Of a stretch of DNA of 57,805 nt, positions 1-57,805 are shown in pieces. The stretch comes from Parabacteroides sp. GTDB taxonomy: Bacteria; Bacteroidota; Bacteroidia; Bacteroidales; Tannerellaceae. The position numbers and the translations under genes are program-made. The stretch lies in contig JALFJR010000015.1 in the NCBI GenBank assembly GCA_022775005.1, positions 1 through 57,805 on the forward strand, given 5' to 3'. The notes beneath the pieces are model-generated. The model worked only from the letters and a program-made list of their open reading frames with translations. It ran no database searches and was not told the origin of the DNA. Positions within the stretch are counted from its first letter, which is position 1. Each line of letters starts with the position of its first letter.

Positions 1-2
1 GC

Positions 3-170
3 AGCTCCACCTACAACGGCTACCAGTGGGACGAGGTTATGTCAGCCATGTCAGACGTGTTCCTCTGTGGCGGTGACTGCGTGGAAGATGTCAACAGAAG
101 TGAGTGCCACCTGCGAGAATCACCTGAAGTCCGGATACCGACGAGCCACACAATCGGACGTGCCATATAA
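3..170 (+). pseudogene. IS1380-like transposase fragment, truncated
   Basis: The open frame runs from the window edge to a TAA at 168-170. It reads YNGYQWDEVMSAMSDVF, then a CGGDCVEDVN stretch, then VRIPTSHTIGRAI. This pattern (aromatic start, GGD.hEDhN, then hP[ST].[DH]T) is the N-terminal region of IS1380-family transposases as I know them from Bacteroides. A full transposase is over 400 residues and would continue well past this point, but here a stop follows at once and no continuation is seen in other frames. I infer a decayed or truncated insertion sequence. The 5' end lies outside the window, so the start is unknown. Confidence 0.6.
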
Positions 171-545
171 CCACCTAAAAAAGTACGCTCCATTTTGACT
201 GTTGCACTGAAACGCTGAAACGCTTCCGGGAATTTTCCAAAACTGGAAAAAACAATATCCAAAGTGGAAAAAATGGGAAGGGAAATTTTCCAAAACCATA
301 CAATCAACTGATTTTCATTGGATAAAATATTGGAGAATATTCCATACCAAATGGAAAATCATTCGCCAATGCCCCTTCAACACCTATGCGTTACTTTGCC
401 ATTGGAAGTAGGATGGGTCGCTCCCAACCTCCGCTTCCCGGCGGATGATTCACCACAGAGACACCTCCAAAGGGAACGCGGCCAACCAGCCGACGGAGAC
501 CTTCTCGGGTGTCGTCTGTGGTTCAACCCGTCGGCCCTTTTACAC
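171..545. other. Non-coding stretch upstream of the ATPase gene
   Basis: No convincing gene is seen. Visible structure includes an inverted repeat TTTTCCA/TGGAAAA at 233-239 and 244-250 with a 4-base loop, further TCCA/TGGA half-sites to about 295, and a tandem GAAACGCT/GAAACGCT near 210-224. These could be operator or replication-control sites of the mobile element. The ATPase frame stays open back to a TTG at 318, but residues encoded before 546 show no family resemblance, so I treat 318-545 as leader. Confidence 0.4.
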
Positions 546-1682
546 ATGGAAGAAAACAAGAATCTTCAAACCCCACCCGCCGAGGTGGATGCGTTAGTGA
601 ACAGTGTCGCTCAGCAAGAGAGCGAGGAGGAGCGCCAGGAGCGGGAACGCTTGGCGAAGTTGGAGGCGTGCGTGGTCAGCTTACGCACGAACTATCCGCC
701 CGACGATGATCTGCTGGAAATCAACGAGGAGCGTTGCTTTGCCCGCAAGGAGCTGATCGCCATCAAGGCGAAGGCGAAGCAGGGCAAATCGACCTTGGAG
801 ATGATCCTGATCGCCGCCCTGCTCTGCGGGCAGTGGCACTACGTGAGGCGACTCGCCGACACTCGCCCCCGCATGCTCTACATCGACACAGAGATGAAAC
901 CGGCTGACACCCAGCTGATGAACCGTAAGGCGATGCACCTGGCAGAGTTGCCCGAGACGGAGGATGTGCCGGAAGCCACCTTCATCAACTTGCGCCGACA
1001 AACCGCTGACGAGTGCCAGCAGGCGCTCACCGACCTACTGAAGAAATACCGTCCGGACATCGTCTTCATCGACGGTATTGTCGATCTGCTGCTCAATTTC
1101 AACGACTTGGAGGAGAGCCAAGCGTTGATACGCAAGCTGTTGGCACTGGCCGAGGAGTTCAACTGCTGCCTCGTCAACGTCTTGCACACCAACAAGGCGA
1201 CCGACGACCACAACATGCGTGGTCACCTCGGCTCCTTCCTCACGCAGAAGGCCTCCTTGGTGTTCAACTGCAAGAAAGACGCGGCGAGCAACATCGTCAC
1301 CGTCAGCTGCACGGAGAGCCGCCATGCCCCCATCGCCGACTTCACCTTCGCCTTCGACCATGAGGGTTATCCCACCTCCGCTGAGGCGATGCTGCAAGCC
1401 ATGAGGGAGGAGAAGGCGGAGAAACGCAAGGAAAAAGCGATGAGCAAGCTCGATGAGAAGCAAGACTTCATCAAGCAGGTACTGATGGAACACGGCGGCA
1501 TCATGGATAAAGCCGATTTAATAAAAATAATCAGTCAGAAGTTCAACATCTGCCGAGCCACGAGCTACAACTTAATCAAGAAGTTAGACCCATCTCAATT
1601 CAGCCTTTCAAAAGATGGGAAAGCACTCTTCAGTTTGTCTAAAGATTTGTCTAACGAACAAACTGAACTGTCATTCGAATGA
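546..1682 (+). CDS. RecA-like AAA family ATPase of a mobile element
   Basis: A 378-residue protein. Residues about 60-290 form a RecA/RepA-like ATPase core: a P-loop at 75-83 (AKAKQGKST, with Ala where the first Gly of Walker A usually sits), an acidic strand MLYIDTE near 109-115, and a Walker B strand DIVFIDGIVDLL near 170-181. The region after residue 300 is charged and ends in a possible winged-helix segment. Such ATPases accompany the toprim-like gene downstream in Bacteroides integrative or mobilizable elements and probably act in element replication, as helicase or loader. I chose the ATG at 546 because the upstream extension uses a TTG and looks non-coding in composition. The stop codon lies inside a 20-bp palindrome. 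Function is inferred from family and context. Confidence 0.8.
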   Translation: MEENKNLQTPPAEVDALVNSVAQQESEEERQERERLAKLEACVVSLRTNYPPDDDLLEINEERCFARKELIAIKAKAKQGKSTLEMILIAALLCGQWHYVRRLADTRPRMLYIDTEMKPADTQLMNRKAMHLAELPETEDVPEATFINLRRQTADECQQALTDLLKKYRPDIVFIDGIVDLLLNFNDLEESQALIRKLLALAEEFNCCLVNVLHTNKATDDHNMRGHLGSFLTQKASLVFNCKKDAASNIVTVSCTESRHAPIADFTFAFDHEGYPTSAEAMLQAMREEKAEKRKEKAMSKLDEKQDFIKQVLMEHGGIMDKADLIKIISQKFNICRATSYNLIKKLDPSQFSLSKDGKALFSLSKDLSNEQTELSFE

Positions 1683-1686
1683 CAGT
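1667..1686. repeat. 20-bp perfect palindrome over the ATPase stop codon
   Basis: The sequence is self-complementary over 20 bases (half-site ACTGTCATTC) and includes the TGA at 1680-1682. It has no loop and no following T-run, so it resembles a dimeric protein-binding site more than a terminator. The inner ten bases CATTCGAATG recur in another 20-bp palindrome at 40042-40061. Confidence 0.6.
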
Positions 1687-1704
1687 CGGCTACTCGATTT
1701 TGTC

Positions 1705-1754
1705 TTGTCTAATTGTCCAATTGCGTATATATATATACGCATTGGATTAGACAA
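1705..1754. repeat. Large imperfect hairpin with GTCTAA motifs
   Basis: The outer arms TTGTCTAAT (1705-1713) and ATTAGACAA (1746-1754) are perfect complements. The inner arms TCCAAT and ATTGG follow with small bulges. The centre is an 18-bp perfect palindrome of alternating T and A closed by GCG/CGC (1723-1740). Six copies of the hexamer GTCTAA or its complement lie at 1637, 1649, 1707, 1747 (reverse), 1773 and 1785. The block sits directly before the toprim-like gene. It may be an operator, an origin or an RNA structure controlling that gene. Confidence 0.55.
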
Positions 1755-1792
1755 ATTAAATGCTTTTTTCACGTCTAATTGAATGTCTAAAT

Positions 1793-2923
1793 ATGTACAA
1801 ATACACCTTATCCAAATACGAGGCAGGCGGGCGAAACCGCTACACCTGCCCCCGTTGCGGGCAGCGGAAATGCTTCTCCCGCTATGTCGATACCGACACC
1901 AACGAGCCGTTGGAATACAACGTCGGCAAGTGCGACCATGTGAACAGCTGCGGCTATCACTACACCCCCTCGGAGTTCTTCCACGATCATCCCGCCCGAA
2001 AGCCGACCGGCTGGCAAGAGATGACAGGGACGAGGACTGCGAAGCCGCTTCCCACGCCTCCCCCACCCCGTCCGCTCTGCACGGTCGATCCCACCTATGT
2101 CCGCCGCAGTCAAAGCCCTCGCTCACAATTCGTCAGCTGGCTGACCATGCGCTTCCCGGAGAAAGCCGAAGCCATCCAAAAGGCGTTATGCGACTATCGC
2201 TTGGGAGCCACACGGGATGGAGGCGTCATCTTCTGGCAGATCGACCCACAAGGGAGGGTGCGCAGTGGCAAGGTGATGCACTATGGCACCGACGGGCACC
2301 GCACCGGCAATCCCTATTGGGTGCACACCCTGCTGCAACGGCAAGGGCAGCTACCCACCGATTGGACGCTGACGCAGTGCCTCTTCGGGGAGCACCTGCT
2401 CAGCCAACGTCCCGCCGACACCGTCTGCTTGGTGGAGAGCGAGAAGACCGCCATCATCTGCGCCCTCTTCTACCCCTCCTTTCTCTGGCTCGCCACGGGT
2501 GGCTGCGGGCAACTCTCCGTCGAGAAGCTCAAACCGCTCGTCGGTCGCAAGGTGGTGGTTTATCCCGACAGTGGTGCCCTGGAGAAATGGGAGGCTCAGC
2601 TAAAGCTCACCAAAGGGCTTAGCTACACATTGGTGCGTCAGTTGGAGGCCTATCCGTCCAACACCGACTTGGCCGACCTTATGCTGCACGAAGTGCCCAT
2701 CCGTCAAAAGCCGGAGGAGACACCTTCCACAACGCCCTCAGAAGCGGCACAAGCGGCCTCCGACCCCGTCAGTGATTCGTTGGCCACCAACGCCGTAGCC
2801 TCCCCGCAGAGCCAAGCAGAACAGCTCTGGGAGCAGATGCAGCAAGCCGATCCGGCTTTGGCCGCCTTAGCACAAGCTTTCGACCTGATTCCCGTCAGCA
2901 CGGAGGGCAACTGCCCCTTCTGA
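1793..2923 (+). CDS. Zinc-finger / toprim-like (DUF6371-type) replication protein
   Basis: A 376-residue protein. The N-terminus has a CPRC...KCF zinc-binding motif (Cys at about 19, 22 and 27) followed by a second Cys/His cluster (CDHVNSCGYH), as in the primase-like DUF6371 proteins of Bacteroidetes mobile elements. A toprim-like stretch follows at about residues 200-245: VCLVESEKTAIICA, then a TGGCGQ turn, then VVVYPDSG, i.e. acidic positions matching E...D.D of toprim folds. The C-terminus (after about 305) is low complexity, rich in Ala, Ser, Thr and Gln. I chose the ATG at 1793 because it puts the zinc motif at the usual distance; an in-frame ATG at 1760 lies among the GTCTAA repeats. 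Its likely role is primer synthesis or DNA handling for the element, together with the ATPase upstream. Confidence 0.75.
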   Translation: MYKYTLSKYEAGGRNRYTCPRCGQRKCFSRYVDTDTNEPLEYNVGKCDHVNSCGYHYTPSEFFHDHPARKPTGWQEMTGTRTAKPLPTPPPPRPLCTVDPTYVRRSQSPRSQFVSWLTMRFPEKAEAIQKALCDYRLGATRDGGVIFWQIDPQGRVRSGKVMHYGTDGHRTGNPYWVHTLLQRQGQLPTDWTLTQCLFGEHLLSQRPADTVCLVESEKTAIICALFYPSFLWLATGGCGQLSVEKLKPLVGRKVVVYPDSGALEKWEAQLKLTKGLSYTLVRQLEAYPSNTDLADLMLHEVPIRQKPEETPSTTPSEAAQAASDPVSDSLATNAVASPQSQAEQLWEQMQQADPALAALAQAFDLIPVSTEGNCPF

Positions 2924-2937
2924 TCCCTTCAAAAAGC

Positions 2938-3091
2938 CGATGGGCAACGACGCAAAAATCGTTGCCCATCCTTTTCAAAAACCATCTTCATCTCCCTAAA
3001 AAACATTGCCCATCGTTTGCCAAAACGTTGCCGATGTTTTTTCCAAACCCTCACCATCGTTTTCCACAGCAATGCCCATGGGAAATGGCTC
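2938..3091. repeat. 22-bp modular repeat array A (12-bp core + 10-bp spacer)
   Basis: Seven units start at 2938, 2960, 2982, 3004, 3026, 3048 and 3070, exactly 22 bp apart. Cores are CGATGGGCAACG (inverted), CGTTGCCCATCC, a degenerate one, CATTGCCCATCG, CGTTGCCGATGT, a degenerate one and CAATGCCCATGG. Spacers are 10 bp and mostly T-run then C then A-run (for example ttttcaaaaa). Units 1 and 2 form an 11-12 bp stem, so the 5' end could also act as a hairpin. The array fills the gap between two convergent genes, beginning 15 bp after one stop and ending 19 bp before the other. Confidence 0.85.
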
Positions 3092-3109
3092 ACACACGCA
3101 CGCCATGCG

Positions 3110-3505
3110 TTACTGCTCGATCACACCGTCGGTCATGGTGTACTGCTGCAAGGAGCCCTCTTGCGCCTGGATGCAGAGATAGATCAAAGGAGCCTCGCCC
3201 GTACACTTCGTGCAACGGCTCACGGCGGGCGCAATCCGCACGACACTGCCGGATTGCACAGGAACCTCGTTGCCATCCAAGGTGAAGATGCCCTCGCCGC
3301 TCAAAACGATGTAAAGCTCCTCGTTCAGCTTGTGATGATGGAAGAAGGGAACGGCTTGACCCGGAGCCAATGAGCCGAAAGAGACCTCCATGCCGGTGGT
3401 ACCGATCACCTCTTTCAAGAACGCCTTGCCCTCGAAAGTGGAAAGATTGCCTACTGTGGCTACGTTGTAGCCCTTGCCTGACTGTTGTAATGTTGCCTGG
3501 TTCAT
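3110..3505 (-). CDS. Cupin domain protein
   Basis: A 131-residue single-domain cupin. The metal motif is seen as FFHHHKLNEELYIVLSGEG at about residues 54-72 (two to three His and a Glu), and the second cupin half contains G..V.V..GS.V.I.P. The length fits stand-alone cupin-2 proteins. The substrate cannot be read from the sequence; two Cys in a CTKC pattern near residue 97 are unusual and could bind metal or form a disulfide. It is monocistronic: the upstream side has its own leader with repeats, and the downstream side is repeat array A. Confidence 0.8.
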   Translation of the reverse strand: MNQATLQQSGKGYNVATVGNLSTFEGKAFLKEVIGTTGMEVSFGSLAPGQAVPFFHHHKLNEELYIVLSGEGIFTLDGNEVPVQSGSVVRIAPAVSRCTKCTGEAPLIYLCIQAQEGSLQQYTMTDGVIEQ

Positions 3506-3562
3506 AATTTCTGTGCTTTAATTGATTCTTTGATACTGCAATATTACGACGCTTTGCGGAGG

Positions 3563-3610
3563 TTCGCAAGAGGTTACCTTTCCGCAAGTAGATTACTCCA
3601 AGGTTACTTT
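3563..3610 (-). promoter_or_regulatory. Direct repeats upstream of the cupin gene
   Basis: Read on the plus strand, the motif CGCAAG..G.TTAC occurs twice (near 3565 and 3583), and AGGTTACCTTT / AGGTTACTTTT occur at 3571 and 3601, 30 bp apart. Repeats spaced by whole helical turns 60-110 bp before a start suggest an operator for a dimeric or tetrameric regulator. No regulator gene lies next to it. Binding is inference. Confidence 0.35.
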
Positions 3611-3740
3611 TGCTGAGACTCAACCTCCATCCGTTTCCCCTTTTAGGGATAATTAACAATGTCTTGACGGGTATGCACCGAAATATTTCTCATGTCCTTT
3701 TGAGTCAATGATACCCAAATTCTAACCTCAGATGATATGC

Positions 3741-3813
3741 GTAGAGACGTTGCGTGCAACGTCTCGGAAATACCATCCAATAACCATGGAGACGTAGCAC
3801 GCTACGTCTCTAC
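3741..3813. repeat. REP palindrome pair upstream of the RAYT gene
   Basis: REP 1 (3741-3765) is GTAG followed by a palindrome around GACGTTGCGTGCAACGTC. REP 2 (3788-3813) is the opposite-facing form around GACGTAGCACGCTACGTC ending in CTCTAC. The pair faces inward as in bacterial interspersed mosaic elements. Equivalent pairs occur inside and after the adjacent transposase gene. An upstream open extension of the transposase frame merely reads through this pair. Confidence 0.85.
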
Positions 3814-3955
3814 AAAAGACCATCCATGTACGAAATACGATCCTTTATCCCCCTATTTACGTTCCAACATTACCATAAAAAAGGGGATCACGAATAGGAT
3901 GAACCTCATGTATTATTCATACCTTTGTCGAAAACAAATAAAAACCAAACCTGCT

Positions 3956-4555
3956 ATGGAAGAACTGTTTCAAAAAAGATTCCGCATCCCCTCGGCGAGG
4001 GCATCATGGCACAATTACCGTGAGGGCATGTATTTCATCACGATTTGCACTCACCAACAAAAAACCCATTTTGGTCGCATCATCCCCCGCCCCGGATTGG
4101 AAGAAAACCAGTTGGAGTTGACGGAGGTGGGGAGGTATGTAGAGGAAAATTTACAGCAAATCACCAGCCATTATCCTTATGCTGAAATTCCAGTTTTCGT
4201 GATTATGCCCAATCATCTCCATTTCATTATTATCATCGATTCCGCTGACGATTCAAACGGCAATGATGATTCCACATGTAGAGACGTTGCGTGCAATCAT
4301 TCCAACGATACCTCTAATCGAGACGTTGCACGCAACGTCTCTACGGGCAATGGATGTCAAATACACATGAAAATTTCTCCACAGAAAGGATCTTTGTCAA
4401 CTGTTATCCGTGGATTCAAATCCGCCATCACAAAATATGCCCGTGAACGAGGTATTGCATTCGCTTGGCAAACCCGGTTTTATGATCGTATCATCCGTAA
4501 TCAAAACGAATTGAATGCCATTGCAACATACATCGAGAATAATCCGTATAAATAA
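3956..4555 (+). CDS. REP-associated tyrosine transposase (RAYT, Y1/IS200-like fold)
   Basis: A 199-residue protein of the IS200-like Y1 transposase superfamily, RAYT branch. It is expected to cut and join single-stranded DNA at REP hairpins. Visible hallmarks are the start FRIPSARASWHNYREGMYFI, the HUH-type metal motif PNHLH at 85-89, GFKSAITKYAR near 153-163 and the closing WQTRFYDRIIRN...ELNAIATYIENNP at 171-197. I chose the ATG at 3956; the longer frame from 3737 only reads through REP palindromes. Residues about 108-130 (RDVACN and RDVARNVSTG) are themselves REP sequence, so a REP pair has been built into the coding region between two conserved motifs without breaking the frame. The protein ends just after the NP motif, slightly shorter than many relatives. 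Whether it is active cannot be told. Confidence 0.85.
   Translation: MEELFQKRFRIPSARASWHNYREGMYFITICTHQQKTHFGRIIPRPGLEENQLELTEVGRYVEENLQQITSHYPYAEIPVFVIMPNHLHFIIIIDSADDSNGNDDSTCRDVACNHSNDTSNRDVARNVSTGNGCQIHMKISPQKGSLSTVIRGFKSAITKYARERGIAFAWQTRFYDRIIRNQNELNAIATYIENNPYK
4278..4344. repeat. REP palindrome pair inside the RAYT coding sequence
   Basis: Positions 4278-4296 hold an incomplete REP (GTAGAGACGTTGCGTGCAA, missing its right arm). Positions 4319-4344 hold a complete inverted copy ending in CTCTAC. Together they encode part of the loop between the HUH motif and the C-terminal helices of the transposase. Confidence 0.85.
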
Positions 4556-4675
4556 TGCGCACATCCGACACCAAAATGAGACATTTTCAAGAAACCAAAC
4601 AAAGCATTAACGATTGAATTATACATACAATTCGATAACCCTATTGTCAAAAATCAATCCGCATATATCACTTAC

Positions 4676-4799
4676 GTAGAGACGTTGCGTGCAACGTCTC
4701 AGACATGTGAAAAACGTCTCATACATGCGAAATCCCATGATTATAGTGTCTTCAAAATGCCATCCTGAATCATGGAGACGTAGCACGCTACGTCTCTAC
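4676..4799. repeat. REP palindrome pair downstream of the RAYT gene
   Basis: A REP at 4676-4700 is identical in sequence to REP 1 upstream (3741-3765), and its inverted partner at 4774-4799 matches REP 2 (3788-3813). A partial ACGTCTCA copy lies between them near 4713. The pair spacing is longer than in the upstream pair (73 bp against 22 bp between palindromes). Confidence 0.85.
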
Positions 4800-4893
4800 A
4801 TTTGATAGGTACGTATGATTCAATGATAGATATTCTGTTGCATTTATTTCCATATAAAACAATTTATTACACTCAAAATAAGCACCTAAACAT

Positions 4894-4924
4894 TTTGACA
4901 TTCAGGAGATTATTTGTATATTTG
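4894..4924 (+). promoter_or_regulatory. Bacteroidetes-type promoter of the HU-like gene
   Basis: A -33 element TTTG (4894-4897), a 19-base spacer and a -7 element TATATTTG (4917-4924) match the Bacteroides primary sigma consensus TTTG-N19-TAnnTTTG. The implied start near 4931 gives a leader of about 50 bases before the ATG at 4984. Confidence 0.7.
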
Positions 4925-4983
4925 TAGTGTAACAATGAGAGAGTTACAAGGTTTATTGTTTAACGTTTAATGATTGTAAATCT

Positions 4984-5424
4984 ATGAGCAAAATGAAAGT
5001 GAACGCGGCTTTCCAGAAAGTCGCTATCCTGAAAAAGGAAGGGTATGTCAGCCGGGCGGTCACCTACTCGAAGATCGACGGCGAGGACGTGTTGGAGTAT
5101 GCGGCGCAGAACTCCGGTATCAACCAGGCGCAGTTGTCGGCGGCCATGTACGCCATCCGCCAGTCGTTTATCAACTTCCTCCTGAACGGCCACAGCGTGG
5201 AGCTGCCCGGCGTGGGCATCTTCCGGGTAGGCGTGAACGCCAAGATGGTGGACGAGGCTTCGAAGGTGTCGGTCGATCAGATCTATCGCCGGAAGATCCA
5301 CTACCTCCCCTCCATCGCCCTGAAGGACAAGCTGATCCGCATCTCGTTCAGCACCGATCCGACGGAAACGACCGCCGAGGAGGAGCCTACGGAAACCGAG
5401 CCGGAGAGTCCGGACATCGTGTAG
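4984..5424 (+). CDS. HU-like DNA-binding protein (Bacteroidetes HU/IHF-related family)
   Basis: A 146-residue protein. Residues 1-125 match the HU-like family common in Bacteroidetes: a basic start (MSKMKVNAAFQKV), a helical part with SGINQAQLSAAMYAI, then VELPGVGIFRVGV, which corresponds to the loop before the DNA-binding arm of HU. The tail after residue 125 is acidic and rich in Thr and Glu. It probably binds or bends DNA; relatives are usually annotated only as HU family. It has its own strong promoter and is followed by a UUCG hairpin and then the smalltalk gene, an arrangement often seen for this pair in Bacteroides. Confidence 0.8.
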   Translation: MSKMKVNAAFQKVAILKKEGYVSRAVTYSKIDGEDVLEYAAQNSGINQAQLSAAMYAIRQSFINFLLNGHSVELPGVGIFRVGVNAKMVDEASKVSVDQIYRRKIHYLPSIALKDKLIRISFSTDPTETTAEEEPTETEPESPDIV

Positions 5425-5451
5425 CGCAAGAGGAGCTTCGGCTCCTCTCGC
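5424..5451 (+). terminator. UUCG-capped hairpin after the HU-like gene
   Basis: AGAGGAGC (5429-5436) pairs with GCTCCTCT (5441-5448) across a TTCG tetraloop, with GCG/CGC outer pairs. Only a short T-run follows, so it may be a partial terminator or a stabilising 3' structure that still allows expression of the small gene downstream. Confidence 0.55.
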
Positions 5452-5496
5452 TTTCCGATTATCTATTTATTGTTTCACACTTAAAAAGTTAGCATC

Positions 5497-5592
5497 ATGA
5501 AGAAATCAACTTGGGAGGTTATCCTCAAAATCATCATCGCCGTGACCTCTGCCGTAGCGGGAGCGATCGGTGTCAGTGCCTGTGGATTATAG
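5497..5592 (+). CDS. Smalltalk protein (31 residues)
   Basis: The ATG at 5497 opens a 31-residue frame starting MKKSTWEVILKIIIAV and ending GAIGVSACGL. It has a basic start, a Trp at position 6, one hydrophobic helix and a late Cys. This is the smalltalk family, tiny proteins found in Bacteroidetes next to HU-like genes; their function is unknown. The late Cys with a hydrophobic helix resembles a minimal membrane or lipid-anchored peptide, but that is inference. Its stop overlaps by six bases the stop end of the convergent oxidoreductase gene. Confidence 0.85.
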   Translation: MKKSTWEVILKIIIAVTSAVAGAIGVSACGL

Positions 5593-7197
5593 AGAAGCCA
5601 CGCCTAAATAGGCGGCAACTCCTTCGGCACAGCGTTCGCCGTCGATAGCGGCGGAGACGATGCCTCCGGCATAACCCGCTCCCTCACCACAGGGGAAAAG
5701 GCCGGCCACGGTGACGTGCTGATAGCTCTCCCGATCGCGCAGAATGCGCACAGGCGAGGAGGTGCGTGTCTCGACACCGATCATCGTGGCCTCGTTGGTG
5801 AGGAAGCCTTTGGAGACCTTGCCGAAATAGCGGAAGCCCTCCCGCAAACGGGTGGTGATGAACTCCGGCATCCAGAAATGGAGCGGAGAGGCCAACAACC
5901 CGGGGGCATAGGAGGAAACGGGCAGGTCGAAGGAGTTGCGCTTCTGGATGAAGTCGGTCATGCGCTGGGCAGGTGCCGTCTGCCTACGACCCCCATTCTG
6001 CCAACAGAGCGCCTCCAAACGCTCTTGGAAAGCCATCAACGCCAAGGGTGAATCGGGCGACACAGGCGTACCATCCGGCTCGTAGAGGGTCTCTCCGCCT
6101 GTCAAGGTGGTGTAATCCTCAGGGTGCAACTCGACCACCATACCGGAGTTCGCCCACCGAGAGCCACGGTTGGAAGGCGACATACCATTAACCACTACCT
6201 GATTAGGACCACTGGCGGCAGGCACAACAAAGCCTCCGGGACACATACAGAAGGAATAGACACCTCGCTCCTGCACCTGCGTCACGAAGCTATACTCCGC
6301 TGCCGGCAGGTAGTCGCCTCGTCCCTCCTTACGGTGGTACTGAATCTGATCGATCAGCTGTTGCGGATGCTCTAAACGGACACCAACCGCTAATCCCTTC
6401 GCCTCGATAGGAATGCCCGAGGCGTGCAGGTAGCGATAGACATCCCGTGCGGAGTGGCCGGTCGCCAAAATCACAGGGCCCATGAAGGTCTCACCGCTGT
6501 TGGTCTCCACGCCGATCACCTTGCCCTCCCGCAGGATAAAGCGATCCATACGGGTTTGGAAATGCACCTCTCCGCCACAACGCAGGATCTGCTCACGCAT
6601 ATTCTCAATCACACGGGGCAGCTTATCGGTACCGATATGGGGATGGGCATCGACCAAGATAGTAGGGCTTGCCCCATGCTGACAAAAGACATTCAAGATT
6701 TTATCGACGGAGCCTCGCTTCTTGCTGCGGGTGTAGAGCTTACCGTCGGAATAGGCACCGGCTCCTCCCTCGCCAAAGCTGTAGTTCGACTCGCTGTTGA
6801 CGGTGTGCGCCCGGCTGATCTGCGCAATGTCTTTCTTCCGTTCGTGCACGTCCTTTCCCCGTTCGAGGATGATCGGACGTAACCCCAACTCAATCAAGCG
6901 CAAAGCGGCGAAAAGGCCACCCGGCCCTGCGCCTACCACCACGACTGATTGCGCCCCTGACACATCCCGGTATTCCACCGATTGATATTCGGGTTCGGTC
7001 GGCTGCTCGTCGATGAAGAGCCGCAATTTGAGATTGACGAAGATCGTGCGCTGACGGGCATCGATCGACCGTTTCAACATACGCACCGCCTGAATCCGAT
7101 TGACGGGCACAGCGGTTTCCCGTGAGGCGACCCGCTTCAACGACTGCTCGTTGGCTGCCTCCTCCGGTACTATCCTGACTTGAATTTCTTTGATCAT
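5587..7197 (-). CDS. NAD(P)/FAD-dependent oxidoreductase (COG2509-like)
   Basis: A 536-residue protein. Residues 1-80 form a basic N-terminal domain typical of this uncharacterised FAD-dependent family. The FAD-binding Rossmann motif VVVVGAGPGGL is at about 85-95, with a matching ILERG acidic strand end near 112. A central FGEGGAGAYSDGKLYTR segment and a C-terminal LFPCGEGAGYAGGI motif complete the flavoprotein fold. The substrate is unknown. I chose the ATG at 7197 (MIKEIQVRI); an upstream in-frame start at 7260 would run into radA. It lies 13 bp behind radA and is probably cotranscribed with it. Confidence 0.85.
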   Translation of the reverse strand: MIKEIQVRIVPEEAANEQSLKRVASRETAVPVNRIQAVRMLKRSIDARQRTIFVNLKLRLFIDEQPTEPEYQSVEYRDVSGAQSVVVVGAGPGGLFAALRLIELGLRPIILERGKDVHERKKDIAQISRAHTVNSESNYSFGEGGAGAYSDGKLYTRSKKRGSVDKILNVFCQHGASPTILVDAHPHIGTDKLPRVIENMREQILRCGGEVHFQTRMDRFILREGKVIGVETNSGETFMGPVILATGHSARDVYRYLHASGIPIEAKGLAVGVRLEHPQQLIDQIQYHRKEGRGDYLPAAEYSFVTQVQERGVYSFCMCPGGFVVPAASGPNQVVVNGMSPSNRGSRWANSGMVVELHPEDYTTLTGGETLYEPDGTPVSPDSPLALMAFQERLEALCWQNGGRRQTAPAQRMTDFIQKRNSFDLPVSSYAPGLLASPLHFWMPEFITTRLREGFRYFGKVSKGFLTNEATMIGVETRTSSPVRILRDRESYQHVTVAGLFPCGEGAGYAGGIVSAAIDGERCAEGVAAYLGVASL

Positions 7198-7210
7198 ACG
7201 TTCTTTTAAT

Positions 7211-8581
7211 TTATCCAAACAACCGGGCAAACGCCTCTTCCACCTTGCGCACCTGCACAATCTCGATCGCCGTCTTCGCCGTGTCGAAACCCTTCAGATT
7301 GTTATGGGGGATCAAGATGGTAGAGAAACCCAATTTCTCCGCCTCCATGATGCGCTGCTCGATGCGATTCACCGGGCGAATCTCGCCGGAAAGACCGACC
7401 TCGCCCGCCATGCAGATGCCCGGCTCGATGCTGATGTCTAAGCTGGAGGAGAGGACCGCCGCCAACACCGCCAGGTCTATGGCCGGATCGTTCACCTTCA
7501 ACCCGCCGGCGATGTTGAGAAACACATCCTTCTGAATCAACTTAAAGCCTGCCCGCTTCTCCAACACCGCCAAGAGCATGTTCATACGGCGCAGGTCAAA
7601 GCCTGTGGCACTGCGTTGGGGTGTGCCATACACCGCCGAACTCACCAAAGCTTGCGTCTCGATCAGGAAGGGACGGATGCCCTCGATCGCCGCCGCAATA
7701 GAAACGCCACTCAATCCCTCATGGTTTTGCGTCAGCAAAAGCTCGGAAGGGTTGCTCACCTCTCGCAAACCATTCTGTCGCATCTCGTAGATGCCCAGCT
7801 CCGCCGTGCTGCCGAAACGGTTCTTGATGCTGCGCAGGATTCGATACATGTAATGCTGATCGCCCTCAAACTGCAACACCGTATCGACAATATGCTCCAA
7901 TACCTTAGGACCGGCGATGCTGCCTTCCTTGTTGATGTGTCCGATCAAGAGGACAGGGACACCGCTCTCCTTGGCATACTTCAGGATCATGGCGCTGCAC
8001 TCACGCACCTGCGAGATGCTGCCGGGAGAGGATTCCACCAACTCCGTAAAGATGGTTTGAATAGAGTCGATGATCAACAGATCGGGTTGGATATTCGCCG
8101 CTTGCGTAAAGATCTGCTCCAGGTTGGTTTCACAGAGGATGAAGCATTGCGGATTGTCGTGCGCCAACCGATCAGCCCTCAGCTTCAACTGCCGGCTGCT
8201 CTCCTCGCCAGAGACATAGAGCGTCTTCCACTCCGTCAACCCCAAGACGGTTTGCAGCACCAACGTCGATTTACCGATGCCCGGCTCTCCGCCGATCAGC
8301 ACCAAGGAGCCCTTCACCAAGCCGCCACCCAGCACCCTGTTCAACTCCACATCGTGAAGGTCGATGCGTTCCTCCGACTCCGTCGTGATGTCGCGCAACA
8401 GCTGGGGACGGTTATGTCCCCTTTCCACCATGCCCGGCACAGGGCGTTTGACGACCGGCTCTTTCGAGACAATCTCCTCCACGTAGGTGTTCCACTCGCC
8501 ACAATTGGGGCACTTCCCCACCCATTTCGGCGAGGAAGCCCCACAATTGGAACAAATATAAACCGTCTTAGTCTTTGCCAT
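7211..8581 (-). CDS. radA: DNA repair protein RadA
   Basis: A 456-residue protein of normal RadA length. A four-Cys zinc finger lies at residues 10-27 (CSNC...CPNC), a Walker A GEPGIGKST at 98-106, the RadA signature KNRFGS at 253-258 and a Lon-protease-like C-terminal domain after about 300. RadA is a RecA-like DNA-dependent ATPase that drives branch migration during homologous recombination. It sits between a lipoprotein gene (19-bp gap) and the FAD oxidoreductase (13-bp gap), so the three are probably one transcript. Confidence 0.95.
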   Translation of the reverse strand: MAKTKTVYICSNCGASSPKWVGKCPNCGEWNTYVEEIVSKEPVVKRPVPGMVERGHNRPQLLRDITTESEERIDLHDVELNRVLGGGLVKGSLVLIGGEPGIGKSTLVLQTVLGLTEWKTLYVSGEESSRQLKLRADRLAHDNPQCFILCETNLEQIFTQAANIQPDLLIIDSIQTIFTELVESSPGSISQVRECSAMILKYAKESGVPVLLIGHINKEGSIAGPKVLEHIVDTVLQFEGDQHYMYRILRSIKNRFGSTAELGIYEMRQNGLREVSNPSELLLTQNHEGLSGVSIAAAIEGIRPFLIETQALVSSAVYGTPQRSATGFDLRRMNMLLAVLEKRAGFKLIQKDVFLNIAGGLKVNDPAIDLAVLAAVLSSSLDISIEPGICMAGEVGLSGEIRPVNRIEQRIMEAEKLGFSTILIPHNNLKGFDTAKTAIEIVQVRKVEEAFARLFG

Positions 8582-8600
8582 TACACACCCGGTTACAGGA

Positions 8601-9215
8601 TCACCATTTGTACAGCTCTACGGTGCCATCCGCTTTCGACAGCTCCACTAAAGCATGTTCGAAATAGAAGTTTCCTAACTTCTGCCCCGTCTTCTCGTTG
8701 TACATACTCTTCAGGTGCGGACGAGCATCTAACGCTTGGTTGGAAACCGCCTCGTCGTCCACGCAAGTAGCCTCACCCGAGATACGGATCCACTCCCGAT
8801 CCTTGCCTACTGATACGATCTCGACATGCGGATCCTGCAAGATCTGCTGATAGACACCCTTGCTCTGCCCTACATGGAACCAGATCTTATCTTGGAAGAA
8901 AGTCACGACACCTGTCGGGCGTACACGAGGCAATCCCTGCTCCACCGTAGCCACAAAGAAGGGCATACTGCCTTTCAAGAACTCCATCGTCTTGTTGATC
9001 GCCTCCGCAGGAGCCAACTCCACCGCCTTTACACCCAAACCGGTCGCACCGGTTGTCGCATCGGTCATCTCCGCATAGGTGGTCGATTTCGTCGCCACCG
9101 TTTGTGCGGGAGCCGAAGCCGTGGCCTCGTCGTCGCTTGTCTCCACACTCACTTTCGCTGTGCAAGCAGCCAATAAAAGAGCTGCGCACCCTGCACTCCA
9201 AAGATACTTTTTCAT
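8601..9215 (-). CDS. PNPOx-like flavin-binding lipoprotein
   Basis: A 204-residue protein. The N-terminus MKKYLWSAGCAALLLAAC has a lipobox with Cys18, so export and lipid anchoring are likely. A Thr/Ala-rich linker follows, then a split-barrel domain of the pyridoxamine 5'-phosphate oxidase-like type from about residue 70: FFVATVEQGLPRVRPTGVV, then DKIWFHVG..KGVYQQI, then WIRISGEA. This fold normally binds FMN or F420; an exported lipoprotein version is less common. I chose the ATG at 9215; a GTG at 9224 would add three residues. Location in periplasm or outer membrane and the redox role are inference. It heads the radA transcript. Confidence 0.8.
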   Translation of the reverse strand: MKKYLWSAGCAALLLAACTAKVSVETSDDEATASAPAQTVATKSTTYAEMTDATTGATGLGVKAVELAPAEAINKTMEFLKGSMPFFVATVEQGLPRVRPTGVVTFFQDKIWFHVGQSKGVYQQILQDPHVEIVSVGKDREWIRISGEATCVDDEAVSNQALDARPHLKSMYNEKTGQKLGNFYFEHALVELSKADGTVELYKW

Positions 9216-9269
9216 ACTACTCACCTTGAATGGCTTAATACATTATAAATTTGCTAATCGCTTACTGAC

Positions 9270-10277
9270 TTATTTCCCGACGGTGACGATCTTCTGTCCG
9301 ATCGCACAACCTTTCTTCACCTCGGAGCTGCCCTTCTCCTTATAGAGGAAGCCCCGGAACATGCCTTGGCTGTTGTAGGGCATGGCAAAGTTGCCCTTGC
9401 GATCCACGGCAATCAAGCCACCATTGCCCGCATCCGTATTCAACTCTTGGTGAATGATGTAATCGGTTGCCTGTTCAACAGACTCATTCAAATATTTATA
9501 CCGCGCGCACACATTGAAGGCGACAGCATGACGGATGTAATACTCGCCATGGCCGGTGCAAGAGACCGCACAGCTGGCGTTGTCGGCGTAGGTACCCGCA
9601 CCAATCACTGGTGAGTCGCCAATGCGTCCCCACTTCTTGCGCAGCATACCGCCCGTGCTCGTTCCTGCCGTCAGGTTGCCCTGCTTATCCAGCACCACGC
9701 AACCGACTGTTCCGTTCTTCTTGCTCTCTGCCTTGAACTGCTCCACCCATTTCATGGTCTTCGGCGTAGCGAAATAGAGGTTGTCGTCCACCATCTCCAA
9801 GCCCTGCTCACGGGCGAACTCCTCCGCACCGGCGCCGCTCAACATCACATGGGGCGATTGCGTCTTCACTGCGTAGGCCGCATTGATCGGGTGCTTCACA
9901 TGCTCCACACCGGCTACCGCTCCAGCGGACAGGTCCTTGCCCTCCATGATGGCCGCATCCAGCTCAAACGATCCATCGGCAGCCACGGTAGCTCCAATAC
10001 CCGCATTGAACAGGGGATTGCCCTCGAAATAGTTGATCACCGCTCTCACCGCCTCGTGACCCTCGCCACCAGCCGCCAAGATCTTATCACCTATCATCAA
10101 AGCTGAATCCAAGGCGTTATAATACTGCTGCGCAATCTCCGGCTTTTGCTCCAAAGAACCCATCGCTCCGGCACCACCGTGCACCACGATCACATACTCA
10201 CGCTCTTGCGCCACCGCTGCTGTAGATGCCAACAAGGCAGCAGCCATCATCCATTGTTTCCATCCATTCTTTTTCAT
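9270..10277 (-). CDS. Isoaspartyl peptidase / L-asparaginase (Ntn hydrolase)
   Basis: A 335-residue protein with a signal peptide ending near residue 23 (AVAQ). The mature protein begins with VIVVHGGAGAM. The family self-cleaves in front of a Thr that becomes the nucleophile; here KKNGT-VGCVVL places it at Thr190, with the downstream TAGTSTGG and GDSPVIGAGTYA motifs of the family. It hydrolyses isoaspartyl dipeptides and/or asparagine, here in the periplasm. It is 28 bp downstream of the GH106 gene and could share its transcript. Confidence 0.92.
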   Translation of the reverse strand: MKKNGWKQWMMAAALLASTAAVAQEREYVIVVHGGAGAMGSLEQKPEIAQQYYNALDSALMIGDKILAAGGEGHEAVRAVINYFEGNPLFNAGIGATVAADGSFELDAAIMEGKDLSAGAVAGVEHVKHPINAAYAVKTQSPHVMLSGAGAEEFAREQGLEMVDDNLYFATPKTMKWVEQFKAESKKNGTVGCVVLDKQGNLTAGTSTGGMLRKKWGRIGDSPVIGAGTYADNASCAVSCTGHGEYYIRHAVAFNVCARYKYLNESVEQATDYIIHQELNTDAGNGGLIAVDRKGNFAMPYNSQGMFRGFLYKEKGSSEVKKGCAIGQKIVTVGK

Positions 10278-10305
10278 ATTCGTCCATTTTTTTATTTGTT
10301 TGTTG

Positions 10306-13300
10306 TTAATTCGCAGGATAATTCAACACCACAGGTCCCATCAATCCGCTCTTCCGCAACGGGGCATTGGCTTTAGGGCCGGAAATCGTCCAGGTCTTAC
10401 GCTCCGCCTCGGGCAACCCCGCATCATACACCAAGCGGTTGAACCAAGTGCTGGTCACCTCGATCGTCAGCTCATTCTTTCCTTTCCGCAAGGCCGACGA
10501 GAGATCCACCGTGTAGGGTGCACACCACAAGGTGCGCAGCTTCTTTCCGTTCAACGTGACTGTGGCAATCATGTCCACCTCTCCCAAATCCAACCAGCAA
10601 GGTGCCTCGGTCGCCTGCTGATCCCACTGGAAGGTAGTGGTGTAGGTAGCCGTTCCAGAAAAGGCTTTACCCTCCGCCGAAGGCAACAGGTCGCACCAAG
10701 GCTTCAGCTCCTTCACCTTCAGCTGGCGAGGAGCACCCCATCCGTCGGGGAAAGACAACGTCCATTTGCCTTCCAACACTTGCTGCTTCGTCAACGCAGG
10801 CACAGCCTTCGGCTGATCCGCCTTGCCCGGTGCGTTGAACACCACGAAGCAGGAGCCCGCCTTAGGCAAGCTCAGCTCCACCTGCGTGTAGTCGCCTTGC
10901 GGCGTAGCGGCAAGGGCACGGCTCTCGCCCGTCACCGGGTCCCAAAGTTCCACCGATCCTCCCGCACGGAAAGTCAATGTCCCTTGGAATGCCTTGCCAA
11001 TTGGTGCGCAAACAAAGTACCAATCCGCACCCGCTGTCTGTCGATGCGTCCACAAAGCCCCTTCACCTTTCACGTCCGGCTCCAGCTGCAGGGTTCGTAA
11101 TGCCTCCTCCAACGTACAATTTTCCAACACTTTACCTTTACCTACTGTGCGTACGCCCATCGGCTGATCGCCCCACAGCTGCCGCACCAGTTGCTGAAAC
11201 GCCTGCTCCGCAGCCTCGCCACCGGTCAGTGTCGCCATGCCTTTCGGGGCATTTCCCACGACAATCGCTCCCGCCTCGACCAAAGCCAAGAGCTTCTTCA
11301 CCGTAGCGGGCAACATCCGCTCCGTGTCGGGCATCCAGAGGAGACGATAACTCAATCCCTCGGGCGTCACCAAACGGCCATCCCGCACAGCAAGGCGATT
11401 CAACAGCACATCCGGATTGCAATAATCATATTTATACCCCGCAGGGAAAAGTGCCTGCTGATCAGGCTTATGATTCATCTCATCGCCCAAATACCACAAT
11501 ACGTCTGACACCGGTACACCTCGCTCCAGCAGATAGCCGCAACGAGCCAAGTAACTGGTCAGCTCCGGCATGTGCTTCCACCAAGTTTGCCCCCGCAAGA
11601 AAGGCGTTCCAATCGTCGATCCAAAAGAGGTGCCCGGTTGCAGGAAACCGATCTGAGGATTATGTGTATAGGTATGGAATACGTTGTGCGTCACTCCTTC
11701 CACGAAATGGAAATTGGCAATCTCTTTCAGCATCTCCCAATGCTCATCCCAAGTCAGCGCAAACGAGGTGAACGACTCCGCTGCCACCCGAGGCTTGCCA
11801 TACAAACGGGCCGCTGAGGCAGTCGGCTTGATCGGCTTGAAATTCAATGAACCGACGTAATTGGTCATGGTCGGTTGCCAGAACTCACACATCGGCACGT
11901 CGGCATACTTGAAGAATTTCATTATATCCGTAGGAAACACATCGCCCGAAGCGGTCTCGTAGGCGATAGAAAGCCCCTGCTCCTTCGCCAAGGTCGCCAT
12001 TCGACCAAAGAATTTATTCACATAGAGATCGTCGATGGTTTGCCGCCAATCGAGTAAGAAACGATCCGTCGTTTCCGGGTCATCCACCACATAGCCGAAC
12101 ACGGCGGGCAGCCATCGGCGCAAGGCGTAACCCGACACCCGCTGAAACTCCTGCTCCATCGCCGGTGTCCAAGTCTGCGTCTTACATTCCCAGCTATCTA
12201 ACAGCATACCATTCAGCAAACCGCCCTGCAACGCCCCGGTAGCCAACTTCCCGATGTAACCCGCAAAATGGGCATTCGGCCCTGACTCCGAGAGTTTATC
12301 GCACTCCCAACCGGTGCCCTCAGGAGGAGCCGGAGAGTTCTTCATGCCCGTATTGACATGACCGATGCGCAGAATCGTCCACGTCCCCTCTTGGGGAGCT
12401 GTCCAACGCAAAGATCCGTCTGGCTGCATGGAACTGGTTATATCTTGTATTTCAGAAGCCTTCACATAGGATAATGGAGATTGCCAAATGCCATCTGCCG
12501 AGCGGTCAATGGAACGAAGCGTCCAACCCGCCTCCGACTCCCAACTATTCTTGCGAGCCGCACTGTAAAAGCGAACGCTACTCAGTCTCAGGTCATGTGC
12601 GTTTATGATTTCCAACCGATAGCGATCTGCCCCCGAGACCTCTTGACAAGCCATTGTGAAAGGACTGCCATCCTGCCAATTGCTCTGCGGAAGATCCGTT
12701 GAGGCCACCTCCACGGGATTGCCTAAACGAGGCAATGCCAGCAAACGCACCTTCACACCCGGCTCATAGACCCAGTTGCTATTCATGCTGTTAATGGCAG
12801 GCAACTCCAACGTGCGCACCACGGTTTCCTCCGGGAAACGTACCTCCACCCAATGCGGATTCGTCGCCGTGGCGGGCGACAATTTGAGACGTGTACCCTT
12901 GGGATCCGTAAAACAAGCCAGCCAATCTTCTTCGTCATTACCCTTTACCTCGATCGGCTGCAACGGCTTGCCCGTGTCGCCCAAGGGTGTCGGGAAAGCT
13001 AAAACCGTTACATCCCGATAATCGCGCCACTCTTCCACAGTCGATTCAGGAAGGGGCAACTGCGCCGTCACGACATCTCCAGTCGCATGCACGTCTGTAC
13101 GGCTATACACCAAATGGCGCATGGCGTTAGAGGGAGCGATCCAAGGTCCTCCCGACATAGCCCATCCGGGGCAGTTTTGCATCGTCAAGCGCAAGCCCAA
13201 CCGGCGGCACTCCTCCGCGGTATGACGCACGGCATTCTCCCACAGCGGACTCAAACAGGCAATTTGTGGATCCACACCCGGCCATTGCCCACCAAACTGC

Positions 13301-13581
13301 CCATGAAAAAGCTGTACGCCCGAGATTCCAGCCGAAGCGATCGCCTCCAAATCAGCAGTGATCCCCGCCAAGGACACATTGCCACCAATGTAATGAAACC
13401 AGGTCTCCGGATAATAAATCTTTTCAGGTTGCCGGAAAGCAGCACGATCTTGCTCCACAAAAGGACGACTCAACGCCTCTCGATCCGGTACGGCTGCTAC
13501 TTGCGCAGAAACCCAGTTTCCACCACCTACCAAGGCCACAGCCACTGCCCAGCATATATGTAAACTATTCCTCCAGTTCAT
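10306..13581 (-). CDS. Glycoside hydrolase family 106 (alpha-L-rhamnosidase-like)
   Basis: A 1091-residue exported protein (signal peptide to about residue 26). After residue 50 it follows the GH106 pattern: YPETWFHYIGGNVSLAGITADLE in two pieces, then AGISGVQLFHG and LGLRLTMQNCPGW. The middle contains LLDSWECKTQTWTPAMEQEF and later motifs of the barrel. The C-terminus carries a beta-sandwich of GH2 type (YTVDLSSALRKGKNELTIEV). GH106 enzymes of gut Bacteroidetes remove rhamnose from plant polysaccharides such as rhamnogalacturonan. No SusC/SusD genes are adjacent. Linkage specificity cannot be read. Confidence 0.85.
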   Translation of the reverse strand: MNWRNSLHICWAVAVALVGGGNWVSAQVAAVPDREALSRPFVEQDRAAFRQPEKIYYPETWFHYIGGNVSLAGITADLEAIASAGISGVQLFHGQFGGQWPGVDPQIACLSPLWENAVRHTAEECRRLGLRLTMQNCPGWAMSGGPWIAPSNAMRHLVYSRTDVHATGDVVTAQLPLPESTVEEWRDYRDVTVLAFPTPLGDTGKPLQPIEVKGNDEEDWLACFTDPKGTRLKLSPATATNPHWVEVRFPEETVVRTLELPAINSMNSNWVYEPGVKVRLLALPRLGNPVEVASTDLPQSNWQDGSPFTMACQEVSGADRYRLEIINAHDLRLSSVRFYSAARKNSWESEAGWTLRSIDRSADGIWQSPLSYVKASEIQDITSSMQPDGSLRWTAPQEGTWTILRIGHVNTGMKNSPAPPEGTGWECDKLSESGPNAHFAGYIGKLATGALQGGLLNGMLLDSWECKTQTWTPAMEQEFQRVSGYALRRWLPAVFGYVVDDPETTDRFLLDWRQTIDDLYVNKFFGRMATLAKEQGLSIAYETASGDVFPTDIMKFFKYADVPMCEFWQPTMTNYVGSLNFKPIKPTASAARLYGKPRVAAESFTSFALTWDEHWEMLKEIANFHFVEGVTHNVFHTYTHNPQIGFLQPGTSFGSTIGTPFLRGQTWWKHMPELTSYLARCGYLLERGVPVSDVLWYLGDEMNHKPDQQALFPAGYKYDYCNPDVLLNRLAVRDGRLVTPEGLSYRLLWMPDTERMLPATVKKLLALVEAGAIVVGNAPKGMATLTGGEAAEQAFQQLVRQLWGDQPMGVRTVGKGKVLENCTLEEALRTLQLEPDVKGEGALWTHRQTAGADWYFVCAPIGKAFQGTLTFRAGGSVELWDPVTGESRALAATPQGDYTQVELSLPKAGSCFVVFNAPGKADQPKAVPALTKQQVLEGKWTLSFPDGWGAPRQLKVKELKPWCDLLPSAEGKAFSGTATYTTTFQWDQQATEAPCWLDLGEVDMIATVTLNGKKLRTLWCAPYTVDLSSALRKGKNELTIEVTSTWFNRLVYDAGLPEAERKTWTISGPKANAPLRKSGLMGPVVLNYPAN

Positions 13582-13606
13582 TGGATTGCCTATTTATTAT
13601 ATCTCG

Positions 13607-13614
13607 CAAAAATA
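13607..13614 (-). promoter_or_regulatory. -7 box of the GH106 gene
   Basis: The complement reads TATTTTTG, a match to TAnnTTTG, 26 bases before the ATG. No clear -33 element is visible at the usual distance. Confidence 0.45.
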
Positions 13615-13645
13615 AGACTTTTCTCTCTTTCTTTCCCTCATAATA

Positions 13646-14884
13646 TCAAAATTGTTTCAAGAGGAAAGAGGGATTGATCCGCATACAGACGGAAGCGGAG
13701 AAGCCGGAGCCGCTGCTCGCTGAAATGGGCAAGCCATCCGCCCCTCGCAACTGGTCCGAAAGACGTTGAAAATAATCTACCTCCACCACGAAATAGAAGC
13801 CCTTACCTAACGAACGACCATACTCCGCTCCGAAATAGAGCAACTTAGGACGCAAGAAGGTTGCTCCCGGATCGGTCAATGAGGCAGCACTGAAATAGGG
13901 ATTACCGAACAACGAGATGAAATCCTTCGCCTGCCAATAAGCTCCCTTCAAGCGGAAATCACGCACTTCTGCCGAGAGACAAGCATACACCCCATAACCG
14001 TTATCCAAAGGCCAAAGCGATCCGGCTTGCTGGTAATACCCCAACAGATCCACCTCGAAACCCATCCGTCGCAGATAGCGATAACCCGGTTGCCAACTGA
14101 CGCCGACTCCCACCGCCCCATTCATCAAGGTCTGCACCGATTGTGTCGTGATCGTGTCGATCTCCCCTCCTCGATGCTGCACCAATGCCTGTACCGGCGA
14201 ATAGAAATGGAACAGGGCCGAAGGATCGTTGTACTTCACCCGCCCGGAAAGACCAACCGTGAAAGCCTCCTGATGCGTATCTTCCTTGAAAATAAAGCTT
14301 TGCCAATTCACCCAGGCATCCAAATCGAAACGCCGTGTACGGTAAAGCACCTGCAAACCCATCTCGGGATCGCAGGTCAAGTTCAACTCCGGATTATACA
14401 ACGGTGCGATTAAACGGTGATTAGCTGCGCCATAGAGATTGCCCAACACCACATCGACCTGCTCTGAGAGTGCCATCTGCGCCCGGAAATAGGGCAAGAT
14501 ATGTGTTCCCTTTTGATATTGATTCCCTTTCCATTGCGCAATGTCTTGGTAAGCCATGCTGGGATATTTGTTCGCCCCATGATACACCAAAAGATGCGCA
14601 CCTAACTCCAACTTGACACGTTCCAACGGATAATATACCAACTTTGGCTGCAACCAAAACCCCGGTAGCGAATAGCCCTTCACCACCTTTCCGGCGTATT
14701 CATTATCTTTGAAAAAGCTGAGATTATCCAGCTCCACCGACAGTTGCCGCACACGCTCAGCCGCCACATGAGGATCAGAGATATAGGCCCCTTCCGTCCC
14801 TTGCGCACGCACTACGCCCTGCCATAGGGCACCAACCAACCAGATCGCACCATAGCACAAACCCCGCATAATCGCTCTTTTCAT
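13646..14884 (-). CDS. Predicted outer-membrane beta-barrel protein, unknown function
   Basis: A 412-residue protein with an N-terminal signal peptide ending near residue 28 (VVRAQ). The mature part has many short amphipathic strands with aromatic residues at the ends and finishes in INPSFLLKQF, an outer-membrane-type C-terminus ending in Phe. I do not recognise a named family. The pattern of alternating strands and a Tyr/Trp-rich sequence supports a barrel of perhaps 14-18 strands. It has its own -7 box and its neighbour downstream is the GH106 gene. An unspecialised porin or a carbohydrate-related barrel are both possible. Confidence 0.6.
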   Translation of the reverse strand: MKRAIMRGLCYGAIWLVGALWQGVVRAQGTEGAYISDPHVAAERVRQLSVELDNLSFFKDNEYAGKVVKGYSLPGFWLQPKLVYYPLERVKLELGAHLLVYHGANKYPSMAYQDIAQWKGNQYQKGTHILPYFRAQMALSEQVDVVLGNLYGAANHRLIAPLYNPELNLTCDPEMGLQVLYRTRRFDLDAWVNWQSFIFKEDTHQEAFTVGLSGRVKYNDPSALFHFYSPVQALVQHRGGEIDTITTQSVQTLMNGAVGVGVSWQPGYRYLRRMGFEVDLLGYYQQAGSLWPLDNGYGVYACLSAEVRDFRLKGAYWQAKDFISLFGNPYFSAASLTDPGATFLRPKLLYFGAEYGRSLGKGFYFVVEVDYFQRLSDQLRGADGLPISASSGSGFSASVCMRINPSFLLKQF

Positions 14885-14981
14885 CGTTCCATTTCTTTGT
14901 TCATCGCCTCGCGAACTTAGCGAAAAAAGCGGGAATTACATGTTGTCATAGCGCATTTGTCCTATTTTGTTTCCTTTCGGA

Positions 14982-14989
14982 CAAATATA
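14982..14989 (-). promoter_or_regulatory. -7 box of the barrel gene
   Basis: The complement reads TATATTTG, a perfect TAnnTTTG, about 98 bases before the ATG at 14884. It lies in the same divergent region as the plus-strand operon promoter at 15004-15034, so the two transcripts start back to back. Confidence 0.5.
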
Positions 14990-15003
14990 GTCGCCTCAAT
15001 ATG

Positions 15004-15034
15004 TTTCACTATTACTGAAAAAGGACTACCTTTG
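15004..15034 (+). promoter_or_regulatory. Promoter of the head-group operon
   Basis: TTTC (15004-15007), a 19-base spacer and TACCTTTG (15027-15034) fit the Bacteroides promoter with one mismatch in the -33 element. The ATG at 15065 is 30 bases beyond the -7 box. Confidence 0.6.
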
Positions 15035-15064
15035 CGGGGTTATTTTTGGGAAAAATAGATAGGT

Positions 15065-15763
15065 ATGGATTATGCGATCATTGCCGCAGGCGAAGGATCT
15101 CGCTTAGCGCAAGAAGGGGTAAAATGGCCGAAGCCTCTGGTCAAGTTGAACGGTATAGCATTAATTGATCGGTTAATCGACGTGTTCCTTCGGAATAACG
15201 CCAGCTCCATCAACATCATTGTCAACGAGCAAATGACTGAGGTGCAAGACCATTTGAAGGCTTTGCGTTTGCCCGTTCCCTTTCATCTATTGATTAAGTC
15301 AACGCCCAGCTCCATGCACAGTTTCTACGAGTTGAGCCGAGTATGGCAGGGCGAGGAGATCTGTTTGACAACGGTGGACACCATTTTCCGGGAGGAGGAG
15401 TTCAGCGGATATATCCAAGCCTTTCGCCAAGAGAAGGCATTGGATGGCTTGATGGCCGTCACCGATTACATCGACGACGAGAAGCCGCTCTATGTTCAAA
15501 CCAACGAACAGTTGGACATCGTCAACTTCCTCGATCGTTCGAACGGCGAGTGCCGTTACATCTCCGGGGGTATCTATTGCCTGCGCAAGCCAGCGATTGG
15601 CGTGTTGGAGAAGGCGATTCAAGAAGGCATGTCCCGTATGCGCAACTACCAGCGTCAGTTGATCGCCGAGGGGTTGCATCTGAAGGCCTATCCTTTCAGC
15701 AAGATTATTGACGTAGATCACGCAGAGGACATCGTGAAGGCGGAGGCCTTCGTACAAGCATAA
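15065..15763 (+). CDS. Sugar-nucleotidyltransferase-like NTP transferase
   Basis: A 232-residue single-domain nucleotidyltransferase. The start MDYAIIAAGEGSRL carries the GxGxR-type nucleotide loop, followed by KWPKPLVKLNG with the conserved Lys-Pro. A metal-binding Asp is likely in LTTVDTIF near residues 100-106. These enzymes join a phosphorylated small molecule to CMP, UMP or GMP. As first gene of an operon with a CDP-alcohol phosphatidyltransferase, it could make a CDP-activated head group (for example CDP-polyol), though the substrate is inference. The downstream gene begins after 32 bp. Confidence 0.8.
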   Translation: MDYAIIAAGEGSRLAQEGVKWPKPLVKLNGIALIDRLIDVFLRNNASSINIIVNEQMTEVQDHLKALRLPVPFHLLIKSTPSSMHSFYELSRVWQGEEICLTTVDTIFREEEFSGYIQAFRQEKALDGLMAVTDYIDDEKPLYVQTNEQLDIVNFLDRSNGECRYISGGIYCLRKPAIGVLEKAIQEGMSRMRNYQRQLIAEGLHLKAYPFSKIIDVDHAEDIVKAEAFVQA

Positions 15764-15795
15764 AACTTACGACAAAAGACAGACGAACGAACAAA

Positions 15796-16662
15796 ATGAA
15801 GGAATTAACATTAGCCGGCATCCGGAGAGGAAACCAATTCTCTCCGAATCATGTGGGAAACGATGCCGCCATTTTCGCCTTGACGGCGGAGCACCTGCGC
15901 AAATTGGGATGCAGAGTCAATGAGCACATCGAGTCAGATCTGCTCTTAGGCGATCCCAGCGAGCGCGGTATATTTAATATGGTAAGAGATTGGAAATCGA
16001 TTCATAAATTGCAGGCATTGGAAGATCGAGGTTACTGCGTGGTCAATTCTGGCTACGGCATTGAGAACTGCACCCGCGAGAAGATGACCCGCTTGCTACT
16101 CTCCAACCATATCTCTCATCCTCGGAGCTTGATTCTCCAAACCACGGAGGACCCGATCGCCCCGATGGAAGAGGCGGGCTTCTACAACTGCTGGATCAAG
16201 CGGGGTGATTTCCATGCGATCCACCGTGAGGACGTGACCTATGTGCGCAACCCGGAGGAGGCACGCACGATCTTGAAAGAGTATGCCATCCGTGGCATTC
16301 CCTCCGCCGTGATCAACGAGCACTTGGTTGGCGATTTGGTGAAGTTCTACGGCGTGGCCGGTACCGACTTTTTCTATTGGTTCTATCCCTCAAACATGCG
16401 CCACAGCAAGTTCGGGTTAGAGGCGATCAATGGCACTGCCAAAGGATTGCCTTTCGATGAGCAAACCTTGCAATCGCTTTGCAACGAGGCGGCCAAGGTG
16501 CTGCACGTGGAGGTGTATGGTGGAGATTGCATCGTGGACGAGGAGGGGACGATCCGACTGATCGACTTCAACGACTGGCCCAGCTTTGCCCCTTGCCGAG
16601 AGGCAGCCGCCCCTCACATCGCCCGTCGCATCTTCGACATCATGAGCGAGCGACTTTCATAA
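15796..16662 (+). CDS. ATP-grasp family enzyme
   Basis: A 288-residue protein. The C-terminal half shows the ATP-grasp metal site: CIVDEEGTIRLIDFNDWPSF in pieces (Glu, Asp and Asn at the end of the fold), and the middle has IPSAVINEHLVGDLVKFYG, the hinge strand that holds ATP. ATP-grasp enzymes ligate carboxylates to amines or phosphorylate small molecules. The ending IDFNDWPSF recalls RimK-like ligases and inositol-polyphosphate kinases, and I cannot choose between a ligase and a kinase. In this operon a kinase making the phosphorylated substrate for the first gene, or a ligase decorating the lipid head group, would both make sense. Confidence 0.7.
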   Translation: MKELTLAGIRRGNQFSPNHVGNDAAIFALTAEHLRKLGCRVNEHIESDLLLGDPSERGIFNMVRDWKSIHKLQALEDRGYCVVNSGYGIENCTREKMTRLLLSNHISHPRSLILQTTEDPIAPMEEAGFYNCWIKRGDFHAIHREDVTYVRNPEEARTILKEYAIRGIPSAVINEHLVGDLVKFYGVAGTDFFYWFYPSNMRHSKFGLEAINGTAKGLPFDEQTLQSLCNEAAKVLHVEVYGGDCIVDEEGTIRLIDFNDWPSFAPCREAAAPHIARRIFDIMSERLS

Positions 16663-16693
16663 GTTCATACACGACAAATAACAATTTCACAGC

Positions 16694-17599
16694 ATGAAAG
16701 AACAGCAACAGAAGCCCAGTTTGGAATCGACCTTGAAGTCGATGGACACGGAAGAGTTTATCGACATCCATTTCTATCGTCCGATTGGCTATCAGTGGGC
16801 TTTGTTTTTCAATAAATTGGGTGTTACACCCAACGCCATTACCGTGGCCAGTATCTTTATCGGTATTGCCGCAGGTATCTGCTTTTACCCGAAGGATCTG
16901 ACGATCAACGTGATCGGTATGCTTTTGCTGATCTGGGCAAACTCTTACGACAGTGCCGACGGACAATTAGCCCGTATGACCGGACAGAAAAGCGCACTCG
17001 GACGCATTCTCGATGGCACGGCAGGCGACTTCTGGTTTATTGCCATCTATGCCGCTATCTGCCTTCGCTTAACCCCCGAATGGGACATCTGGATCTGGCT
17101 CTTAGCCGCCGTGACCGGTTGGTTTCACAGTAAACAGGCAGCAATGGCCGACTATTACCGCAACATCCACCTGCTTTTCCTCAAAGGGAAGTCGGGCAGC
17201 GAGCTCTCCCACTCTCCGCAGCTGAAAGAGAACTTCAAGAAGATGAGCTGGAAGAAGGATTTCATCTACAAACTTTTCGAGATGTTCTACATCAACTATA
17301 CGCAAGGACAAGAGGCATGGACACCCCGTTTCCAAGCGATGATGCAACGCATCCGCACGAAGCACAACGGGCAAGCACCAGCGGATTTCTGCCAAGCCTT
17401 CCGCCTGCGTAGCCTTCCGTTGATGAAATACACCAACATGCTCTCGTTTAACACCCGTGTGATTGCCCTCTTCGTGAGCCTCTTCATCGACATGCCCTGG
17501 CTCTATTTCGTGTTCGAGATGACCGTGCTCAACAGCATGTTGCTCTACATGATTCGCACCCACGAACGTATTTGCAAAGAAATGATTGAAAGTTTATGA
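16694..17599 (+). CDS. CDP-alcohol phosphatidyltransferase family membrane enzyme
   Basis: A 301-residue membrane protein. The catalytic signature begins at Asp86 (DSADGQLAR) and continues with Gly103, Asp107 and Asp112. The last two Asp are separated by four residues (DGTAGD), whereas the usual signature has three, so this is a variant subfamily. Hydrophobic segments flank the motif (about 45-65, 70-85, 110-145 and 255-290). Members transfer a phospho-group from a CDP-linked donor to an alcohol, as in phosphatidylinositol-phosphate or phosphatidylglycerol-phosphate synthesis. Its last four bases overlap the start of the HAD gene (ATGA), implying translational coupling. Confidence 0.85.
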   Translation: MKEQQQKPSLESTLKSMDTEEFIDIHFYRPIGYQWALFFNKLGVTPNAITVASIFIGIAAGICFYPKDLTINVIGMLLLIWANSYDSADGQLARMTGQKSALGRILDGTAGDFWFIAIYAAICLRLTPEWDIWIWLLAAVTGWFHSKQAAMADYYRNIHLLFLKGKSGSELSHSPQLKENFKKMSWKKDFIYKLFEMFYINYTQGQEAWTPRFQAMMQRIRTKHNGQAPADFCQAFRLRSLPLMKYTNMLSFNTRVIALFVSLFIDMPWLYFVFEMTVLNSMLLYMIRTHERICKEMIESL

Positions 17600-18309
17600 T
17601 TGACACAACCAAGATAAAGGGTCTTCTTTTCGATTACGGAGGAACGATCGACAGCAACGGGCTCCATTGGGCCGAAGTGATCTGGCAGGCATACGAGGCA
17701 CTGCAAGTACCTGTGAGCAAGGAATGTTTCCGCAATGCATACGTCTATGGCGAGCGCACCTTGGGCAAGAACCCGATCGTGCAGCCTCACCATACCTTCT
17801 TGGATATGCTGCGCCTGAAATGCGACCTGCAAATCCAATGGTTGCAGCAGGAGGGACATCTTTCCACCGAGGTAAATCCCGCTGATGAGATCGCCACATG
17901 GTGCTATGCCTATGCCCGTAAAGCCATCGACCAAGCACGTCCCATCCTAAGGCAATTGGCGGAACGCTATCCGTTGGTGTTGGTTTCCAACTTCTATGGC
18001 AATATCGAGAGCGTACTTCACGACTTTGATTTGGATGGATTGTTCGGATCGATCGTAGAGTCGGCTGTGGTTGGCGTGCGCAAACCGAATCCCGCCATCT
18101 TCCAAATAGGTGTGGATCGTTTAGGTATGCAGTCGGAAGAGGTTGTCGTGATCGGCGACTCGTATGACAAAGACATCGTGCCCGCCACCCAAATCGGCTG
18201 TCAAACCATTTGGCTGAAAAGCATAGGCTGGGCCCCCTATCGAGGCGACGAGACAGCCGATGCCGTACTCGCTGATTTCCAAGAGCTGAAAGCTATTTTC
18301 GGACTTTAG
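17596..18309 (+). CDS. HAD-superfamily hydrolase
   Basis: A 237-residue protein with a HAD fold. Motif I reads LLFDYGGTIDSNG with the nucleophile Asp13, motif II is LVLVSNFYG near 130, and motif IV is VVVIGDSYDKDI near 185-196. The second Asp of the usual DxDGT phosphatase motif is Gly here (DYGGT), so ordinary acid/base catalysis may be altered or supplied elsewhere. Coupled to the CDP-alcohol transferase, it most simply removes the phosphate from a phosphatidyl-head-group-phosphate intermediate; that is inference. Its 3' end overlaps the convergent next gene by 17 bp. Confidence 0.82.
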   Translation: MIDTTKIKGLLFDYGGTIDSNGLHWAEVIWQAYEALQVPVSKECFRNAYVYGERTLGKNPIVQPHHTFLDMLRLKCDLQIQWLQQEGHLSTEVNPADEIATWCYAYARKAIDQARPILRQLAERYPLVLVSNFYGNIESVLHDFDLDGLFGSIVESAVVGVRKPNPAIFQIGVDRLGMQSEEVVVIGDSYDKDIVPATQIGCQTIWLKSIGWAPYRGDETADAVLADFQELKAIFGL

Positions 18310-19468
18310 CCCCTCCCCGCTCCCATCGGAGCACACGGATAGGGCGATCAGCTCCACCTACCAACCGAGGGGAGCAGCAGGTCTCACCCATCTCCTTGAA
18401 TCCGCACTTCTCCATCACTCGACCAGAGGCTGGATTATCCACATAATGGCCACTAATCAGTGAAGGAATGGTGGTCGTGGAGCATATATGTTCCAACAAC
18501 AAACGCAAAGCCTCGCTACAAATACCCCGGTTCCAATAGGGTTTTCCTACCCAATAACCCACCGTCGGTTCATCCGGACGAGCCGGCAAATCACATTCAC
18601 AAGAAGGGCCATAGCCAATGGCTCCAATGGGCTCTTGGGTTTCTTTCCAAACAATCGCCCAAGTGGTATCATTATGAAAAACAGTCCGGATAATCTCCAA
18701 GCTCTCCTCCACAGAGCGATGGGGAGCCCAACCGGCACGAGGTCCGACCTCCGCATCGGATGCGTACTTAAACAGCGCCTCCGCATCCTCCTCTCGCCAA
18801 GGGCGCAGCAGAATCCGATCCGTACCTAACTGGGCATAAGCTACCAATCCAGGAAGCGTGGGATGATCGCAGAAAACGGTTTCTTCCCCCTTCGCATGAA
18901 ATGTCAACAACTTGAGGATGATCAGCATATCACCGCCTCCACCAATTACCATAATCAAGGCGATCACAAACCATCCCAAGTCATTCATCGCAATAGCGAT
19001 AGTCGCAGGCAGAAAACCAACTACAATCGTGGGCATCGCCGCACCTAAAAGATATTGGTTGCGGGTCAGCGGTTCCGTGCAAGCGCAATAGGGTGTCAAC
19101 ATCGACCAGATCACACCAAACTGAATAGCCTTGTAGCGATGCGGGGCAAACCATCCGAACACTGCCCCATGAATCAACTCATGCAACACCGTGAGCAACA
19201 GCACGACAGCCACCACGACTAAGGGGAAAAAGGAGGCATCCGCCATGCTCGATTCCTCATAATCCATAGGCGTGAGCACCGTAAACAATCCCATCAGCAC
19301 CAGCACAAAGGGCATCGTCACAAGCAATCCTAACCAATTCGCTTTCGCCACGCTCACCGTCAAATCGTGTCGTACATAGCCTTCCGCTATCCGTCGCTCA
19401 TTCTCCGCATCAAATGCCACTTTTCGGCGCAGCTCTGCTTTAGACAATTTTCTCTGCTTCTCTTTCAT
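18293..19468 (-). CDS. DUF3267 membrane zincin fused to a GNAT acetyltransferase
   Basis: A 391-residue two-part protein. Residues about 40-210 are DUF3267, a putative membrane zincin metallopeptidase, with hydrophobic segments at 44-66, 80-97, 140-160 and 165-190, the HELIH zinc motif at 96-100 and a conserved GDMLI near 179-183. Residues about 215-380 are a GNAT N-acetyltransferase (RILLRPWREEDAEALF start, PVGYWVGKPYWNRG-like acetyl-CoA region, then NPASGRVMEKCGFKEMG). The sequence is continuous without a stop or frameshift. The two domains are normally separate proteins. Substrates are unknown. It is convergent with the head-group operon and overlaps its last gene by 17 bp. Confidence 0.85.
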   Translation of the reverse strand: MKEKQRKLSKAELRRKVAFDAENERRIAEGYVRHDLTVSVAKANWLGLLVTMPFVLVLMGLFTVLTPMDYEESSMADASFFPLVVVAVVLLLTVLHELIHGAVFGWFAPHRYKAIQFGVIWSMLTPYCACTEPLTRNQYLLGAAMPTIVVGFLPATIAIAMNDLGWFVIALIMVIGGGGDMLIILKLLTFHAKGEETVFCDHPTLPGLVAYAQLGTDRILLRPWREEDAEALFKYASDAEVGPRAGWAPHRSVEESLEIIRTVFHNDTTWAIVWKETQEPIGAIGYGPSCECDLPARPDEPTVGYWVGKPYWNRGICSEALRLLLEHICSTTTIPSLISGHYVDNPASGRVMEKCGFKEMGETCCSPRLVGGADRPIRVLRWERGGAKVRK

Positions 19469-19535
19469 CTCTTCTTACTCAACTCCTAACAAAAGTAACG
19501 TAAACATTTCAGATAAAACCGACTACTCCTAAAAA

Positions 19536-19667
19536 AGATGGGCAACGAGTGCTTTTTCGTTGCCCATTATTTTCCAAGACATTGCCCATCGTTTTTCAAA
19601 ACATTGCCGATGCTTTTTCAATGCGTTGCCCATCGTTTTTCAAAATCATGGGCAAAGAAAAATCAAA
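19536..19667. repeat. 22-bp modular repeat array B (12-bp core + 10-bp spacer)
   Basis: Six units start at 19536, 19558, 19580, 19602, 19624 and 19646. Cores are AGATGGGCAACG (inverted), CGTTGCCCATTA, CATTGCCCATCG, CATTGCCGATGC, CGTTGCCCATCG and TCATGGGCAAAG (inverted). Spacers are mostly tttttcaaaa-like. As in array A, the first unit is inverted and pairs with the second to make a strong stem. It lies between the end of rpiB and the start of the DUF3267-GNAT gene, both on the minus strand. Confidence 0.88.
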
Positions 19668-19687
19668 ACACCGTAAGGGCAAAACCA

Positions 19688-20125
19688 CTATTTCTGCAAA
19701 GGAATCTTGTTTACCCGACGTTGATGGCGACCGCCCTCAAAGGCCGTATCCAAGAAGGCATTGACCATACTCGTTGCGGCTACATTCGCCACGAAACGCC
19801 CTGGCATAACCAACACGTTAGCATCGTTGTGCTCACGTGCCAAGCGGGCGATCTCCTCGCTCCAGCAAAGTGCAGCACGCACGCCTTGATGCTTGTTGAG
19901 TGTCATACCAATGCCGTTGCCCGTGCCACAAATCGCAATGCCAGACGACACCTCAGCCGTCTCAATTGCAGCACCCAACTGATGAGCAAAGTCAGGATAG
20001 TCGCAGCTCTCAGTAGAGTAGCAACCATAATCCTTATACGATAACCCCCGTGCGTCGAGCACAGTCTTCACAAACTCTTTCAACTCGTAACCTGCGTGGT
20101 CACAACATAATCCTATTATCGCCAT
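19688..20125 (-). CDS. rpiB: Ribose 5-phosphate isomerase B
   Basis: A 145-residue protein of RpiB/LacAB type: start IGLCCDHAGYELKEFV, active-site region ESCDYPDFAHQLG, then the GIAICGTGNGIGM signature, and R-A-A-L-C-W with a Cys near the binding pocket. It interconverts ribose 5-phosphate and ribulose 5-phosphate in the non-oxidative pentose phosphate pathway. It starts three bases after the transketolase stop, so the pair is one operon. Confidence 0.93.
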   Translation of the reverse strand: MAIIGLCCDHAGYELKEFVKTVLDARGLSYKDYGCYSTESCDYPDFAHQLGAAIETAEVSSGIAICGTGNGIGMTLNKHQGVRAALCWSEEIARLAREHNDANVLVMPGRFVANVAATSMVNAFLDTAFEGGRHQRRVNKIPLQK

Positions 20126-20128
20126 GCT

Positions 20129-22147
20129 TTATGCTAAAAATTCCTTTACTTGTTGATATACATGCTGTGCCGTGAAACCGAGCTTCTCATCGAGCACCTT
20201 ATAAGGGGCAGAGAATCCGAATGACTCCAAGCCCCAAATCTTACCGTTAGGCCCTACCAAGCCCTCCAAGGTAACAGGCAAACCGGCTGTCAAGCCAAAT
20301 ACCTTGCTTCCTGTCGGAATGATAGACTCCTGATATTCCTTGGATTGCGCACGAAACAGACCTTCCGACGGAGCGGATACGATACGCAACTTGATGCCAT
20401 CCGCACGCAACAACGCCGCGCCCTCTACCAATGTAGATACCTCTGAACCAGAAGCCACCAAGATCACGTCGGGATTCGCATCCTCATTGACAATGTAGGC
20501 ACCCTTCTCTGCCTGATAACGATCGGTCTCAGCCGGCAAATTGTTGATATTCTGACGAGAGAAGATCAACGCTGTCGGTGTAGAAGTATTCTCCATCGCC
20601 AACTTCCACGCTACGGTAGCCTCCTCTACATCGGCCGGGCGAAGCACGAGCATAGAGCTCTTGCCCTTATGATTCTTCAATTTCTCCAACAGGCGGACCT
20701 GAGCCTCCTGCTCTACCGGCTCATGCGTCGGGCCATCCTCACCGACACGGAACGCATCGTGTGTCCAGATGAACTTCACCGGCAACTCCATCAACGCAGC
20801 CATGCGCATCGCAGGTTTCATATAGTCAGAGAAGACAAAAAAGGTACCGCAAGCAGCGATCACACCTCCGTGCAAGCACATACCGATGCAGATACAAGCC
20901 ATTGTCAACTCAGCCACACCTGCCTGGAAGAAAGCACCGCTGAAATCGCCTTTCACGAACGCATGGGTCTTCTTCAAGAAACCATCGGTCTTATCAGAGT
21001 TGGAAAGGTCGGCCGAAGCCACCACCATGTTCTCCACCTTCTCCGCCAAAACGCCTAATACCGTTGCTGAACCCGCACGAGTTGCCTGATTCGGCTTCTG
21101 CTGGATAGCTGCCCAATCAATCTCAGGAGCCTTACCAGAGAACCACTGCTCCAACTTGGCCGCCAAATCGGGATGCGCCTCACTCCACGCCTTCTTCACG
21201 GCGTAACGCTCTGCCACGATAGCCTCCAATTCCGCACGACGCTTCGCATAGATGGCCTCCACCTCGGGGAAGATCGTGAAGGGATGCTCCGGATCACCAC
21301 CCAAGTTCTTAACGGTCTCAGCGATAGAAGCACCTGCCGCAGAGAGCGGTTGACCGTGTGTGCTCACCTTATTCTCATAGCTGCTCTGGTCGGGACCCAT
21401 AGCGCCCTTACCCATCAGCGTATCACCGATGATCAATGTCGGACGCATGCTCTCAGCCTTTGCCTCCGTCAAGGCCGCACGGATCTGCTGAACGTCGTTG
21501 CCATTGATATGCAAGACTTTCCAGCCCCATGCCTCATATTTCTTCTGTACGTCCTCCGTATCCACCTCGTCCACTTTCGTAGAAAGCTGAACGTTGTTGG
21601 CGTCATAGAACATAATCAAATTGCCCAAACCTAATGTACCAGCCACACGACCCGCACCCTGCGAGATCTCCTCCTGAATGCCACCATCGGAGATATAAGC
21701 ATAGATGGTCTGGTTCATGACCTCCTTACCCAAGCGTGCCTGGAGGAACTTCGCCGCGATAGCGGCACCCACCGCATAGGTATGTCCCTGTCCCAAAGGG
21801 CCTGAGGTATTCTCGATGCCTCGGCAGACATCCACCTCGGGATGTCCCGGCGTCACGCTACCCCATTGACGGAACTGCTGCAGCTCCTCCAACGTGTACT
21901 TGCCGCACAACGCCAAAACGCTATACAACATTGGCGACATGTGACCCGGATCCAAGAAGAAGCGGTCACGCCCCTCCCACTTCGGGTTCTGAGGATCATA
22001 TACTAAAAACTCCGAGAACAGCACGTTGACAAAGTCCGCGCCACCCATTGCGCCACCCGGATGGCCGGATTTCGCTTTCTCCACCATAGATGCAGCCAGG
22101 ATACGGATGTTATCCGCTGCTCGGTTCATCACTTGAATATCGTTCAT
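20129..22147 (-). CDS. tkt: Transketolase
   Basis: A 672-residue protein, the usual transketolase length. The N-terminal domain has AKSGHPGGAMGGAD and GPLGQG, then the thiamine-diphosphate-binding segment GDGG-like YISDGGIQEEI with DANNVQLS. The middle domain has GEDGPTHEPVEQ and the C-terminal domain a normal transketolase end. It moves two-carbon units between sugar phosphates and needs thiamine diphosphate and Mg. It is first gene of the tkt-rpiB operon with a -7-like box 30 bp upstream. Confidence 0.95.
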   Translation of the reverse strand: MNDIQVMNRAADNIRILAASMVEKAKSGHPGGAMGGADFVNVLFSEFLVYDPQNPKWEGRDRFFLDPGHMSPMLYSVLALCGKYTLEELQQFRQWGSVTPGHPEVDVCRGIENTSGPLGQGHTYAVGAAIAAKFLQARLGKEVMNQTIYAYISDGGIQEEISQGAGRVAGTLGLGNLIMFYDANNVQLSTKVDEVDTEDVQKKYEAWGWKVLHINGNDVQQIRAALTEAKAESMRPTLIIGDTLMGKGAMGPDQSSYENKVSTHGQPLSAAGASIAETVKNLGGDPEHPFTIFPEVEAIYAKRRAELEAIVAERYAVKKAWSEAHPDLAAKLEQWFSGKAPEIDWAAIQQKPNQATRAGSATVLGVLAEKVENMVVASADLSNSDKTDGFLKKTHAFVKGDFSGAFFQAGVAELTMACICIGMCLHGGVIAACGTFFVFSDYMKPAMRMAALMELPVKFIWTHDAFRVGEDGPTHEPVEQEAQVRLLEKLKNHKGKSSMLVLRPADVEEATVAWKLAMENTSTPTALIFSRQNINNLPAETDRYQAEKGAYIVNEDANPDVILVASGSEVSTLVEGAALLRADGIKLRIVSAPSEGLFRAQSKEYQESIIPTGSKVFGLTAGLPVTLEGLVGPNGKIWGLESFGFSAPYKVLDEKLGFTAQHVYQQVKEFLA

Positions 22148-22176
22148 GATTTATGTAACAAAATTATTTTCTGCCG

Positions 22177-22184
22177 CGAAGATA
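22177..22184 (-). promoter_or_regulatory. -7-like box of tkt
   Basis: The complement reads TATCTTCG, one mismatch from TAnnTTTG, 30 bases before the tkt ATG. The identical box precedes rpsF at 57524-57531. Confidence 0.4.
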
Positions 22185-22234
22185 GCCATTCTATTTCATT
22201 TATTAGGAATTATTCATAAGACAAAAAGAAAAAA

Positions 22235-22356
22235 CTCACGTTTGCGCCCAATGAGCGCAACACTGTGAGGTAAAAATGAACCCCATAGTTCACACGCATC
22301 AACCCCACGGTTCACGCTCAGGAACTATGGGGTTGACGAGTACGAACCGTGGGGTA
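22235..22356. repeat. 22-bp modular array E with interleaved inverted cores
   Basis: Six 12-bp cores start at 22235, 22257, 22279, 22301, 22323 and 22345, each followed by a 10-bp spacer. Cores 3 and 5 (AACCCCATAGTT and AACTATGGGGTT) are exact reverse complements. Cores 4 and 6 (AACCCCACGGTT and AACCGTGGGGTA) match with one difference. Cores 1 and 2 (CTCACGTTTGCG and GCAACACTGTGA) are loosely inverted. The period equals that of arrays A-D but the cores and spacers differ. It lies between the GH78 gene's 3' end and the tkt promoter. Confidence 0.8.
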
Positions 22357-22377
22357 TTCTGACAAGATGCTATCTGA

Positions 22378-25300
22378 TCACTTCTTCACATGGAACACAT
22401 AGCTACCTGCCTCTAACGGCATTGCAACTTGTCCATTAGAGAAGGAAGCCTGTCGAGCCAGTGCTTTGGGTAGCGATTTGCCATCCAATTGGATGGATGT
22501 GAGGTCTTTCGCCGGCAAACGAAGGGTGGCCTGTGTGTTGGCGGGCACGACGAAACGATAAATCACACCATCGGCTGTCACTTCCCAACCACTCTCGATA
22601 CGTCCGTACGGCGAATCATAATGGCCTTTCGCATACTGTAACGCACCCGTCGGATCGGCCAACGGCTGGAGATAGAAGTGCTGGAAACCGGGACGTTCCT
22701 CATCCCGTGCGATGCCCAGCGAACGCTGCATGAGCCAGTTCGTGACGGAACCAAACGCATAGTGATTGAACGAGTTCATGGAGTTGTTGCCGCCAAAACC
22801 ATCCTCTAAGGTCATGGAGTTGAGCCGCTCCCAAATGGAGGTCGCTCCTTGGGTAACCGGATAGAGCCATGAGGGATAGCCTGTGCTGGTCAACAAGCGA
22901 TAGGCCTCCTCCACCCGGCCATTCTCCGAAAGCGCCCATGTGATCCACGGCGTGCCTACAAAACCGGTCATCAAGGAATAGGCCGGATAACGTTTGCCAT
23001 CATCGCCCACACTTTCACGAGTCACCGTCTTCACCAATTGCTCGGTGAATCGCTCTTTGATAGGTTCCTTCACGATGCCCAACGCCAATGGAATGGCGTA
23101 GGAGGTTTGCGTGTCGATCTTCACCCCTTTCCGCTTAGGACCATATTTACCTCCCATGAAAGAGGAATGCTCCTCACCGAAACCGGTCCCCACGGTTTCA
23201 CCCGTTGACGGATCTATATAATAGGTATTGATGAAGTCGATGCGCTTCGCCCGCTGCTGCGCATAGTAAGCCGCATCCGCCGTCTCGCCCAACGCTTTAG
23301 CCATACGCTCCATCAGAGCCAACTCATAAGCTAAGTAGGAGTCGAAAATCAACGAGTTATCATTCTTCTGCACCTCAAAACCTAACCAGTCGCCTAAGTC
23401 ACCCGGGCTGTCATTCCCCCGGAAATGGCCCTGTACCGGATCAATGTATTTACGGAGTACCATCTCTATGTAGTCTTTCATGGCTGGGTAATGTTCCCGT
23501 ATCGCCTCCAGATCGTTGTATTGCACGTAGCTTTGGTAAGGAGCGACAATGCCCACACTCTGCCACATCGGACCACCAAAACCTCCGCCCACCGGTGCGA
23601 TTGCCGCAAAAGCGGAATCTGGCTCTTGGGTATCTCGCAACGCACGAAAGTGGCGACGCATGAATTGTGCACTGTTGCAAATGTAAGCGATTGTCGGGGA
23701 GAAGACGGAAAGGTCGCCACTCCATCCCATGCGCTCGTTGCGCTGCGGGCAATCGGTCGGGATGGAGAATAGGTTGGCCATGGAGGACCATTTCACATTC
23801 TCAAAGAAGCGATTCAGCAAGGGATTGGAAGTCTCGTAATTGGCCGTAATCTCTTCCACGGAACTAAGCACCACACCCTTGACATCCGAGACAGGCAAAG
23901 CCTGCGGAATGCCCGTAATCTCCACATATTGATAACCATGATAGGTTGAGCGAGGCTGATAGGTCTCCACACCTCCCTTAGCGATATAGATGTCTTGCGC
24001 CATAGCCGAACGGATATTCTCCAGCATGATCATCTCTTCGTTGCCCGCATAAGCCGATAGTTTGGGATATTTCACCTCCGCAAAGCGCATCACCACTTTT
24101 GTACCTGGTTGTAAATTTCGGAAAGTAACGCGAGGCACACCGGGCATATTCTGGCCCATATCATACACATACACCCCTTTGCGAGGCTCTTCCAGTCGCT
24201 GGGCAGTGATCACCCGATTCTCCCGCACGGGATTACCCATCTGACCAACCAACTGGAAATCAGAATAATCATCTGTAGCCGGCCACATGCCATTGCTTCC
24301 CTGTGGAATGACATCCGACAAAGCGACCTCTTCCGCTGGTCGCCAATCCGTTGGCTCAGCGATGCGCGCATCATACACCTCCCCTTGGAAAAGGCTGCCG
24401 TAGCGCACCGGCCCCTCCGTAGAGAACTCCCAACCTTGCGGCTCCGTCACGATCGTCTCTGTAGAGCCATCTCCGTAGGTCAATACTAATTTCGCTAAAA
24501 GCGACTGCCGATCACCGAAATAGTTCCAGTTAGAGGGTTCAAAAGTGGCGTTTCCACTCCACCAGCCCTCGTTGAGCTGCGTCATCCAACGGTTCTCGCC
24601 TTGACGCAGCAAAGGTGTCACATCGTAAGTTTGGTAAAGCAGCGTCTTGTTGTATTGGGTCATGCCAGGATTCAAGTAGTCTTCCGTCAAGCGCTGGCCA
24701 TTGAACGTAATATCGTAAATACCCCTGGCTGTCACATAGAGACGAGCTTTTGTTGGGTTCCCTTTCGTTTGGAACTGCCGACGAAGCACCACCGTTCCGG
24801 TCTCTTTCGGGGAGAAGATGCGTCGCTCTCCGCTCACGGTCGCATCCTCTATAGCCGCCAAAGTGTGTCGAGGACTACGATAGTTCTCCACCCTTCCCTC
24901 CGTGAAACGGGCCGTCTCACCCTGCGGCACCTCGAAGCCCATATCACCCAAAACCGGGAAACAAATATAATCTCCGCTGTTTCCCATCGGATTAAGCAAC
25001 ACATCTCCCACTTTCTCGCCATCTACGGAGAGTGTTGTCCGCCCCGAGTTAGCCGCAATCTCCACCGCATGAGGCTGCTTGCGATTTGTCTCATTGATCA
25101 ACGAGCGAGGCACACCCACACTCTTCAACGGTTGGTCTGCCCGATCCTTTTGGGTATAGCCCACCCGATAGACATGCACCGTAGCACTATCTTCGTACGC
25201 TAACTCTACCTTTATATAGGATTGGTCTTTCCCCTGCTGTTGCCCCAGGATGTTCTTGTTCGCATCCATCAAACGAGGATCATTCGCCCCGAAGAGAAGA

Positions 25301-25848
25301 GCCGCCTTCCGCTCCATCTCCACCTTGTAGCAGATGCGGAAAACCGATTGATAGGCACTGTAAAAAGGCATGGCTGACAGATCGCCCCCGATCCAACGGG
25401 CGCCTCCCCAAGCGGCAGCCTTGTCGGAAGTCTCCATCAAGCCGGTCTCAAACCATGAGGTGGCCGTTTGTTTCTCACCCTGCTGATTCCACACCTCCAC
25501 CGTCCATTGGTAGCGAGTCTCCGGGCGAAGCATCGTTCCCGCATAAGGCACTGCCAACGAGGTGGAATCATCTACCCGCCCGGAATCCCAGACGATCTGT
25601 CCCTGCTCGTCCATCAAGGTCAGGCGATAAGCCGCCTGTGCAGCACCTCGCTCCTCCGAACGCATCTGCCAGCTGAATCGAGGGCGTGCCTCATCCAACC
25701 CCATCGGGCAGGAGGTATATTCTGTCAAGAGATTAACGACTTGAAAATCCGCAAAAGCGCTTAGACTCGTCACTAAGCCGACACAGGCCGTGCCCACTTT
25801 CCTCAAGAATGATCTTGTATTACTCATAATTGTTACTGTTTTGTTCAT
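22378..25848 (-). CDS. Glycoside hydrolase family 78 alpha-L-rhamnosidase
   Basis: A 1156-residue exported enzyme. The start MNKTVTIMSNTRSFLRK leads into a signal peptide ending about SAFA; a second ATG at 25827 (MSNTRSF) is an equally good start, while the upstream ATG at 25893 adds residues that look untranslated. Domain order: N-terminal Ig-like domain (FSWQMRSEERGAAQAAYRL), a beta-sandwich with DPRLMDANKN, a second sandwich (KARLYVTARGIYDITFNG), then the (alpha/alpha)6 catalytic domain with TDCPQRNERMGWSGD and FGGNNSMNSFNHYAFG, and a C-terminal sandwich. The position after CPQR is Asn. It removes terminal alpha-rhamnose. A second rhamnosidase (GH106) lies 8.8 kb away. Confidence 0.92.
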   Translation of the reverse strand: MNKTVTIMSNTRSFLRKVGTACVGLVTSLSAFADFQVVNLLTEYTSCPMGLDEARPRFSWQMRSEERGAAQAAYRLTLMDEQGQIVWDSGRVDDSTSLAVPYAGTMLRPETRYQWTVEVWNQQGEKQTATSWFETGLMETSDKAAAWGGARWIGGDLSAMPFYSAYQSVFRICYKVEMERKAALLFGANDPRLMDANKNILGQQQGKDQSYIKVELAYEDSATVHVYRVGYTQKDRADQPLKSVGVPRSLINETNRKQPHAVEIAANSGRTTLSVDGEKVGDVLLNPMGNSGDYICFPVLGDMGFEVPQGETARFTEGRVENYRSPRHTLAAIEDATVSGERRIFSPKETGTVVLRRQFQTKGNPTKARLYVTARGIYDITFNGQRLTEDYLNPGMTQYNKTLLYQTYDVTPLLRQGENRWMTQLNEGWWSGNATFEPSNWNYFGDRQSLLAKLVLTYGDGSTETIVTEPQGWEFSTEGPVRYGSLFQGEVYDARIAEPTDWRPAEEVALSDVIPQGSNGMWPATDDYSDFQLVGQMGNPVRENRVITAQRLEEPRKGVYVYDMGQNMPGVPRVTFRNLQPGTKVVMRFAEVKYPKLSAYAGNEEMIMLENIRSAMAQDIYIAKGGVETYQPRSTYHGYQYVEITGIPQALPVSDVKGVVLSSVEEITANYETSNPLLNRFFENVKWSSMANLFSIPTDCPQRNERMGWSGDLSVFSPTIAYICNSAQFMRRHFRALRDTQEPDSAFAAIAPVGGGFGGPMWQSVGIVAPYQSYVQYNDLEAIREHYPAMKDYIEMVLRKYIDPVQGHFRGNDSPGDLGDWLGFEVQKNDNSLIFDSYLAYELALMERMAKALGETADAAYYAQQRAKRIDFINTYYIDPSTGETVGTGFGEEHSSFMGGKYGPKRKGVKIDTQTSYAIPLALGIVKEPIKERFTEQLVKTVTRESVGDDGKRYPAYSLMTGFVGTPWITWALSENGRVEEAYRLLTSTGYPSWLYPVTQGATSIWERLNSMTLEDGFGGNNSMNSFNHYAFGSVTNWLMQRSLGIARDEERPGFQHFYLQPLADPTGALQYAKGHYDSPYGRIESGWEVTADGVIYRFVVPANTQATLRLPAKDLTSIQLDGKSLPKALARQASFSNGQVAMPLEAGSYVFHVKK

Positions 25849-25919
25849 CTCTGTTTCATGGCTTAACCGTTTACAAAGGAAAGAAACTCTCACGCAAAAA
25901 GCAAGAAAAAGCCCGTGAA

Positions 25920-25950
25920 TTGCGCATTCGGAAATAAAAGCCTACTTTTG
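25920..25950 (+). promoter_or_regulatory. Promoter of topB
   Basis: TTG (25920-25922), a 20-base spacer and TACTTTTG (25943-25950). The ATG at 25979 is 29 bases past the -7 box. Confidence 0.6.
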
Positions 25951-25978
25951 TCCTCGCATTCTGTATTGATTCAAGTCT

Positions 25979-28087
25979 ATGATCGTATGTATCGCCGAGA
26001 AACCCAGCGTGGCCAAAGAGATAGCCAAAGTATTGGGTGCCAACACCAGTCATAAAGGATATATGGAGGGAAACGGATATCAAGTTACCTGGACCTTCGG
26101 CCATCTATGCACCCTCAAGGAGCCACAGGATTACACCGATAATTGGAAACGGTGGAGCCTTGGCTCACTGCCCATGATTCCACCCCGTTTCAGCATCAAA
26201 CTGATTGAAGACGCTGGTGGCGAGGAGCAATTTCACATCATCGAAGGACTGATGCGCCAAGCGGAGAAGGTGATCAACTGCGGCGATGCGGGCCAAGAGG
26301 GGGAACTAATCCAACGATGGGTCATGCAGAAAGCGGGATGCCAATGCCCCGTTTATCGCCTATGGGTATCTTCGCTGACGGAAGAGGCCATCCGGGAAGG
26401 ATTCAACCAACTTAAGGAGCAGAGCGCTTACACTAAGCTGTATGAAGCAGGGCTTTCGCGTGCCATCGGCGACTGGCTGTTAGGCATGAACGCTACCCGG
26501 CTTTATACCTTGCGCTACGGTAGCAACCGCCAAGTGCTCTCCATCGGACGAGTTCAAACCCCTACTTTAGCATTGATTGTCAATCGACAAGCGGAGATCG
26601 ACCATTTCAAGCCTGAACCTTTTTGGGAGCTGAAAACGATCTATCGAGGTGTGACCTTCTCCTCCACGAAAGGCAAATTCGCCACCAAAGAGGAGGGCGA
26701 AGCCTTTTTGGACATCGTGCGACAGGCCGACTTCGAGGTGGCAGCGATTGGCGAGAAAAAGGGCAAGGAGTTCGCCCCTCGCCTGTTCGACTTGACCTCG
26801 TTGCAGGTGGAATGCAACAAGAAGTTCGCCTTCTCGGCGGATGACACCTTGAAACTGATTCAATCGCTGTATGAGAAAAAGGTGACAACCTATCCGCGTG
26901 TCGATACCACCTTCCTGAGTGATGACCTTTATCCAAAAGTGCCGCAAACGCTCAAAGGATTGGTCGATTATACGGAGCTGACCGCTCCCCTTTTGCAACT
27001 CAACAAGTTGCCCAAGAGCAAACGAGTGTTCGACAACTCAAAGGTGACCGATCACCATGCGATCATCCCGACTGGTGTACCGGCGAAGGGATTGAGCGAT
27101 GCCGAGCAGAAGGTGTATGACTTGGTTGCCCGTCGCTTCATCGCCGCATTCTACCCCGATTGCGAAATCTCCACGACCACCGTACAAGGGAAAGTGGGCA
27201 AGGTGGAGTTTAAGGTATCGGGTAAACAGATCTTGAAACCGGGCTGGCGAGTGGTGTTTGGTGCGGATCAGAAAGACCCAGACAGCGATACCCCCGAAGA
27301 GAACAACGGCGTGCTGCCTCATTTTGACAAAGGAGAGAGCGGTCCACACCAGCCTCTCTTGAAAGAGGGAAGCACACAGCCGCCCAAACCCTATACGGAG
27401 GCAACTTTGCTACGTGCCATGGAGACAGCCGGTAAGTTAGTAGAGAACGATGAACTGCGAGATGCCTTGAAAGAGAATGGCATCGGCCGCCCCTCTACCC
27501 GTGCCGCCATTATCGAGACGCTCTTCAAACGGCATTACATCCGCAAGGAGCGCAAGAACCTCTACCCGACTGCTACGGGCGTGGAGCTGATCGCTACGAT
27601 TCACGATGAGTTGTTGAAGAGTGCAGAATTGACCGGCCTGTGGGAGAAGAAGCTGCGCCAGATCGAGCGAGGCACCTACGAGGCTCGCACCTTCCTCGAC
27701 GAGTTGAAGCAGTTGGTGCATCAGGTGGTTTACAATGTCCTTTCCGACCAAAGTGGACGCACCATCACGATTGAGCAACCAGCTACTGAACCCGCCAAGA
27801 AAGAACGTAAGCCCCGCTCCAAAAGCACGTCTGAAACAGGTGAAAAGCCACAAGCAAAGCCCAAGCGCACAAAGAAAGCGGAAGCCACTGCCTCCCCTAC
27901 TACTGACAATTCAGTACCCCATTGCCCGCTATGTGGCAAAGGCACCCTGTTGCGTGGCAAGAGTGCTTACGGCTGCTCCGAGTACAAAAACGGGTGCACC
28001 TTCCGCCTCGATTACACCACCTATGGCAACAGTCTGACGGACCAGCAGCTGATAGAGTTGATTGGAAAATGGACAAATCAGGCATAG
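25979..28087 (+). CDS. topB: DNA topoisomerase III
   Basis: A 702-residue type IA topoisomerase. The N-terminal toprim domain begins MIVCIAEKPSVAKEIAKVLG and includes NCGDAGQEGELI with the metal-binding acidic residues. The active-site Tyr is in KKVTTYPRVDTTFL (about residue 303). SIGRVQTPTLALIV and GIGRPSTRAAIIE are family signatures. The C-terminus has a Lys-rich linker and a four-Cys zinc ribbon (CPLCGKG...CTF). It decatenates DNA and resolves recombination intermediates. Bacteroidetes often carry extra copies on mobile elements, but the neighbours here look chromosomal. Confidence 0.93.
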   Translation: MIVCIAEKPSVAKEIAKVLGANTSHKGYMEGNGYQVTWTFGHLCTLKEPQDYTDNWKRWSLGSLPMIPPRFSIKLIEDAGGEEQFHIIEGLMRQAEKVINCGDAGQEGELIQRWVMQKAGCQCPVYRLWVSSLTEEAIREGFNQLKEQSAYTKLYEAGLSRAIGDWLLGMNATRLYTLRYGSNRQVLSIGRVQTPTLALIVNRQAEIDHFKPEPFWELKTIYRGVTFSSTKGKFATKEEGEAFLDIVRQADFEVAAIGEKKGKEFAPRLFDLTSLQVECNKKFAFSADDTLKLIQSLYEKKVTTYPRVDTTFLSDDLYPKVPQTLKGLVDYTELTAPLLQLNKLPKSKRVFDNSKVTDHHAIIPTGVPAKGLSDAEQKVYDLVARRFIAAFYPDCEISTTTVQGKVGKVEFKVSGKQILKPGWRVVFGADQKDPDSDTPEENNGVLPHFDKGESGPHQPLLKEGSTQPPKPYTEATLLRAMETAGKLVENDELRDALKENGIGRPSTRAAIIETLFKRHYIRKERKNLYPTATGVELIATIHDELLKSAELTGLWEKKLRQIERGTYEARTFLDELKQLVHQVVYNVLSDQSGRTITIEQPATEPAKKERKPRSKSTSETGEKPQAKPKRTKKAEATASPTTDNSVPHCPLCGKGTLLRGKSAYGCSEYKNGCTFRLDYTTYGNSLTDQQLIELIGKWTNQA

Positions 28088-28136
28088 GATAGGCAAAGAG
28101 CTGGCCAACTGGGCTGACTGTTCCGAAGTTTTTTCG

Positions 28137-28144
28137 TACGTTTG
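28137..28144 (+). promoter_or_regulatory. -7 box of oxyR
   Basis: TACGTTTG matches TAnnTTTG and lies 27 bases before the ATG at 28172. No clear -33 element is seen. A longer frame from 28142 would overlap this box, supporting the downstream start. Confidence 0.5.
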
Positions 28145-28171
28145 TGTAGTTTTAGAAAAAGAGGAAATGCG

Positions 28172-29098
28172 ATGAACATTCAACAATTAGAATATATATT
28201 AGCGGTGGATCAGTTTCGCCATTTCGCCAAGGCTGCCGAGCATTGCCACGTCACACAGCCCACGCTGAGCATGATGATCCAGAAATTGGAAGACGAGTTA
28301 GGCGTGAAACTTTTCGATCGAACGGCTCAGCCAGTCAAGCCCACTCCCGCAGGCACGAAAGTAATCGACCAGGCACGCATCGTACTCTATCAGACCTCCC
28401 TGATCAAAGACATCGTGAAGGAGGAGGAACAATCTCTGCAAGGTACATTCCGATTAGCCGTATTGCCAACAATCGCACCTTACTTGCTGCCCCGTTTCTT
28501 CGCGCAACTGACAGAGCGCTATCCGGATTTAGACATTCGTATCTTGGAGATGAAGACCGCTCCCTCGCTCGCCGCCCTTCAGCGGGGAGAGATCGACGCA
28601 GCCATCATCGCCAATCAACCCAAAGAAACACAACTGCAAGCGCAAACCCTGTTCTACGAGCAATTCTTCGGGTATGTAGCCAAAGGAGATCCACTATTCA
28701 AGAAATCGTTGATTCGCACGGCCGACATTAGCGACGAGCACCTATGGCTCTTGGACGAGGGACACTGTTTCCGCGACCAGCTGATCCGTTTCTGCCAGAT
28801 GGAGAAGGTGAAAGTGCGCCAAGCAGCCTATCGCTTAGGCAGCATGGAGACCTTCATGCGCATGGTGGAAGGCGGCAATGGCGTGACCTTTATCCCCCAA
28901 TTAGCCACCCTCCAACTGAGCCAAGAGCAATTGGAACTGGTGCGCCCCTTCGCCATCCCGAAACCTACCCGGGAGATCGTATGGGTTACCCGAACCGATT
29001 TCGTCCGTCATGCCATTACCCAAATCCTTACCGACAATATCCGGCAAGCGGTTCCCAAAGAGATGCACACCCTGCAAGTGGGACAGAAGATCGTTTGA
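28172..29098 (+). CDS. oxyR: LysR-type peroxide regulator OxyR
   Basis: A 308-residue LysR-type regulator. The N-terminal winged helix starts MNIQQLEYILAVDQFRHFAKAAEHC in pieces. The effector domain contains GHCFRDQLIRFC, with cysteines at residues 199 and 208. Both the spacing and the numbering agree with the peroxide-sensing Cys pair of E. coli OxyR. It is therefore expected to sense hydrogen peroxide by a disulfide switch and activate catalase, peroxidase and related genes. It is transcribed on its own after topB and ends in a strong terminator. Confidence 0.92.
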   Translation: MNIQQLEYILAVDQFRHFAKAAEHCHVTQPTLSMMIQKLEDELGVKLFDRTAQPVKPTPAGTKVIDQARIVLYQTSLIKDIVKEEEQSLQGTFRLAVLPTIAPYLLPRFFAQLTERYPDLDIRILEMKTAPSLAALQRGEIDAAIIANQPKETQLQAQTLFYEQFFGYVAKGDPLFKKSLIRTADISDEHLWLLDEGHCFRDQLIRFCQMEKVKVRQAAYRLGSMETFMRMVEGGNGVTFIPQLATLQLSQEQLELVRPFAIPKPTREIVWVTRTDFVRHAITQILTDNIRQAVPKEMHTLQVGQKIV

Positions 29099-29135
29099 AA
29101 AAGAGCGAGGGAAACAACCTAGTATATACAAACTA

Positions 29136-29165
29136 AAAGAGAGTCTTTTCGCAAAGACTCTCTTT
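29136..29165 (+). terminator. Terminator after oxyR
   Basis: A 13-bp perfect stem (AAAGAGAGTCTTT / AAAGACTCTCTTT) with loop TCGC at 29149-29152, ending in T-rich sequence. It is symmetric enough to stop transcription from either side. Confidence 0.75.
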
Positions 29166-29358
29166 AAAGGCTTTTAATAGGTATTAGTCTTTAAGGCAAA
29201 AAGATTGTTTAGGTTATCTGACCGCAAAGGTGCAGCATTATTTAGAATTGACCAAATAAAAAAATATATTCTACAACATATTTACACAGGTTTGTAGCCT
29301 ATCTCTTCATCCGACCGCCCTATTTTAACAGATTTATCCGAATCAAACAACATAATGC
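29166..29358. other. AT-rich intergenic stretch
   Basis: Lies between the oxyR terminator and the convergent sugar-nucleotide dehydrogenase. I see no gene, no TAnnTTTG box at a useful place and no array unit. Confidence 0.5.
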
Positions 29359-30648
<1,290 letters not shown>

Positions 30649-30661
30649 GCACTTTTACCTT

Positions 30662-31741
30662 TCAAAACGACCATAAATCTGTGTGTACCGTCGCCTCCAT
30701 CCGCCGCTCTTCCGCATCGGGCAAAGCCGGGAAGAAATCAATACCCGTCACCTGCTCCACGCTATCAATCGGCACCATCAACTGCCGGAGGGGTGTCGTT
30801 CCGTAATCCCGGTTCTCAAAGAGGAAACCGACGCCCTCCAATTGGTTGTTCACCACCATGCACAGCACCTTATAGAATTGACGCGGCACGCCTACCCGGT
30901 TCTTCCCTAAGCGACTCAACTCCTCATTGGGAATCACTGGCCCCGTAGCGATCAACACCGCCCCGTTCTCTCTCGCCCACAAGCGGATCTGTTCCTCCAA
31001 CTCTTTCCAGATGCCTCGGTTCAATCCGGGTCTCTGCGGCGTGATATTGCTGAGATAGAAAGACTCACGCATCGCCTTTTCCGACCATTTCATATCGCCC
31101 GCAGGCGCTAAATGGCCTCGATCGAAACCGGTACGGGTATAATCCTCGTTGGTAGCGGAGGCTCCCTTTACTAACGGATCCACCACAAACTTATTTTGTC
31201 TTTCCGCCTTATCGCTGCGTGCCTCCTTATCGGTCAGCACATAAGCCACCCAATTCGCTATGCGATAGTCTGCATTATAAGATACGGTATAACCCTCATG
31301 CTGAATGACCTGTTCAGCACGTTTACGTTTGAGTTGCGGGAGCTCTACCCCTTTCGGGAGGGGTGTGATCGAGGCTCGTTCCGCTTTCGTACTGGAGGAT
31401 GCCGTTGTCTTTTTAGAAGGCTTCGAGGTAGTGGTCGCTGTTTTCGGGGTCTCCTTTGTTGAAGGTTGGGCAGCGGTTGCGGTCGCCTGTTTTTCCGTCT
31501 GCTTTGAGGTAGCCTTTTGGGTAGCATTCGGTTTTGTGGAGGCCTCAGCTATCGGCTTTTCTGTTACCGCCGGTTGAACACGCTCCACCGGTTGCTGGGA
31601 GAAGCGATCATACAGATACAAGCCGCCAATCCCTATCGCCAATACCGTACAGATCATCAGCAACAAGCGCCGCATCAGATCCGCCGCAAACGAAAGTTTC
31701 TTCTTCTTATTCTTAGTCGTCTTACCACTCTTTTTTGCCAT
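30662..31741 (-). CDS. Membrane-anchored DNA/RNA non-specific endonuclease
   Basis: A 359-residue protein. A Lys-rich start (MAKKSGKTTKNKKKKL) leads into one transmembrane helix at about 24-43. A long low-complexity linker of Thr, Lys, Ala and Ser follows (about 50-130), then a His-Me finger nuclease domain with TGFDRGHLAPAGDM (catalytic His in DRGH) and SFYLSNITPQRPGLNRG-type metal-site residues. The domain is expected outside the cytoplasmic membrane, where it would degrade nucleic acids. The start at 31741 is supported by a -7 box at 31769-31776 that excludes the upstream in-frame ATG at 31771. Confidence 0.9.
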   Translation of the reverse strand: MAKKSGKTTKNKKKKLSFAADLMRRLLLMICTVLAIGIGGLYLYDRFSQQPVERVQPAVTEKPIAEASTKPNATQKATSKQTEKQATATAAQPSTKETPKTATTTSKPSKKTTASSSTKAERASITPLPKGVELPQLKRKRAEQVIQHEGYTVSYNADYRIANWVAYVLTDKEARSDKAERQNKFVVDPLVKGASATNEDYTRTGFDRGHLAPAGDMKWSEKAMRESFYLSNITPQRPGLNRGIWKELEEQIRLWARENGAVLIATGPVIPNEELSRLGKNRVGVPRQFYKVLCMVVNNQLEGVGFLFENRDYGTTPLRQLMVPIDSVEQVTGIDFFPALPDAEERRMEATVHTDLWSF

Positions 31742-31768
31742 ACGTATTATTTCGTTCATTCGAAGTGG

Positions 31769-31776
31769 CAAACTTA
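31769..31776 (-). promoter_or_regulatory. -7 box of the nuclease gene
   Basis: The complement reads TAAGTTTG, a perfect TAnnTTTG. A start site about 7 bases beyond gives a leader of some 20 bases before the ATG at 31741. Confidence 0.5.
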
Positions 31777-31819
31777 CGGAAAAATATCGATTTCAGCGAG
31801 GACGATAGAGAAAAAGCAC

Positions 31820-31827
31820 TACCTTTG
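31820..31827 (+). promoter_or_regulatory. -7 box before the candidate small RNA
   Basis: TACCTTTG matches TAnnTTTG; the same octamer serves the operon at 15027-15034. No good -33 element at 19 bases. Confidence 0.45.
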
Positions 31828-31833
31828 CATACA

Positions 31834-31965
31834 GAATATAAGTCGTGAACAGACGATGTATATGGGTAGCGCCAAGTCCCCGCCAGCATAGCATCACTTT
31901 ACAGTAAACCTCTTTCACGCATTTGGGGCAGGAAAAGAAAGGATGCGCTTTTGTGCATCCTTTTT
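31834..31965 (+). ncRNA. Candidate small RNA of about 130 nt
   Basis: This interval begins just after a TAnnTTTG box and ends in a Rho-independent-type hairpin (AAAGGATGC at 31938-31946 pairing with GCATCCTTT at 31955-31963, then T-run). No convincing protein is encoded; the only frame with an ATG inside gives 11-13 residues. CC...CCCC near 31877-31888 could pair with GGGG..GG at 31925-31932, giving a long closing stem with internal loop. A promoter-to-terminator unit of this size between divergent or unrelated genes suggests a small RNA, perhaps a 6S-like one, but I cannot match it to a family. Confidence 0.4.
31938..31965 (+). terminator. Terminator of the candidate small RNA
   Basis: Nine-bp stem AAAGGATGC/GCATCCTTT with an 8-base loop and a following T-run (31961-31965). 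Confidence 0.65.
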
Positions 31966-32025
31966 ACTTGTTAGTAATCGCCGTAATACGAATCATAGAA
32001 ATAAGTTTTGCTAATAAAATAATGA

Positions 32026-32062
32026 GGAGGGTGCATCAACAGCATCTATTGATACACCCTCC
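32026..32062. terminator. Hairpin after the hexosaminidase gene
   Basis: GGAGGGTG (32026-32033) and ATCAA pair with TTGAT and CACCCTCC (32055-32062), with one-base bulges on each side and a 9-base loop. It lies 12 bases after the stop of the minus-strand GH20 gene. On the minus strand the following sequence is AT-rich without a clean T-run. Confidence 0.55.
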
Positions 32063-32073
32063 ATCGCTAAGCG

Positions 32074-34395
32074 TTACTCAATACCGATCTCATCCACAAA
32101 CAGGAAGGCAGGAGCACCTGCGCCACCATGCCATGCCGGCAGCTTGCAACCACTGATAATCACCTCCACATAACGTGCCTTCACGGGAGCAAAAGACACC
32201 TCCTGCGGATAGAGTCCATCCTTATCGGTCTGCTTCAATATGGCGATCGGTTGATTCACCACCTCCGTAAAAGTCTGGCCATCGTCAGAGATCTTCACCT
32301 TGACATTCGAGGCACCCATGATCCAGTCGCCCTTCACCACGTTGGTGTTGAAAGAGACCTTACTAATCTCCATCGGCTCCTTCAAGTCGATCGTTGCATC
32401 CACATCCTTGCCTTGGAAGCCCAACCAACGACCGGTCTTGTAGTTCTCGTTTCCATGCAAGCCATCCGCCAAAGCCGGTGCACCGTTGAACTGATAGCCA
32501 CGGCTCGGCTCCTCTTTCAACGTGATCGGTTTCATCGTCGCCTTGTTGAAAGTAACCTGCTCCCCGAAAAGACGGCTCTTGCTGCCATCGGGACGGATCA
32601 CCTGCGCCTTGAAATCAGCGTTCGCCGTGATCGCTACCGGCGCTTCATACTTCGCAGAAGCAGTGGTCGGCTCAGTGCCGTCTGTCGTATAATAGATATC
32701 GCCCTTGCCAAACTTCGAGAGGGTCACGGTCAGCGCACCCTTCTCCGTGTTCGGCTCCAACACCGCATTCACATCGAAGATATGTGTAGCATAGTTGTAG
32801 TCCAAGCGATCGTAAAGCTCAGTCATCCGCACGACACGGGGCAAGAAGTTCTTATAGTCCTTCTTCTCGGGAGCGGTCCACTGCACCTCAGCCAAAGCAT
32901 TCATACGAGGCAATGACATGTATTGCACCTGACGGAACGTAGGCATATACTCGGTCCAGACATTCGCCTGCACACCCACTATGTATTTTTGCTCCTCTGG
33001 TGTGAGGGAAGCAGGTACCGGTTCAAAGCTATACACCTTATCCATTGGCAGATAGCCACCAATTGCTAATGGCTCATTCGCCACGTCTGCCGACTGATAG
33101 TAGTCGAAATAGACATAGGTATTGGGAGTCATGATCACATTGTGGTGCTGCTTGGCAGCCTCGATGCCGCCACCCATACCACGCCAGCTCATCACCGTAG
33201 CGTTAGGCGCCAAACCGCCTTCCAACGTCTCGTCCCATCCGATGATGTGACGGCCACGGCTCTCCACATACTGCTCCATGCGATTAATCACATAGCTCTG
33301 CAAATACTCCTCCGCCGTGTGTTTGCTGTCACCCTTGATGCCCAATGCCTTGATACGAGCCTGGCACTTCGGGCAGCTCTTCCAACGCACCTTCGGGCAC
33401 TCGTCGCCACCCACATGGATATATTCCGACGGGAAGAGGTCGATGATCTCGCCCAGCACATTCTCCAGGAACTCCAACGCCTTGTCGTTACCGGCACAGA
33501 TTACATCGTCAGAAACACCCCATTTTGTCCATACCTCATACGGGCCACCCGTACAACCTAACTCCGGATAGGTAGCCAACGCCGCCAGCTGGTGACCGGG
33601 CAGGTCGATCTCTGGGATGATCGTGATGTAACGCTCCTGCGCATAAGCAATGATCTCTTTCACCTCTTCTTGCGTGTAGAAACCCTCGTAAGGTTTACCA
33701 TCATACTGGCCACTGTTACGACCGATCACCGTCTCCTTACGCTTCGAGCCGATCTGGGTCAGCTCCGGATATTGCTTGATCTCGATACGCCAGCCCTGAT
33801 CCTCGCTCAAGTGCCAGTGCATCCGGTTCATGTTGTGCAACGCCAACATGTCGATGAATTGCTTCACTGAATCGGGCGTAATGTAATGACGACCTACGTC
33901 GAGCATCATGCCGCGATAGGAGAAGCGAGGCGCATCCTCGATCGTCGCAGCCGGTAACGAGACATTGGCTCCCTCAGCATTCGCCGGGATCGACTTGCGT
34001 AACGTCTGGATACCATAGAAAACACCTGCTGGGGTAGCACCAGCAATACGCACACCCTGTGCATTCACCTCCATCCGATAGCCCTCCGCATTAGCGATCG
34101 AGCCATCCAAAGCCAAGACAATGCCCTTGCCTTCACCTTCAGCCGCCGTGAGTCCAAAGCCTGTCAACTCCTTCACATAGTCGGAGAGAAATTGCGCATT
34201 GGCAGCCATCTCACTGTTCCCTGTTGGATAATAGACTTTCACTGAGCTGTTCAGCACAAAAGCACTTCCCTCCGCCACCGTCACCGATTGCGGAAGCGGC
34301 ACCACTTGATAATCGCCCTGCACGGTGTTTCCCGAGCAGGCCACGAGCCCGGCAGCTAACGCCAAGCCCCACAAATTTCGTATTACACTGTTCAT
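32074..34395 (-). CDS. GH20 beta-N-acetylhexosaminidase lipoprotein
   Basis: A 773-residue protein. The start MNSVIRNLWGLALAAGLVAC has a lipobox with Cys20, so it is a surface or periplasmic lipoprotein. Residues about 28-155 are the GH20b domain, and 157-510 the catalytic barrel with RGMMLDVGRHY and the catalytic pair Asp331-Glu332 in HVGGDECPK. A chitobiase/beta-hexosaminidase C-terminal domain follows (YYTTDGTEPT), then an F5/8-type (discoidin-like) carbohydrate-binding module to the end. It cleaves terminal GlcNAc or GalNAc from glycans such as mucin. It lies behind a terminator and repeat array C, so it has its own transcript although it neighbours SusC/SusD. Confidence 0.93.
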   Translation of the reverse strand: MNSVIRNLWGLALAAGLVACSGNTVQGDYQVVPLPQSVTVAEGSAFVLNSSVKVYYPTGNSEMAANAQFLSDYVKELTGFGLTAAEGEGKGIVLALDGSIANAEGYRMEVNAQGVRIAGATPAGVFYGIQTLRKSIPANAEGANVSLPAATIEDAPRFSYRGMMLDVGRHYITPDSVKQFIDMLALHNMNRMHWHLSEDQGWRIEIKQYPELTQIGSKRKETVIGRNSGQYDGKPYEGFYTQEEVKEIIAYAQERYITIIPEIDLPGHQLAALATYPELGCTGGPYEVWTKWGVSDDVICAGNDKALEFLENVLGEIIDLFPSEYIHVGGDECPKVRWKSCPKCQARIKALGIKGDSKHTAEEYLQSYVINRMEQYVESRGRHIIGWDETLEGGLAPNATVMSWRGMGGGIEAAKQHHNVIMTPNTYVYFDYYQSADVANEPLAIGGYLPMDKVYSFEPVPASLTPEEQKYIVGVQANVWTEYMPTFRQVQYMSLPRMNALAEVQWTAPEKKDYKNFLPRVVRMTELYDRLDYNYATHIFDVNAVLEPNTEKGALTVTLSKFGKGDIYYTTDGTEPTTASAKYEAPVAITANADFKAQVIRPDGSKSRLFGEQVTFNKATMKPITLKEEPSRGYQFNGAPALADGLHGNENYKTGRWLGFQGKDVDATIDLKEPMEISKVSFNTNVVKGDWIMGASNVKVKISDDGQTFTEVVNQPIAILKQTDKDGLYPQEVSFAPVKARYVEVIISGCKLPAWHGGAGAPAFLFVDEIGIE

Positions 34396-34422
34396 AATTT
34401 ATTGCTATTTACTCTTTTAATC

Positions 34423-34576
34423 CGTTGCCCATAGCATCAAAAAACATTGCGGATAGTTTTGAAAAACGTAGCCCGTAGTTTTCTTTTTCGTTGCCCATAG
34501 TTTTTCGGAGCGTTGCCCGTAGTTTTTGGAAACGATGGGCAATGTTTTCTATCACATAGGGCAATACTTTTTGAAA
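34423..34576. repeat. 22-bp modular repeat array C (12-bp core + 10-bp spacer)
   Basis: Seven units start at 34423, 34445, 34467, 34489, 34511, 34533 and 34555. Cores are CGTTGCCCATAG, CATTGCGGATAG, CGTAGCCCGTAG, CGTTGCCCATAG, CGTTGCCCGTAG, then the inverted CGATGGGCAATG and CATAGGGCAATA. Spacers are T-rich then A-rich. Here the last positions of the core drift together (TAG instead of TCG), suggesting local expansion from one ancestor unit. The array lies just upstream of the GH20 start, between it and the SusD terminator. Confidence 0.88.
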
Positions 34577-34579
34577 GCG

Positions 34580-34619
34580 AAAAAACCGGGAGAGAAACAA
34601 GTCCGTCCCCCGGTTTTTT
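34580..34619 (-). terminator. Terminator of the first SusC/SusD transcript
   Basis: AAAAAACCGGG (34580-34590) pairs with CCCGGTTTTTT (34609-34619). On the minus strand this is a hairpin with a T-run, 37 bases after the SusD stop. It separates SusC/SusD from the GH20 gene. Confidence 0.75.
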
Positions 34620-34655
34620 ACTTCTTGCAGCGCATTCAAGCACCGCTATCTCAAC

Positions 34656-36605
34656 TTAATGTTGTGCCCACCAAAGCGGAGTGATTGTCACATCCTCACC
34701 ACCAAGCAGCTGGATCGCTGTTGCGTAACCATTCGGATCGGCATTCTTCAAGCTGGTCGGATAGCGCAGACGCTGCGGATAAACTGTCATTTTCTGACCA
34801 GACTGATAAGTAGTCGGTGTCCAAGTGTTCTCCATATCCGCACCGGTGAAGATAGCCTCGTTAGCCGGGATATCGAAGAAGGGCAAGCCCAAACGACGAT
34901 GATCTGTCCACATCTCCAACGCACCATACGGTGTCTGAGCGATATACTTCTGTGTGATGATCTTCGTCAATTGGTCATTCAACTTCTTACCCTTGTAGAG
35001 GATCTTGTTCGCATCCGGATACTGGTAAGTCATCGTCTTTGCCTCGTTGGTGTAACCATCCACATAGTTTACCGTCATGTTGGTCGGCTCTGTAGTGTGT
35101 GTGAACTTCACAGAGGTACCTACACGGTTGTAATCCTCAGAGTTCAAGTAAGCATCCGCAAACTGGCTTACGCCATGATGCTCGAAGCTAACCTTCACAC
35201 CTGCCTCGTAAGCGGCCTGTGCCGTTGTACCTACGTTCCAACCATAAAGCGCAGCCTCAGCCAACAGGAATTGAGTCTCCCAAGGAGCCACCCAAATACG
35301 AGAACCAGAAGCGTCACGATACTGCTTGCCTAACAATACTAACGTACCGTCATAGTTGCTAACTACCTTATTCTTGGCAAACTTATCAGACCAAGCTGAA
35401 CGCTGACCAGCAGGATAATAGTTCCACGTGAACTGTGCATCAATCTTCACCTGCTCGTTACCGTCCTTATCCATCATCGCATAGCTGGCATGATCCTTGA
35501 CAGAGCCCTTATCCATAAAGTTCTCGGCCTGCGTATCGTTCGGAATCATCCATACCTTCAAACCACGCGGGTCAATATTGGCAGGAATACCATCCATCCA
35601 GAACTGCTTTGTGGGGTTATCCGTGTTCTCAGCATAGTGCTGATCAAACTTCATACCCAAGTAGTTCATGTCTTTTGTGTATTCAGCCAAATCGGGACGC
35701 TGCTCCGCTACCGGAATACCACCTAAACCTACCAAGATGTTAGACATCGTAGAAGAAAGAGCTACATAGTTCCAAGAACGAGAGTAAACAGGTGCCCAAG
35801 CATTCCACTGATCAAACTCCTTTACCTTAAACATATCGTCCAAAGTCGTGATGATCGGACCACGAGCAGCATCCTCGAACTCTGATTGCGCCTTAGCTGC
35901 ATCTACCTCTGAAAGCTGCATTGCATAACGCATACGCAACGTGTTGCCAAACTTCTGCCACTTTGCGGCGTTGTAGCCATAAGCGGGATCACTCTTGGCC
36001 TCCGTGCCTGTCGGCTCTACACTGGTGTCAATCTGGCTGGCAGCCTCTTTTAACTCCGAAAGGATGAAATAGAAACAATCCTTCTCATTGCTGAAAGTCG
36101 GAGTCTCACCCTGGAAAGCATCCAAAGGATAAGGACCGAAGTTGTTCACAAACTCAGCGATCAAGCAGGCACGCCAGATACGAGCAAACGACTTCACGTT
36201 CTTATTAAAAGCGATGTCATGATCGCTGGTCAAGGAACTTGACTGCTCATCTACCAAGTCAATCGCCAAAGAAGCACGTTTGATCCAGTCGGTGATGTAG
36301 CTGTTCAAATAATCATGGTTGAAACTATCGCTATAACGACCTAAGCTCAAATAACCCATATCACCCGATACGCGCGCCGCACTCGCCCAGTTATAGACGA
36401 AGATACGCTCATGGATATGTGGATCTTGCTGCGCATTGACGATAGATGCGTTCAATGCGTAATAAGGCTTGACCACTTCCACACCTGCGACAGAAGGATC
36501 AACGTTGATCTCCTCAAAGTCGTCGCAAGAGGTCGTAACACCCACAAGGGCTGCACCCATTGCCAAGCCGAAGAATATATGATTCAATTTTTTCATCGTG
36601 TTCAT
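34656..36605 (-). CDS. SusD/RagB family outer-membrane lipoprotein (SusD-like_2 type)
   Basis: A 649-residue lipoprotein with lipobox Cys27 (VTTSC) after the signal peptide. The mature start DDFEEINVDPSVAG is the classic opening of the SusD-like_2 group (FEEINTDPN). The helical TPR-like body includes AKWQKFGNTLRMRYAMQLSEVD and a WKAPWETQFLLAEAALYGW-like region near 430-450. Such proteins sit on the cell surface as the lid of a SusC transporter and bind the glycan or peptide. It follows its SusC partner by 12 bp. The ligand cannot be predicted. Confidence 0.92.
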   Translation of the reverse strand: MNTMKKLNHIFFGLAMGAALVGVTTSCDDFEEINVDPSVAGVEVVKPYYALNASIVNAQQDPHIHERIFVYNWASAARVSGDMGYLSLGRYSDSFNHDYLNSYITDWIKRASLAIDLVDEQSSSLTSDHDIAFNKNVKSFARIWRACLIAEFVNNFGPYPLDAFQGETPTFSNEKDCFYFILSELKEAASQIDTSVEPTGTEAKSDPAYGYNAAKWQKFGNTLRMRYAMQLSEVDAAKAQSEFEDAARGPIITTLDDMFKVKEFDQWNAWAPVYSRSWNYVALSSTMSNILVGLGGIPVAEQRPDLAEYTKDMNYLGMKFDQHYAENTDNPTKQFWMDGIPANIDPRGLKVWMIPNDTQAENFMDKGSVKDHASYAMMDKDGNEQVKIDAQFTWNYYPAGQRSAWSDKFAKNKVVSNYDGTLVLLGKQYRDASGSRIWVAPWETQFLLAEAALYGWNVGTTAQAAYEAGVKVSFEHHGVSQFADAYLNSEDYNRVGTSVKFTHTTEPTNMTVNYVDGYTNEAKTMTYQYPDANKILYKGKKLNDQLTKIITQKYIAQTPYGALEMWTDHRRLGLPFFDIPANEAIFTGADMENTWTPTTYQSGQKMTVYPQRLRYPTSLKNADPNGYATAIQLLGGEDVTITPLWWAQH

Positions 36606-36617
36606 GCAATTAAATAA

Positions 36618-39600
36618 TTAGAAACCAAGTGTTACATTAAACAAGAAGGTACGTGATGTCGGAGAACCGGCATTCTCGAAACCGGTTGCGTTGGTTGCTG
36701 TCGCAAACACTGACTCCGGATCCACACCATTCATGTCGCTATAGATCATCCATACGTTGTTGCAGGAAACACCCAACTTCAACTGCTGGAACGGGGTCTT
36801 CTCCAACTGCTTCTTGTTGAACGAGTAGTTCAAAGCCAAGTTACGCAGACGGATGTTGGTTGCGCTATACAAGTTGGCCTCACCGATACCTAAGTTACCA
36901 CTGGAGGTAGCCACAGCTGTCCAGTAATCCTGCGGAGAAACCTCGATCGTGCTCGGCGTGTAACCACCGTTGCCGTCAGCAATCACACCATCCACAACGA
37001 ACTTCTCACGCTCGCCATTAACCACTGTGCAAGCAGCCACACCATTCGCCTGTAACATACGGTTCGTACCAGAATAAATGTCACCACCGAAGCGACCATC
37101 AATCAAGAAGCTCAACGAGAAGCCCTTCCAAGTGAAGGTATTGGTCCAACCCAACAAGCACTTTGCCTGCTGATCACCGATCTTCTCAGCCTTAGAAGTA
37201 CCCTGCGGCAAACCTGCGGAGTTCAACAACAACTTGCCCGCATATTGACCCTCCTCGACACGCTGGAACTTCGTACCCCAGATCTCACCATAGTTACCAC
37301 CAGAAACGGCATATACATAGAGGTTATCATAACCACCCAACGTATAAGTCATGCCTTCGTTCTCCTTACCCGGAAGCAACTCGATAATCTTGTTATTATT
37401 CTTAGAGAAGTTCAACTGCATATCCCAAGTGAAGTCCTTCGTTTGAACCGGAGTTGCGTTCAGCATGATCTCGACACCCTGGTTCTCAATGTTACCCGCA
37501 TTGACCTTCATAGCGGTGTAACCAGAGAGAGAGTTCATCGGGATATTGAGCAACTGACGGGTTGCATTAGACTTATACCACGTTACATCCAAACCCAAGC
37601 GGTTGTTCAAGAAGCGAATCTCAGCACCAGCCTCCCAAGACTTGATCAACTCGGAACGAACATCTGTATTATATAAGGTAGAAGAGCTGTAACCAGCGTT
37701 CACACCACCGGTGTTACCCTCTGAGCCAATCTTATAAGAGTTATACAACTGATAGGGATCCATATCGTTACCTACCTCAGCGAAAGAGACACGTACCTTA
37801 CCATAGGTGAACCAATCGGGAAGCGGCTTCTCCATCTTGTTGAACATGTCGCTGAACACCCAAGAGGCGCTGATAGAGGGATAGAAGAAGGAGCGATTCT
37901 TCTTGCTCAAAGAGGAAGACCAGTCATTACGGAAGGTTGCATCCAAGAATACCCAACCGTCATAGTTCAAGCCGATCGTACCATAGAGAGAGTTGATCTT
38001 CTTCTCGTTCAAAGTCTGCTCAACACTCAAGTCACCCTTGTCACCGTTGCTCATCCAGAACCAATCCGGAACAATCAATGTACCCAAGCTGTTCTTCAAA
38101 CCAGTACTCTTACGTTGCATCAAGTTACCACCGAAAGTCACCGTACCGCCAATCTTATCGATTACTTGATCTTTCTGAGCCGTGAACATGAAGCTGTAGT
38201 TGTTCTCGTAGAACTTCTGGATGCCATAGCTGTAACGACCATTCGTAGAAAGCGGGCTACCTGCATACAACTTCGTCGTTGTCTCAGTGTTATACATATC
38301 ACTACCGGCCTTGATCTCACCACGCAACCAGTCAGTAAACTTATAGGTCAACGATCCATTCAGCAAGAAACGGTTACGAGAGTCCTGGTTGGTACTATAA
38401 TCCTTCGCCCAATAAGGGTTCAAACCACTGTCTTTCTGCCACCAACGCATCTTACCTGTAGCGGGGTCGATACAATCCTCGAACTGAGAAATATCCACTG
38501 TACTCGGCATACTGAACATAGTGTAGAAGTAGTTGTCTGAGCGGGCACCAGAGATAGGACGGTTGGTTGCTGTAGAATTGATGTACTGAACCTTTGCGTC
38601 AATACCCCAACGGTCATCCTTACCGAACGTTGAAGTAGCACGCATCATCAAGTTGGTACGATTCAATTTTGCACCCGGGATCTTAGACGCATCGTCCATA
38701 CGGGTTACAGAGGTATAGACCTGTGTCTTGCCATATTGTTGAGCGAAAGAGATGTTCTCCGTCGCATTGATACCGGTATTGAAGAAGTTGCCGACATTGT
38801 CATACCAAGTCAGTTTCTCCTGATCGTTGTTCCAATTCGTTACGGTCTGACCCTCGATCTTGGGACCCCAGCTGGAAGAGGAGATGGCATCATATACACC
38901 ATTGGAACCTTGACCGAATACATTCTGACGATCCGGCTTCATGAAGATAGACTCCGCAGAGATTGAACCGGAAATCGTAATACCCAGACCGGGATTCTCA
39001 CGACCCTTCTTCGTCGTAATCAAGATGACACCATTACCTGCACGTGATCCATACAAAGCGGCAGCGGAAGCACCCTTCAAAACTGACATTGACTCGATAT
39101 CCTCGGGGTTGATATCCGAAAGACCGTTACCCATATCGGTAGAGGGGTTCCAGTAGTCGTTGTTGCTTGCACCCGTAAAGTTATCCATCGGCACACCATC
39201 GACAACGATCAACGGCTGGTTCAAACCCGTCACAGAGTTACTACCACGCAACTGAATCTTAGAAGAACCACCAGGACCATTACTTGAACGGATAATCTGT
39301 ACACCGGAAACCTTACCTGTCAAGGCATTCGCCAAGTTCGTCTCACGGGAAGCGACCAAAGCATCACCCTTCACCTCTTGCATAGCGTAACCCAAGGCTT
39401 TCTTCTCGCGCTTGATACCCAATGCTGTAACGACGACCTCATCCAACTTCTGCGTATCCTCGGCCAACTTGATCGTGCCCAAAGGCTCGCCCGTGTAGGG
39501 TACTTCGATCGTTGTATAGCCGATGAACGAGATCTGGATCACGTCACCCTTTTTCACACCTTCCAAGGTGAAATTACCGTCCATGTCAGTAATCGTACCA

Positions 39601-39797
39601 TTGGTCGAACCTTTTACCACAACAGAAGCGCCGGCAACAGGGCCGAAATCATCCTCTACTGTTCCTGTCACCTTCCCATCCTGCTGGGAAACAGCGACAC
39701 CCTGCGCAATCGGAGCATTCTCAGCGTAGGCATTCCCTACTAAACACAAAGCACCGGCGCAAAGGATTAAGCTAACTGGCTTAAATCTTTTCAACAT
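36618..39797 (-). CDS. SusC/RagA family TonB-linked outer-membrane transporter
   Basis: A 1059-residue protein. The signal peptide ends near residue 25 (NAYA). A carboxypeptidase-regulatory-like domain spans about 42-125 (VTGTVEDDFGPVAGASVVVKG), followed by LDEVVVTALGIKREKK, the typical TonB-linked SusC linker. The plug domain (about 135-265) has RGSNSVTGLNQPLIVVDG and MSVLKGASAAALYGSRAGNG. The rest is the 22-strand barrel, ending in a Phe. It imports the glycan bound by the SusD lipoprotein downstream, powered by TonB. No anti-sigma or hybrid regulator is next to it. Confidence 0.95.
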   Translation of the reverse strand: MLKRFKPVSLILCAGALCLVGNAYAENAPIAQGVAVSQQDGKVTGTVEDDFGPVAGASVVVKGSTNGTITDMDGNFTLEGVKKGDVIQISFIGYTTIEVPYTGEPLGTIKLAEDTQKLDEVVVTALGIKREKKALGYAMQEVKGDALVASRETNLANALTGKVSGVQIIRSSNGPGGSSKIQLRGSNSVTGLNQPLIVVDGVPMDNFTGASNNDYWNPSTDMGNGLSDINPEDIESMSVLKGASAAALYGSRAGNGVILITTKKGRENPGLGITISGSISAESIFMKPDRQNVFGQGSNGVYDAISSSSWGPKIEGQTVTNWNNDQEKLTWYDNVGNFFNTGINATENISFAQQYGKTQVYTSVTRMDDASKIPGAKLNRTNLMMRATSTFGKDDRWGIDAKVQYINSTATNRPISGARSDNYFYTMFSMPSTVDISQFEDCIDPATGKMRWWQKDSGLNPYWAKDYSTNQDSRNRFLLNGSLTYKFTDWLRGEIKAGSDMYNTETTTKLYAGSPLSTNGRYSYGIQKFYENNYSFMFTAQKDQVIDKIGGTVTFGGNLMQRKSTGLKNSLGTLIVPDWFWMSNGDKGDLSVEQTLNEKKINSLYGTIGLNYDGWVFLDATFRNDWSSSLSKKNRSFFYPSISASWVFSDMFNKMEKPLPDWFTYGKVRVSFAEVGNDMDPYQLYNSYKIGSEGNTGGVNAGYSSSTLYNTDVRSELIKSWEAGAEIRFLNNRLGLDVTWYKSNATRQLLNIPMNSLSGYTAMKVNAGNIENQGVEIMLNATPVQTKDFTWDMQLNFSKNNNKIIELLPGKENEGMTYTLGGYDNLYVYAVSGGNYGEIWGTKFQRVEEGQYAGKLLLNSAGLPQGTSKAEKIGDQQAKCLLGWTNTFTWKGFSLSFLIDGRFGGDIYSGTNRMLQANGVAACTVVNGEREKFVVDGVIADGNGGYTPSTIEVSPQDYWTAVATSSGNLGIGEANLYSATNIRLRNLALNYSFNKKQLEKTPFQQLKLGVSCNNVWMIYSDMNGVDPESVFATATNATGFENAGSPTSRTFLFNVTLGF

Positions 39798-39908
39798 AAC
39801 GATGGTTTTAAAATTGTTTCTTTAATAAGAAGTACATTTTGGCGAAATACACTTCCTGATTTTTTGATTCATTTCAGCGTCGTTTAGACGTCTTAACTCA
39901 ATTCGGGA

Positions 39909-39937
39909 CAAAGATATGAAAAGATTTATAAACCAAA
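39909..39937 (-). promoter_or_regulatory. Promoter of the first susC
   Basis: On the complement, TTTG (39934-39937), a 17-base spacer and TATCTTTG (39909-39916). The leader to the ATG at 39797 is about 105 bases. Just upstream (39959-39984) ACCCAA/TTGGGT arms could form an operator. Confidence 0.6.
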
Positions 39938-40041
39938 CGATTTTTTTTCAATTTTCGCACCCAAATAGCATTTTTCACTTGGGTCAGTAGATTTTTGGTG
40001 GGGATAAATATGTTAGCTTAACGTGAGTTCGCTGTAAAGAC

Positions 40042-40061
40042 GTAAGCATTCGAATGCTTAC
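40042..40061. repeat. 20-bp perfect palindrome between malQ and susC
   Basis: Half-site GTAAGCATTC, perfectly self-complementary over 20 bases without a loop. Related partial half-sites (GAATACTTAC) follow at about 40065-40074. It shares the inner CATTCGAATG with the palindrome at 1667-1686. It lies roughly 105 bases upstream of the susC -33 element, so it could be a regulator site. Otherwise the 369-bp gap holds only the promoter, this site and the malQ terminator. Confidence 0.5.
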
Positions 40062-40105
40062 ATTGAATACTTACGAAAACCCAAACAATCGGATATAAAA
40101 AATTT

Positions 40106-40134
40106 ACGCAGGCCCATGTAAGATGAGTCTGCGT
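40106..40134 (-). terminator. Terminator of malQ
   Basis: ACGCAG (40106-40111) pairs with CTGCGT (40129-40134), with CAT/ATG extending the stem inside. On the minus strand a T-rich tract (AAATTTTTTA) follows. It starts 33 bases after the malQ stop. Confidence 0.65.
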
Positions 40135-40166
40135 GAATGGCGATATTACAAATGGATTGATCTGAT

Positions 40167-42857
40167 TTATTGCCGACCAGATGCGTCGATCAACGAAACA
40201 ATTTTTTGGTTAAAGGCATCTGCTGCCAAAAGTTGTTCCAAAGGAATGTGCATCCGATAACGCCAATAATGACGAGATTCCGCAGGTACATTGATACGCT
40301 CAGCCTCAATGTCGGGACGTTTTATCGAATCATCCATTGCGAACCAATCTTGCAAAGGAATGATCACCAACATAGCATTTGTTTTCAAGTGGTTGGAAAT
40401 AATACGTTCCGCAATAGGAGCCGTACATTCTACCGGAGCCTCTCCAATTTGCCCCAACACTTGATTGTAATAGCGCTGCGTCTTTGCCGGATCCTCTTTC
40501 CACCAATTGCGTAACGGTGTCATATCGTGAGTAGAGGTTGTACAAACCGAGTGATAAGGAAGATGGAACATGTCTGCAAACTCCCGATCGGGTGTCTTCG
40601 GCATACGCTCGATCTCCAAGCTCAAGATCTGCAATCGGTTCATTACTTCTGGTACAGTAGCCGGGATCATACCTAAATCCTCCCCACAAACCAACATTTC
40701 CGTAGAGGCAACCAACGGGGTCAATCGTTTATAAGCTTGGGCTTTCCAGAAATCATTGTGACGATGATAGAAGAAATGCCAATAGAGCTGATCAAACGCC
40801 TGACGATCGGAATGGTTCAACTCCCGATAGATGTAGGAATGATCCGCAGAGATACGAGGATGGAATCGCTCTGGTTGCTTTGGATCACGCAAGAAAAGCA
40901 CCTCGTTAGCAATCGTAAACAAACCCAGCTTGATACGCTGCGAAGTAGCATCAGTCTTATCCGCAAAAAGCGCCTCAATCTTCTGCTGTGTATTGCAGAA
41001 ATATTTCAACACATAATGGTTGGAGGAAGATTGCGCTAAATAAGCATCCACCACCTCATCCGTCAAATCACCAAAAAGCTCTGGCAAGAAGCATCTGTTG
41101 ATATGCGGAGTGGTAAAACGCGCCTCGTTAAAAACCAAGCCAAATTGCTCAATCTCCTCTTTCGAGAAAGGAAGAGCGGGATTAAAATGACCACACAATC
41201 CCTGCACGTACTCACACGGCACCTCCCATATGCGGAAGAAACCCAAAATATGATCTATACGGAAACAGTCAAAATAGTCACCCAATTTGGCGAAACGGTT
41301 CTTCCACCACTTGAAATGATCCTGCTCCATTGCCTGCCAATCATAGGTAGGGAAAAGCCAGTTCTGTCCATTGACAGAGAAATCATCAGGTGGCGCACCT
41401 GCCTGCCCATTCATGTTGAAATAGTTAGGCTCCGTCCATGCCTCAACGCTGGTTCGGCTAACGCCGATAGGGAGATCCCCTTTCAACACGACCCCATTTC
41501 GACGGGCATAATCAGAAACCATCTTGAACTGATTGTGCAACACATATTGCAAGAAATAGTAGAAAGAGATTTCCGGCCACGCATGACTCTTCTCTCGACA
41601 GAGCGCACGGCCACGAATACGATTATACACCACATTGCCGCGCCACTGGCTAAAATCAGAAGTTCCATAGCTCTCACGCAAATAGCAATAGGTAGCATAA
41701 GGCATCAACCAATTCTCGTTGCGCATAATGAAATCCTTGAAATCAGGACGGGCCATCCATTGTATACCCTCCTGCACGAAAAATTCCCTACAATAGTCTA
41801 ATTTATATTTGAGTGCCTGCTCATAATCTACGGACTCCTTCGCATTCAGTTTTCGCTGTTTATCAGCAAAAAAAGATGCCCGATCCGGATCCTTCAGCGC
41901 ACCCAAACCATTCAAGTCTATATAAAGCGGATGAATCGCATAAATGGAGATCGCACTGTAAGGATAAGAGTCCACCCATGTATGGGTCATCGTCGTATCA
42001 TTCATAGGCAGCACCTGAATGATCCGCTGTTTTGTCTTCTTAGCCCAATCCACCAAAAGGCGTAAATCACCCAAGTCTCCTACACCAAAGCTTTTTGTAG
42101 AGCGCAAGGAAAAGACCGGGATTACACACCCTGCTCCACGCCAAGGTGCTTGACTCTCTCGGAAGGGCTCTCCGGTGATGCAAACCGTCTCTCCTACCTT
42201 GTGTTCAGCAAGATCAGCAATTCGGTTATCGCCATTCTCCCAATAGAGCGGCTTACCCGTTTGTTCATCCCATGCGATAAATTTATATTCTAACGGATAA
42301 CGAATCTGCGTAGCATCTAAGTCAATGTGCCAATCCGGCATCTGATCACAGGTCAGCAATAAAGCCTTTTGAGGATCCCAGCTACCCAAACAAGGTTGAT
42401 TACCAACAATCGCCACACATTGATGCTTCTCCATACGAGGAGCGGCCACACGAATCACCAACTTCTTGTCACTATTCACCTCCCGATAATGCTGTCCCGT
42501 GACATGCGCAAACAATCCTTTTGTGAAAGCAGAAGCATAGAAAACCTTATCCTCTGGCATATTAAGCCAACTATCGCAGAATGTGTAACACGTTGAGCGA
42601 CCGTCAAACTTTGCTGAATGTTTCCTCTCCCACTCCTCAAACAAAACATGGCCATCTTCCATGCGGACAAAATAGCGGTACTCGATCTGTTCCACACTAT
42701 CTGGGAGTTCCAACTCCAAGGCCCATTCTCCATCGGCCACATAGCACATCTCTTTTGCCAAAACGGGTTCCCAATTCCCTAATTGAGGAATTGTGCCAAC
42801 CACACAGAGCTTTTGCCCCCAAACCGTATTGTAATGAATACGAAATATTACTTTCAT
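40167..42857 (-). CDS. malQ: 4-alpha-glucanotransferase (GH77) with two CBM20 modules
   Basis: An 896-residue protein, long because two starch-binding CBM20 modules precede the catalytic domain: about 1-115 (VIFRIHYNTVWGQKLCVVGTIPQLGNWEP in parts) and about 125-235 (VAIVGNQPCLGSWDPQKAL). The GH77 domain follows from about 255 (RSTKSFGVGDLGDLRLLVDWAKK, catalytic FRIDHILGFFRIW with the nucleophile Asp, and CGEDLGMIP). It transfers glucan chains during glycogen or maltodextrin metabolism, in the cytoplasm (no signal peptide). It begins 23 bp behind nrdJ. Confidence 0.93.
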   Translation of the reverse strand: MKVIFRIHYNTVWGQKLCVVGTIPQLGNWEPVLAKEMCYVADGEWALELELPDSVEQIEYRYFVRMEDGHVLFEEWERKHSAKFDGRSTCYTFCDSWLNMPEDKVFYASAFTKGLFAHVTGQHYREVNSDKKLVIRVAAPRMEKHQCVAIVGNQPCLGSWDPQKALLLTCDQMPDWHIDLDATQIRYPLEYKFIAWDEQTGKPLYWENGDNRIADLAEHKVGETVCITGEPFRESQAPWRGAGCVIPVFSLRSTKSFGVGDLGDLRLLVDWAKKTKQRIIQVLPMNDTTMTHTWVDSYPYSAISIYAIHPLYIDLNGLGALKDPDRASFFADKQRKLNAKESVDYEQALKYKLDYCREFFVQEGIQWMARPDFKDFIMRNENWLMPYATYCYLRESYGTSDFSQWRGNVVYNRIRGRALCREKSHAWPEISFYYFLQYVLHNQFKMVSDYARRNGVVLKGDLPIGVSRTSVEAWTEPNYFNMNGQAGAPPDDFSVNGQNWLFPTYDWQAMEQDHFKWWKNRFAKLGDYFDCFRIDHILGFFRIWEVPCEYVQGLCGHFNPALPFSKEEIEQFGLVFNEARFTTPHINRCFLPELFGDLTDEVVDAYLAQSSSNHYVLKYFCNTQQKIEALFADKTDATSQRIKLGLFTIANEVLFLRDPKQPERFHPRISADHSYIYRELNHSDRQAFDQLYWHFFYHRHNDFWKAQAYKRLTPLVASTEMLVCGEDLGMIPATVPEVMNRLQILSLEIERMPKTPDREFADMFHLPYHSVCTTSTHDMTPLRNWWKEDPAKTQRYYNQVLGQIGEAPVECTAPIAERIISNHLKTNAMLVIIPLQDWFAMDDSIKRPDIEAERINVPAESRHYWRYRMHIPLEQLLAADAFNQKIVSLIDASGRQ

Positions 42858-42880
42858 GGTATCTATGTTTTAAAGGTTTG

Positions 42881-45421
42881 TTATCCACATCGTGAGGCTC
42901 CGCAGTTGGTGCAGATCAAGCAGCCCTCCTGATAGACCAGTGTCTCCAAACCACAGTTAGGACATTTCTGTCCCTTTGCTTCCGTGCCATTCGGCAAGTA
43001 TTTCTTTAAGGCACGCTCCACACCGTTCTTCCAGGTGTTAATTGACTCACTGTTTAGCTCCATGCCTTGTACCAATTTGATCACCTGATCTATAGGCATA
43101 CCATAACGTAATACACCTGATATTAGTTTTGCATAGTTCCAATACTCAGGATTGAATTTACCATCCAAACCCTCAATGGTCATCTTATAGCCACGCTTAT
43201 TCTTGAACTGAAAGTCGTAATGTTTCTTGCCATCCTCATCGTAACTCTTAATAATCGTACCCTTAGAAACATTCTTCGGAAGCATAAGTCCCTCCTCATC
43301 ATCCGCTAAACCTGTAAAGATTTCATAAGGACGACCATTCAACAAACCGACAAACGCAATCCATTTCTCTCTATTATTTTGGAATTTCACGACATCCGCT
43401 TCCAACTCTCTCGGACGGGTAGCTACGATTACCGGTGGCTGCATACAATTACAGTCATCTTTTTTCTTCTTATTATCTGTTGAAAGCAACACGCCTGAAC
43501 GTGAGCCATCACGATAAACTGTACAGCCTTTACAACCGCAACGCCAAGCTTCTACATAAAGCTCATTTACCAACTCCTCGCTAACATTGTTCGGCAGATT
43601 GATTGTCACACTGATAGAATGATCTACCCATTTCTGAATTCGGCCTTGCATACGAACCTTTGCCAACCAATCTACGTCATTTGAAGTAGCCTTATAATAA
43701 GGGGATTTCGCCACCAACTCATCAACCTGCTCCTGGCTATATTTCTTTGTGACAGAATAGCCATTTGCCAGCATCCATGTTACAAACTTATGATGAAAAA
43801 CGATATACTCCTCAAATGCGTCACCAGTCTCATCCACGAAATCCACACGAGCCTCAGAATCATTAGGGTTTACCTTACGACGACGCTTATAAACTGGCAA
43901 GAATACAGGCTCAATGCCAGATGTAGTTTGCGTCATCAAACTGGTTGTGCCAGTAGGAGCAATGGTCAAACAAGCAATGTTTCGACGTCCATAACGCAAC
44001 ATCTCTTCATAAAGTTCAGGATCGGCCTCTCGTAAACGAGTAATGAAAGGATTCGCATTCTCTCGCTCCGCCTCAAACACAGGGAATGCACCACGCTCTT
44101 TTGCCAACTCTACCGAAGAACGATACGCAGCCAATGCCAAAGTCTTCTGTACTAACTCCGCAAAATCCGTAGCCTCCTCAGAACCATAACGTAAGTTCAT
44201 CGCAGCCAGCATATCTCCCTCAGCCGTAATACCAACACCCGTACGACGCCCCTGCAAGGTCTTATGTTGGATCTTCTCCCACAAGTGACGCTCGCTTTGC
44301 TTCACCTCCATCGATTCTGGATCAGAATCAATCTTTTGCAAAATCAACCCTATCTTCTCCGACTCTAAATCAATGATATCATCCATGATGCGCTGAGCCA
44401 AAAAGACATGCTTACGGAATAAATCGAAATCAAAATAAGCATCTTTCGTAAATGGATTGACCACATAGGCATAAAGATTAATGGCTAACAAACGGCAACT
44501 ATCATAAGGACAGAGAGGAATCTCTCCACAAGGATTGGTAGAAACCGTACGAAAACCTAGATCAGCATAACAATCAGGGACAGACTCACGCAATATAGTA
44601 TCCCAGAAAAGGACTCCAGGCTCCGCTGATTTCCAAGCATTATGAATAATCTTTTTCCATAAGGCAGACGCATCCACCTCTTTGACATAAAGAGGATTCT
44701 CAGAATGAATCGGATATTGCTGCCGATAAGTTTCACCTTGAATAGCCGCCTGCATGAATTCATCATCAATTTTCACAGAGACATTGGCGCCTGTCACCTT
44801 GCCTTCGGTCATCTTCGCATCAATGAAAGCCTCAGAATCCGGATGCTTAACCGACACGCTCAGCATCAACGCTCCTCTACGGCCATCCTGAGCCACCTCT
44901 CGCGTAGAGTTTGAATAGCGCTCCATAAAAGGAACTAAGCCCGTAGAAGTCAATGCTGAGTTCTTCACCGGAGAGCCTTTCGGCCGGATATGAGATAAAT
45001 CATGTCCCACTCCACCACGGCGTTTCATCAGCTGCACTTGCTCTTCATCGATACGAATAATCGCTCCATACGAGTCAGCCTCTCCATCCAACCCTATTAC
45101 AAAACAGTTAGAGAGAGAAGCTATTTGAAAATCGTTACCGATACCAGTCATAGGACTTCCTTGTGGAATGATATAACGAAAATGATCAAACAGGCTGAAC
45201 AATTCCTGTTCCGACAAAGGATTGGGATACTTCTTTTCCACTCGAGCAATCTCACCAGCCAAACGATGGTGCATATCCTCTGGAGATTTCTCGTAGATAT
45301 TCCCAAAGGCATCCTTCAAGGCATATTTATTAACCCAAACCTTAGCAGCCAACTCGTCGCCAGTAAAGTAATTCAATGATGTCTTAAACGCTTCTTCAAA
45401 CGTATAAACTTTTCGATCCAC
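42881..45421 (-). CDS. nrdJ: Adenosylcobalamin-dependent (class II) ribonucleotide reductase
   Basis: An 846-residue protein of class II length and pattern. The fold shows NCFVIGLDGEADSYG, the loop STNPCGEIPLCPYDSCRL carrying one redox Cys, and GRRTGVGITAEGDML. The C-terminus carries two CxxC pairs (CPNCGLE...CLICTNCGASRCG) that reduce the active site and bind zinc. It reduces ribonucleotides to deoxyribonucleotides using vitamin B12, so it works with or without oxygen. It lies 45 bp behind dnaA, which links nucleotide supply to replication initiation. The ATG at 45421 has no rival. Confidence 0.93.
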   Translation of the reverse strand: MDRKVYTFEEAFKTSLNYFTGDELAAKVWVNKYALKDAFGNIYEKSPEDMHHRLAGEIARVEKKYPNPLSEQELFSLFDHFRYIIPQGSPMTGIGNDFQIASLSNCFVIGLDGEADSYGAIIRIDEEQVQLMKRRGGVGHDLSHIRPKGSPVKNSALTSTGLVPFMERYSNSTREVAQDGRRGALMLSVSVKHPDSEAFIDAKMTEGKVTGANVSVKIDDEFMQAAIQGETYRQQYPIHSENPLYVKEVDASALWKKIIHNAWKSAEPGVLFWDTILRESVPDCYADLGFRTVSTNPCGEIPLCPYDSCRLLAINLYAYVVNPFTKDAYFDFDLFRKHVFLAQRIMDDIIDLESEKIGLILQKIDSDPESMEVKQSERHLWEKIQHKTLQGRRTGVGITAEGDMLAAMNLRYGSEEATDFAELVQKTLALAAYRSSVELAKERGAFPVFEAERENANPFITRLREADPELYEEMLRYGRRNIACLTIAPTGTTSLMTQTTSGIEPVFLPVYKRRRKVNPNDSEARVDFVDETGDAFEEYIVFHHKFVTWMLANGYSVTKKYSQEQVDELVAKSPYYKATSNDVDWLAKVRMQGRIQKWVDHSISVTINLPNNVSEELVNELYVEAWRCGCKGCTVYRDGSRSGVLLSTDNKKKKDDCNCMQPPVIVATRPRELEADVVKFQNNREKWIAFVGLLNGRPYEIFTGLADDEEGLMLPKNVSKGTIIKSYDEDGKKHYDFQFKNKRGYKMTIEGLDGKFNPEYWNYAKLISGVLRYGMPIDQVIKLVQGMELNSESINTWKNGVERALKKYLPNGTEAKGQKCPNCGLETLVYQEGCLICTNCGASRCG

Positions 45422-45466
45422 GATTTTCTTGTTTTATGATTTCATGATACAACTATCCATAAGGAA

Positions 45467-46894
45467 TCAGTTCTTCAAAAGGCCTTCAATGGCTTCCACA
45501 GAAGCAGCAAAATCCTTGCTGGTCTCAATCTGATCCTTTACTGTCTTGCAGGCGTGCAACACAGTCGCATGATCTTTCTTACCCACGATCTTACCGATAT
45601 TGGAGAGCGAGCAATCCGTATATTTCTTTGACAGGAACATCGTCACCTGACGTGCCTGGACGATCTCACGCTTCCGAGAGCTCGTCTGCAGCAATGCTTG
45701 CTCCAAGTTAAAATATTTACAAACAGTCTCTTGAATAGACTGTACTGTCAGTTGCTTTTTCTCCAAACGAACCGCCTGACTGATCACACGTTTTGTCAAC
45801 GGTAAATCAATCTCTCTATTATTAATCACCGCATTCGCCTGCAATGAGACCAGGATTCCTTCCAAGTCACGCACGTTTTCAGTGACATTATTCGCAATGA
45901 AATTAAATACCTCATCCGGAATCACGATACCATCATGAGAAATCTTATTTTTTAAGATCTTCTTACGCAAATCCAAATCTGGACGAGAGAGCTCCGCCGT
46001 CAATCCCCATTTCAAACGGGTAATCAAGCGCTCCTCCATACCCTGCAAATCCACTGGTGGTTTATCCGAGGTCAGGATCAGCTGCTTGCCTAACTGATGC
46101 AAATGGTTGAATATATGAAAGAATGTATTCTGCGTTCTATCCATACCAATCATTTCTTGAATATCATCCAAGATTAGCACATCAATATTTTGATAGAAAT
46201 GTAAGAAATCATTTGTAGTATTCTTACGAACTGCATCCGTGAACTGCACACGGAACAGGTGAGAAGAGACATAGAGGACGCGCTGATCCGGATGTAACTC
46301 ACGGATACGCGTACCTATCGCATAACAGAGGTGCGTCTTACCTACTCCAGATGGTCCATAGATAAACAACGGATTGAAAGCGGTCTTTCCCGGATCTTGC
46401 GCCACAGCCTCACCCGCAGCACGAACCAACTTATTACTTGAACCCTCAAAATAGTTCTCAAAATTGTAACGCGGATTTAGATGAGGATCGACATCTTGCG
46501 CAATGACCGTAGAGAAAGGATTGAGTGCATTAGTTCGTTCTTTCGGCATGGCCGGTTTAATCGCAGGTGAAACAACCTCAGCCGGATAATCCACAGTACC
46601 GACACTGCCCGCACTGTTATCCACCATGATGCGATACTTCAATTGAATACCGTGCCCGAACACTCGATTAAGGGTCACCTTCAACACATTCATGTAATGT
46701 GCTTCCAAGAACTCATAGAAGAACGAGCTGGGTACTTGCACTGTAAGCTCCTTCTCAGGTCGTCCACCCCGCTCGCTCTCTTCGTATGCAAGCGGGACTA
46801 TAGGTCGAAACCATGTCTCATATTGAGGTTGAGGCACAATATCCCTGATAATTCCCAGGCACTTATCCCACAGTATTTTGAAATCAGTTTGCAT
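45467..46894 (-). CDS. dnaA: Chromosomal replication initiator DnaA
   Basis: A 475-residue protein of normal length. Domain I is at about 1-90 ([23 protein letters not shown] in parts), a short linker follows, and domain III has Walker A GPSGVGKT at 180-187 and Walker [11 protein letters not shown] near 240. The DNA-binding domain IV has [23 protein letters not shown] in two parts, the DnaA signature. It binds DnaA boxes, melts oriC and starts replication. The 354-bp region upstream contains a perfect DnaA box at 47030-47038. Confidence 0.96.
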
Positions 46895-47248
46895 CGTTAT
46901 TAATAATCCTTCCTCATTAATACTCTATCGACTTTTTGCACGACAAAGGTTAGAAATAAATTTCGAAAAAAAAAGTTGAGTTTTCCTTGCTTTTCTCTAT
47001 TTTTGAATATCTCTTTTATGCTCAAAGAGTTATCCACATCTGAATCCTCAACATTTCTTTTCTCCACTAACAGAGCTTGAAAAACGCTTTCTACAATCTT
47101 TTTCAAGCATCTCAAAACGTATACGACTTCACTCCCCATTAGAGTAAAAACCGAAATACTAATCTCATTATAAACTATTTAAGTCCATCAAATCTCTTTA
47201 TTAAATGGATTTGCTAATTTAGAATGAATCTAAATCAACTTTTAGAAG
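46895..47248. other. Region upstream of dnaA
   Basis: AT-rich and without a convincing gene; a 79-residue minus-strand frame (46900-47139) shows no family motif. A perfect DnaA box TTATCCACA lies at 47030-47038. A near-match to the -7 box (TAACCTTTG on the complement, one base too long) is near 46947. Bacteroidetes origins are often near dnaA, so an oriC fragment or dnaA autoregulation are both possible; I see only one perfect box here. Confidence 0.4.
47030..47038 (+). promoter_or_regulatory. DnaA box upstream of dnaA
   Basis: TTATCCACA, the consensus DnaA box, 136 bp upstream of the dnaA start. Confidence 0.6.
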
Positions 47249-48148
47249 CTACTTTTGCTTCGATCCAAACAACGAGAAGTGGACATAACGTTTCGGATGT
47301 TCACGCAGATCCAGTAGCAAGAGGGAAGCGTTCTCCATCGTGCCGTTTAGATTATCATATAGTTGACGATCATTCAAAAGTAAACCCAAACTATTATCCG
47401 CACTATTCAGCTTATCCGTGGTCAGTTTCAGATTAGCCAAAGTTGCATTGACAGTCTGCATAGTCTCTACCAAATCCAAATCTTTCAACTGTCCACTTAC
47501 CAACTCAAAATTAGCGGTAATGCCTTTTATATTCTCCATGATTACCGGCACATCCTTTGCCAACATCTGATCCAACCGACGAGAAGAATGCTCCAAACTG
47601 GCTGTTGTCTGCTCTATATGCGTCAGTGATTGCGTCAACGCAGGATGGTTTACCAAGGTTTGTAAACCTCCTAAAATAGAATCGAGCTTTGGCATCATCT
47701 GCTCAATGCCTGGAAGGAGGTTCTCCTGCACGGAGGTCATCATATCAGCTTCCATGCGTCCCTCAATCGTATCACCCGAATGGAAATAATCATCGACGAA
47801 CGTATTCAAATGAATATGCAACTCAGCACCTCCCAGGAAGCTATTAACAACGGTAATGTAACTCCCCTTGTTGATACGCATCTTGTCCTCTAAACTCACC
47901 AACACAGAGATTTTCCCCGTGGTATCGTAGTCATAAGTAATCTCTCGGACCAAACCAACCTTGAAACCCTCCACAAAAACAGGGCTGGAAACTGTCACAC
48001 CTTTGACATTAGAAAACGCCACATAATAATGATTCACCGGCTTGAATAGGTTCACACCTTTCAAGTAGTTGATGCCTATATACAGTAATGCTAAGCAAAC
48101 GATAGACACTAATCCAATCTTTGCCTCCTTCGTGAAAACTGTTTTCAT
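47249..48148 (-). CDS. MCE/MlaD family protein
   Basis: A 299-residue protein: one N-terminal transmembrane helix (about 9-27), an MCE domain (about 38-115, FVEGFKVGLVREITYD), then helical coiled-coil-like segments to about 270. MlaD-like proteins bind the substrate between the inner and outer membrane in phospholipid or lipid transport. ABC partners are not adjacent. I chose the ATG at 48148 (MKTVFTKEAK). It starts 24 bp behind the amidase and is probably cotranscribed with it. Confidence 0.85.
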   Translation of the reverse strand: MKTVFTKEAKIGLVSIVCLALLYIGINYLKGVNLFKPVNHYYVAFSNVKGVTVSSPVFVEGFKVGLVREITYDYDTTGKISVLVSLEDKMRINKGSYITVVNSFLGGAELHIHLNTFVDDYFHSGDTIEGRMEADMMTSVQENLLPGIEQMMPKLDSILGGLQTLVNHPALTQSLTHIEQTTASLEHSSRRLDQMLAKDVPVIMENIKGITANFELVSGQLKDLDLVETMQTVNATLANLKLTTDKLNSADNSLGLLLNDRQLYDNLNGTMENASLLLLDLREHPKRYVHFSLFGSKQK

Positions 48149-48172
48149 CTCTATTGTTCTAATAATCATTTA

Positions 48173-49441
48173 TTAATATTTCACCTTCTTGCCATCTTTG
48201 AATCCAACAATGAAAGCATCCTTAAAATCCTTCAACAACTGACGACGGATCCGTTTGATCTCCGCAAAATCGGTTGTCTCGCCATACGTATATTTATATA
48301 TACCCTTTTCCACGTAATAATTTACAGGTTTATAACCTTTAAAACGACTGGAGTTTGCTGGCAGCTGTTTATTGGCCGTCAGTATTTGCACCTTATAAAC
48401 AGTCTTCCCTACAGCTACCTTTTGGGTCGTATTGCTTTTCGTACTCTTTTTCTCCGTCGGTTTAGACACGCTCTTTTCCTTCACCGATGTCTCTGTCTGA
48501 TGCTGCTTCCGATACTGAATGTCAGCCTCACTCCCAGCAGGAGCACCACTCCCCTCTTGTATCTTCTCAGGTCGCACCGTAAACTCATCCTCAGGCGCGC
48601 TTATCAACCCAGCCTCTTGCGTCATAGCCGCCTTAGTGGGCACACTGGTCGTCACAACACCTCCCGCACGTCGATCGTAACTTCGCTTATAACGGCTAAA
48701 AGCCTCATAAATAGCCTCTGCCAAAGCATTCTGTCCATCCACTGAACTCAGGTAGTTTTCCTCCTGTCGATTGGAGATATAGCCTAACTCTACTAACACA
48801 CTGGGCATACCGGTCTTACGTAAAACCAAAAATCCTGCTTGACGAACGCCTCGATCTACACGCTTAGCTCCCTTAAACGACTTTTGGATCTCAGAAGCCA
48901 ACGAGATACTCTGCTCCATGTGCTTATTTTGCATGAACTCGAAAATAATATAAGATTCACTGGAGTTAGGATCAAATCCCTCGTAGCGCTGTTGGTAATT
49001 ATCCTCCAACAAAATAGCAGAGTTCTCACTCATAGCCACCTCCAAGTTCTCATCCGTACGTGCCAAACCCAATGTATAGGTTTCCGTACCCTGCACAGCA
49101 CTTCCTCGCTTCACAGCATTAGTATGGATTGAGATAAAAAGATCTGCCTTGTTTCGGTTCGCAATATCTGCCCGCTCATCCAACTCAATGAAACGATCTG
49201 TCTTACGGGTATATATAACCTTGACACCCTCGCTACGTTGCTCGATAAAACTACCCAATTTCAAAGCGACAGCCAAGTTGATGGTCTTCTCGTTGATACG
49301 CACTCCTCTTGCGCCAGGATCCTTGCCTCCATGACCCGCATCTATCACGACCGTGAACGACCCTGCCTCGGCAGGCATTGTTACACAAACCAAGAGCCAT
49401 ACCAATATCAGTCGTATGTAAAGCCTACTCCCCGTCTTCAC
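48173..49441 (-). CDS. N-acetylmuramoyl-L-alanine amidase
   Basis: A 422-residue exported protein. The signal peptide runs to about residue 26 (PAEA). The amidase-3 domain follows with VVIDAGHGGKDPGA (zinc His37), LFISIHTNA and VELGYISNRQEE. A long Ser/Thr/Lys-rich linker follows, then a C-terminal SPOR-like peptidoglycan-binding region (VYKVQILTANKQLP). It cleaves the amide bond between MurNAc and the stem peptide, as in cell separation. I place the start at the GTG of 49441: a -7 box at 49486-49493 lies downstream of the longer open frame that begins at 49612, so that extension is not transcribed from this promoter. Confidence 0.88.
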   Translation of the reverse strand: MKTGSRLYIRLILVWLLVCVTMPAEAGSFTVVIDAGHGGKDPGARGVRINEKTINLAVALKLGSFIEQRSEGVKVIYTRKTDRFIELDERADIANRNKADLFISIHTNAVKRGSAVQGTETYTLGLARTDENLEVAMSENSAILLEDNYQQRYEGFDPNSSESYIIFEFMQNKHMEQSISLASEIQKSFKGAKRVDRGVRQAGFLVLRKTGMPSVLVELGYISNRQEENYLSSVDGQNALAEAIYEAFSRYKRSYDRRAGGVVTTSVPTKAAMTQEAGLISAPEDEFTVRPEKIQEGSGAPAGSEADIQYRKQHQTETSVKEKSVSKPTEKKSTKSNTTQKVAVGKTVYKVQILTANKQLPANSSRFKGYKPVNYYVEKGIYKYTYGETTDFAEIKRIRRQLLKDFKDAFIVGFKDGKKVKY

Positions 49442-49485
49442 TATTATGATCTCCGTAAATGGTTCAAGAAATGCAAATTTGAGTG

Positions 49486-49493
49486 CAAAGGTA
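49486..49493 (-). promoter_or_regulatory. -7 box of the amidase gene
   Basis: The complement reads TACCTTTG. It implies a leader of about 38 bases to the GTG at 49441 and argues against the longer frame. Confidence 0.55.
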
Positions 49494-49551
49494 ATGTTTT
49501 TTACGGATAGAATCGTATGCAAGCCTCGATAAAGTTCTGCGCCATATAATA

Positions 49552-49618
49552 AAGGCGTTGCCAACTGACGCAAAATCATCTTTTTGAAAAGATTTGCCAG
49601 CAGTTGAGGCAACGCCTT
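49552..49618. terminator. Long hairpin between the phosphatase-family gene and the amidase
   Basis: AAGGCGTTGCC (49552-49562) pairs with GGCAACGCCTT (49608-49618), extended by AACTG/CAGTT with a two-base bulge. An inner AAATC/GATTT stem lies in the loop. It follows the stop at 49642 on the minus strand. The GTTGCC core recalls the 22-bp arrays but the 12+10 phase is not kept. Confidence 0.55.
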
Positions 49619-49641
49619 ACATGAAGGAAGAATTAATTAGT

Positions 49642-50562
49642 TCATTGCACCACGACCTCAATCATCACGGGGAAGTGATCAGACGGCATACGTGCTTCAT
49701 ATTTCTCCATATACACCTCCTTGGGGAAATTACCGCTTTTCTCCTTCTCGATTTGCTCATCGCTCTTCTTTGAACGATAAGAATCCATCAAGATGCCATA
49801 GCGTTTCACCTTAAACTCCTTGGTAAGGAACAGATGGTCAATGCGGCTCTCCGTGAAACGATCCGCATGGAAGTTGTTGAAGGTACCATTCGGCGCATAG
49901 CGGAACTCCGCTATCTGATAAGAATCTCGCATAATACCTGATTGATCCAGCAAAGTGTAGGACTCGTTATGCTGATCAACATTGAAATCTCCCGTCAAGA
50001 TGGCAGGAAGATGCTCAGGGAATTCCTTCACCTTCTTTAAGATCAGTTTTGCGCTCTCTGCTCGTGCCTGCACACCAACATGATCCATGTGGAGATTGAA
50101 GAAAAGGAAAGTGAAACCGGTCTCTTTATCACGGAACTTGCCCCAGCTACAAATACGCGGTAAGGCGGCATCCCAGCCTTTGTTAGGATGATCAGTCTCA
50201 GTGGAGAGCCAAAAATCACCATGATCGAGTACCTCAAACTTCTCTGTCCGGTAGAAAATAGCAGAATGCTCACCCCCCTGTTTACCATCATCGCGACCAA
50301 CACCAATGTAATCATAGCCCGGCATCATTCGCTTCAAATCTTGCAACTGCGGATACTTACCCTCCTGTGTACCGAAAATATCAAAGCCATGGAATTGGAC
50401 CAACTGAGCTATGTAGGGGCTACGTTGCCCCCAGCCATTGCCATTGATCGAATCACCTTTATTCGCGTTACGAATATTATATGTACCCACGATAATATGC
50501 TCTGCCGCACCCATGCTTAACACACAGAGCAAACATAAAAAGGAAAAAATAATTTTTTTCAT
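49642..50562 (-). CDS. Exported endonuclease/exonuclease/phosphatase family protein
   Basis: A 306-residue protein with a signal peptide ending near residue 20. The DNase I-like fold has TYNIRNAN, GTQEGKYPQL (metal Glu), LHMDHVGVQAR (His), LTGDFNVDQHN (Asp and Asn) and SDHFPVMIE at the end (catalytic Asp-His). Members cut phosphodiester bonds in nucleic acids, sphingolipids or inositol phosphates. Placed 89 bp behind the second SusC/SusD pair, it may process the imported or surface substrate. The substrate is not readable from sequence. Confidence 0.9.
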   Translation of the reverse strand: MKKIIFSFLCLLCVLSMGAAEHIIVGTYNIRNANKGDSINGNGWGQRSPYIAQLVQFHGFDIFGTQEGKYPQLQDLKRMMPGYDYIGVGRDDGKQGGEHSAIFYRTEKFEVLDHGDFWLSTETDHPNKGWDAALPRICSWGKFRDKETGFTFLFFNLHMDHVGVQARAESAKLILKKVKEFPEHLPAILTGDFNVDQHNESYTLLDQSGIMRDSYQIAEFRYAPNGTFNNFHADRFTESRIDHLFLTKEFKVKRYGILMDSYRSKKSDEQIEKEKSGNFPKEVYMEKYEARMPSDHFPVMIEVVVQ

Positions 50563-50651
50563 TGAGTAGTTTATTATAGGTTATGGCCTACGTCGCATAA
50601 AGCAATCGTAAGCCATAACACAGATTTAACTTATTTACATTTAGTAGTTGT

Positions 50652-52484
50652 TTACCAACCAGGATTCTGCTTCAAGTTCGTATTGAACTGAATAACCACC
50701 TCAGGTATCGGATAGAGATACTGACGTTGCGGCCATTGACGACCCGCATAGTTGTATTTCATCAAATAACCGCCATTAACCTTTTCCACGTTCAGCACGT
50801 TGTTCTTGCCCGTGCCGACATAGACACCAATGGAGGCATAGGTCTCGTCTGTAATCTTGTCCGTATCATAGAAGTAAGCATCATACGTACCATCGCCATT
50901 CATGTCCAAGGGTGCGTTCAACGCCGGAATCAAGACACCTTGCCATGGATCGTTCACCCAAAGATCACAAGCGTTCCAACGCTTTAAGTCATTCAGACGC
51001 AAGCCTTCCAAAGCCAACTCGATCTCACGCTCACGGCGTACCTCAAGCACGACCGGATTAGAAACGCCCGGATAATAAGCGGCAATGTAAGGCTCCACAG
51101 AGGTCGGCTTCGTGGTCAACGTACCGGTTTGTGCCGTACCGCCCGTAATACCTGCACGTGCACGCAACGCTCCAATCGTCTCAGCCCACTCCGCATCGGT
51201 CAACTTGCCCAGCTCGGCCTGTGCCTCAGCATAGTTCAGCAACACCTCGGCATAGCGCATCAGCGGCTGGTCATTATCATTGTTCTCACCATCATCGTAA
51301 GCCACGTCGTCCATTACCCACTTTGTAAATTGATAACCCGTCAAAGAGTGACCCTGGAAGTTAGCGGGTGTAGGAACGTAAGCGCCGTTTGCATCCTTGC
51401 GTGTATAGTCTGCGCCGCGCACCGTCTGGTTGAAACGGAGATCACGACCCGTACAATCCTCTACGAAAGTTTTGTAACTACCATCCGCATGCTTGTCGCT
51501 GTAGGGTGTACCGTCAATATTCAAATAAGTATTCATGAACTTACGACTCATGCAGAGGTGAGGACCGTAAGTCGAAGAGTTGTACCACCAGTTGGCTTGG
51601 CCCATACCCAATGTTTTATCGGTAGCAATAGCAAACATCACCTCGGTAGTCACCGTATTATCGGAAATGAAGAGGTCACGATAAGCGCCACGTCCCTCAC
51701 TGTAAGGTGTGCCAGTATGCAATTTATACGGGCCCTTATCCATCACCTCACGAGCAGCAGCAGCCGCCAACTGATAGAGTTGCTCCACAGAGTACTGTGA
51801 GCAGCCAGTGCGAGCCACATCTAACTCATCATTAGCATGATACTTACGCCAAGCAGCCTCGAACAGACAAACGCGAGACTTGAAGGCTGCGGCTGTCCAC
51901 TTATTCACCAACGTGGAGTTGAGTGTCACATCCGTTGTGGTGATGTGCTGATAGGCATAGTCCAAATCATCGATGATGTGACCGATGATCACGTCTCGTG
52001 AATCTTGCGAGTTATACAAATCTGGATCCTCGGCATCGTTGAACACCTTGTCAATCCAGGGTACAGGACCATACTGAACCAACTTATCAAAATAGAAACG
52101 GGCACGGAAGAGGCGTGCGATACCATTATAGTTGTTACGGATGTTCTCACTGACTGCCTCGTTGGTGTTGTTCTCCAAGAAGAAATTGATGTTGCGCAAT
52201 GCGCTCCAACTCCAACTGGTAGCAGAGTTAACCGTGTAGGCACCAACTTCCATACCACTCAACGAGTTCTTCACGCCATAGTCCAATGTCTCGCTGCGGT
52301 GGCTTGCTTCGCTACGCGATGGCAATACATTATAGAAGGAGTACGCATAGGTCTGCAAACCCTTCTCGGCGCTGAACACCATATCTACGGAAGCGGATGA
52401 CTGCGGTTCCTCGTCCATATCACAAGCGGTGAAGCCTGTGCTCAAGGCAAATAATGCGCCTAAAATGATATATTTCTTTTTCAT
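50652..52484 (-). CDS. RagB/SusD family outer-membrane lipoprotein
   Basis: A 610-residue lipoprotein with lipobox Cys21 (FTAC). The body follows the classic SusD layout: RNINFFLENN near 90, RARFYFDKLVQYGPVPWID near 135-153 and, at the C-terminal side, PLMRYAEVLLNYAEAQAELG and VLEVRREREIELALEGLRLNDLKRW (both in parts). It binds the substrate over its SusC transporter. It follows susC by 21 bp and precedes the phosphatase-family gene, forming a small three-gene locus. Confidence 0.94.
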   Translation of the reverse strand: MKKKYIILGALFALSTGFTACDMDEEPQSSASVDMVFSAEKGLQTYAYSFYNVLPSRSEASHRSETLDYGVKNSLSGMEVGAYTVNSATSWSWSALRNINFFLENNTNEAVSENIRNNYNGIARLFRARFYFDKLVQYGPVPWIDKVFNDAEDPDLYNSQDSRDVIIGHIIDDLDYAYQHITTTDVTLNSTLVNKWTAAAFKSRVCLFEAAWRKYHANDELDVARTGCSQYSVEQLYQLAAAAAREVMDKGPYKLHTGTPYSEGRGAYRDLFISDNTVTTEVMFAIATDKTLGMGQANWWYNSSTYGPHLCMSRKFMNTYLNIDGTPYSDKHADGSYKTFVEDCTGRDLRFNQTVRGADYTRKDANGAYVPTPANFQGHSLTGYQFTKWVMDDVAYDDGENNDNDQPLMRYAEVLLNYAEAQAELGKLTDAEWAETIGALRARAGITGGTAQTGTLTTKPTSVEPYIAAYYPGVSNPVVLEVRREREIELALEGLRLNDLKRWNACDLWVNDPWQGVLIPALNAPLDMNGDGTYDAYFYDTDKITDETYASIGVYVGTGKNNVLNVEKVNGGYLMKYNYAGRQWPQRQYLYPIPEVVIQFNTNLKQNPGW

Positions 52485-52505
52485 ATCTGAATTAGCTTTG
52501 AATAA

Positions 52506-55500
52506 TTAGAATGTAACATTAAGACCCAAGCTGATGGACTTCATCATCGGATAATTGTAACCATCACCACTACCAGTCGTCAAGTCAGGATCGGAAGTAC
52601 CGATATTCGAAACGTTGATGTCCTTCGTGCGCTTGTAGAGCGGCGACCAGGTAAAGAGGTTCTCGCAAGAGAGATAAACACCCACCTTACTCAAATGCAC
52701 TTTCTTAGTCCACTCTGTCGGCAGGTTGTAACCAATCTGCAAGTTCTTCAAACGCAGGTAGGCCACGTTCTGCAAATAACGTGTGTTGGCATTCTGATGA
52801 CCGCTGTAGAACGGACGATAATAACCGGCGTAACGCGGCATGTAGGCATCCGGGTTCTCCGGTGTCCAGTAATTATCCACATGCCAAGTCGGCATCTGGT
52901 TGTACGGACGGTTGTACTGGCCCCAGAATACAGAAGCCTCGTTGGAAGGATACCAATCCTGTTTACCCACACCCTGGAAGAAGGCATTAAACCAAATATT
53001 GTTCCAATCGCCGGAGAGGGTGAAGCTATAGATATAACGCGGCTCCTCATTACCGATAATCTTGCGGTCTCCCGGATCATCCACCGTATTCTTGCCACGA
53101 TCAATATAGCCATTGCCATTCAAGTCCTCAAACTTCACGTCACCCGGATAGAGCTTGTAAGTCTTTGAGGTCTGCATCAACGGGTTATAATACTTCTGAC
53201 CGGCTGCAACGGCACCTGCCTCAGCAGCATCGATGCTGGCCTGATCCTGCCACAAACCATTGGAAACATAGCCCCACAACTCACCGATGCGCATGCCCTC
53301 GTAGTAGTTACCCGCCAAAGACTGGTTGGCGTTTGTAGAAAGGGTATAGTTCGCATTGTTAAACTTGTCGATCACGGAGTAGTAGTCAGCCAACGTAGCC
53401 TTGATGCTATAATTGAAGGGCTTGCCGGCCAAATCAAAACGATCATGCCACTCTAAAGAGATCTCATAACCACGGGTGGTCATGTCGGCATAGTTGCCCT
53501 TCGGAGAGCTGGCACCAAACACATCAGGCACCGTCGGGCCCTTCACGATCATGTCCGTTGTCTTACGGATGTAGTAGTCGCCACTAACCGTCAAGCGGTT
53601 GTCGAAGAAGCCTAAATCAGCACCTACGTCCCAAGTCGTAGCCGTCTCCCAAGTCAAGCTACCGGGTAAAGCGGCGGGTGAGGACATGTAGTTCTGGCGC
53701 AAACCGTTCAAGATAAAGCTGGAGGTCGAGATGCCCAAAGTTTGCTTATATTGATAGTTGCTCAAACCAGCGGCATTACCCAGCGAACCCCAAGAGAAAC
53801 GCAGCTTTGCGTTAGAGACATACTTGGACTCTACGTTGAACCAAGGCTCCTCAGAGATACGCCAACCTGCTGACGCAGAGGGGAAGAAAGCCCAGCGCTC
53901 GTTGTCGGGGAAACGAGAAGAACCATCGTAACGACCGTTCACCTCCAAGAGATAGCGGTTGTCAAAGTCGTAATTCAAACGGAAGAAAGCACCACCAAAC
54001 TGGTAAGCGTTCCAAGAAGAGGTGATCTTGCGGTTGTCCGTACCCAACGCCAAGTTGATGTTATCCACATCCTCTGTCAACAGGTCATCGTTGTAACCAT
54101 AGAGCTCTTTCGTTTGAGACTTCTCGTAGTTCCAACCACCCATAATCTTGAAGTTGTGCACCTCATTCAACGTGTCCTCAAACTCCGCATAGAGGTTCGT
54201 TGCGATATAGCTATTGCTGCGCTTGGTCTCCGCGATGTTAGAACGTGTACCAGAGATATACTCGATAATGCTCTCACCGTTGGCATCTACCGAACGAGCA
54301 TACGGAGAACGTACCTGCTTCTTCGTCTTATCATAAGTAGTCCGCTTGTAGGTAAAGTCACCGTTCACACGCAACCGATCATTCAGGAACTTCGCATTGA
54401 AAGAGGCGGTGTTCTTGAACACCTCGTTCGTGGTCGTGATACCGCTCTTACCGTAGAGCATGTCACCCACCGTATAAACGGCACAATAGGTCAACGTACC
54501 ATCCGGGTTAAACATCGGTGAAGAGGGGTGTGCCTCGTCGGCAATGTTACGCCAGATTACACCCGAACCCTCTGAATAGGTGATTGGGTTATAATATTTG
54601 TTCTGCGAGAACTCGAAGTTATTGCTGATCTTCAACCACGGAGTAGCTTGATAACCACCCTTGAAACGCATGTTATACGTTTTGTACTTATCCGTCTGCG
54701 TGTCGTTGTCAAACAAACCGTTGTACTTGTAGAAACGACCGGAGAGGTAGTAGTCGAACTTACCATCAGAACCGGAGATGGAGAGATTCTGATTGTGGCT
54801 GAATGTACGATCCTTATACAGCAAGTCATACCAATCTGTGCCTTCCGGATAATAGACGTAACGTCCCTTTGTTCCGATCGAACCGTCGGAGATCACCGTA
54901 CCGAAGTCACCCGTCTCATGGCGACGCTTGTACTCCTCCAACCAAGCAGTAGAGAACTGCTGCGTTTTGTTGATACCAGAGGGGTTAGACTGATTGAAGC
55001 CATAGTACGCATCGTAGAAGTGCTGCGCCCATACGTAACCATCGGAAACCACATCAGGCACGTTCTGCGGCGACTGGAAGTTGTAGCTGGATGAGTAAAC
55101 CACCTGCGGCTTGCCCTCTTTTGCGTTCTTGGTCGTAATCAAAACAACACCGAACGGCGCACGCGCACCATAGATAGCGGAAGCAGCTGCATCCTTCAAG
55201 ACGGAAACACTCTCAATATCATCCGGATTCAACATCGAGGGATCACCCTCCACACCGTCGATCAACACCAAAGCACTACCGCCGTTGATAGATCCGGCAC
55301 CACGCACGTTGAAGTCGGCTGTACGGCCCGGCTTACCATCGGCCAGGGAGATGTTCAAGTTAGGAACGACACCCTCCAACATCTGTGTAGCATTCGCTGT
55401 CGGACGACCCTCAAAAACATCACTGGTCACCTGCTCCACGGCACCGGTCAAGTTCACCTTCTTCTGCGAACCGTAACCTACGACTACGACCTCATCCAGA

Positions 55501-55895
55501 TTTTGCGTATCCTCTTTTATAGCAATTTGCAATGAGGTACGATTGTTCACAGGTACATCTTGCTGCACATAACCAATGTAAGAAACTTGCAACACGGCAT
55601 TAGCGGGAGCTTCGATCGAGAAATTACCATCAAAGTCGGTAATCGTACCATTTGTAGTACCTTTCACGACCACATTCGCACCAATAATTGGCTCTCCTTT
55701 CGTATCTACCACCTTACCGGTCACTTTACTTATTTGCTGCTGAGCGTTCAAGAAAGCAGCAACATCTTTTTTCACGATGGGTAACTTTGTCGCCATAGCG
55801 TCATTACCCGATCTTGCGGCAAAAGCGACTCCTGAAATTCCCACGAGCGGAACAATTAACAGAGTCCTTGAGAATGAGTGTTTAAATTGACTCAT
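52506..55895 (-). CDS. SusC/RagA family TonB-linked outer-membrane transporter
   Basis: A 1129-residue protein. Signal peptide to about residue 27 (VAFAA), followed by a short extension and a carboxypeptidase-regulatory-like domain (about 57-140, VTGKVVDTKGEPIIGANVVVKG in parts). The TonB-linker LDEVVVVGYGSQKKVNLTGAV is the classic SusC form. The plug includes VSVLKDAAASAIYGARAPFGVV and the barrel ends in NVTF. It is paired with the SusD lipoprotein downstream; transport energy comes through TonB. Confidence 0.95.
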   Translation of the reverse strand: MSQFKHSFSRTLLIVPLVGISGVAFAARSGNDAMATKLPIVKKDVAAFLNAQQQISKVTGKVVDTKGEPIIGANVVVKGTTNGTITDFDGNFSIEAPANAVLQVSYIGYVQQDVPVNNRTSLQIAIKEDTQNLDEVVVVGYGSQKKVNLTGAVEQVTSDVFEGRPTANATQMLEGVVPNLNISLADGKPGRTADFNVRGAGSINGGSALVLIDGVEGDPSMLNPDDIESVSVLKDAAASAIYGARAPFGVVLITTKNAKEGKPQVVYSSSYNFQSPQNVPDVVSDGYVWAQHFYDAYYGFNQSNPSGINKTQQFSTAWLEEYKRRHETGDFGTVISDGSIGTKGRYVYYPEGTDWYDLLYKDRTFSHNQNLSISGSDGKFDYYLSGRFYKYNGLFDNDTQTDKYKTYNMRFKGGYQATPWLKISNNFEFSQNKYYNPITYSEGSGVIWRNIADEAHPSSPMFNPDGTLTYCAVYTVGDMLYGKSGITTTNEVFKNTASFNAKFLNDRLRVNGDFTYKRTTYDKTKKQVRSPYARSVDANGESIIEYISGTRSNIAETKRSNSYIATNLYAEFEDTLNEVHNFKIMGGWNYEKSQTKELYGYNDDLLTEDVDNINLALGTDNRKITSSWNAYQFGGAFFRLNYDFDNRYLLEVNGRYDGSSRFPDNERWAFFPSASAGWRISEEPWFNVESKYVSNAKLRFSWGSLGNAAGLSNYQYKQTLGISTSSFILNGLRQNYMSSPAALPGSLTWETATTWDVGADLGFFDNRLTVSGDYYIRKTTDMIVKGPTVPDVFGASSPKGNYADMTTRGYEISLEWHDRFDLAGKPFNYSIKATLADYYSVIDKFNNANYTLSTNANQSLAGNYYEGMRIGELWGYVSNGLWQDQASIDAAEAGAVAAGQKYYNPLMQTSKTYKLYPGDVKFEDLNGNGYIDRGKNTVDDPGDRKIIGNEEPRYIYSFTLSGDWNNIWFNAFFQGVGKQDWYPSNEASVFWGQYNRPYNQMPTWHVDNYWTPENPDAYMPRYAGYYRPFYSGHQNANTRYLQNVAYLRLKNLQIGYNLPTEWTKKVHLSKVGVYLSCENLFTWSPLYKRTKDINVSNIGTSDPDLTTGSGDGYNYPMMKSISLGLNVTF

Positions 55896-55953
55896 AACGC
55901 TGAATTTTTAATAGTTAAACTATCCGAATGTTTTATCATCAAATTCTTGGGAG

Positions 55954-55961
55954 CAAAAGTA
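55954..55961 (-). promoter_or_regulatory. -7 box of the second susC
   Basis: The complement reads TACTTTTG, a match to TAnnTTTG, with a leader of about 55 bases. No good -33 element at the usual distance. Confidence 0.5.
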
Positions 55962-56173
55962 GATCAGTTAAATTACGTATCCGCTTCAATTCTGTTACAT
56001 TTATGATACTAAAATTTAAGTTAACTAACCAACTGGCTTACCAGCTTTAACAATATACATTTCATTTACGAGGGCAAATATACACATATTTTAATAGGAT
56101 TGGTTCTATAAAATGACATAAAAAGTTTCATTTTTGACAGCAACCGCTAAATCATCCCCATTCTATTAAAAAA

Positions 56174-56305
56174 CAATGCCGATGTTTTTAAAAAAGCATC
56201 GGCAATATTCATAAAAATCACGGGCAACGTTTATTAAAACCATGAGCAATGTTTTAGAAAACTATCAGCAATATTTTAGAAAAAGATGGGCAATGTTTTT
56301 CGGAA
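56174..56305. repeat. 22-bp modular repeat array D (12-bp core + 10-bp spacer)
   Basis: Six units start at 56174, 56196, 56218, 56240, 56262 and 56284. The first core is CAATGCCGATGT; the others are inverted: GCATCGGCAATA, TCACGGGCAACG, CCATGAGCAATG, CTATCAGCAATA, AGATGGGCAATG. Spacers are ttttaaaaaa, ttcataaaaa, tttattaaaa, ttttagaaaa (twice) and tttttcggaa. Weaker copies may flank both ends (56152 and 56306). It lies between the rplI terminator and the susC promoter region. The rest of this 494-bp gap is AT-rich without a gene. Confidence 0.85.
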
Positions 56306-56321
56306 CGTCCATCAGGCATAT

Positions 56322-56360
56322 ACAAAAAAAAGAGGTATGTCATTTCACTGACATACCTCT
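56322..56360 (-). terminator. Terminator of the rpsF-rpsR-rplI operon
   Basis: AGAGGTATGTCA (56331-56342) pairs perfectly with TGACATACCTCT (56349-56360), loop TTTCAC. On the minus strand a run of T follows (complement of AAAAAAA at 56324-56330). Confidence 0.85.
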
Positions 56361-56389
56361 CCTGCTATAACACTCAAATATTCCCTGAA

Positions 56390-56833
56390 TCACTCAGAAA
56401 CGACCTCAAACGGGATCTCTACAGAAACCTCCTTGTGGAGCTTCAAGGTAGCCTTATACTGACCAACCTCTTTCACGCTCTCCTTGATAGAGATAATCTT
56501 ACGATCGATTTCGAAACCAATCTTAGCCAAAGCCTCAGCTACCTGGATGTTCGTTACAGAACCAAAGATAGTACCTGTTGAGCTTGTCTTTGCACCGATT
56601 GTCAATGATACGCCCTGTAACTTAGCCGCCAATTCTTCAGCGTCAGCCTTGATCTTAGCCAACTTGTGTGCACGTTGCTTCAAGTTCTCTGCCAACACTT
56701 TCTTAGCAGACTCAGAAGCGATCACTGCCTTACCCGTGGGGATTAGAAAGTTACGTCCGTAACCGTCCTTTACTGTTACGATATCGTCTTTGTAGCCTAA
56801 ATTAACTACATCCTCTTTCAAAATAACTTGCAT
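56390..56833 (-). CDS. rplI: 50S ribosomal protein L9
   Basis: A 147-residue protein with the L9 N-terminal signature [32 protein letters not shown] in pieces (G-x2-G at the start of the RNA-binding domain), a long central helix and a C-terminal domain. It binds 23S rRNA in the large subunit. Last gene of the rpsF-rpsR-rplI operon, ending in a strong terminator 30 bases later. Confidence 0.97.
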
Positions 56834-56856
56834 ATTCTGTCTCCTCTCAATATTTA

Positions 56857-57126
56857 TTATTTCATCAAATCGGTTACAAAAGGAAGCAATGCCAAGTGAC
56901 GAGCACGCTTAACGGCTTGAGCCACGCGACGCTGGAACTTCAAAGAAGTACCCGTGATGCGACGGGGAAGGATCTTGCCCTGCTCGTTCAAGAACTTCTT
57001 CAAGAACTCAGGATCCTTGTAATCGATATACTTGATACCGTTCTTCTTGAAACGGCAATATTTCTTTCTCTTAACGTCAACTGAGGGCGGAGTTAAATAT
57101 CTGATTTCTGATTGAGTTGCTGCCAT
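56857..57126 (-). CDS. rpsR: 30S ribosomal protein S18
   Basis: An 89-residue protein. The core [17 protein letters not shown]...[21 protein letters not shown] is the S18 family, including the single conserved Cys. It forms a pair with S6 on the small subunit. It lies 23 bp before rplI and two bases after rpsF. Confidence 0.97.
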
Positions 57127-57128
57127 GA

Positions 57129-57482
57129 TTAATTCTCCTTTACTGTTTCTTTAGATGCTTTCAGATTTCTTCTCTTCGCTGCATATTCTGCGGCATACTT
57201 GTCTTGACGGAAAGTCAAGAAGCGGATCACGCGCTCGTCACGACGGAAGTTTACCTCCAATGTAGCGATCACGCTCGGATCAGCCTTGAATTCTACCAAC
57301 TGATAGAAGCCTGTAGTCTTCTTATCGATAGGATAAGCCAGCTTACGCAAGCCCCAGTTCTCCTCATTCACGATCTCTGCGCCCTGAGCCTTCAGGAGGT
57401 TCGTGAATTTCTCGACCGCTTCCTTCATCTGTGCGTCAGACAAAACGGGAGTCAAAATGAAAACGGTTTCGTAATTGTTCAT
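57129..57482 (-). CDS. rpsF: 30S ribosomal protein S6
   Basis: A 117-residue protein: [18 protein letters not shown] at the start and [18 protein letters not shown] in the middle are S6 hallmarks. It binds S18 and the central domain of 16S rRNA. First gene of the operon; no ssb gene sits between rpsF and rpsR, unlike in many other bacteria. Confidence 0.96.
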
Positions 57483-57523
57483 AATAACGCTTATAAATTA
57501 TATTAGTAATTTGAATTTCGGCG

Positions 57524-57531
57524 CGAAGATA
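57524..57531 (-). promoter_or_regulatory. -7-like box of rpsF
   Basis: The complement reads TATCTTCG, one mismatch from TAnnTTTG, 42 bases before the ATG. The identical box precedes tkt. Confidence 0.4.
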
Positions 57532-57609
57532 GTCATTTTTTCCATACGCACAAGCTTAGTCGCCTCTTTTTTTGCACATTGCAGAAGAGGGCAAGATCGT
57601 AACAGAGCT

Positions 57610-57804
57610 TCACGGCTCAGAATAAAGCAAGCTACGTGCGTTGTTCACGGTTTCCATAATGGTTCTCTTGCGGAGTGGCAGCTCGTCTGGCACGCTTATC
57701 GACGCTCCTTTCATGTTGCTTTCCAGTTTGGTGATGAGCGGTATGACATCCACGAGCATCCGCCGGAAGAAAATGTTCCGGGCAACGGTAGCCTGAGTCA
57801 TGGA
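57610..57804 (-). CDS. C-terminal end of an unrecognised protein (partial)
   Basis: The frame is open to the window edge and ends at 57610, giving the last 64 or so residues (…MTQATVARNIFFRRML…VNNARSLLYSEP). I do not recognise the family. The sequence is mixed helical and polar with a basic stretch (PLRKRTIM). The ATG at 57801 may be internal because the frame remains open before it. It could be a small gene or the end of a larger one. Confidence 0.4.
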   Translation of the reverse strand, partial: SMTQATVARNIFFRRMLVDVIPLITKLESNMKGASISVPDELPLRKRTIMETVNNARSLLYSEP

Positions 57805-57805
57805 A

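Follow-up and report, generated by a model that had tools for sequence, protein, structure and literature searches.

Intergenic arrays with a 22-bp phase near gene ends in Parabacteroides: putative assembly sites for a DNA-binding protein

A genome of Parabacteroides sp. (G000; 3,135,997 bases in 109 contigs) contains about 40 arrays, intergenic by crude ORF calls, in which a short asymmetric unit recurs at a step of 22 bp, mostly in six or seven copies and often just past stop codons. The phase, polarity, unit number, site-specific constraint, placement at 3' ends, conservation at many orthologous sites and array-limited similarity of some copies were computed directly. From these properties of the sequence, we tentatively propose that the arrays may well be a dispersed, selected set of putative DNA-binding sites at gene ends, each of which would be a cis-acting assembly site for an oligomerising DNA-binding protein with a boundary role.

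Four of the arrays are in the window, i.e., the whole stretch of 57,805 nucleotides of G000 that was analysed. The preliminary description had claimed four arrays and 26 units with an exact 22-bp step, and the unit layout bore this out: the arrays contained 7, 6, 7 and 6 units and all steps were 22 bp, with five of the 26 units degenerate (at least five mismatches to CGTTGCCCATCG). The array end points given there had included the trailing spacer. The arrays and two genes considered below are as follows.

2938..3081, no strand assigned: array 1, seven units, polarity - + ? + + + + (by fewest mismatches; third unit degenerate)
3737..4555, + strand: RAYT-like gene, NF047646 (REP_Tyr_transpos) at 62.5 bits against a cut-off of 80, with an MPNHLH motif
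4984..5424, + strand: gene for an HU-HIG family protein, PF18291 at E 8e-18, one of 19 matches in G000
19536..19657, + strand: array 2, six units, polarity - + + + + -
34423..34566, + strand: array 3, seven units, polarity + + + + + - (-); final unit degenerate
56174..56295, - strand: array 4, six units, polarity + - - - - - (>>>>>< when read on the minus strand)

Array 1 sits between convergent genes, 14 bp past the stop codon of the gene at 1760-2923 (+) and 28 bp from that of a cupin gene (3110-3505, -). The stop codon of an rpiB-like gene (19688-20125, -) is 30 bp from array 2. Array 3 is flanked by a glycoside hydrolase family 20 gene on the 5' side and a SusD-like gene on the 3' side, and array 4 by a SusC/RagA gene on the 5' side and the ribosomal protein L9 gene on the 3' side. 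The intergenic location described earlier held for the main ORFs, whereas arrays 1 and 2 are overlapped by ORFs that we took as spurious. When the bare consensus was scanned in both orientations, the top 22-bp runs in the window scored 19, 18, 17 and 7 and the fifth scored 3, and the best run at any other period from 15 to 30 was at most 5. Chance, raised in the preliminary description as a possible source of such phased cores, gave 22-bp runs of at most 5 in 60 first-order Markov sequences modelled on the whole window.

To count arrays genome-wide, three patterns (two direct units, tail-to-tail and head-to-head; up to three mismatches) were searched in G000 and matched at 83, 24 and 3 places, respectively, the last two each being seen on both strands; reversed-pattern controls gave 0 matches for all three. 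Stretches around the matches (37, plus the window) were scanned with a trained 20-position profile, which yielded 43 runs, or 42 rows after a single-unit run was dropped, with 241 scored units; one array (L051) accounts for two rows, being split by an off-phase step. The reversed sequences of these stretches gave 0 runs. All counts are lower bounds, since the patterns require well-conserved neighbours and degenerate or differently arranged arrays are under-counted, and since the later profile search (below) was capped at 84 scored candidates for each genome.

A sequence-only profile built from 23 arrays was then searched in 38 genomes of the genus including G000, and 19 of the 38 had a match at E 0.001 or better. 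Strong matches were confined to G000 and two same-genus relatives, G044 and G052 (best E 1e-33 or lower to 3e-33), with 1e-8 to 1e-3 in the others. Stretches around the profile matches gave 42, 41 and 20 array rows in G000, G044 and G052 (an assembly that is 84% complete), 103 rows altogether. A TGCC pattern matched 14 times within the genus, in 7 of the 35 other genomes, against 0 for its control; in 85 genomes from elsewhere the pattern had 7 matches and the reversed control 11, so nothing above control. Collections of phages, plasmids and viral contigs, queried with one array or one pattern at a time, gave no match, and array 2 was unmatched in the plasmid collection.

The step was strict in every arrangement. 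Among adjacent core spacings of up to 70 bp in the 103 rows, 389 of 427 were exactly 22 bp, 26 were 44 bp and 4 were 66 bp, measured with no phase assumed in arrays located by a finder that presupposes a 22-bp step; 22 bp was the modal spacing for each of >>, <<, >< and <>, where the arrowheads denote unit orientation. The unit consensus, AAAA-C[GA]TTGCC[CG][AG]TN[GA]-TTTT, is asymmetric: TTGCC occupied positions 3-7 in 540 of 603 units and the mirrored profile positions differ from it, so that symmetry is confined to the A/T frame of the unit. The unit number was 6 in 63 of the 103 rows and 7 in 23, i.e., 6 or 7 in 86.

Orientation was also ordered. Polarity changed once in 78 of the 103 rows; exceptions to this one-switch form were 18 rows with more changes (two in 11, three in 7) and 7 rows with none. 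The total was 121 changes, versus a mean of 191 when orientations were shuffled inside arrays (500 shuffles, minimum 167), and a lone reversed unit was in the final position in 56 of 60 cases. The commonest form, AAAAAA-(five direct units)-(one inverted unit)-TTTTTT, spans about 132 bp and made up 19 of 42 rows in G000, 15 of 41 in G044 and 5 of 20 in G052. Thus, the earlier statement that cores occur in either orientation without shifting the phase was right about the phase, whereas orientation is polarised rather than random. The proposal that cores share one side of the helix stood only in the approximate sense of two turns: with 10.5 bp to a turn, a 22-bp step comes by arithmetic to 2.1 turns, and each unit is therefore rotated by about 34 degrees from the one before, not exactly on the same face. 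Intrinsically bent spacers, also proposed there, found no support (A-tract phasing z, mean -0.3; 0 of 87 arrays above 2).

Apart from the A and T runs, no column exceeded 52% in the 30 bases on either side of 38 G000 arrays, i.e., no shared leader or tail was seen. A longer repeat, comprising an array and other repeated blocks, is common to five G000 loci (L042:9197-9945, L055, L071, L074 and L051), and other repeated blocks are common to several G044 loci. Two G052 loci (L144, L152) appear by eye to contain extra units in which the spacer is GAAC..GTTC rather than GTTTT..AAAAC, still at a 22-bp step. Further, intergenic repeat distances in the G000 stretches had a second excess at 41-44 bp, besides the doubled 22, and with the arrays masked 10 loci were left at distance 42.

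Comparison with the relatives pointed to selection on the units. By their flanks, arrays of G000 could be paired with arrays of G044 or G052 in 46 cases (best flank matches 75-100% identical). Unit number was equal in 27 of these pairs and differed by whole units in 19, some of the latter being uncertain matches or involving arrays truncated at the end of a contig. In the window, the array 1 site has matching array rows in both relatives (L133 in G044, L153 in G052), the G044 orthologue of array 2 (L120) has identical polarity and 93% sequence identity, and that of array 3 (L162) has identical polarity. The nearest named relative found was Parabacteroides distasonis strain An897, whose counterpart of the SusC-like protein (52506-55895) shares 97% identity. 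In this strain, window positions 56010-56325, including array 4, have 9.1 kb of different DNA (L004:773-9886) in their place, between the L9 and SusC-like regions.

Substitutions were counted in 24 equal-length pairs from 19 G000 arrays (148 units), after three doubtful pairs had been dropped. They affected 3.2% of positions in TTGCC plus T10 (28/888), 17.9% at the other six core positions (159/888) and 9.6% in the spacer (142/1480), where the T and A runs had 5-10% and the centre 18-20%. Gene conversion among copies could be the source of part of this constraint. The preliminary description had also suggested a mobile repeat whose cores are inverted where they stand. The polarity pattern was equal in 23 of the 24 pairs and orientation differed in 1 of 148 units; the cores are therefore not flipping in place, and we rejected in-place inversion.

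The positions of arrays relative to genes were examined for the 36 G000 arrays that had at least four units and both neighbours, a gene being taken crudely as an ORF of at least 150 codons. For array 1 the right neighbour in these statistics was a longer ORF without a family match (3090-3659) that overlaps the likely cupin gene, and array 2 was judged against a longer ORF overlapping the rpiB-like gene. A stop codon was within 30 bp of 18 of the 36 arrays; random placement gave a mean of 3.2 and a maximum of 10, with 0 of 2000 runs reaching 18, and with unweighted gaps the mean was 8.1 and the maximum 17. A start codon was within 30 bp of 7 arrays (null, 3.3). Converging genes enclosed 12 of the 36 (null, 5.7; 19 of 2000 runs reached 12). 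A stop codon was likewise within 30 bp of 17 of 37 arrays in G044 and 12 of 15 in G052, at sites that are in part the same as those of G000.

The strict two-turn spacing in all polarities, the base-specific constraint and the narrow size range together point to an ordered protein assembly, and the position at gene ends suggests a boundary. We infer protein binding, oligomerisation of the protein and the action of the boundary as follows. An array, mostly of six or seven copies of an asymmetric site, exactly 22 bp or about two turns apart and usually closed by a unit of opposite orientation, would allow an oligomerising DNA-binding protein to coat about 132 bp and to end symmetrically. Lying, as it often does, just past stop codons, such an array would probably act as a boundary for genes in either orientation, in transcription, supercoiling or chromosome organisation. 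Whole arrays would have been copied to new places and then retained by selection. The preliminary description had suggested that the units may be sites of a nucleoid or regulatory protein; constraint on particular bases, a phase that holds strictly in all polarities and stems that do not covary (below) speak for the sites, while the protein is so far a putative one. With their fixed phase, narrow unit number, set polarity and apparent base-level selection at gene ends, the arrays could provide a handle on chromosome organisation or insulation in these gut bacteria.

One speculative candidate for the binder is the HU-HIG family. A 722-bp DNA segment at the HU-HIG gene (4984-5424) is 88% identical to one on G000 contig C88, where an array lies directly upstream of the close paralogue. 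PF18291 matches, which include ordinary HU proteins because the model also picks up those of E. coli and others, were plentiful in most genomes of the genus that were searched, with 19 in G000, 17 in G044, 23 in G016, 14 in G013, 10 in G048 and 8 in G001, but 2 in G052; outside the genus, a genome of another genus in the same family had 9, and three genomes from other families had 1-2 each. The DNA upstream of seven HU-HIG genes included an array in two counterparts (L069; L119 in G044) and a 22-bp pair of other sequence at L050, and the rest had no array of the TTGCC-core family. HU-HIG genes are generally not near arrays, and G052 has arrays yet only 2 HU-HIG matches.

A somewhat unlikely alternative is that the arrays are bidirectional intrinsic terminators or stabilisers of mRNA 3' ends. 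On this reading the hairpin would arise from the + - junction and the T run that goes with it, and the surplus direct units would be half-stems that had been duplicated. This would suit arrays standing just past stop codons, some convergent gaps almost filled by the array (L063, L066, L075), and the first five bases past the last inverted unit, where T made up 60-78% per position in 74 arrays. RNA folding was strong, with z of -1.6 to -7.1 in 10 arrays, so that a role as RNA is conceivable; >< junctions pair their conserved cores regardless of the variable positions. However, tail-to-tail pairs showed no covariation (9.18 of 12 matches versus 9.19 shuffled; 99 pairs). Each unit therefore seems to be read as such, which, even if gene conversion between copies may contribute, favours sequence-specific reading of single units over a paired structure. 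An RNA or cruciform stem was accordingly rejected as the selected property; the folding z-scores may simply follow from the inverted core and speak neither for nor against it. Further, a hairpin needs no five direct units, among which the phase is as strict as at the hairpins; genes with a one-sided stop codon within 30 bp face either array end (about 10 versus 6, counted by hand); and, by eye, hairpins of the ordinary type seem to adjoin arrays 3 and 4 separately.

We considered it unlikely that the arrays are non-autonomous, MITE-like mobile elements in which the 22-bp units are transposase sites, five at one end and one at the other, and any host function is secondary or absent. Similarity limited to arrays with unrelated flanks speaks for such an element, and equally for the copying of whole arrays in the assembly-site proposal above. 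Among three G000 arrays, L064, L056 and L050, similarity is 82-88% across 133-136 bp (L056/L064, 88% over 133 bp; L050/L064, 84% over 135 bp), and the matches stop at the array ends. L064 is 92% identical over 132 bp to a G044 array with different flanks, whereas its right flank matches another G044 contig (87%) and its left flank a third (74%); in G044 and G052 alike, the best matches of the two flanks are thus on separate contigs, although the left match is at 74-75% only and one G052 match is near a contig end. For the 19 >>>>>< arrays, median identity was 0.705 in the array versus 0.267 in the flanks (171 pairs). Further, L119 (G044) and L137 (G052) each lie between flanks that border two different arrays in G000. 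From the array-limited matches and mixed flanks, some arrays seem to have been copied whole or used as recombination points, and the moving thing seems to be the whole array, not the core.

The > ... < ends of the arrays, the sites of MuA and TnsB, which are also about 22 bp, and the presence of the RAYT-like gene 0.65 kb away from array 1 fit a transposase as well. However, 38 arrays showed no clear target-site duplication of the kind expected of a MITE with a DDE transposase: at any offset, 4-base matches were present in 3 of the 38 at best, and 20 shuffles reached 2, though duplications from old insertions may have decayed. Further, numerous orthologous arrays are found at matching sites and under constraint. 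Apart from the RAYT-like gene, the neighbours annotated within the window included no transposase next to an array. The palindromes around and inside the RAYT-like ORF as called, which have a GTAG tag (e.g., GTAGAGACGTTGCGTGCAACGTCTC), differ from the array units; they number 17-25 per Mb (both strands) in the G000, G044 and G052 stretches. A Pfam Y1_Tnp search matched none of four genomes and missed the RAYT-like gene, so other RAYTs may exist; we withdrew the absence of RAYTs as a conclusion because one such gene stands in the window itself. Ordinary minisatellite slippage, assembly artefact or chance is very improbable: the whole-unit differences in 19 of 46 matched pairs would suit slippage, but the units differ from each other yet hold phase through inversions and number mostly 6-7, the reversed-sequence and reversed-pattern controls gave 0, and matching arrays occur in three separate assemblies.

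Phasing at 22 bp extended beyond this sequence family. By eye, several of the weak profile matches in other genomes of the genus were 22-bp-phased sites with other cores, e.g., CCTGCCCAGG (L111), CGATGCCCATCG (L113) and GCGATGCC[GT]ACC (L112), and others had no clear array. We also took a position-blind sample of evenly spaced 20-kb pieces, 400 kb each, from two one-contig genomes of the genus (G013, G016) and counted, for each distance from 12 to 60, the intergenic loci with an exact 8-base repeat. Distance 22 had 15 loci in each genome, a few of which are two parts of one place (L231, L276), versus 78 and 61 for the remaining 48 distances summed. G013 was also high at distances 14 (13 loci) and 21 (9 loci), the latter at least partly AT-rich repeats. 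Six 50-kb pieces of E. coli K-12 had 0 loci at distance 22 and at most 5 at any distance.

Grouped by eye, the 22-bp families were GTCGAAAAGGTTTTCGAC-like in G013 and GTGAAAAAGCTTTTTCAC-, AAACACGTACGTGTTT- and GCAGATACGTATCTGC-like in G016; a CCCGATGATTTT family was seen by eye in G048, whose sample was partly picked at matches. Many of the families look palindromic by eye, and an inverted copy of the 8-mer was present in 9/15 and 7/15 loci versus 33/78 and 24/61, not clearly an enrichment. Since the step recurs in unrelated families of sister species, spacing rather than sequence may be the conserved property. It is a quite doubtful extension that Parabacteroides has a whole class of 22-bp-phased nucleoprotein arrays, with several unrelated, species-specific families per genome that share the two-turn step; each family would have a dedicated reader from an expanded group of DNA-binding proteins (HU-HIG being one candidate), and together they would form a fast-evolving code for boundaries or chromosome organisation at gene ends. 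Other periods were also seen: palindromes like TACACCGTGGTACA at a step of about 24 bp (by eye) upstream of an HU-HIG gene at about 7994 in G044 (L130), and 23-bp tandem repeats at L266:17181 in G048 and at L239, L244 and L247 in G013, including a CACCCGGGTG-like family in G013.

We found no recognised description of these arrays as a catalogued repeat family in the literature searched, which scarcely covered subscription journals. Plasmid iterons of the 22-bp type are phased protein-binding units at a single origin locus beside a rep gene. The arrays have the same phase but instead lie at about 40 loci between unrelated genes, and no rep gene was among the array neighbours annotated within the window. 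The preliminary description had mentioned short direct repeats in Porphyromonas genomes. Nelson and colleagues reportedly described 22-nt tandem repeats of Porphyromonas gingivalis W83 in 2003; these are likened to the arrays by period alone, which is of equal length. The consulted part of a later paper mentions 22-nt repeats in W83 and does not give their locations (PMC4596501). The same part describes BrickBuilt, a minisatellite/MITE of P. gingivalis with a 23-nt repeat in 1 to 22.8 direct copies, mostly with a leader and/or tail, at 19 intergenic loci in ATCC 33277 (PMC4596501). As described there, BrickBuilt resembles the arrays in being short tandem repeats at intergenic loci. In contrast to its direct 23-nt step and its leader or tail at most loci, the arrays have a 22-bp step with inverted units and no shared leader or tail, though five share the longer repeat. 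TAACTGA direct repeats of Beggiatoaceae, present in some Bacteroidetes too, are likewise a short motif that recurs in numerous small arrays within a genome; according to the portion of the source consulted, however, they are heptamers, mostly just upstream of start codons and nearly all direct (PMC4679880).

The nearest known kind is REP/BIME. These elements are extragenic and species-specific, number more than 100 units per genome, occur in both orientations with regular spacing, are bound by several proteins in E. coli and have suggested roles in termination and chromosome organisation, in the parts of the sources consulted (PMC2817692, PMC3733652). The arrays are similarly extragenic by crude ORF calls, with more than 100 units (241 in G000), in both orientations and regularly spaced. 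Most of the membership features tested nevertheless differed. A REP unit is an imperfect palindrome that can fold into a hairpin by itself, whereas the array unit is asymmetric; the arrays have no constant GTAG or CGTC tag at one end (of 603 cores, 70 contain GTAG and 35 contain CGTC); and BIME orientation alternates, in contrast to the single polarity switch and fixed 22-bp phase seen here. A cognate RAYT would be flanked by its own repeat; the RAYT-like gene of the window, itself below the model cut-off, is ringed by the other, GTAG-tagged palindromes and is a doubtful candidate for this role. The arrays and REP/BIME have the same habitat and perhaps do the same work.
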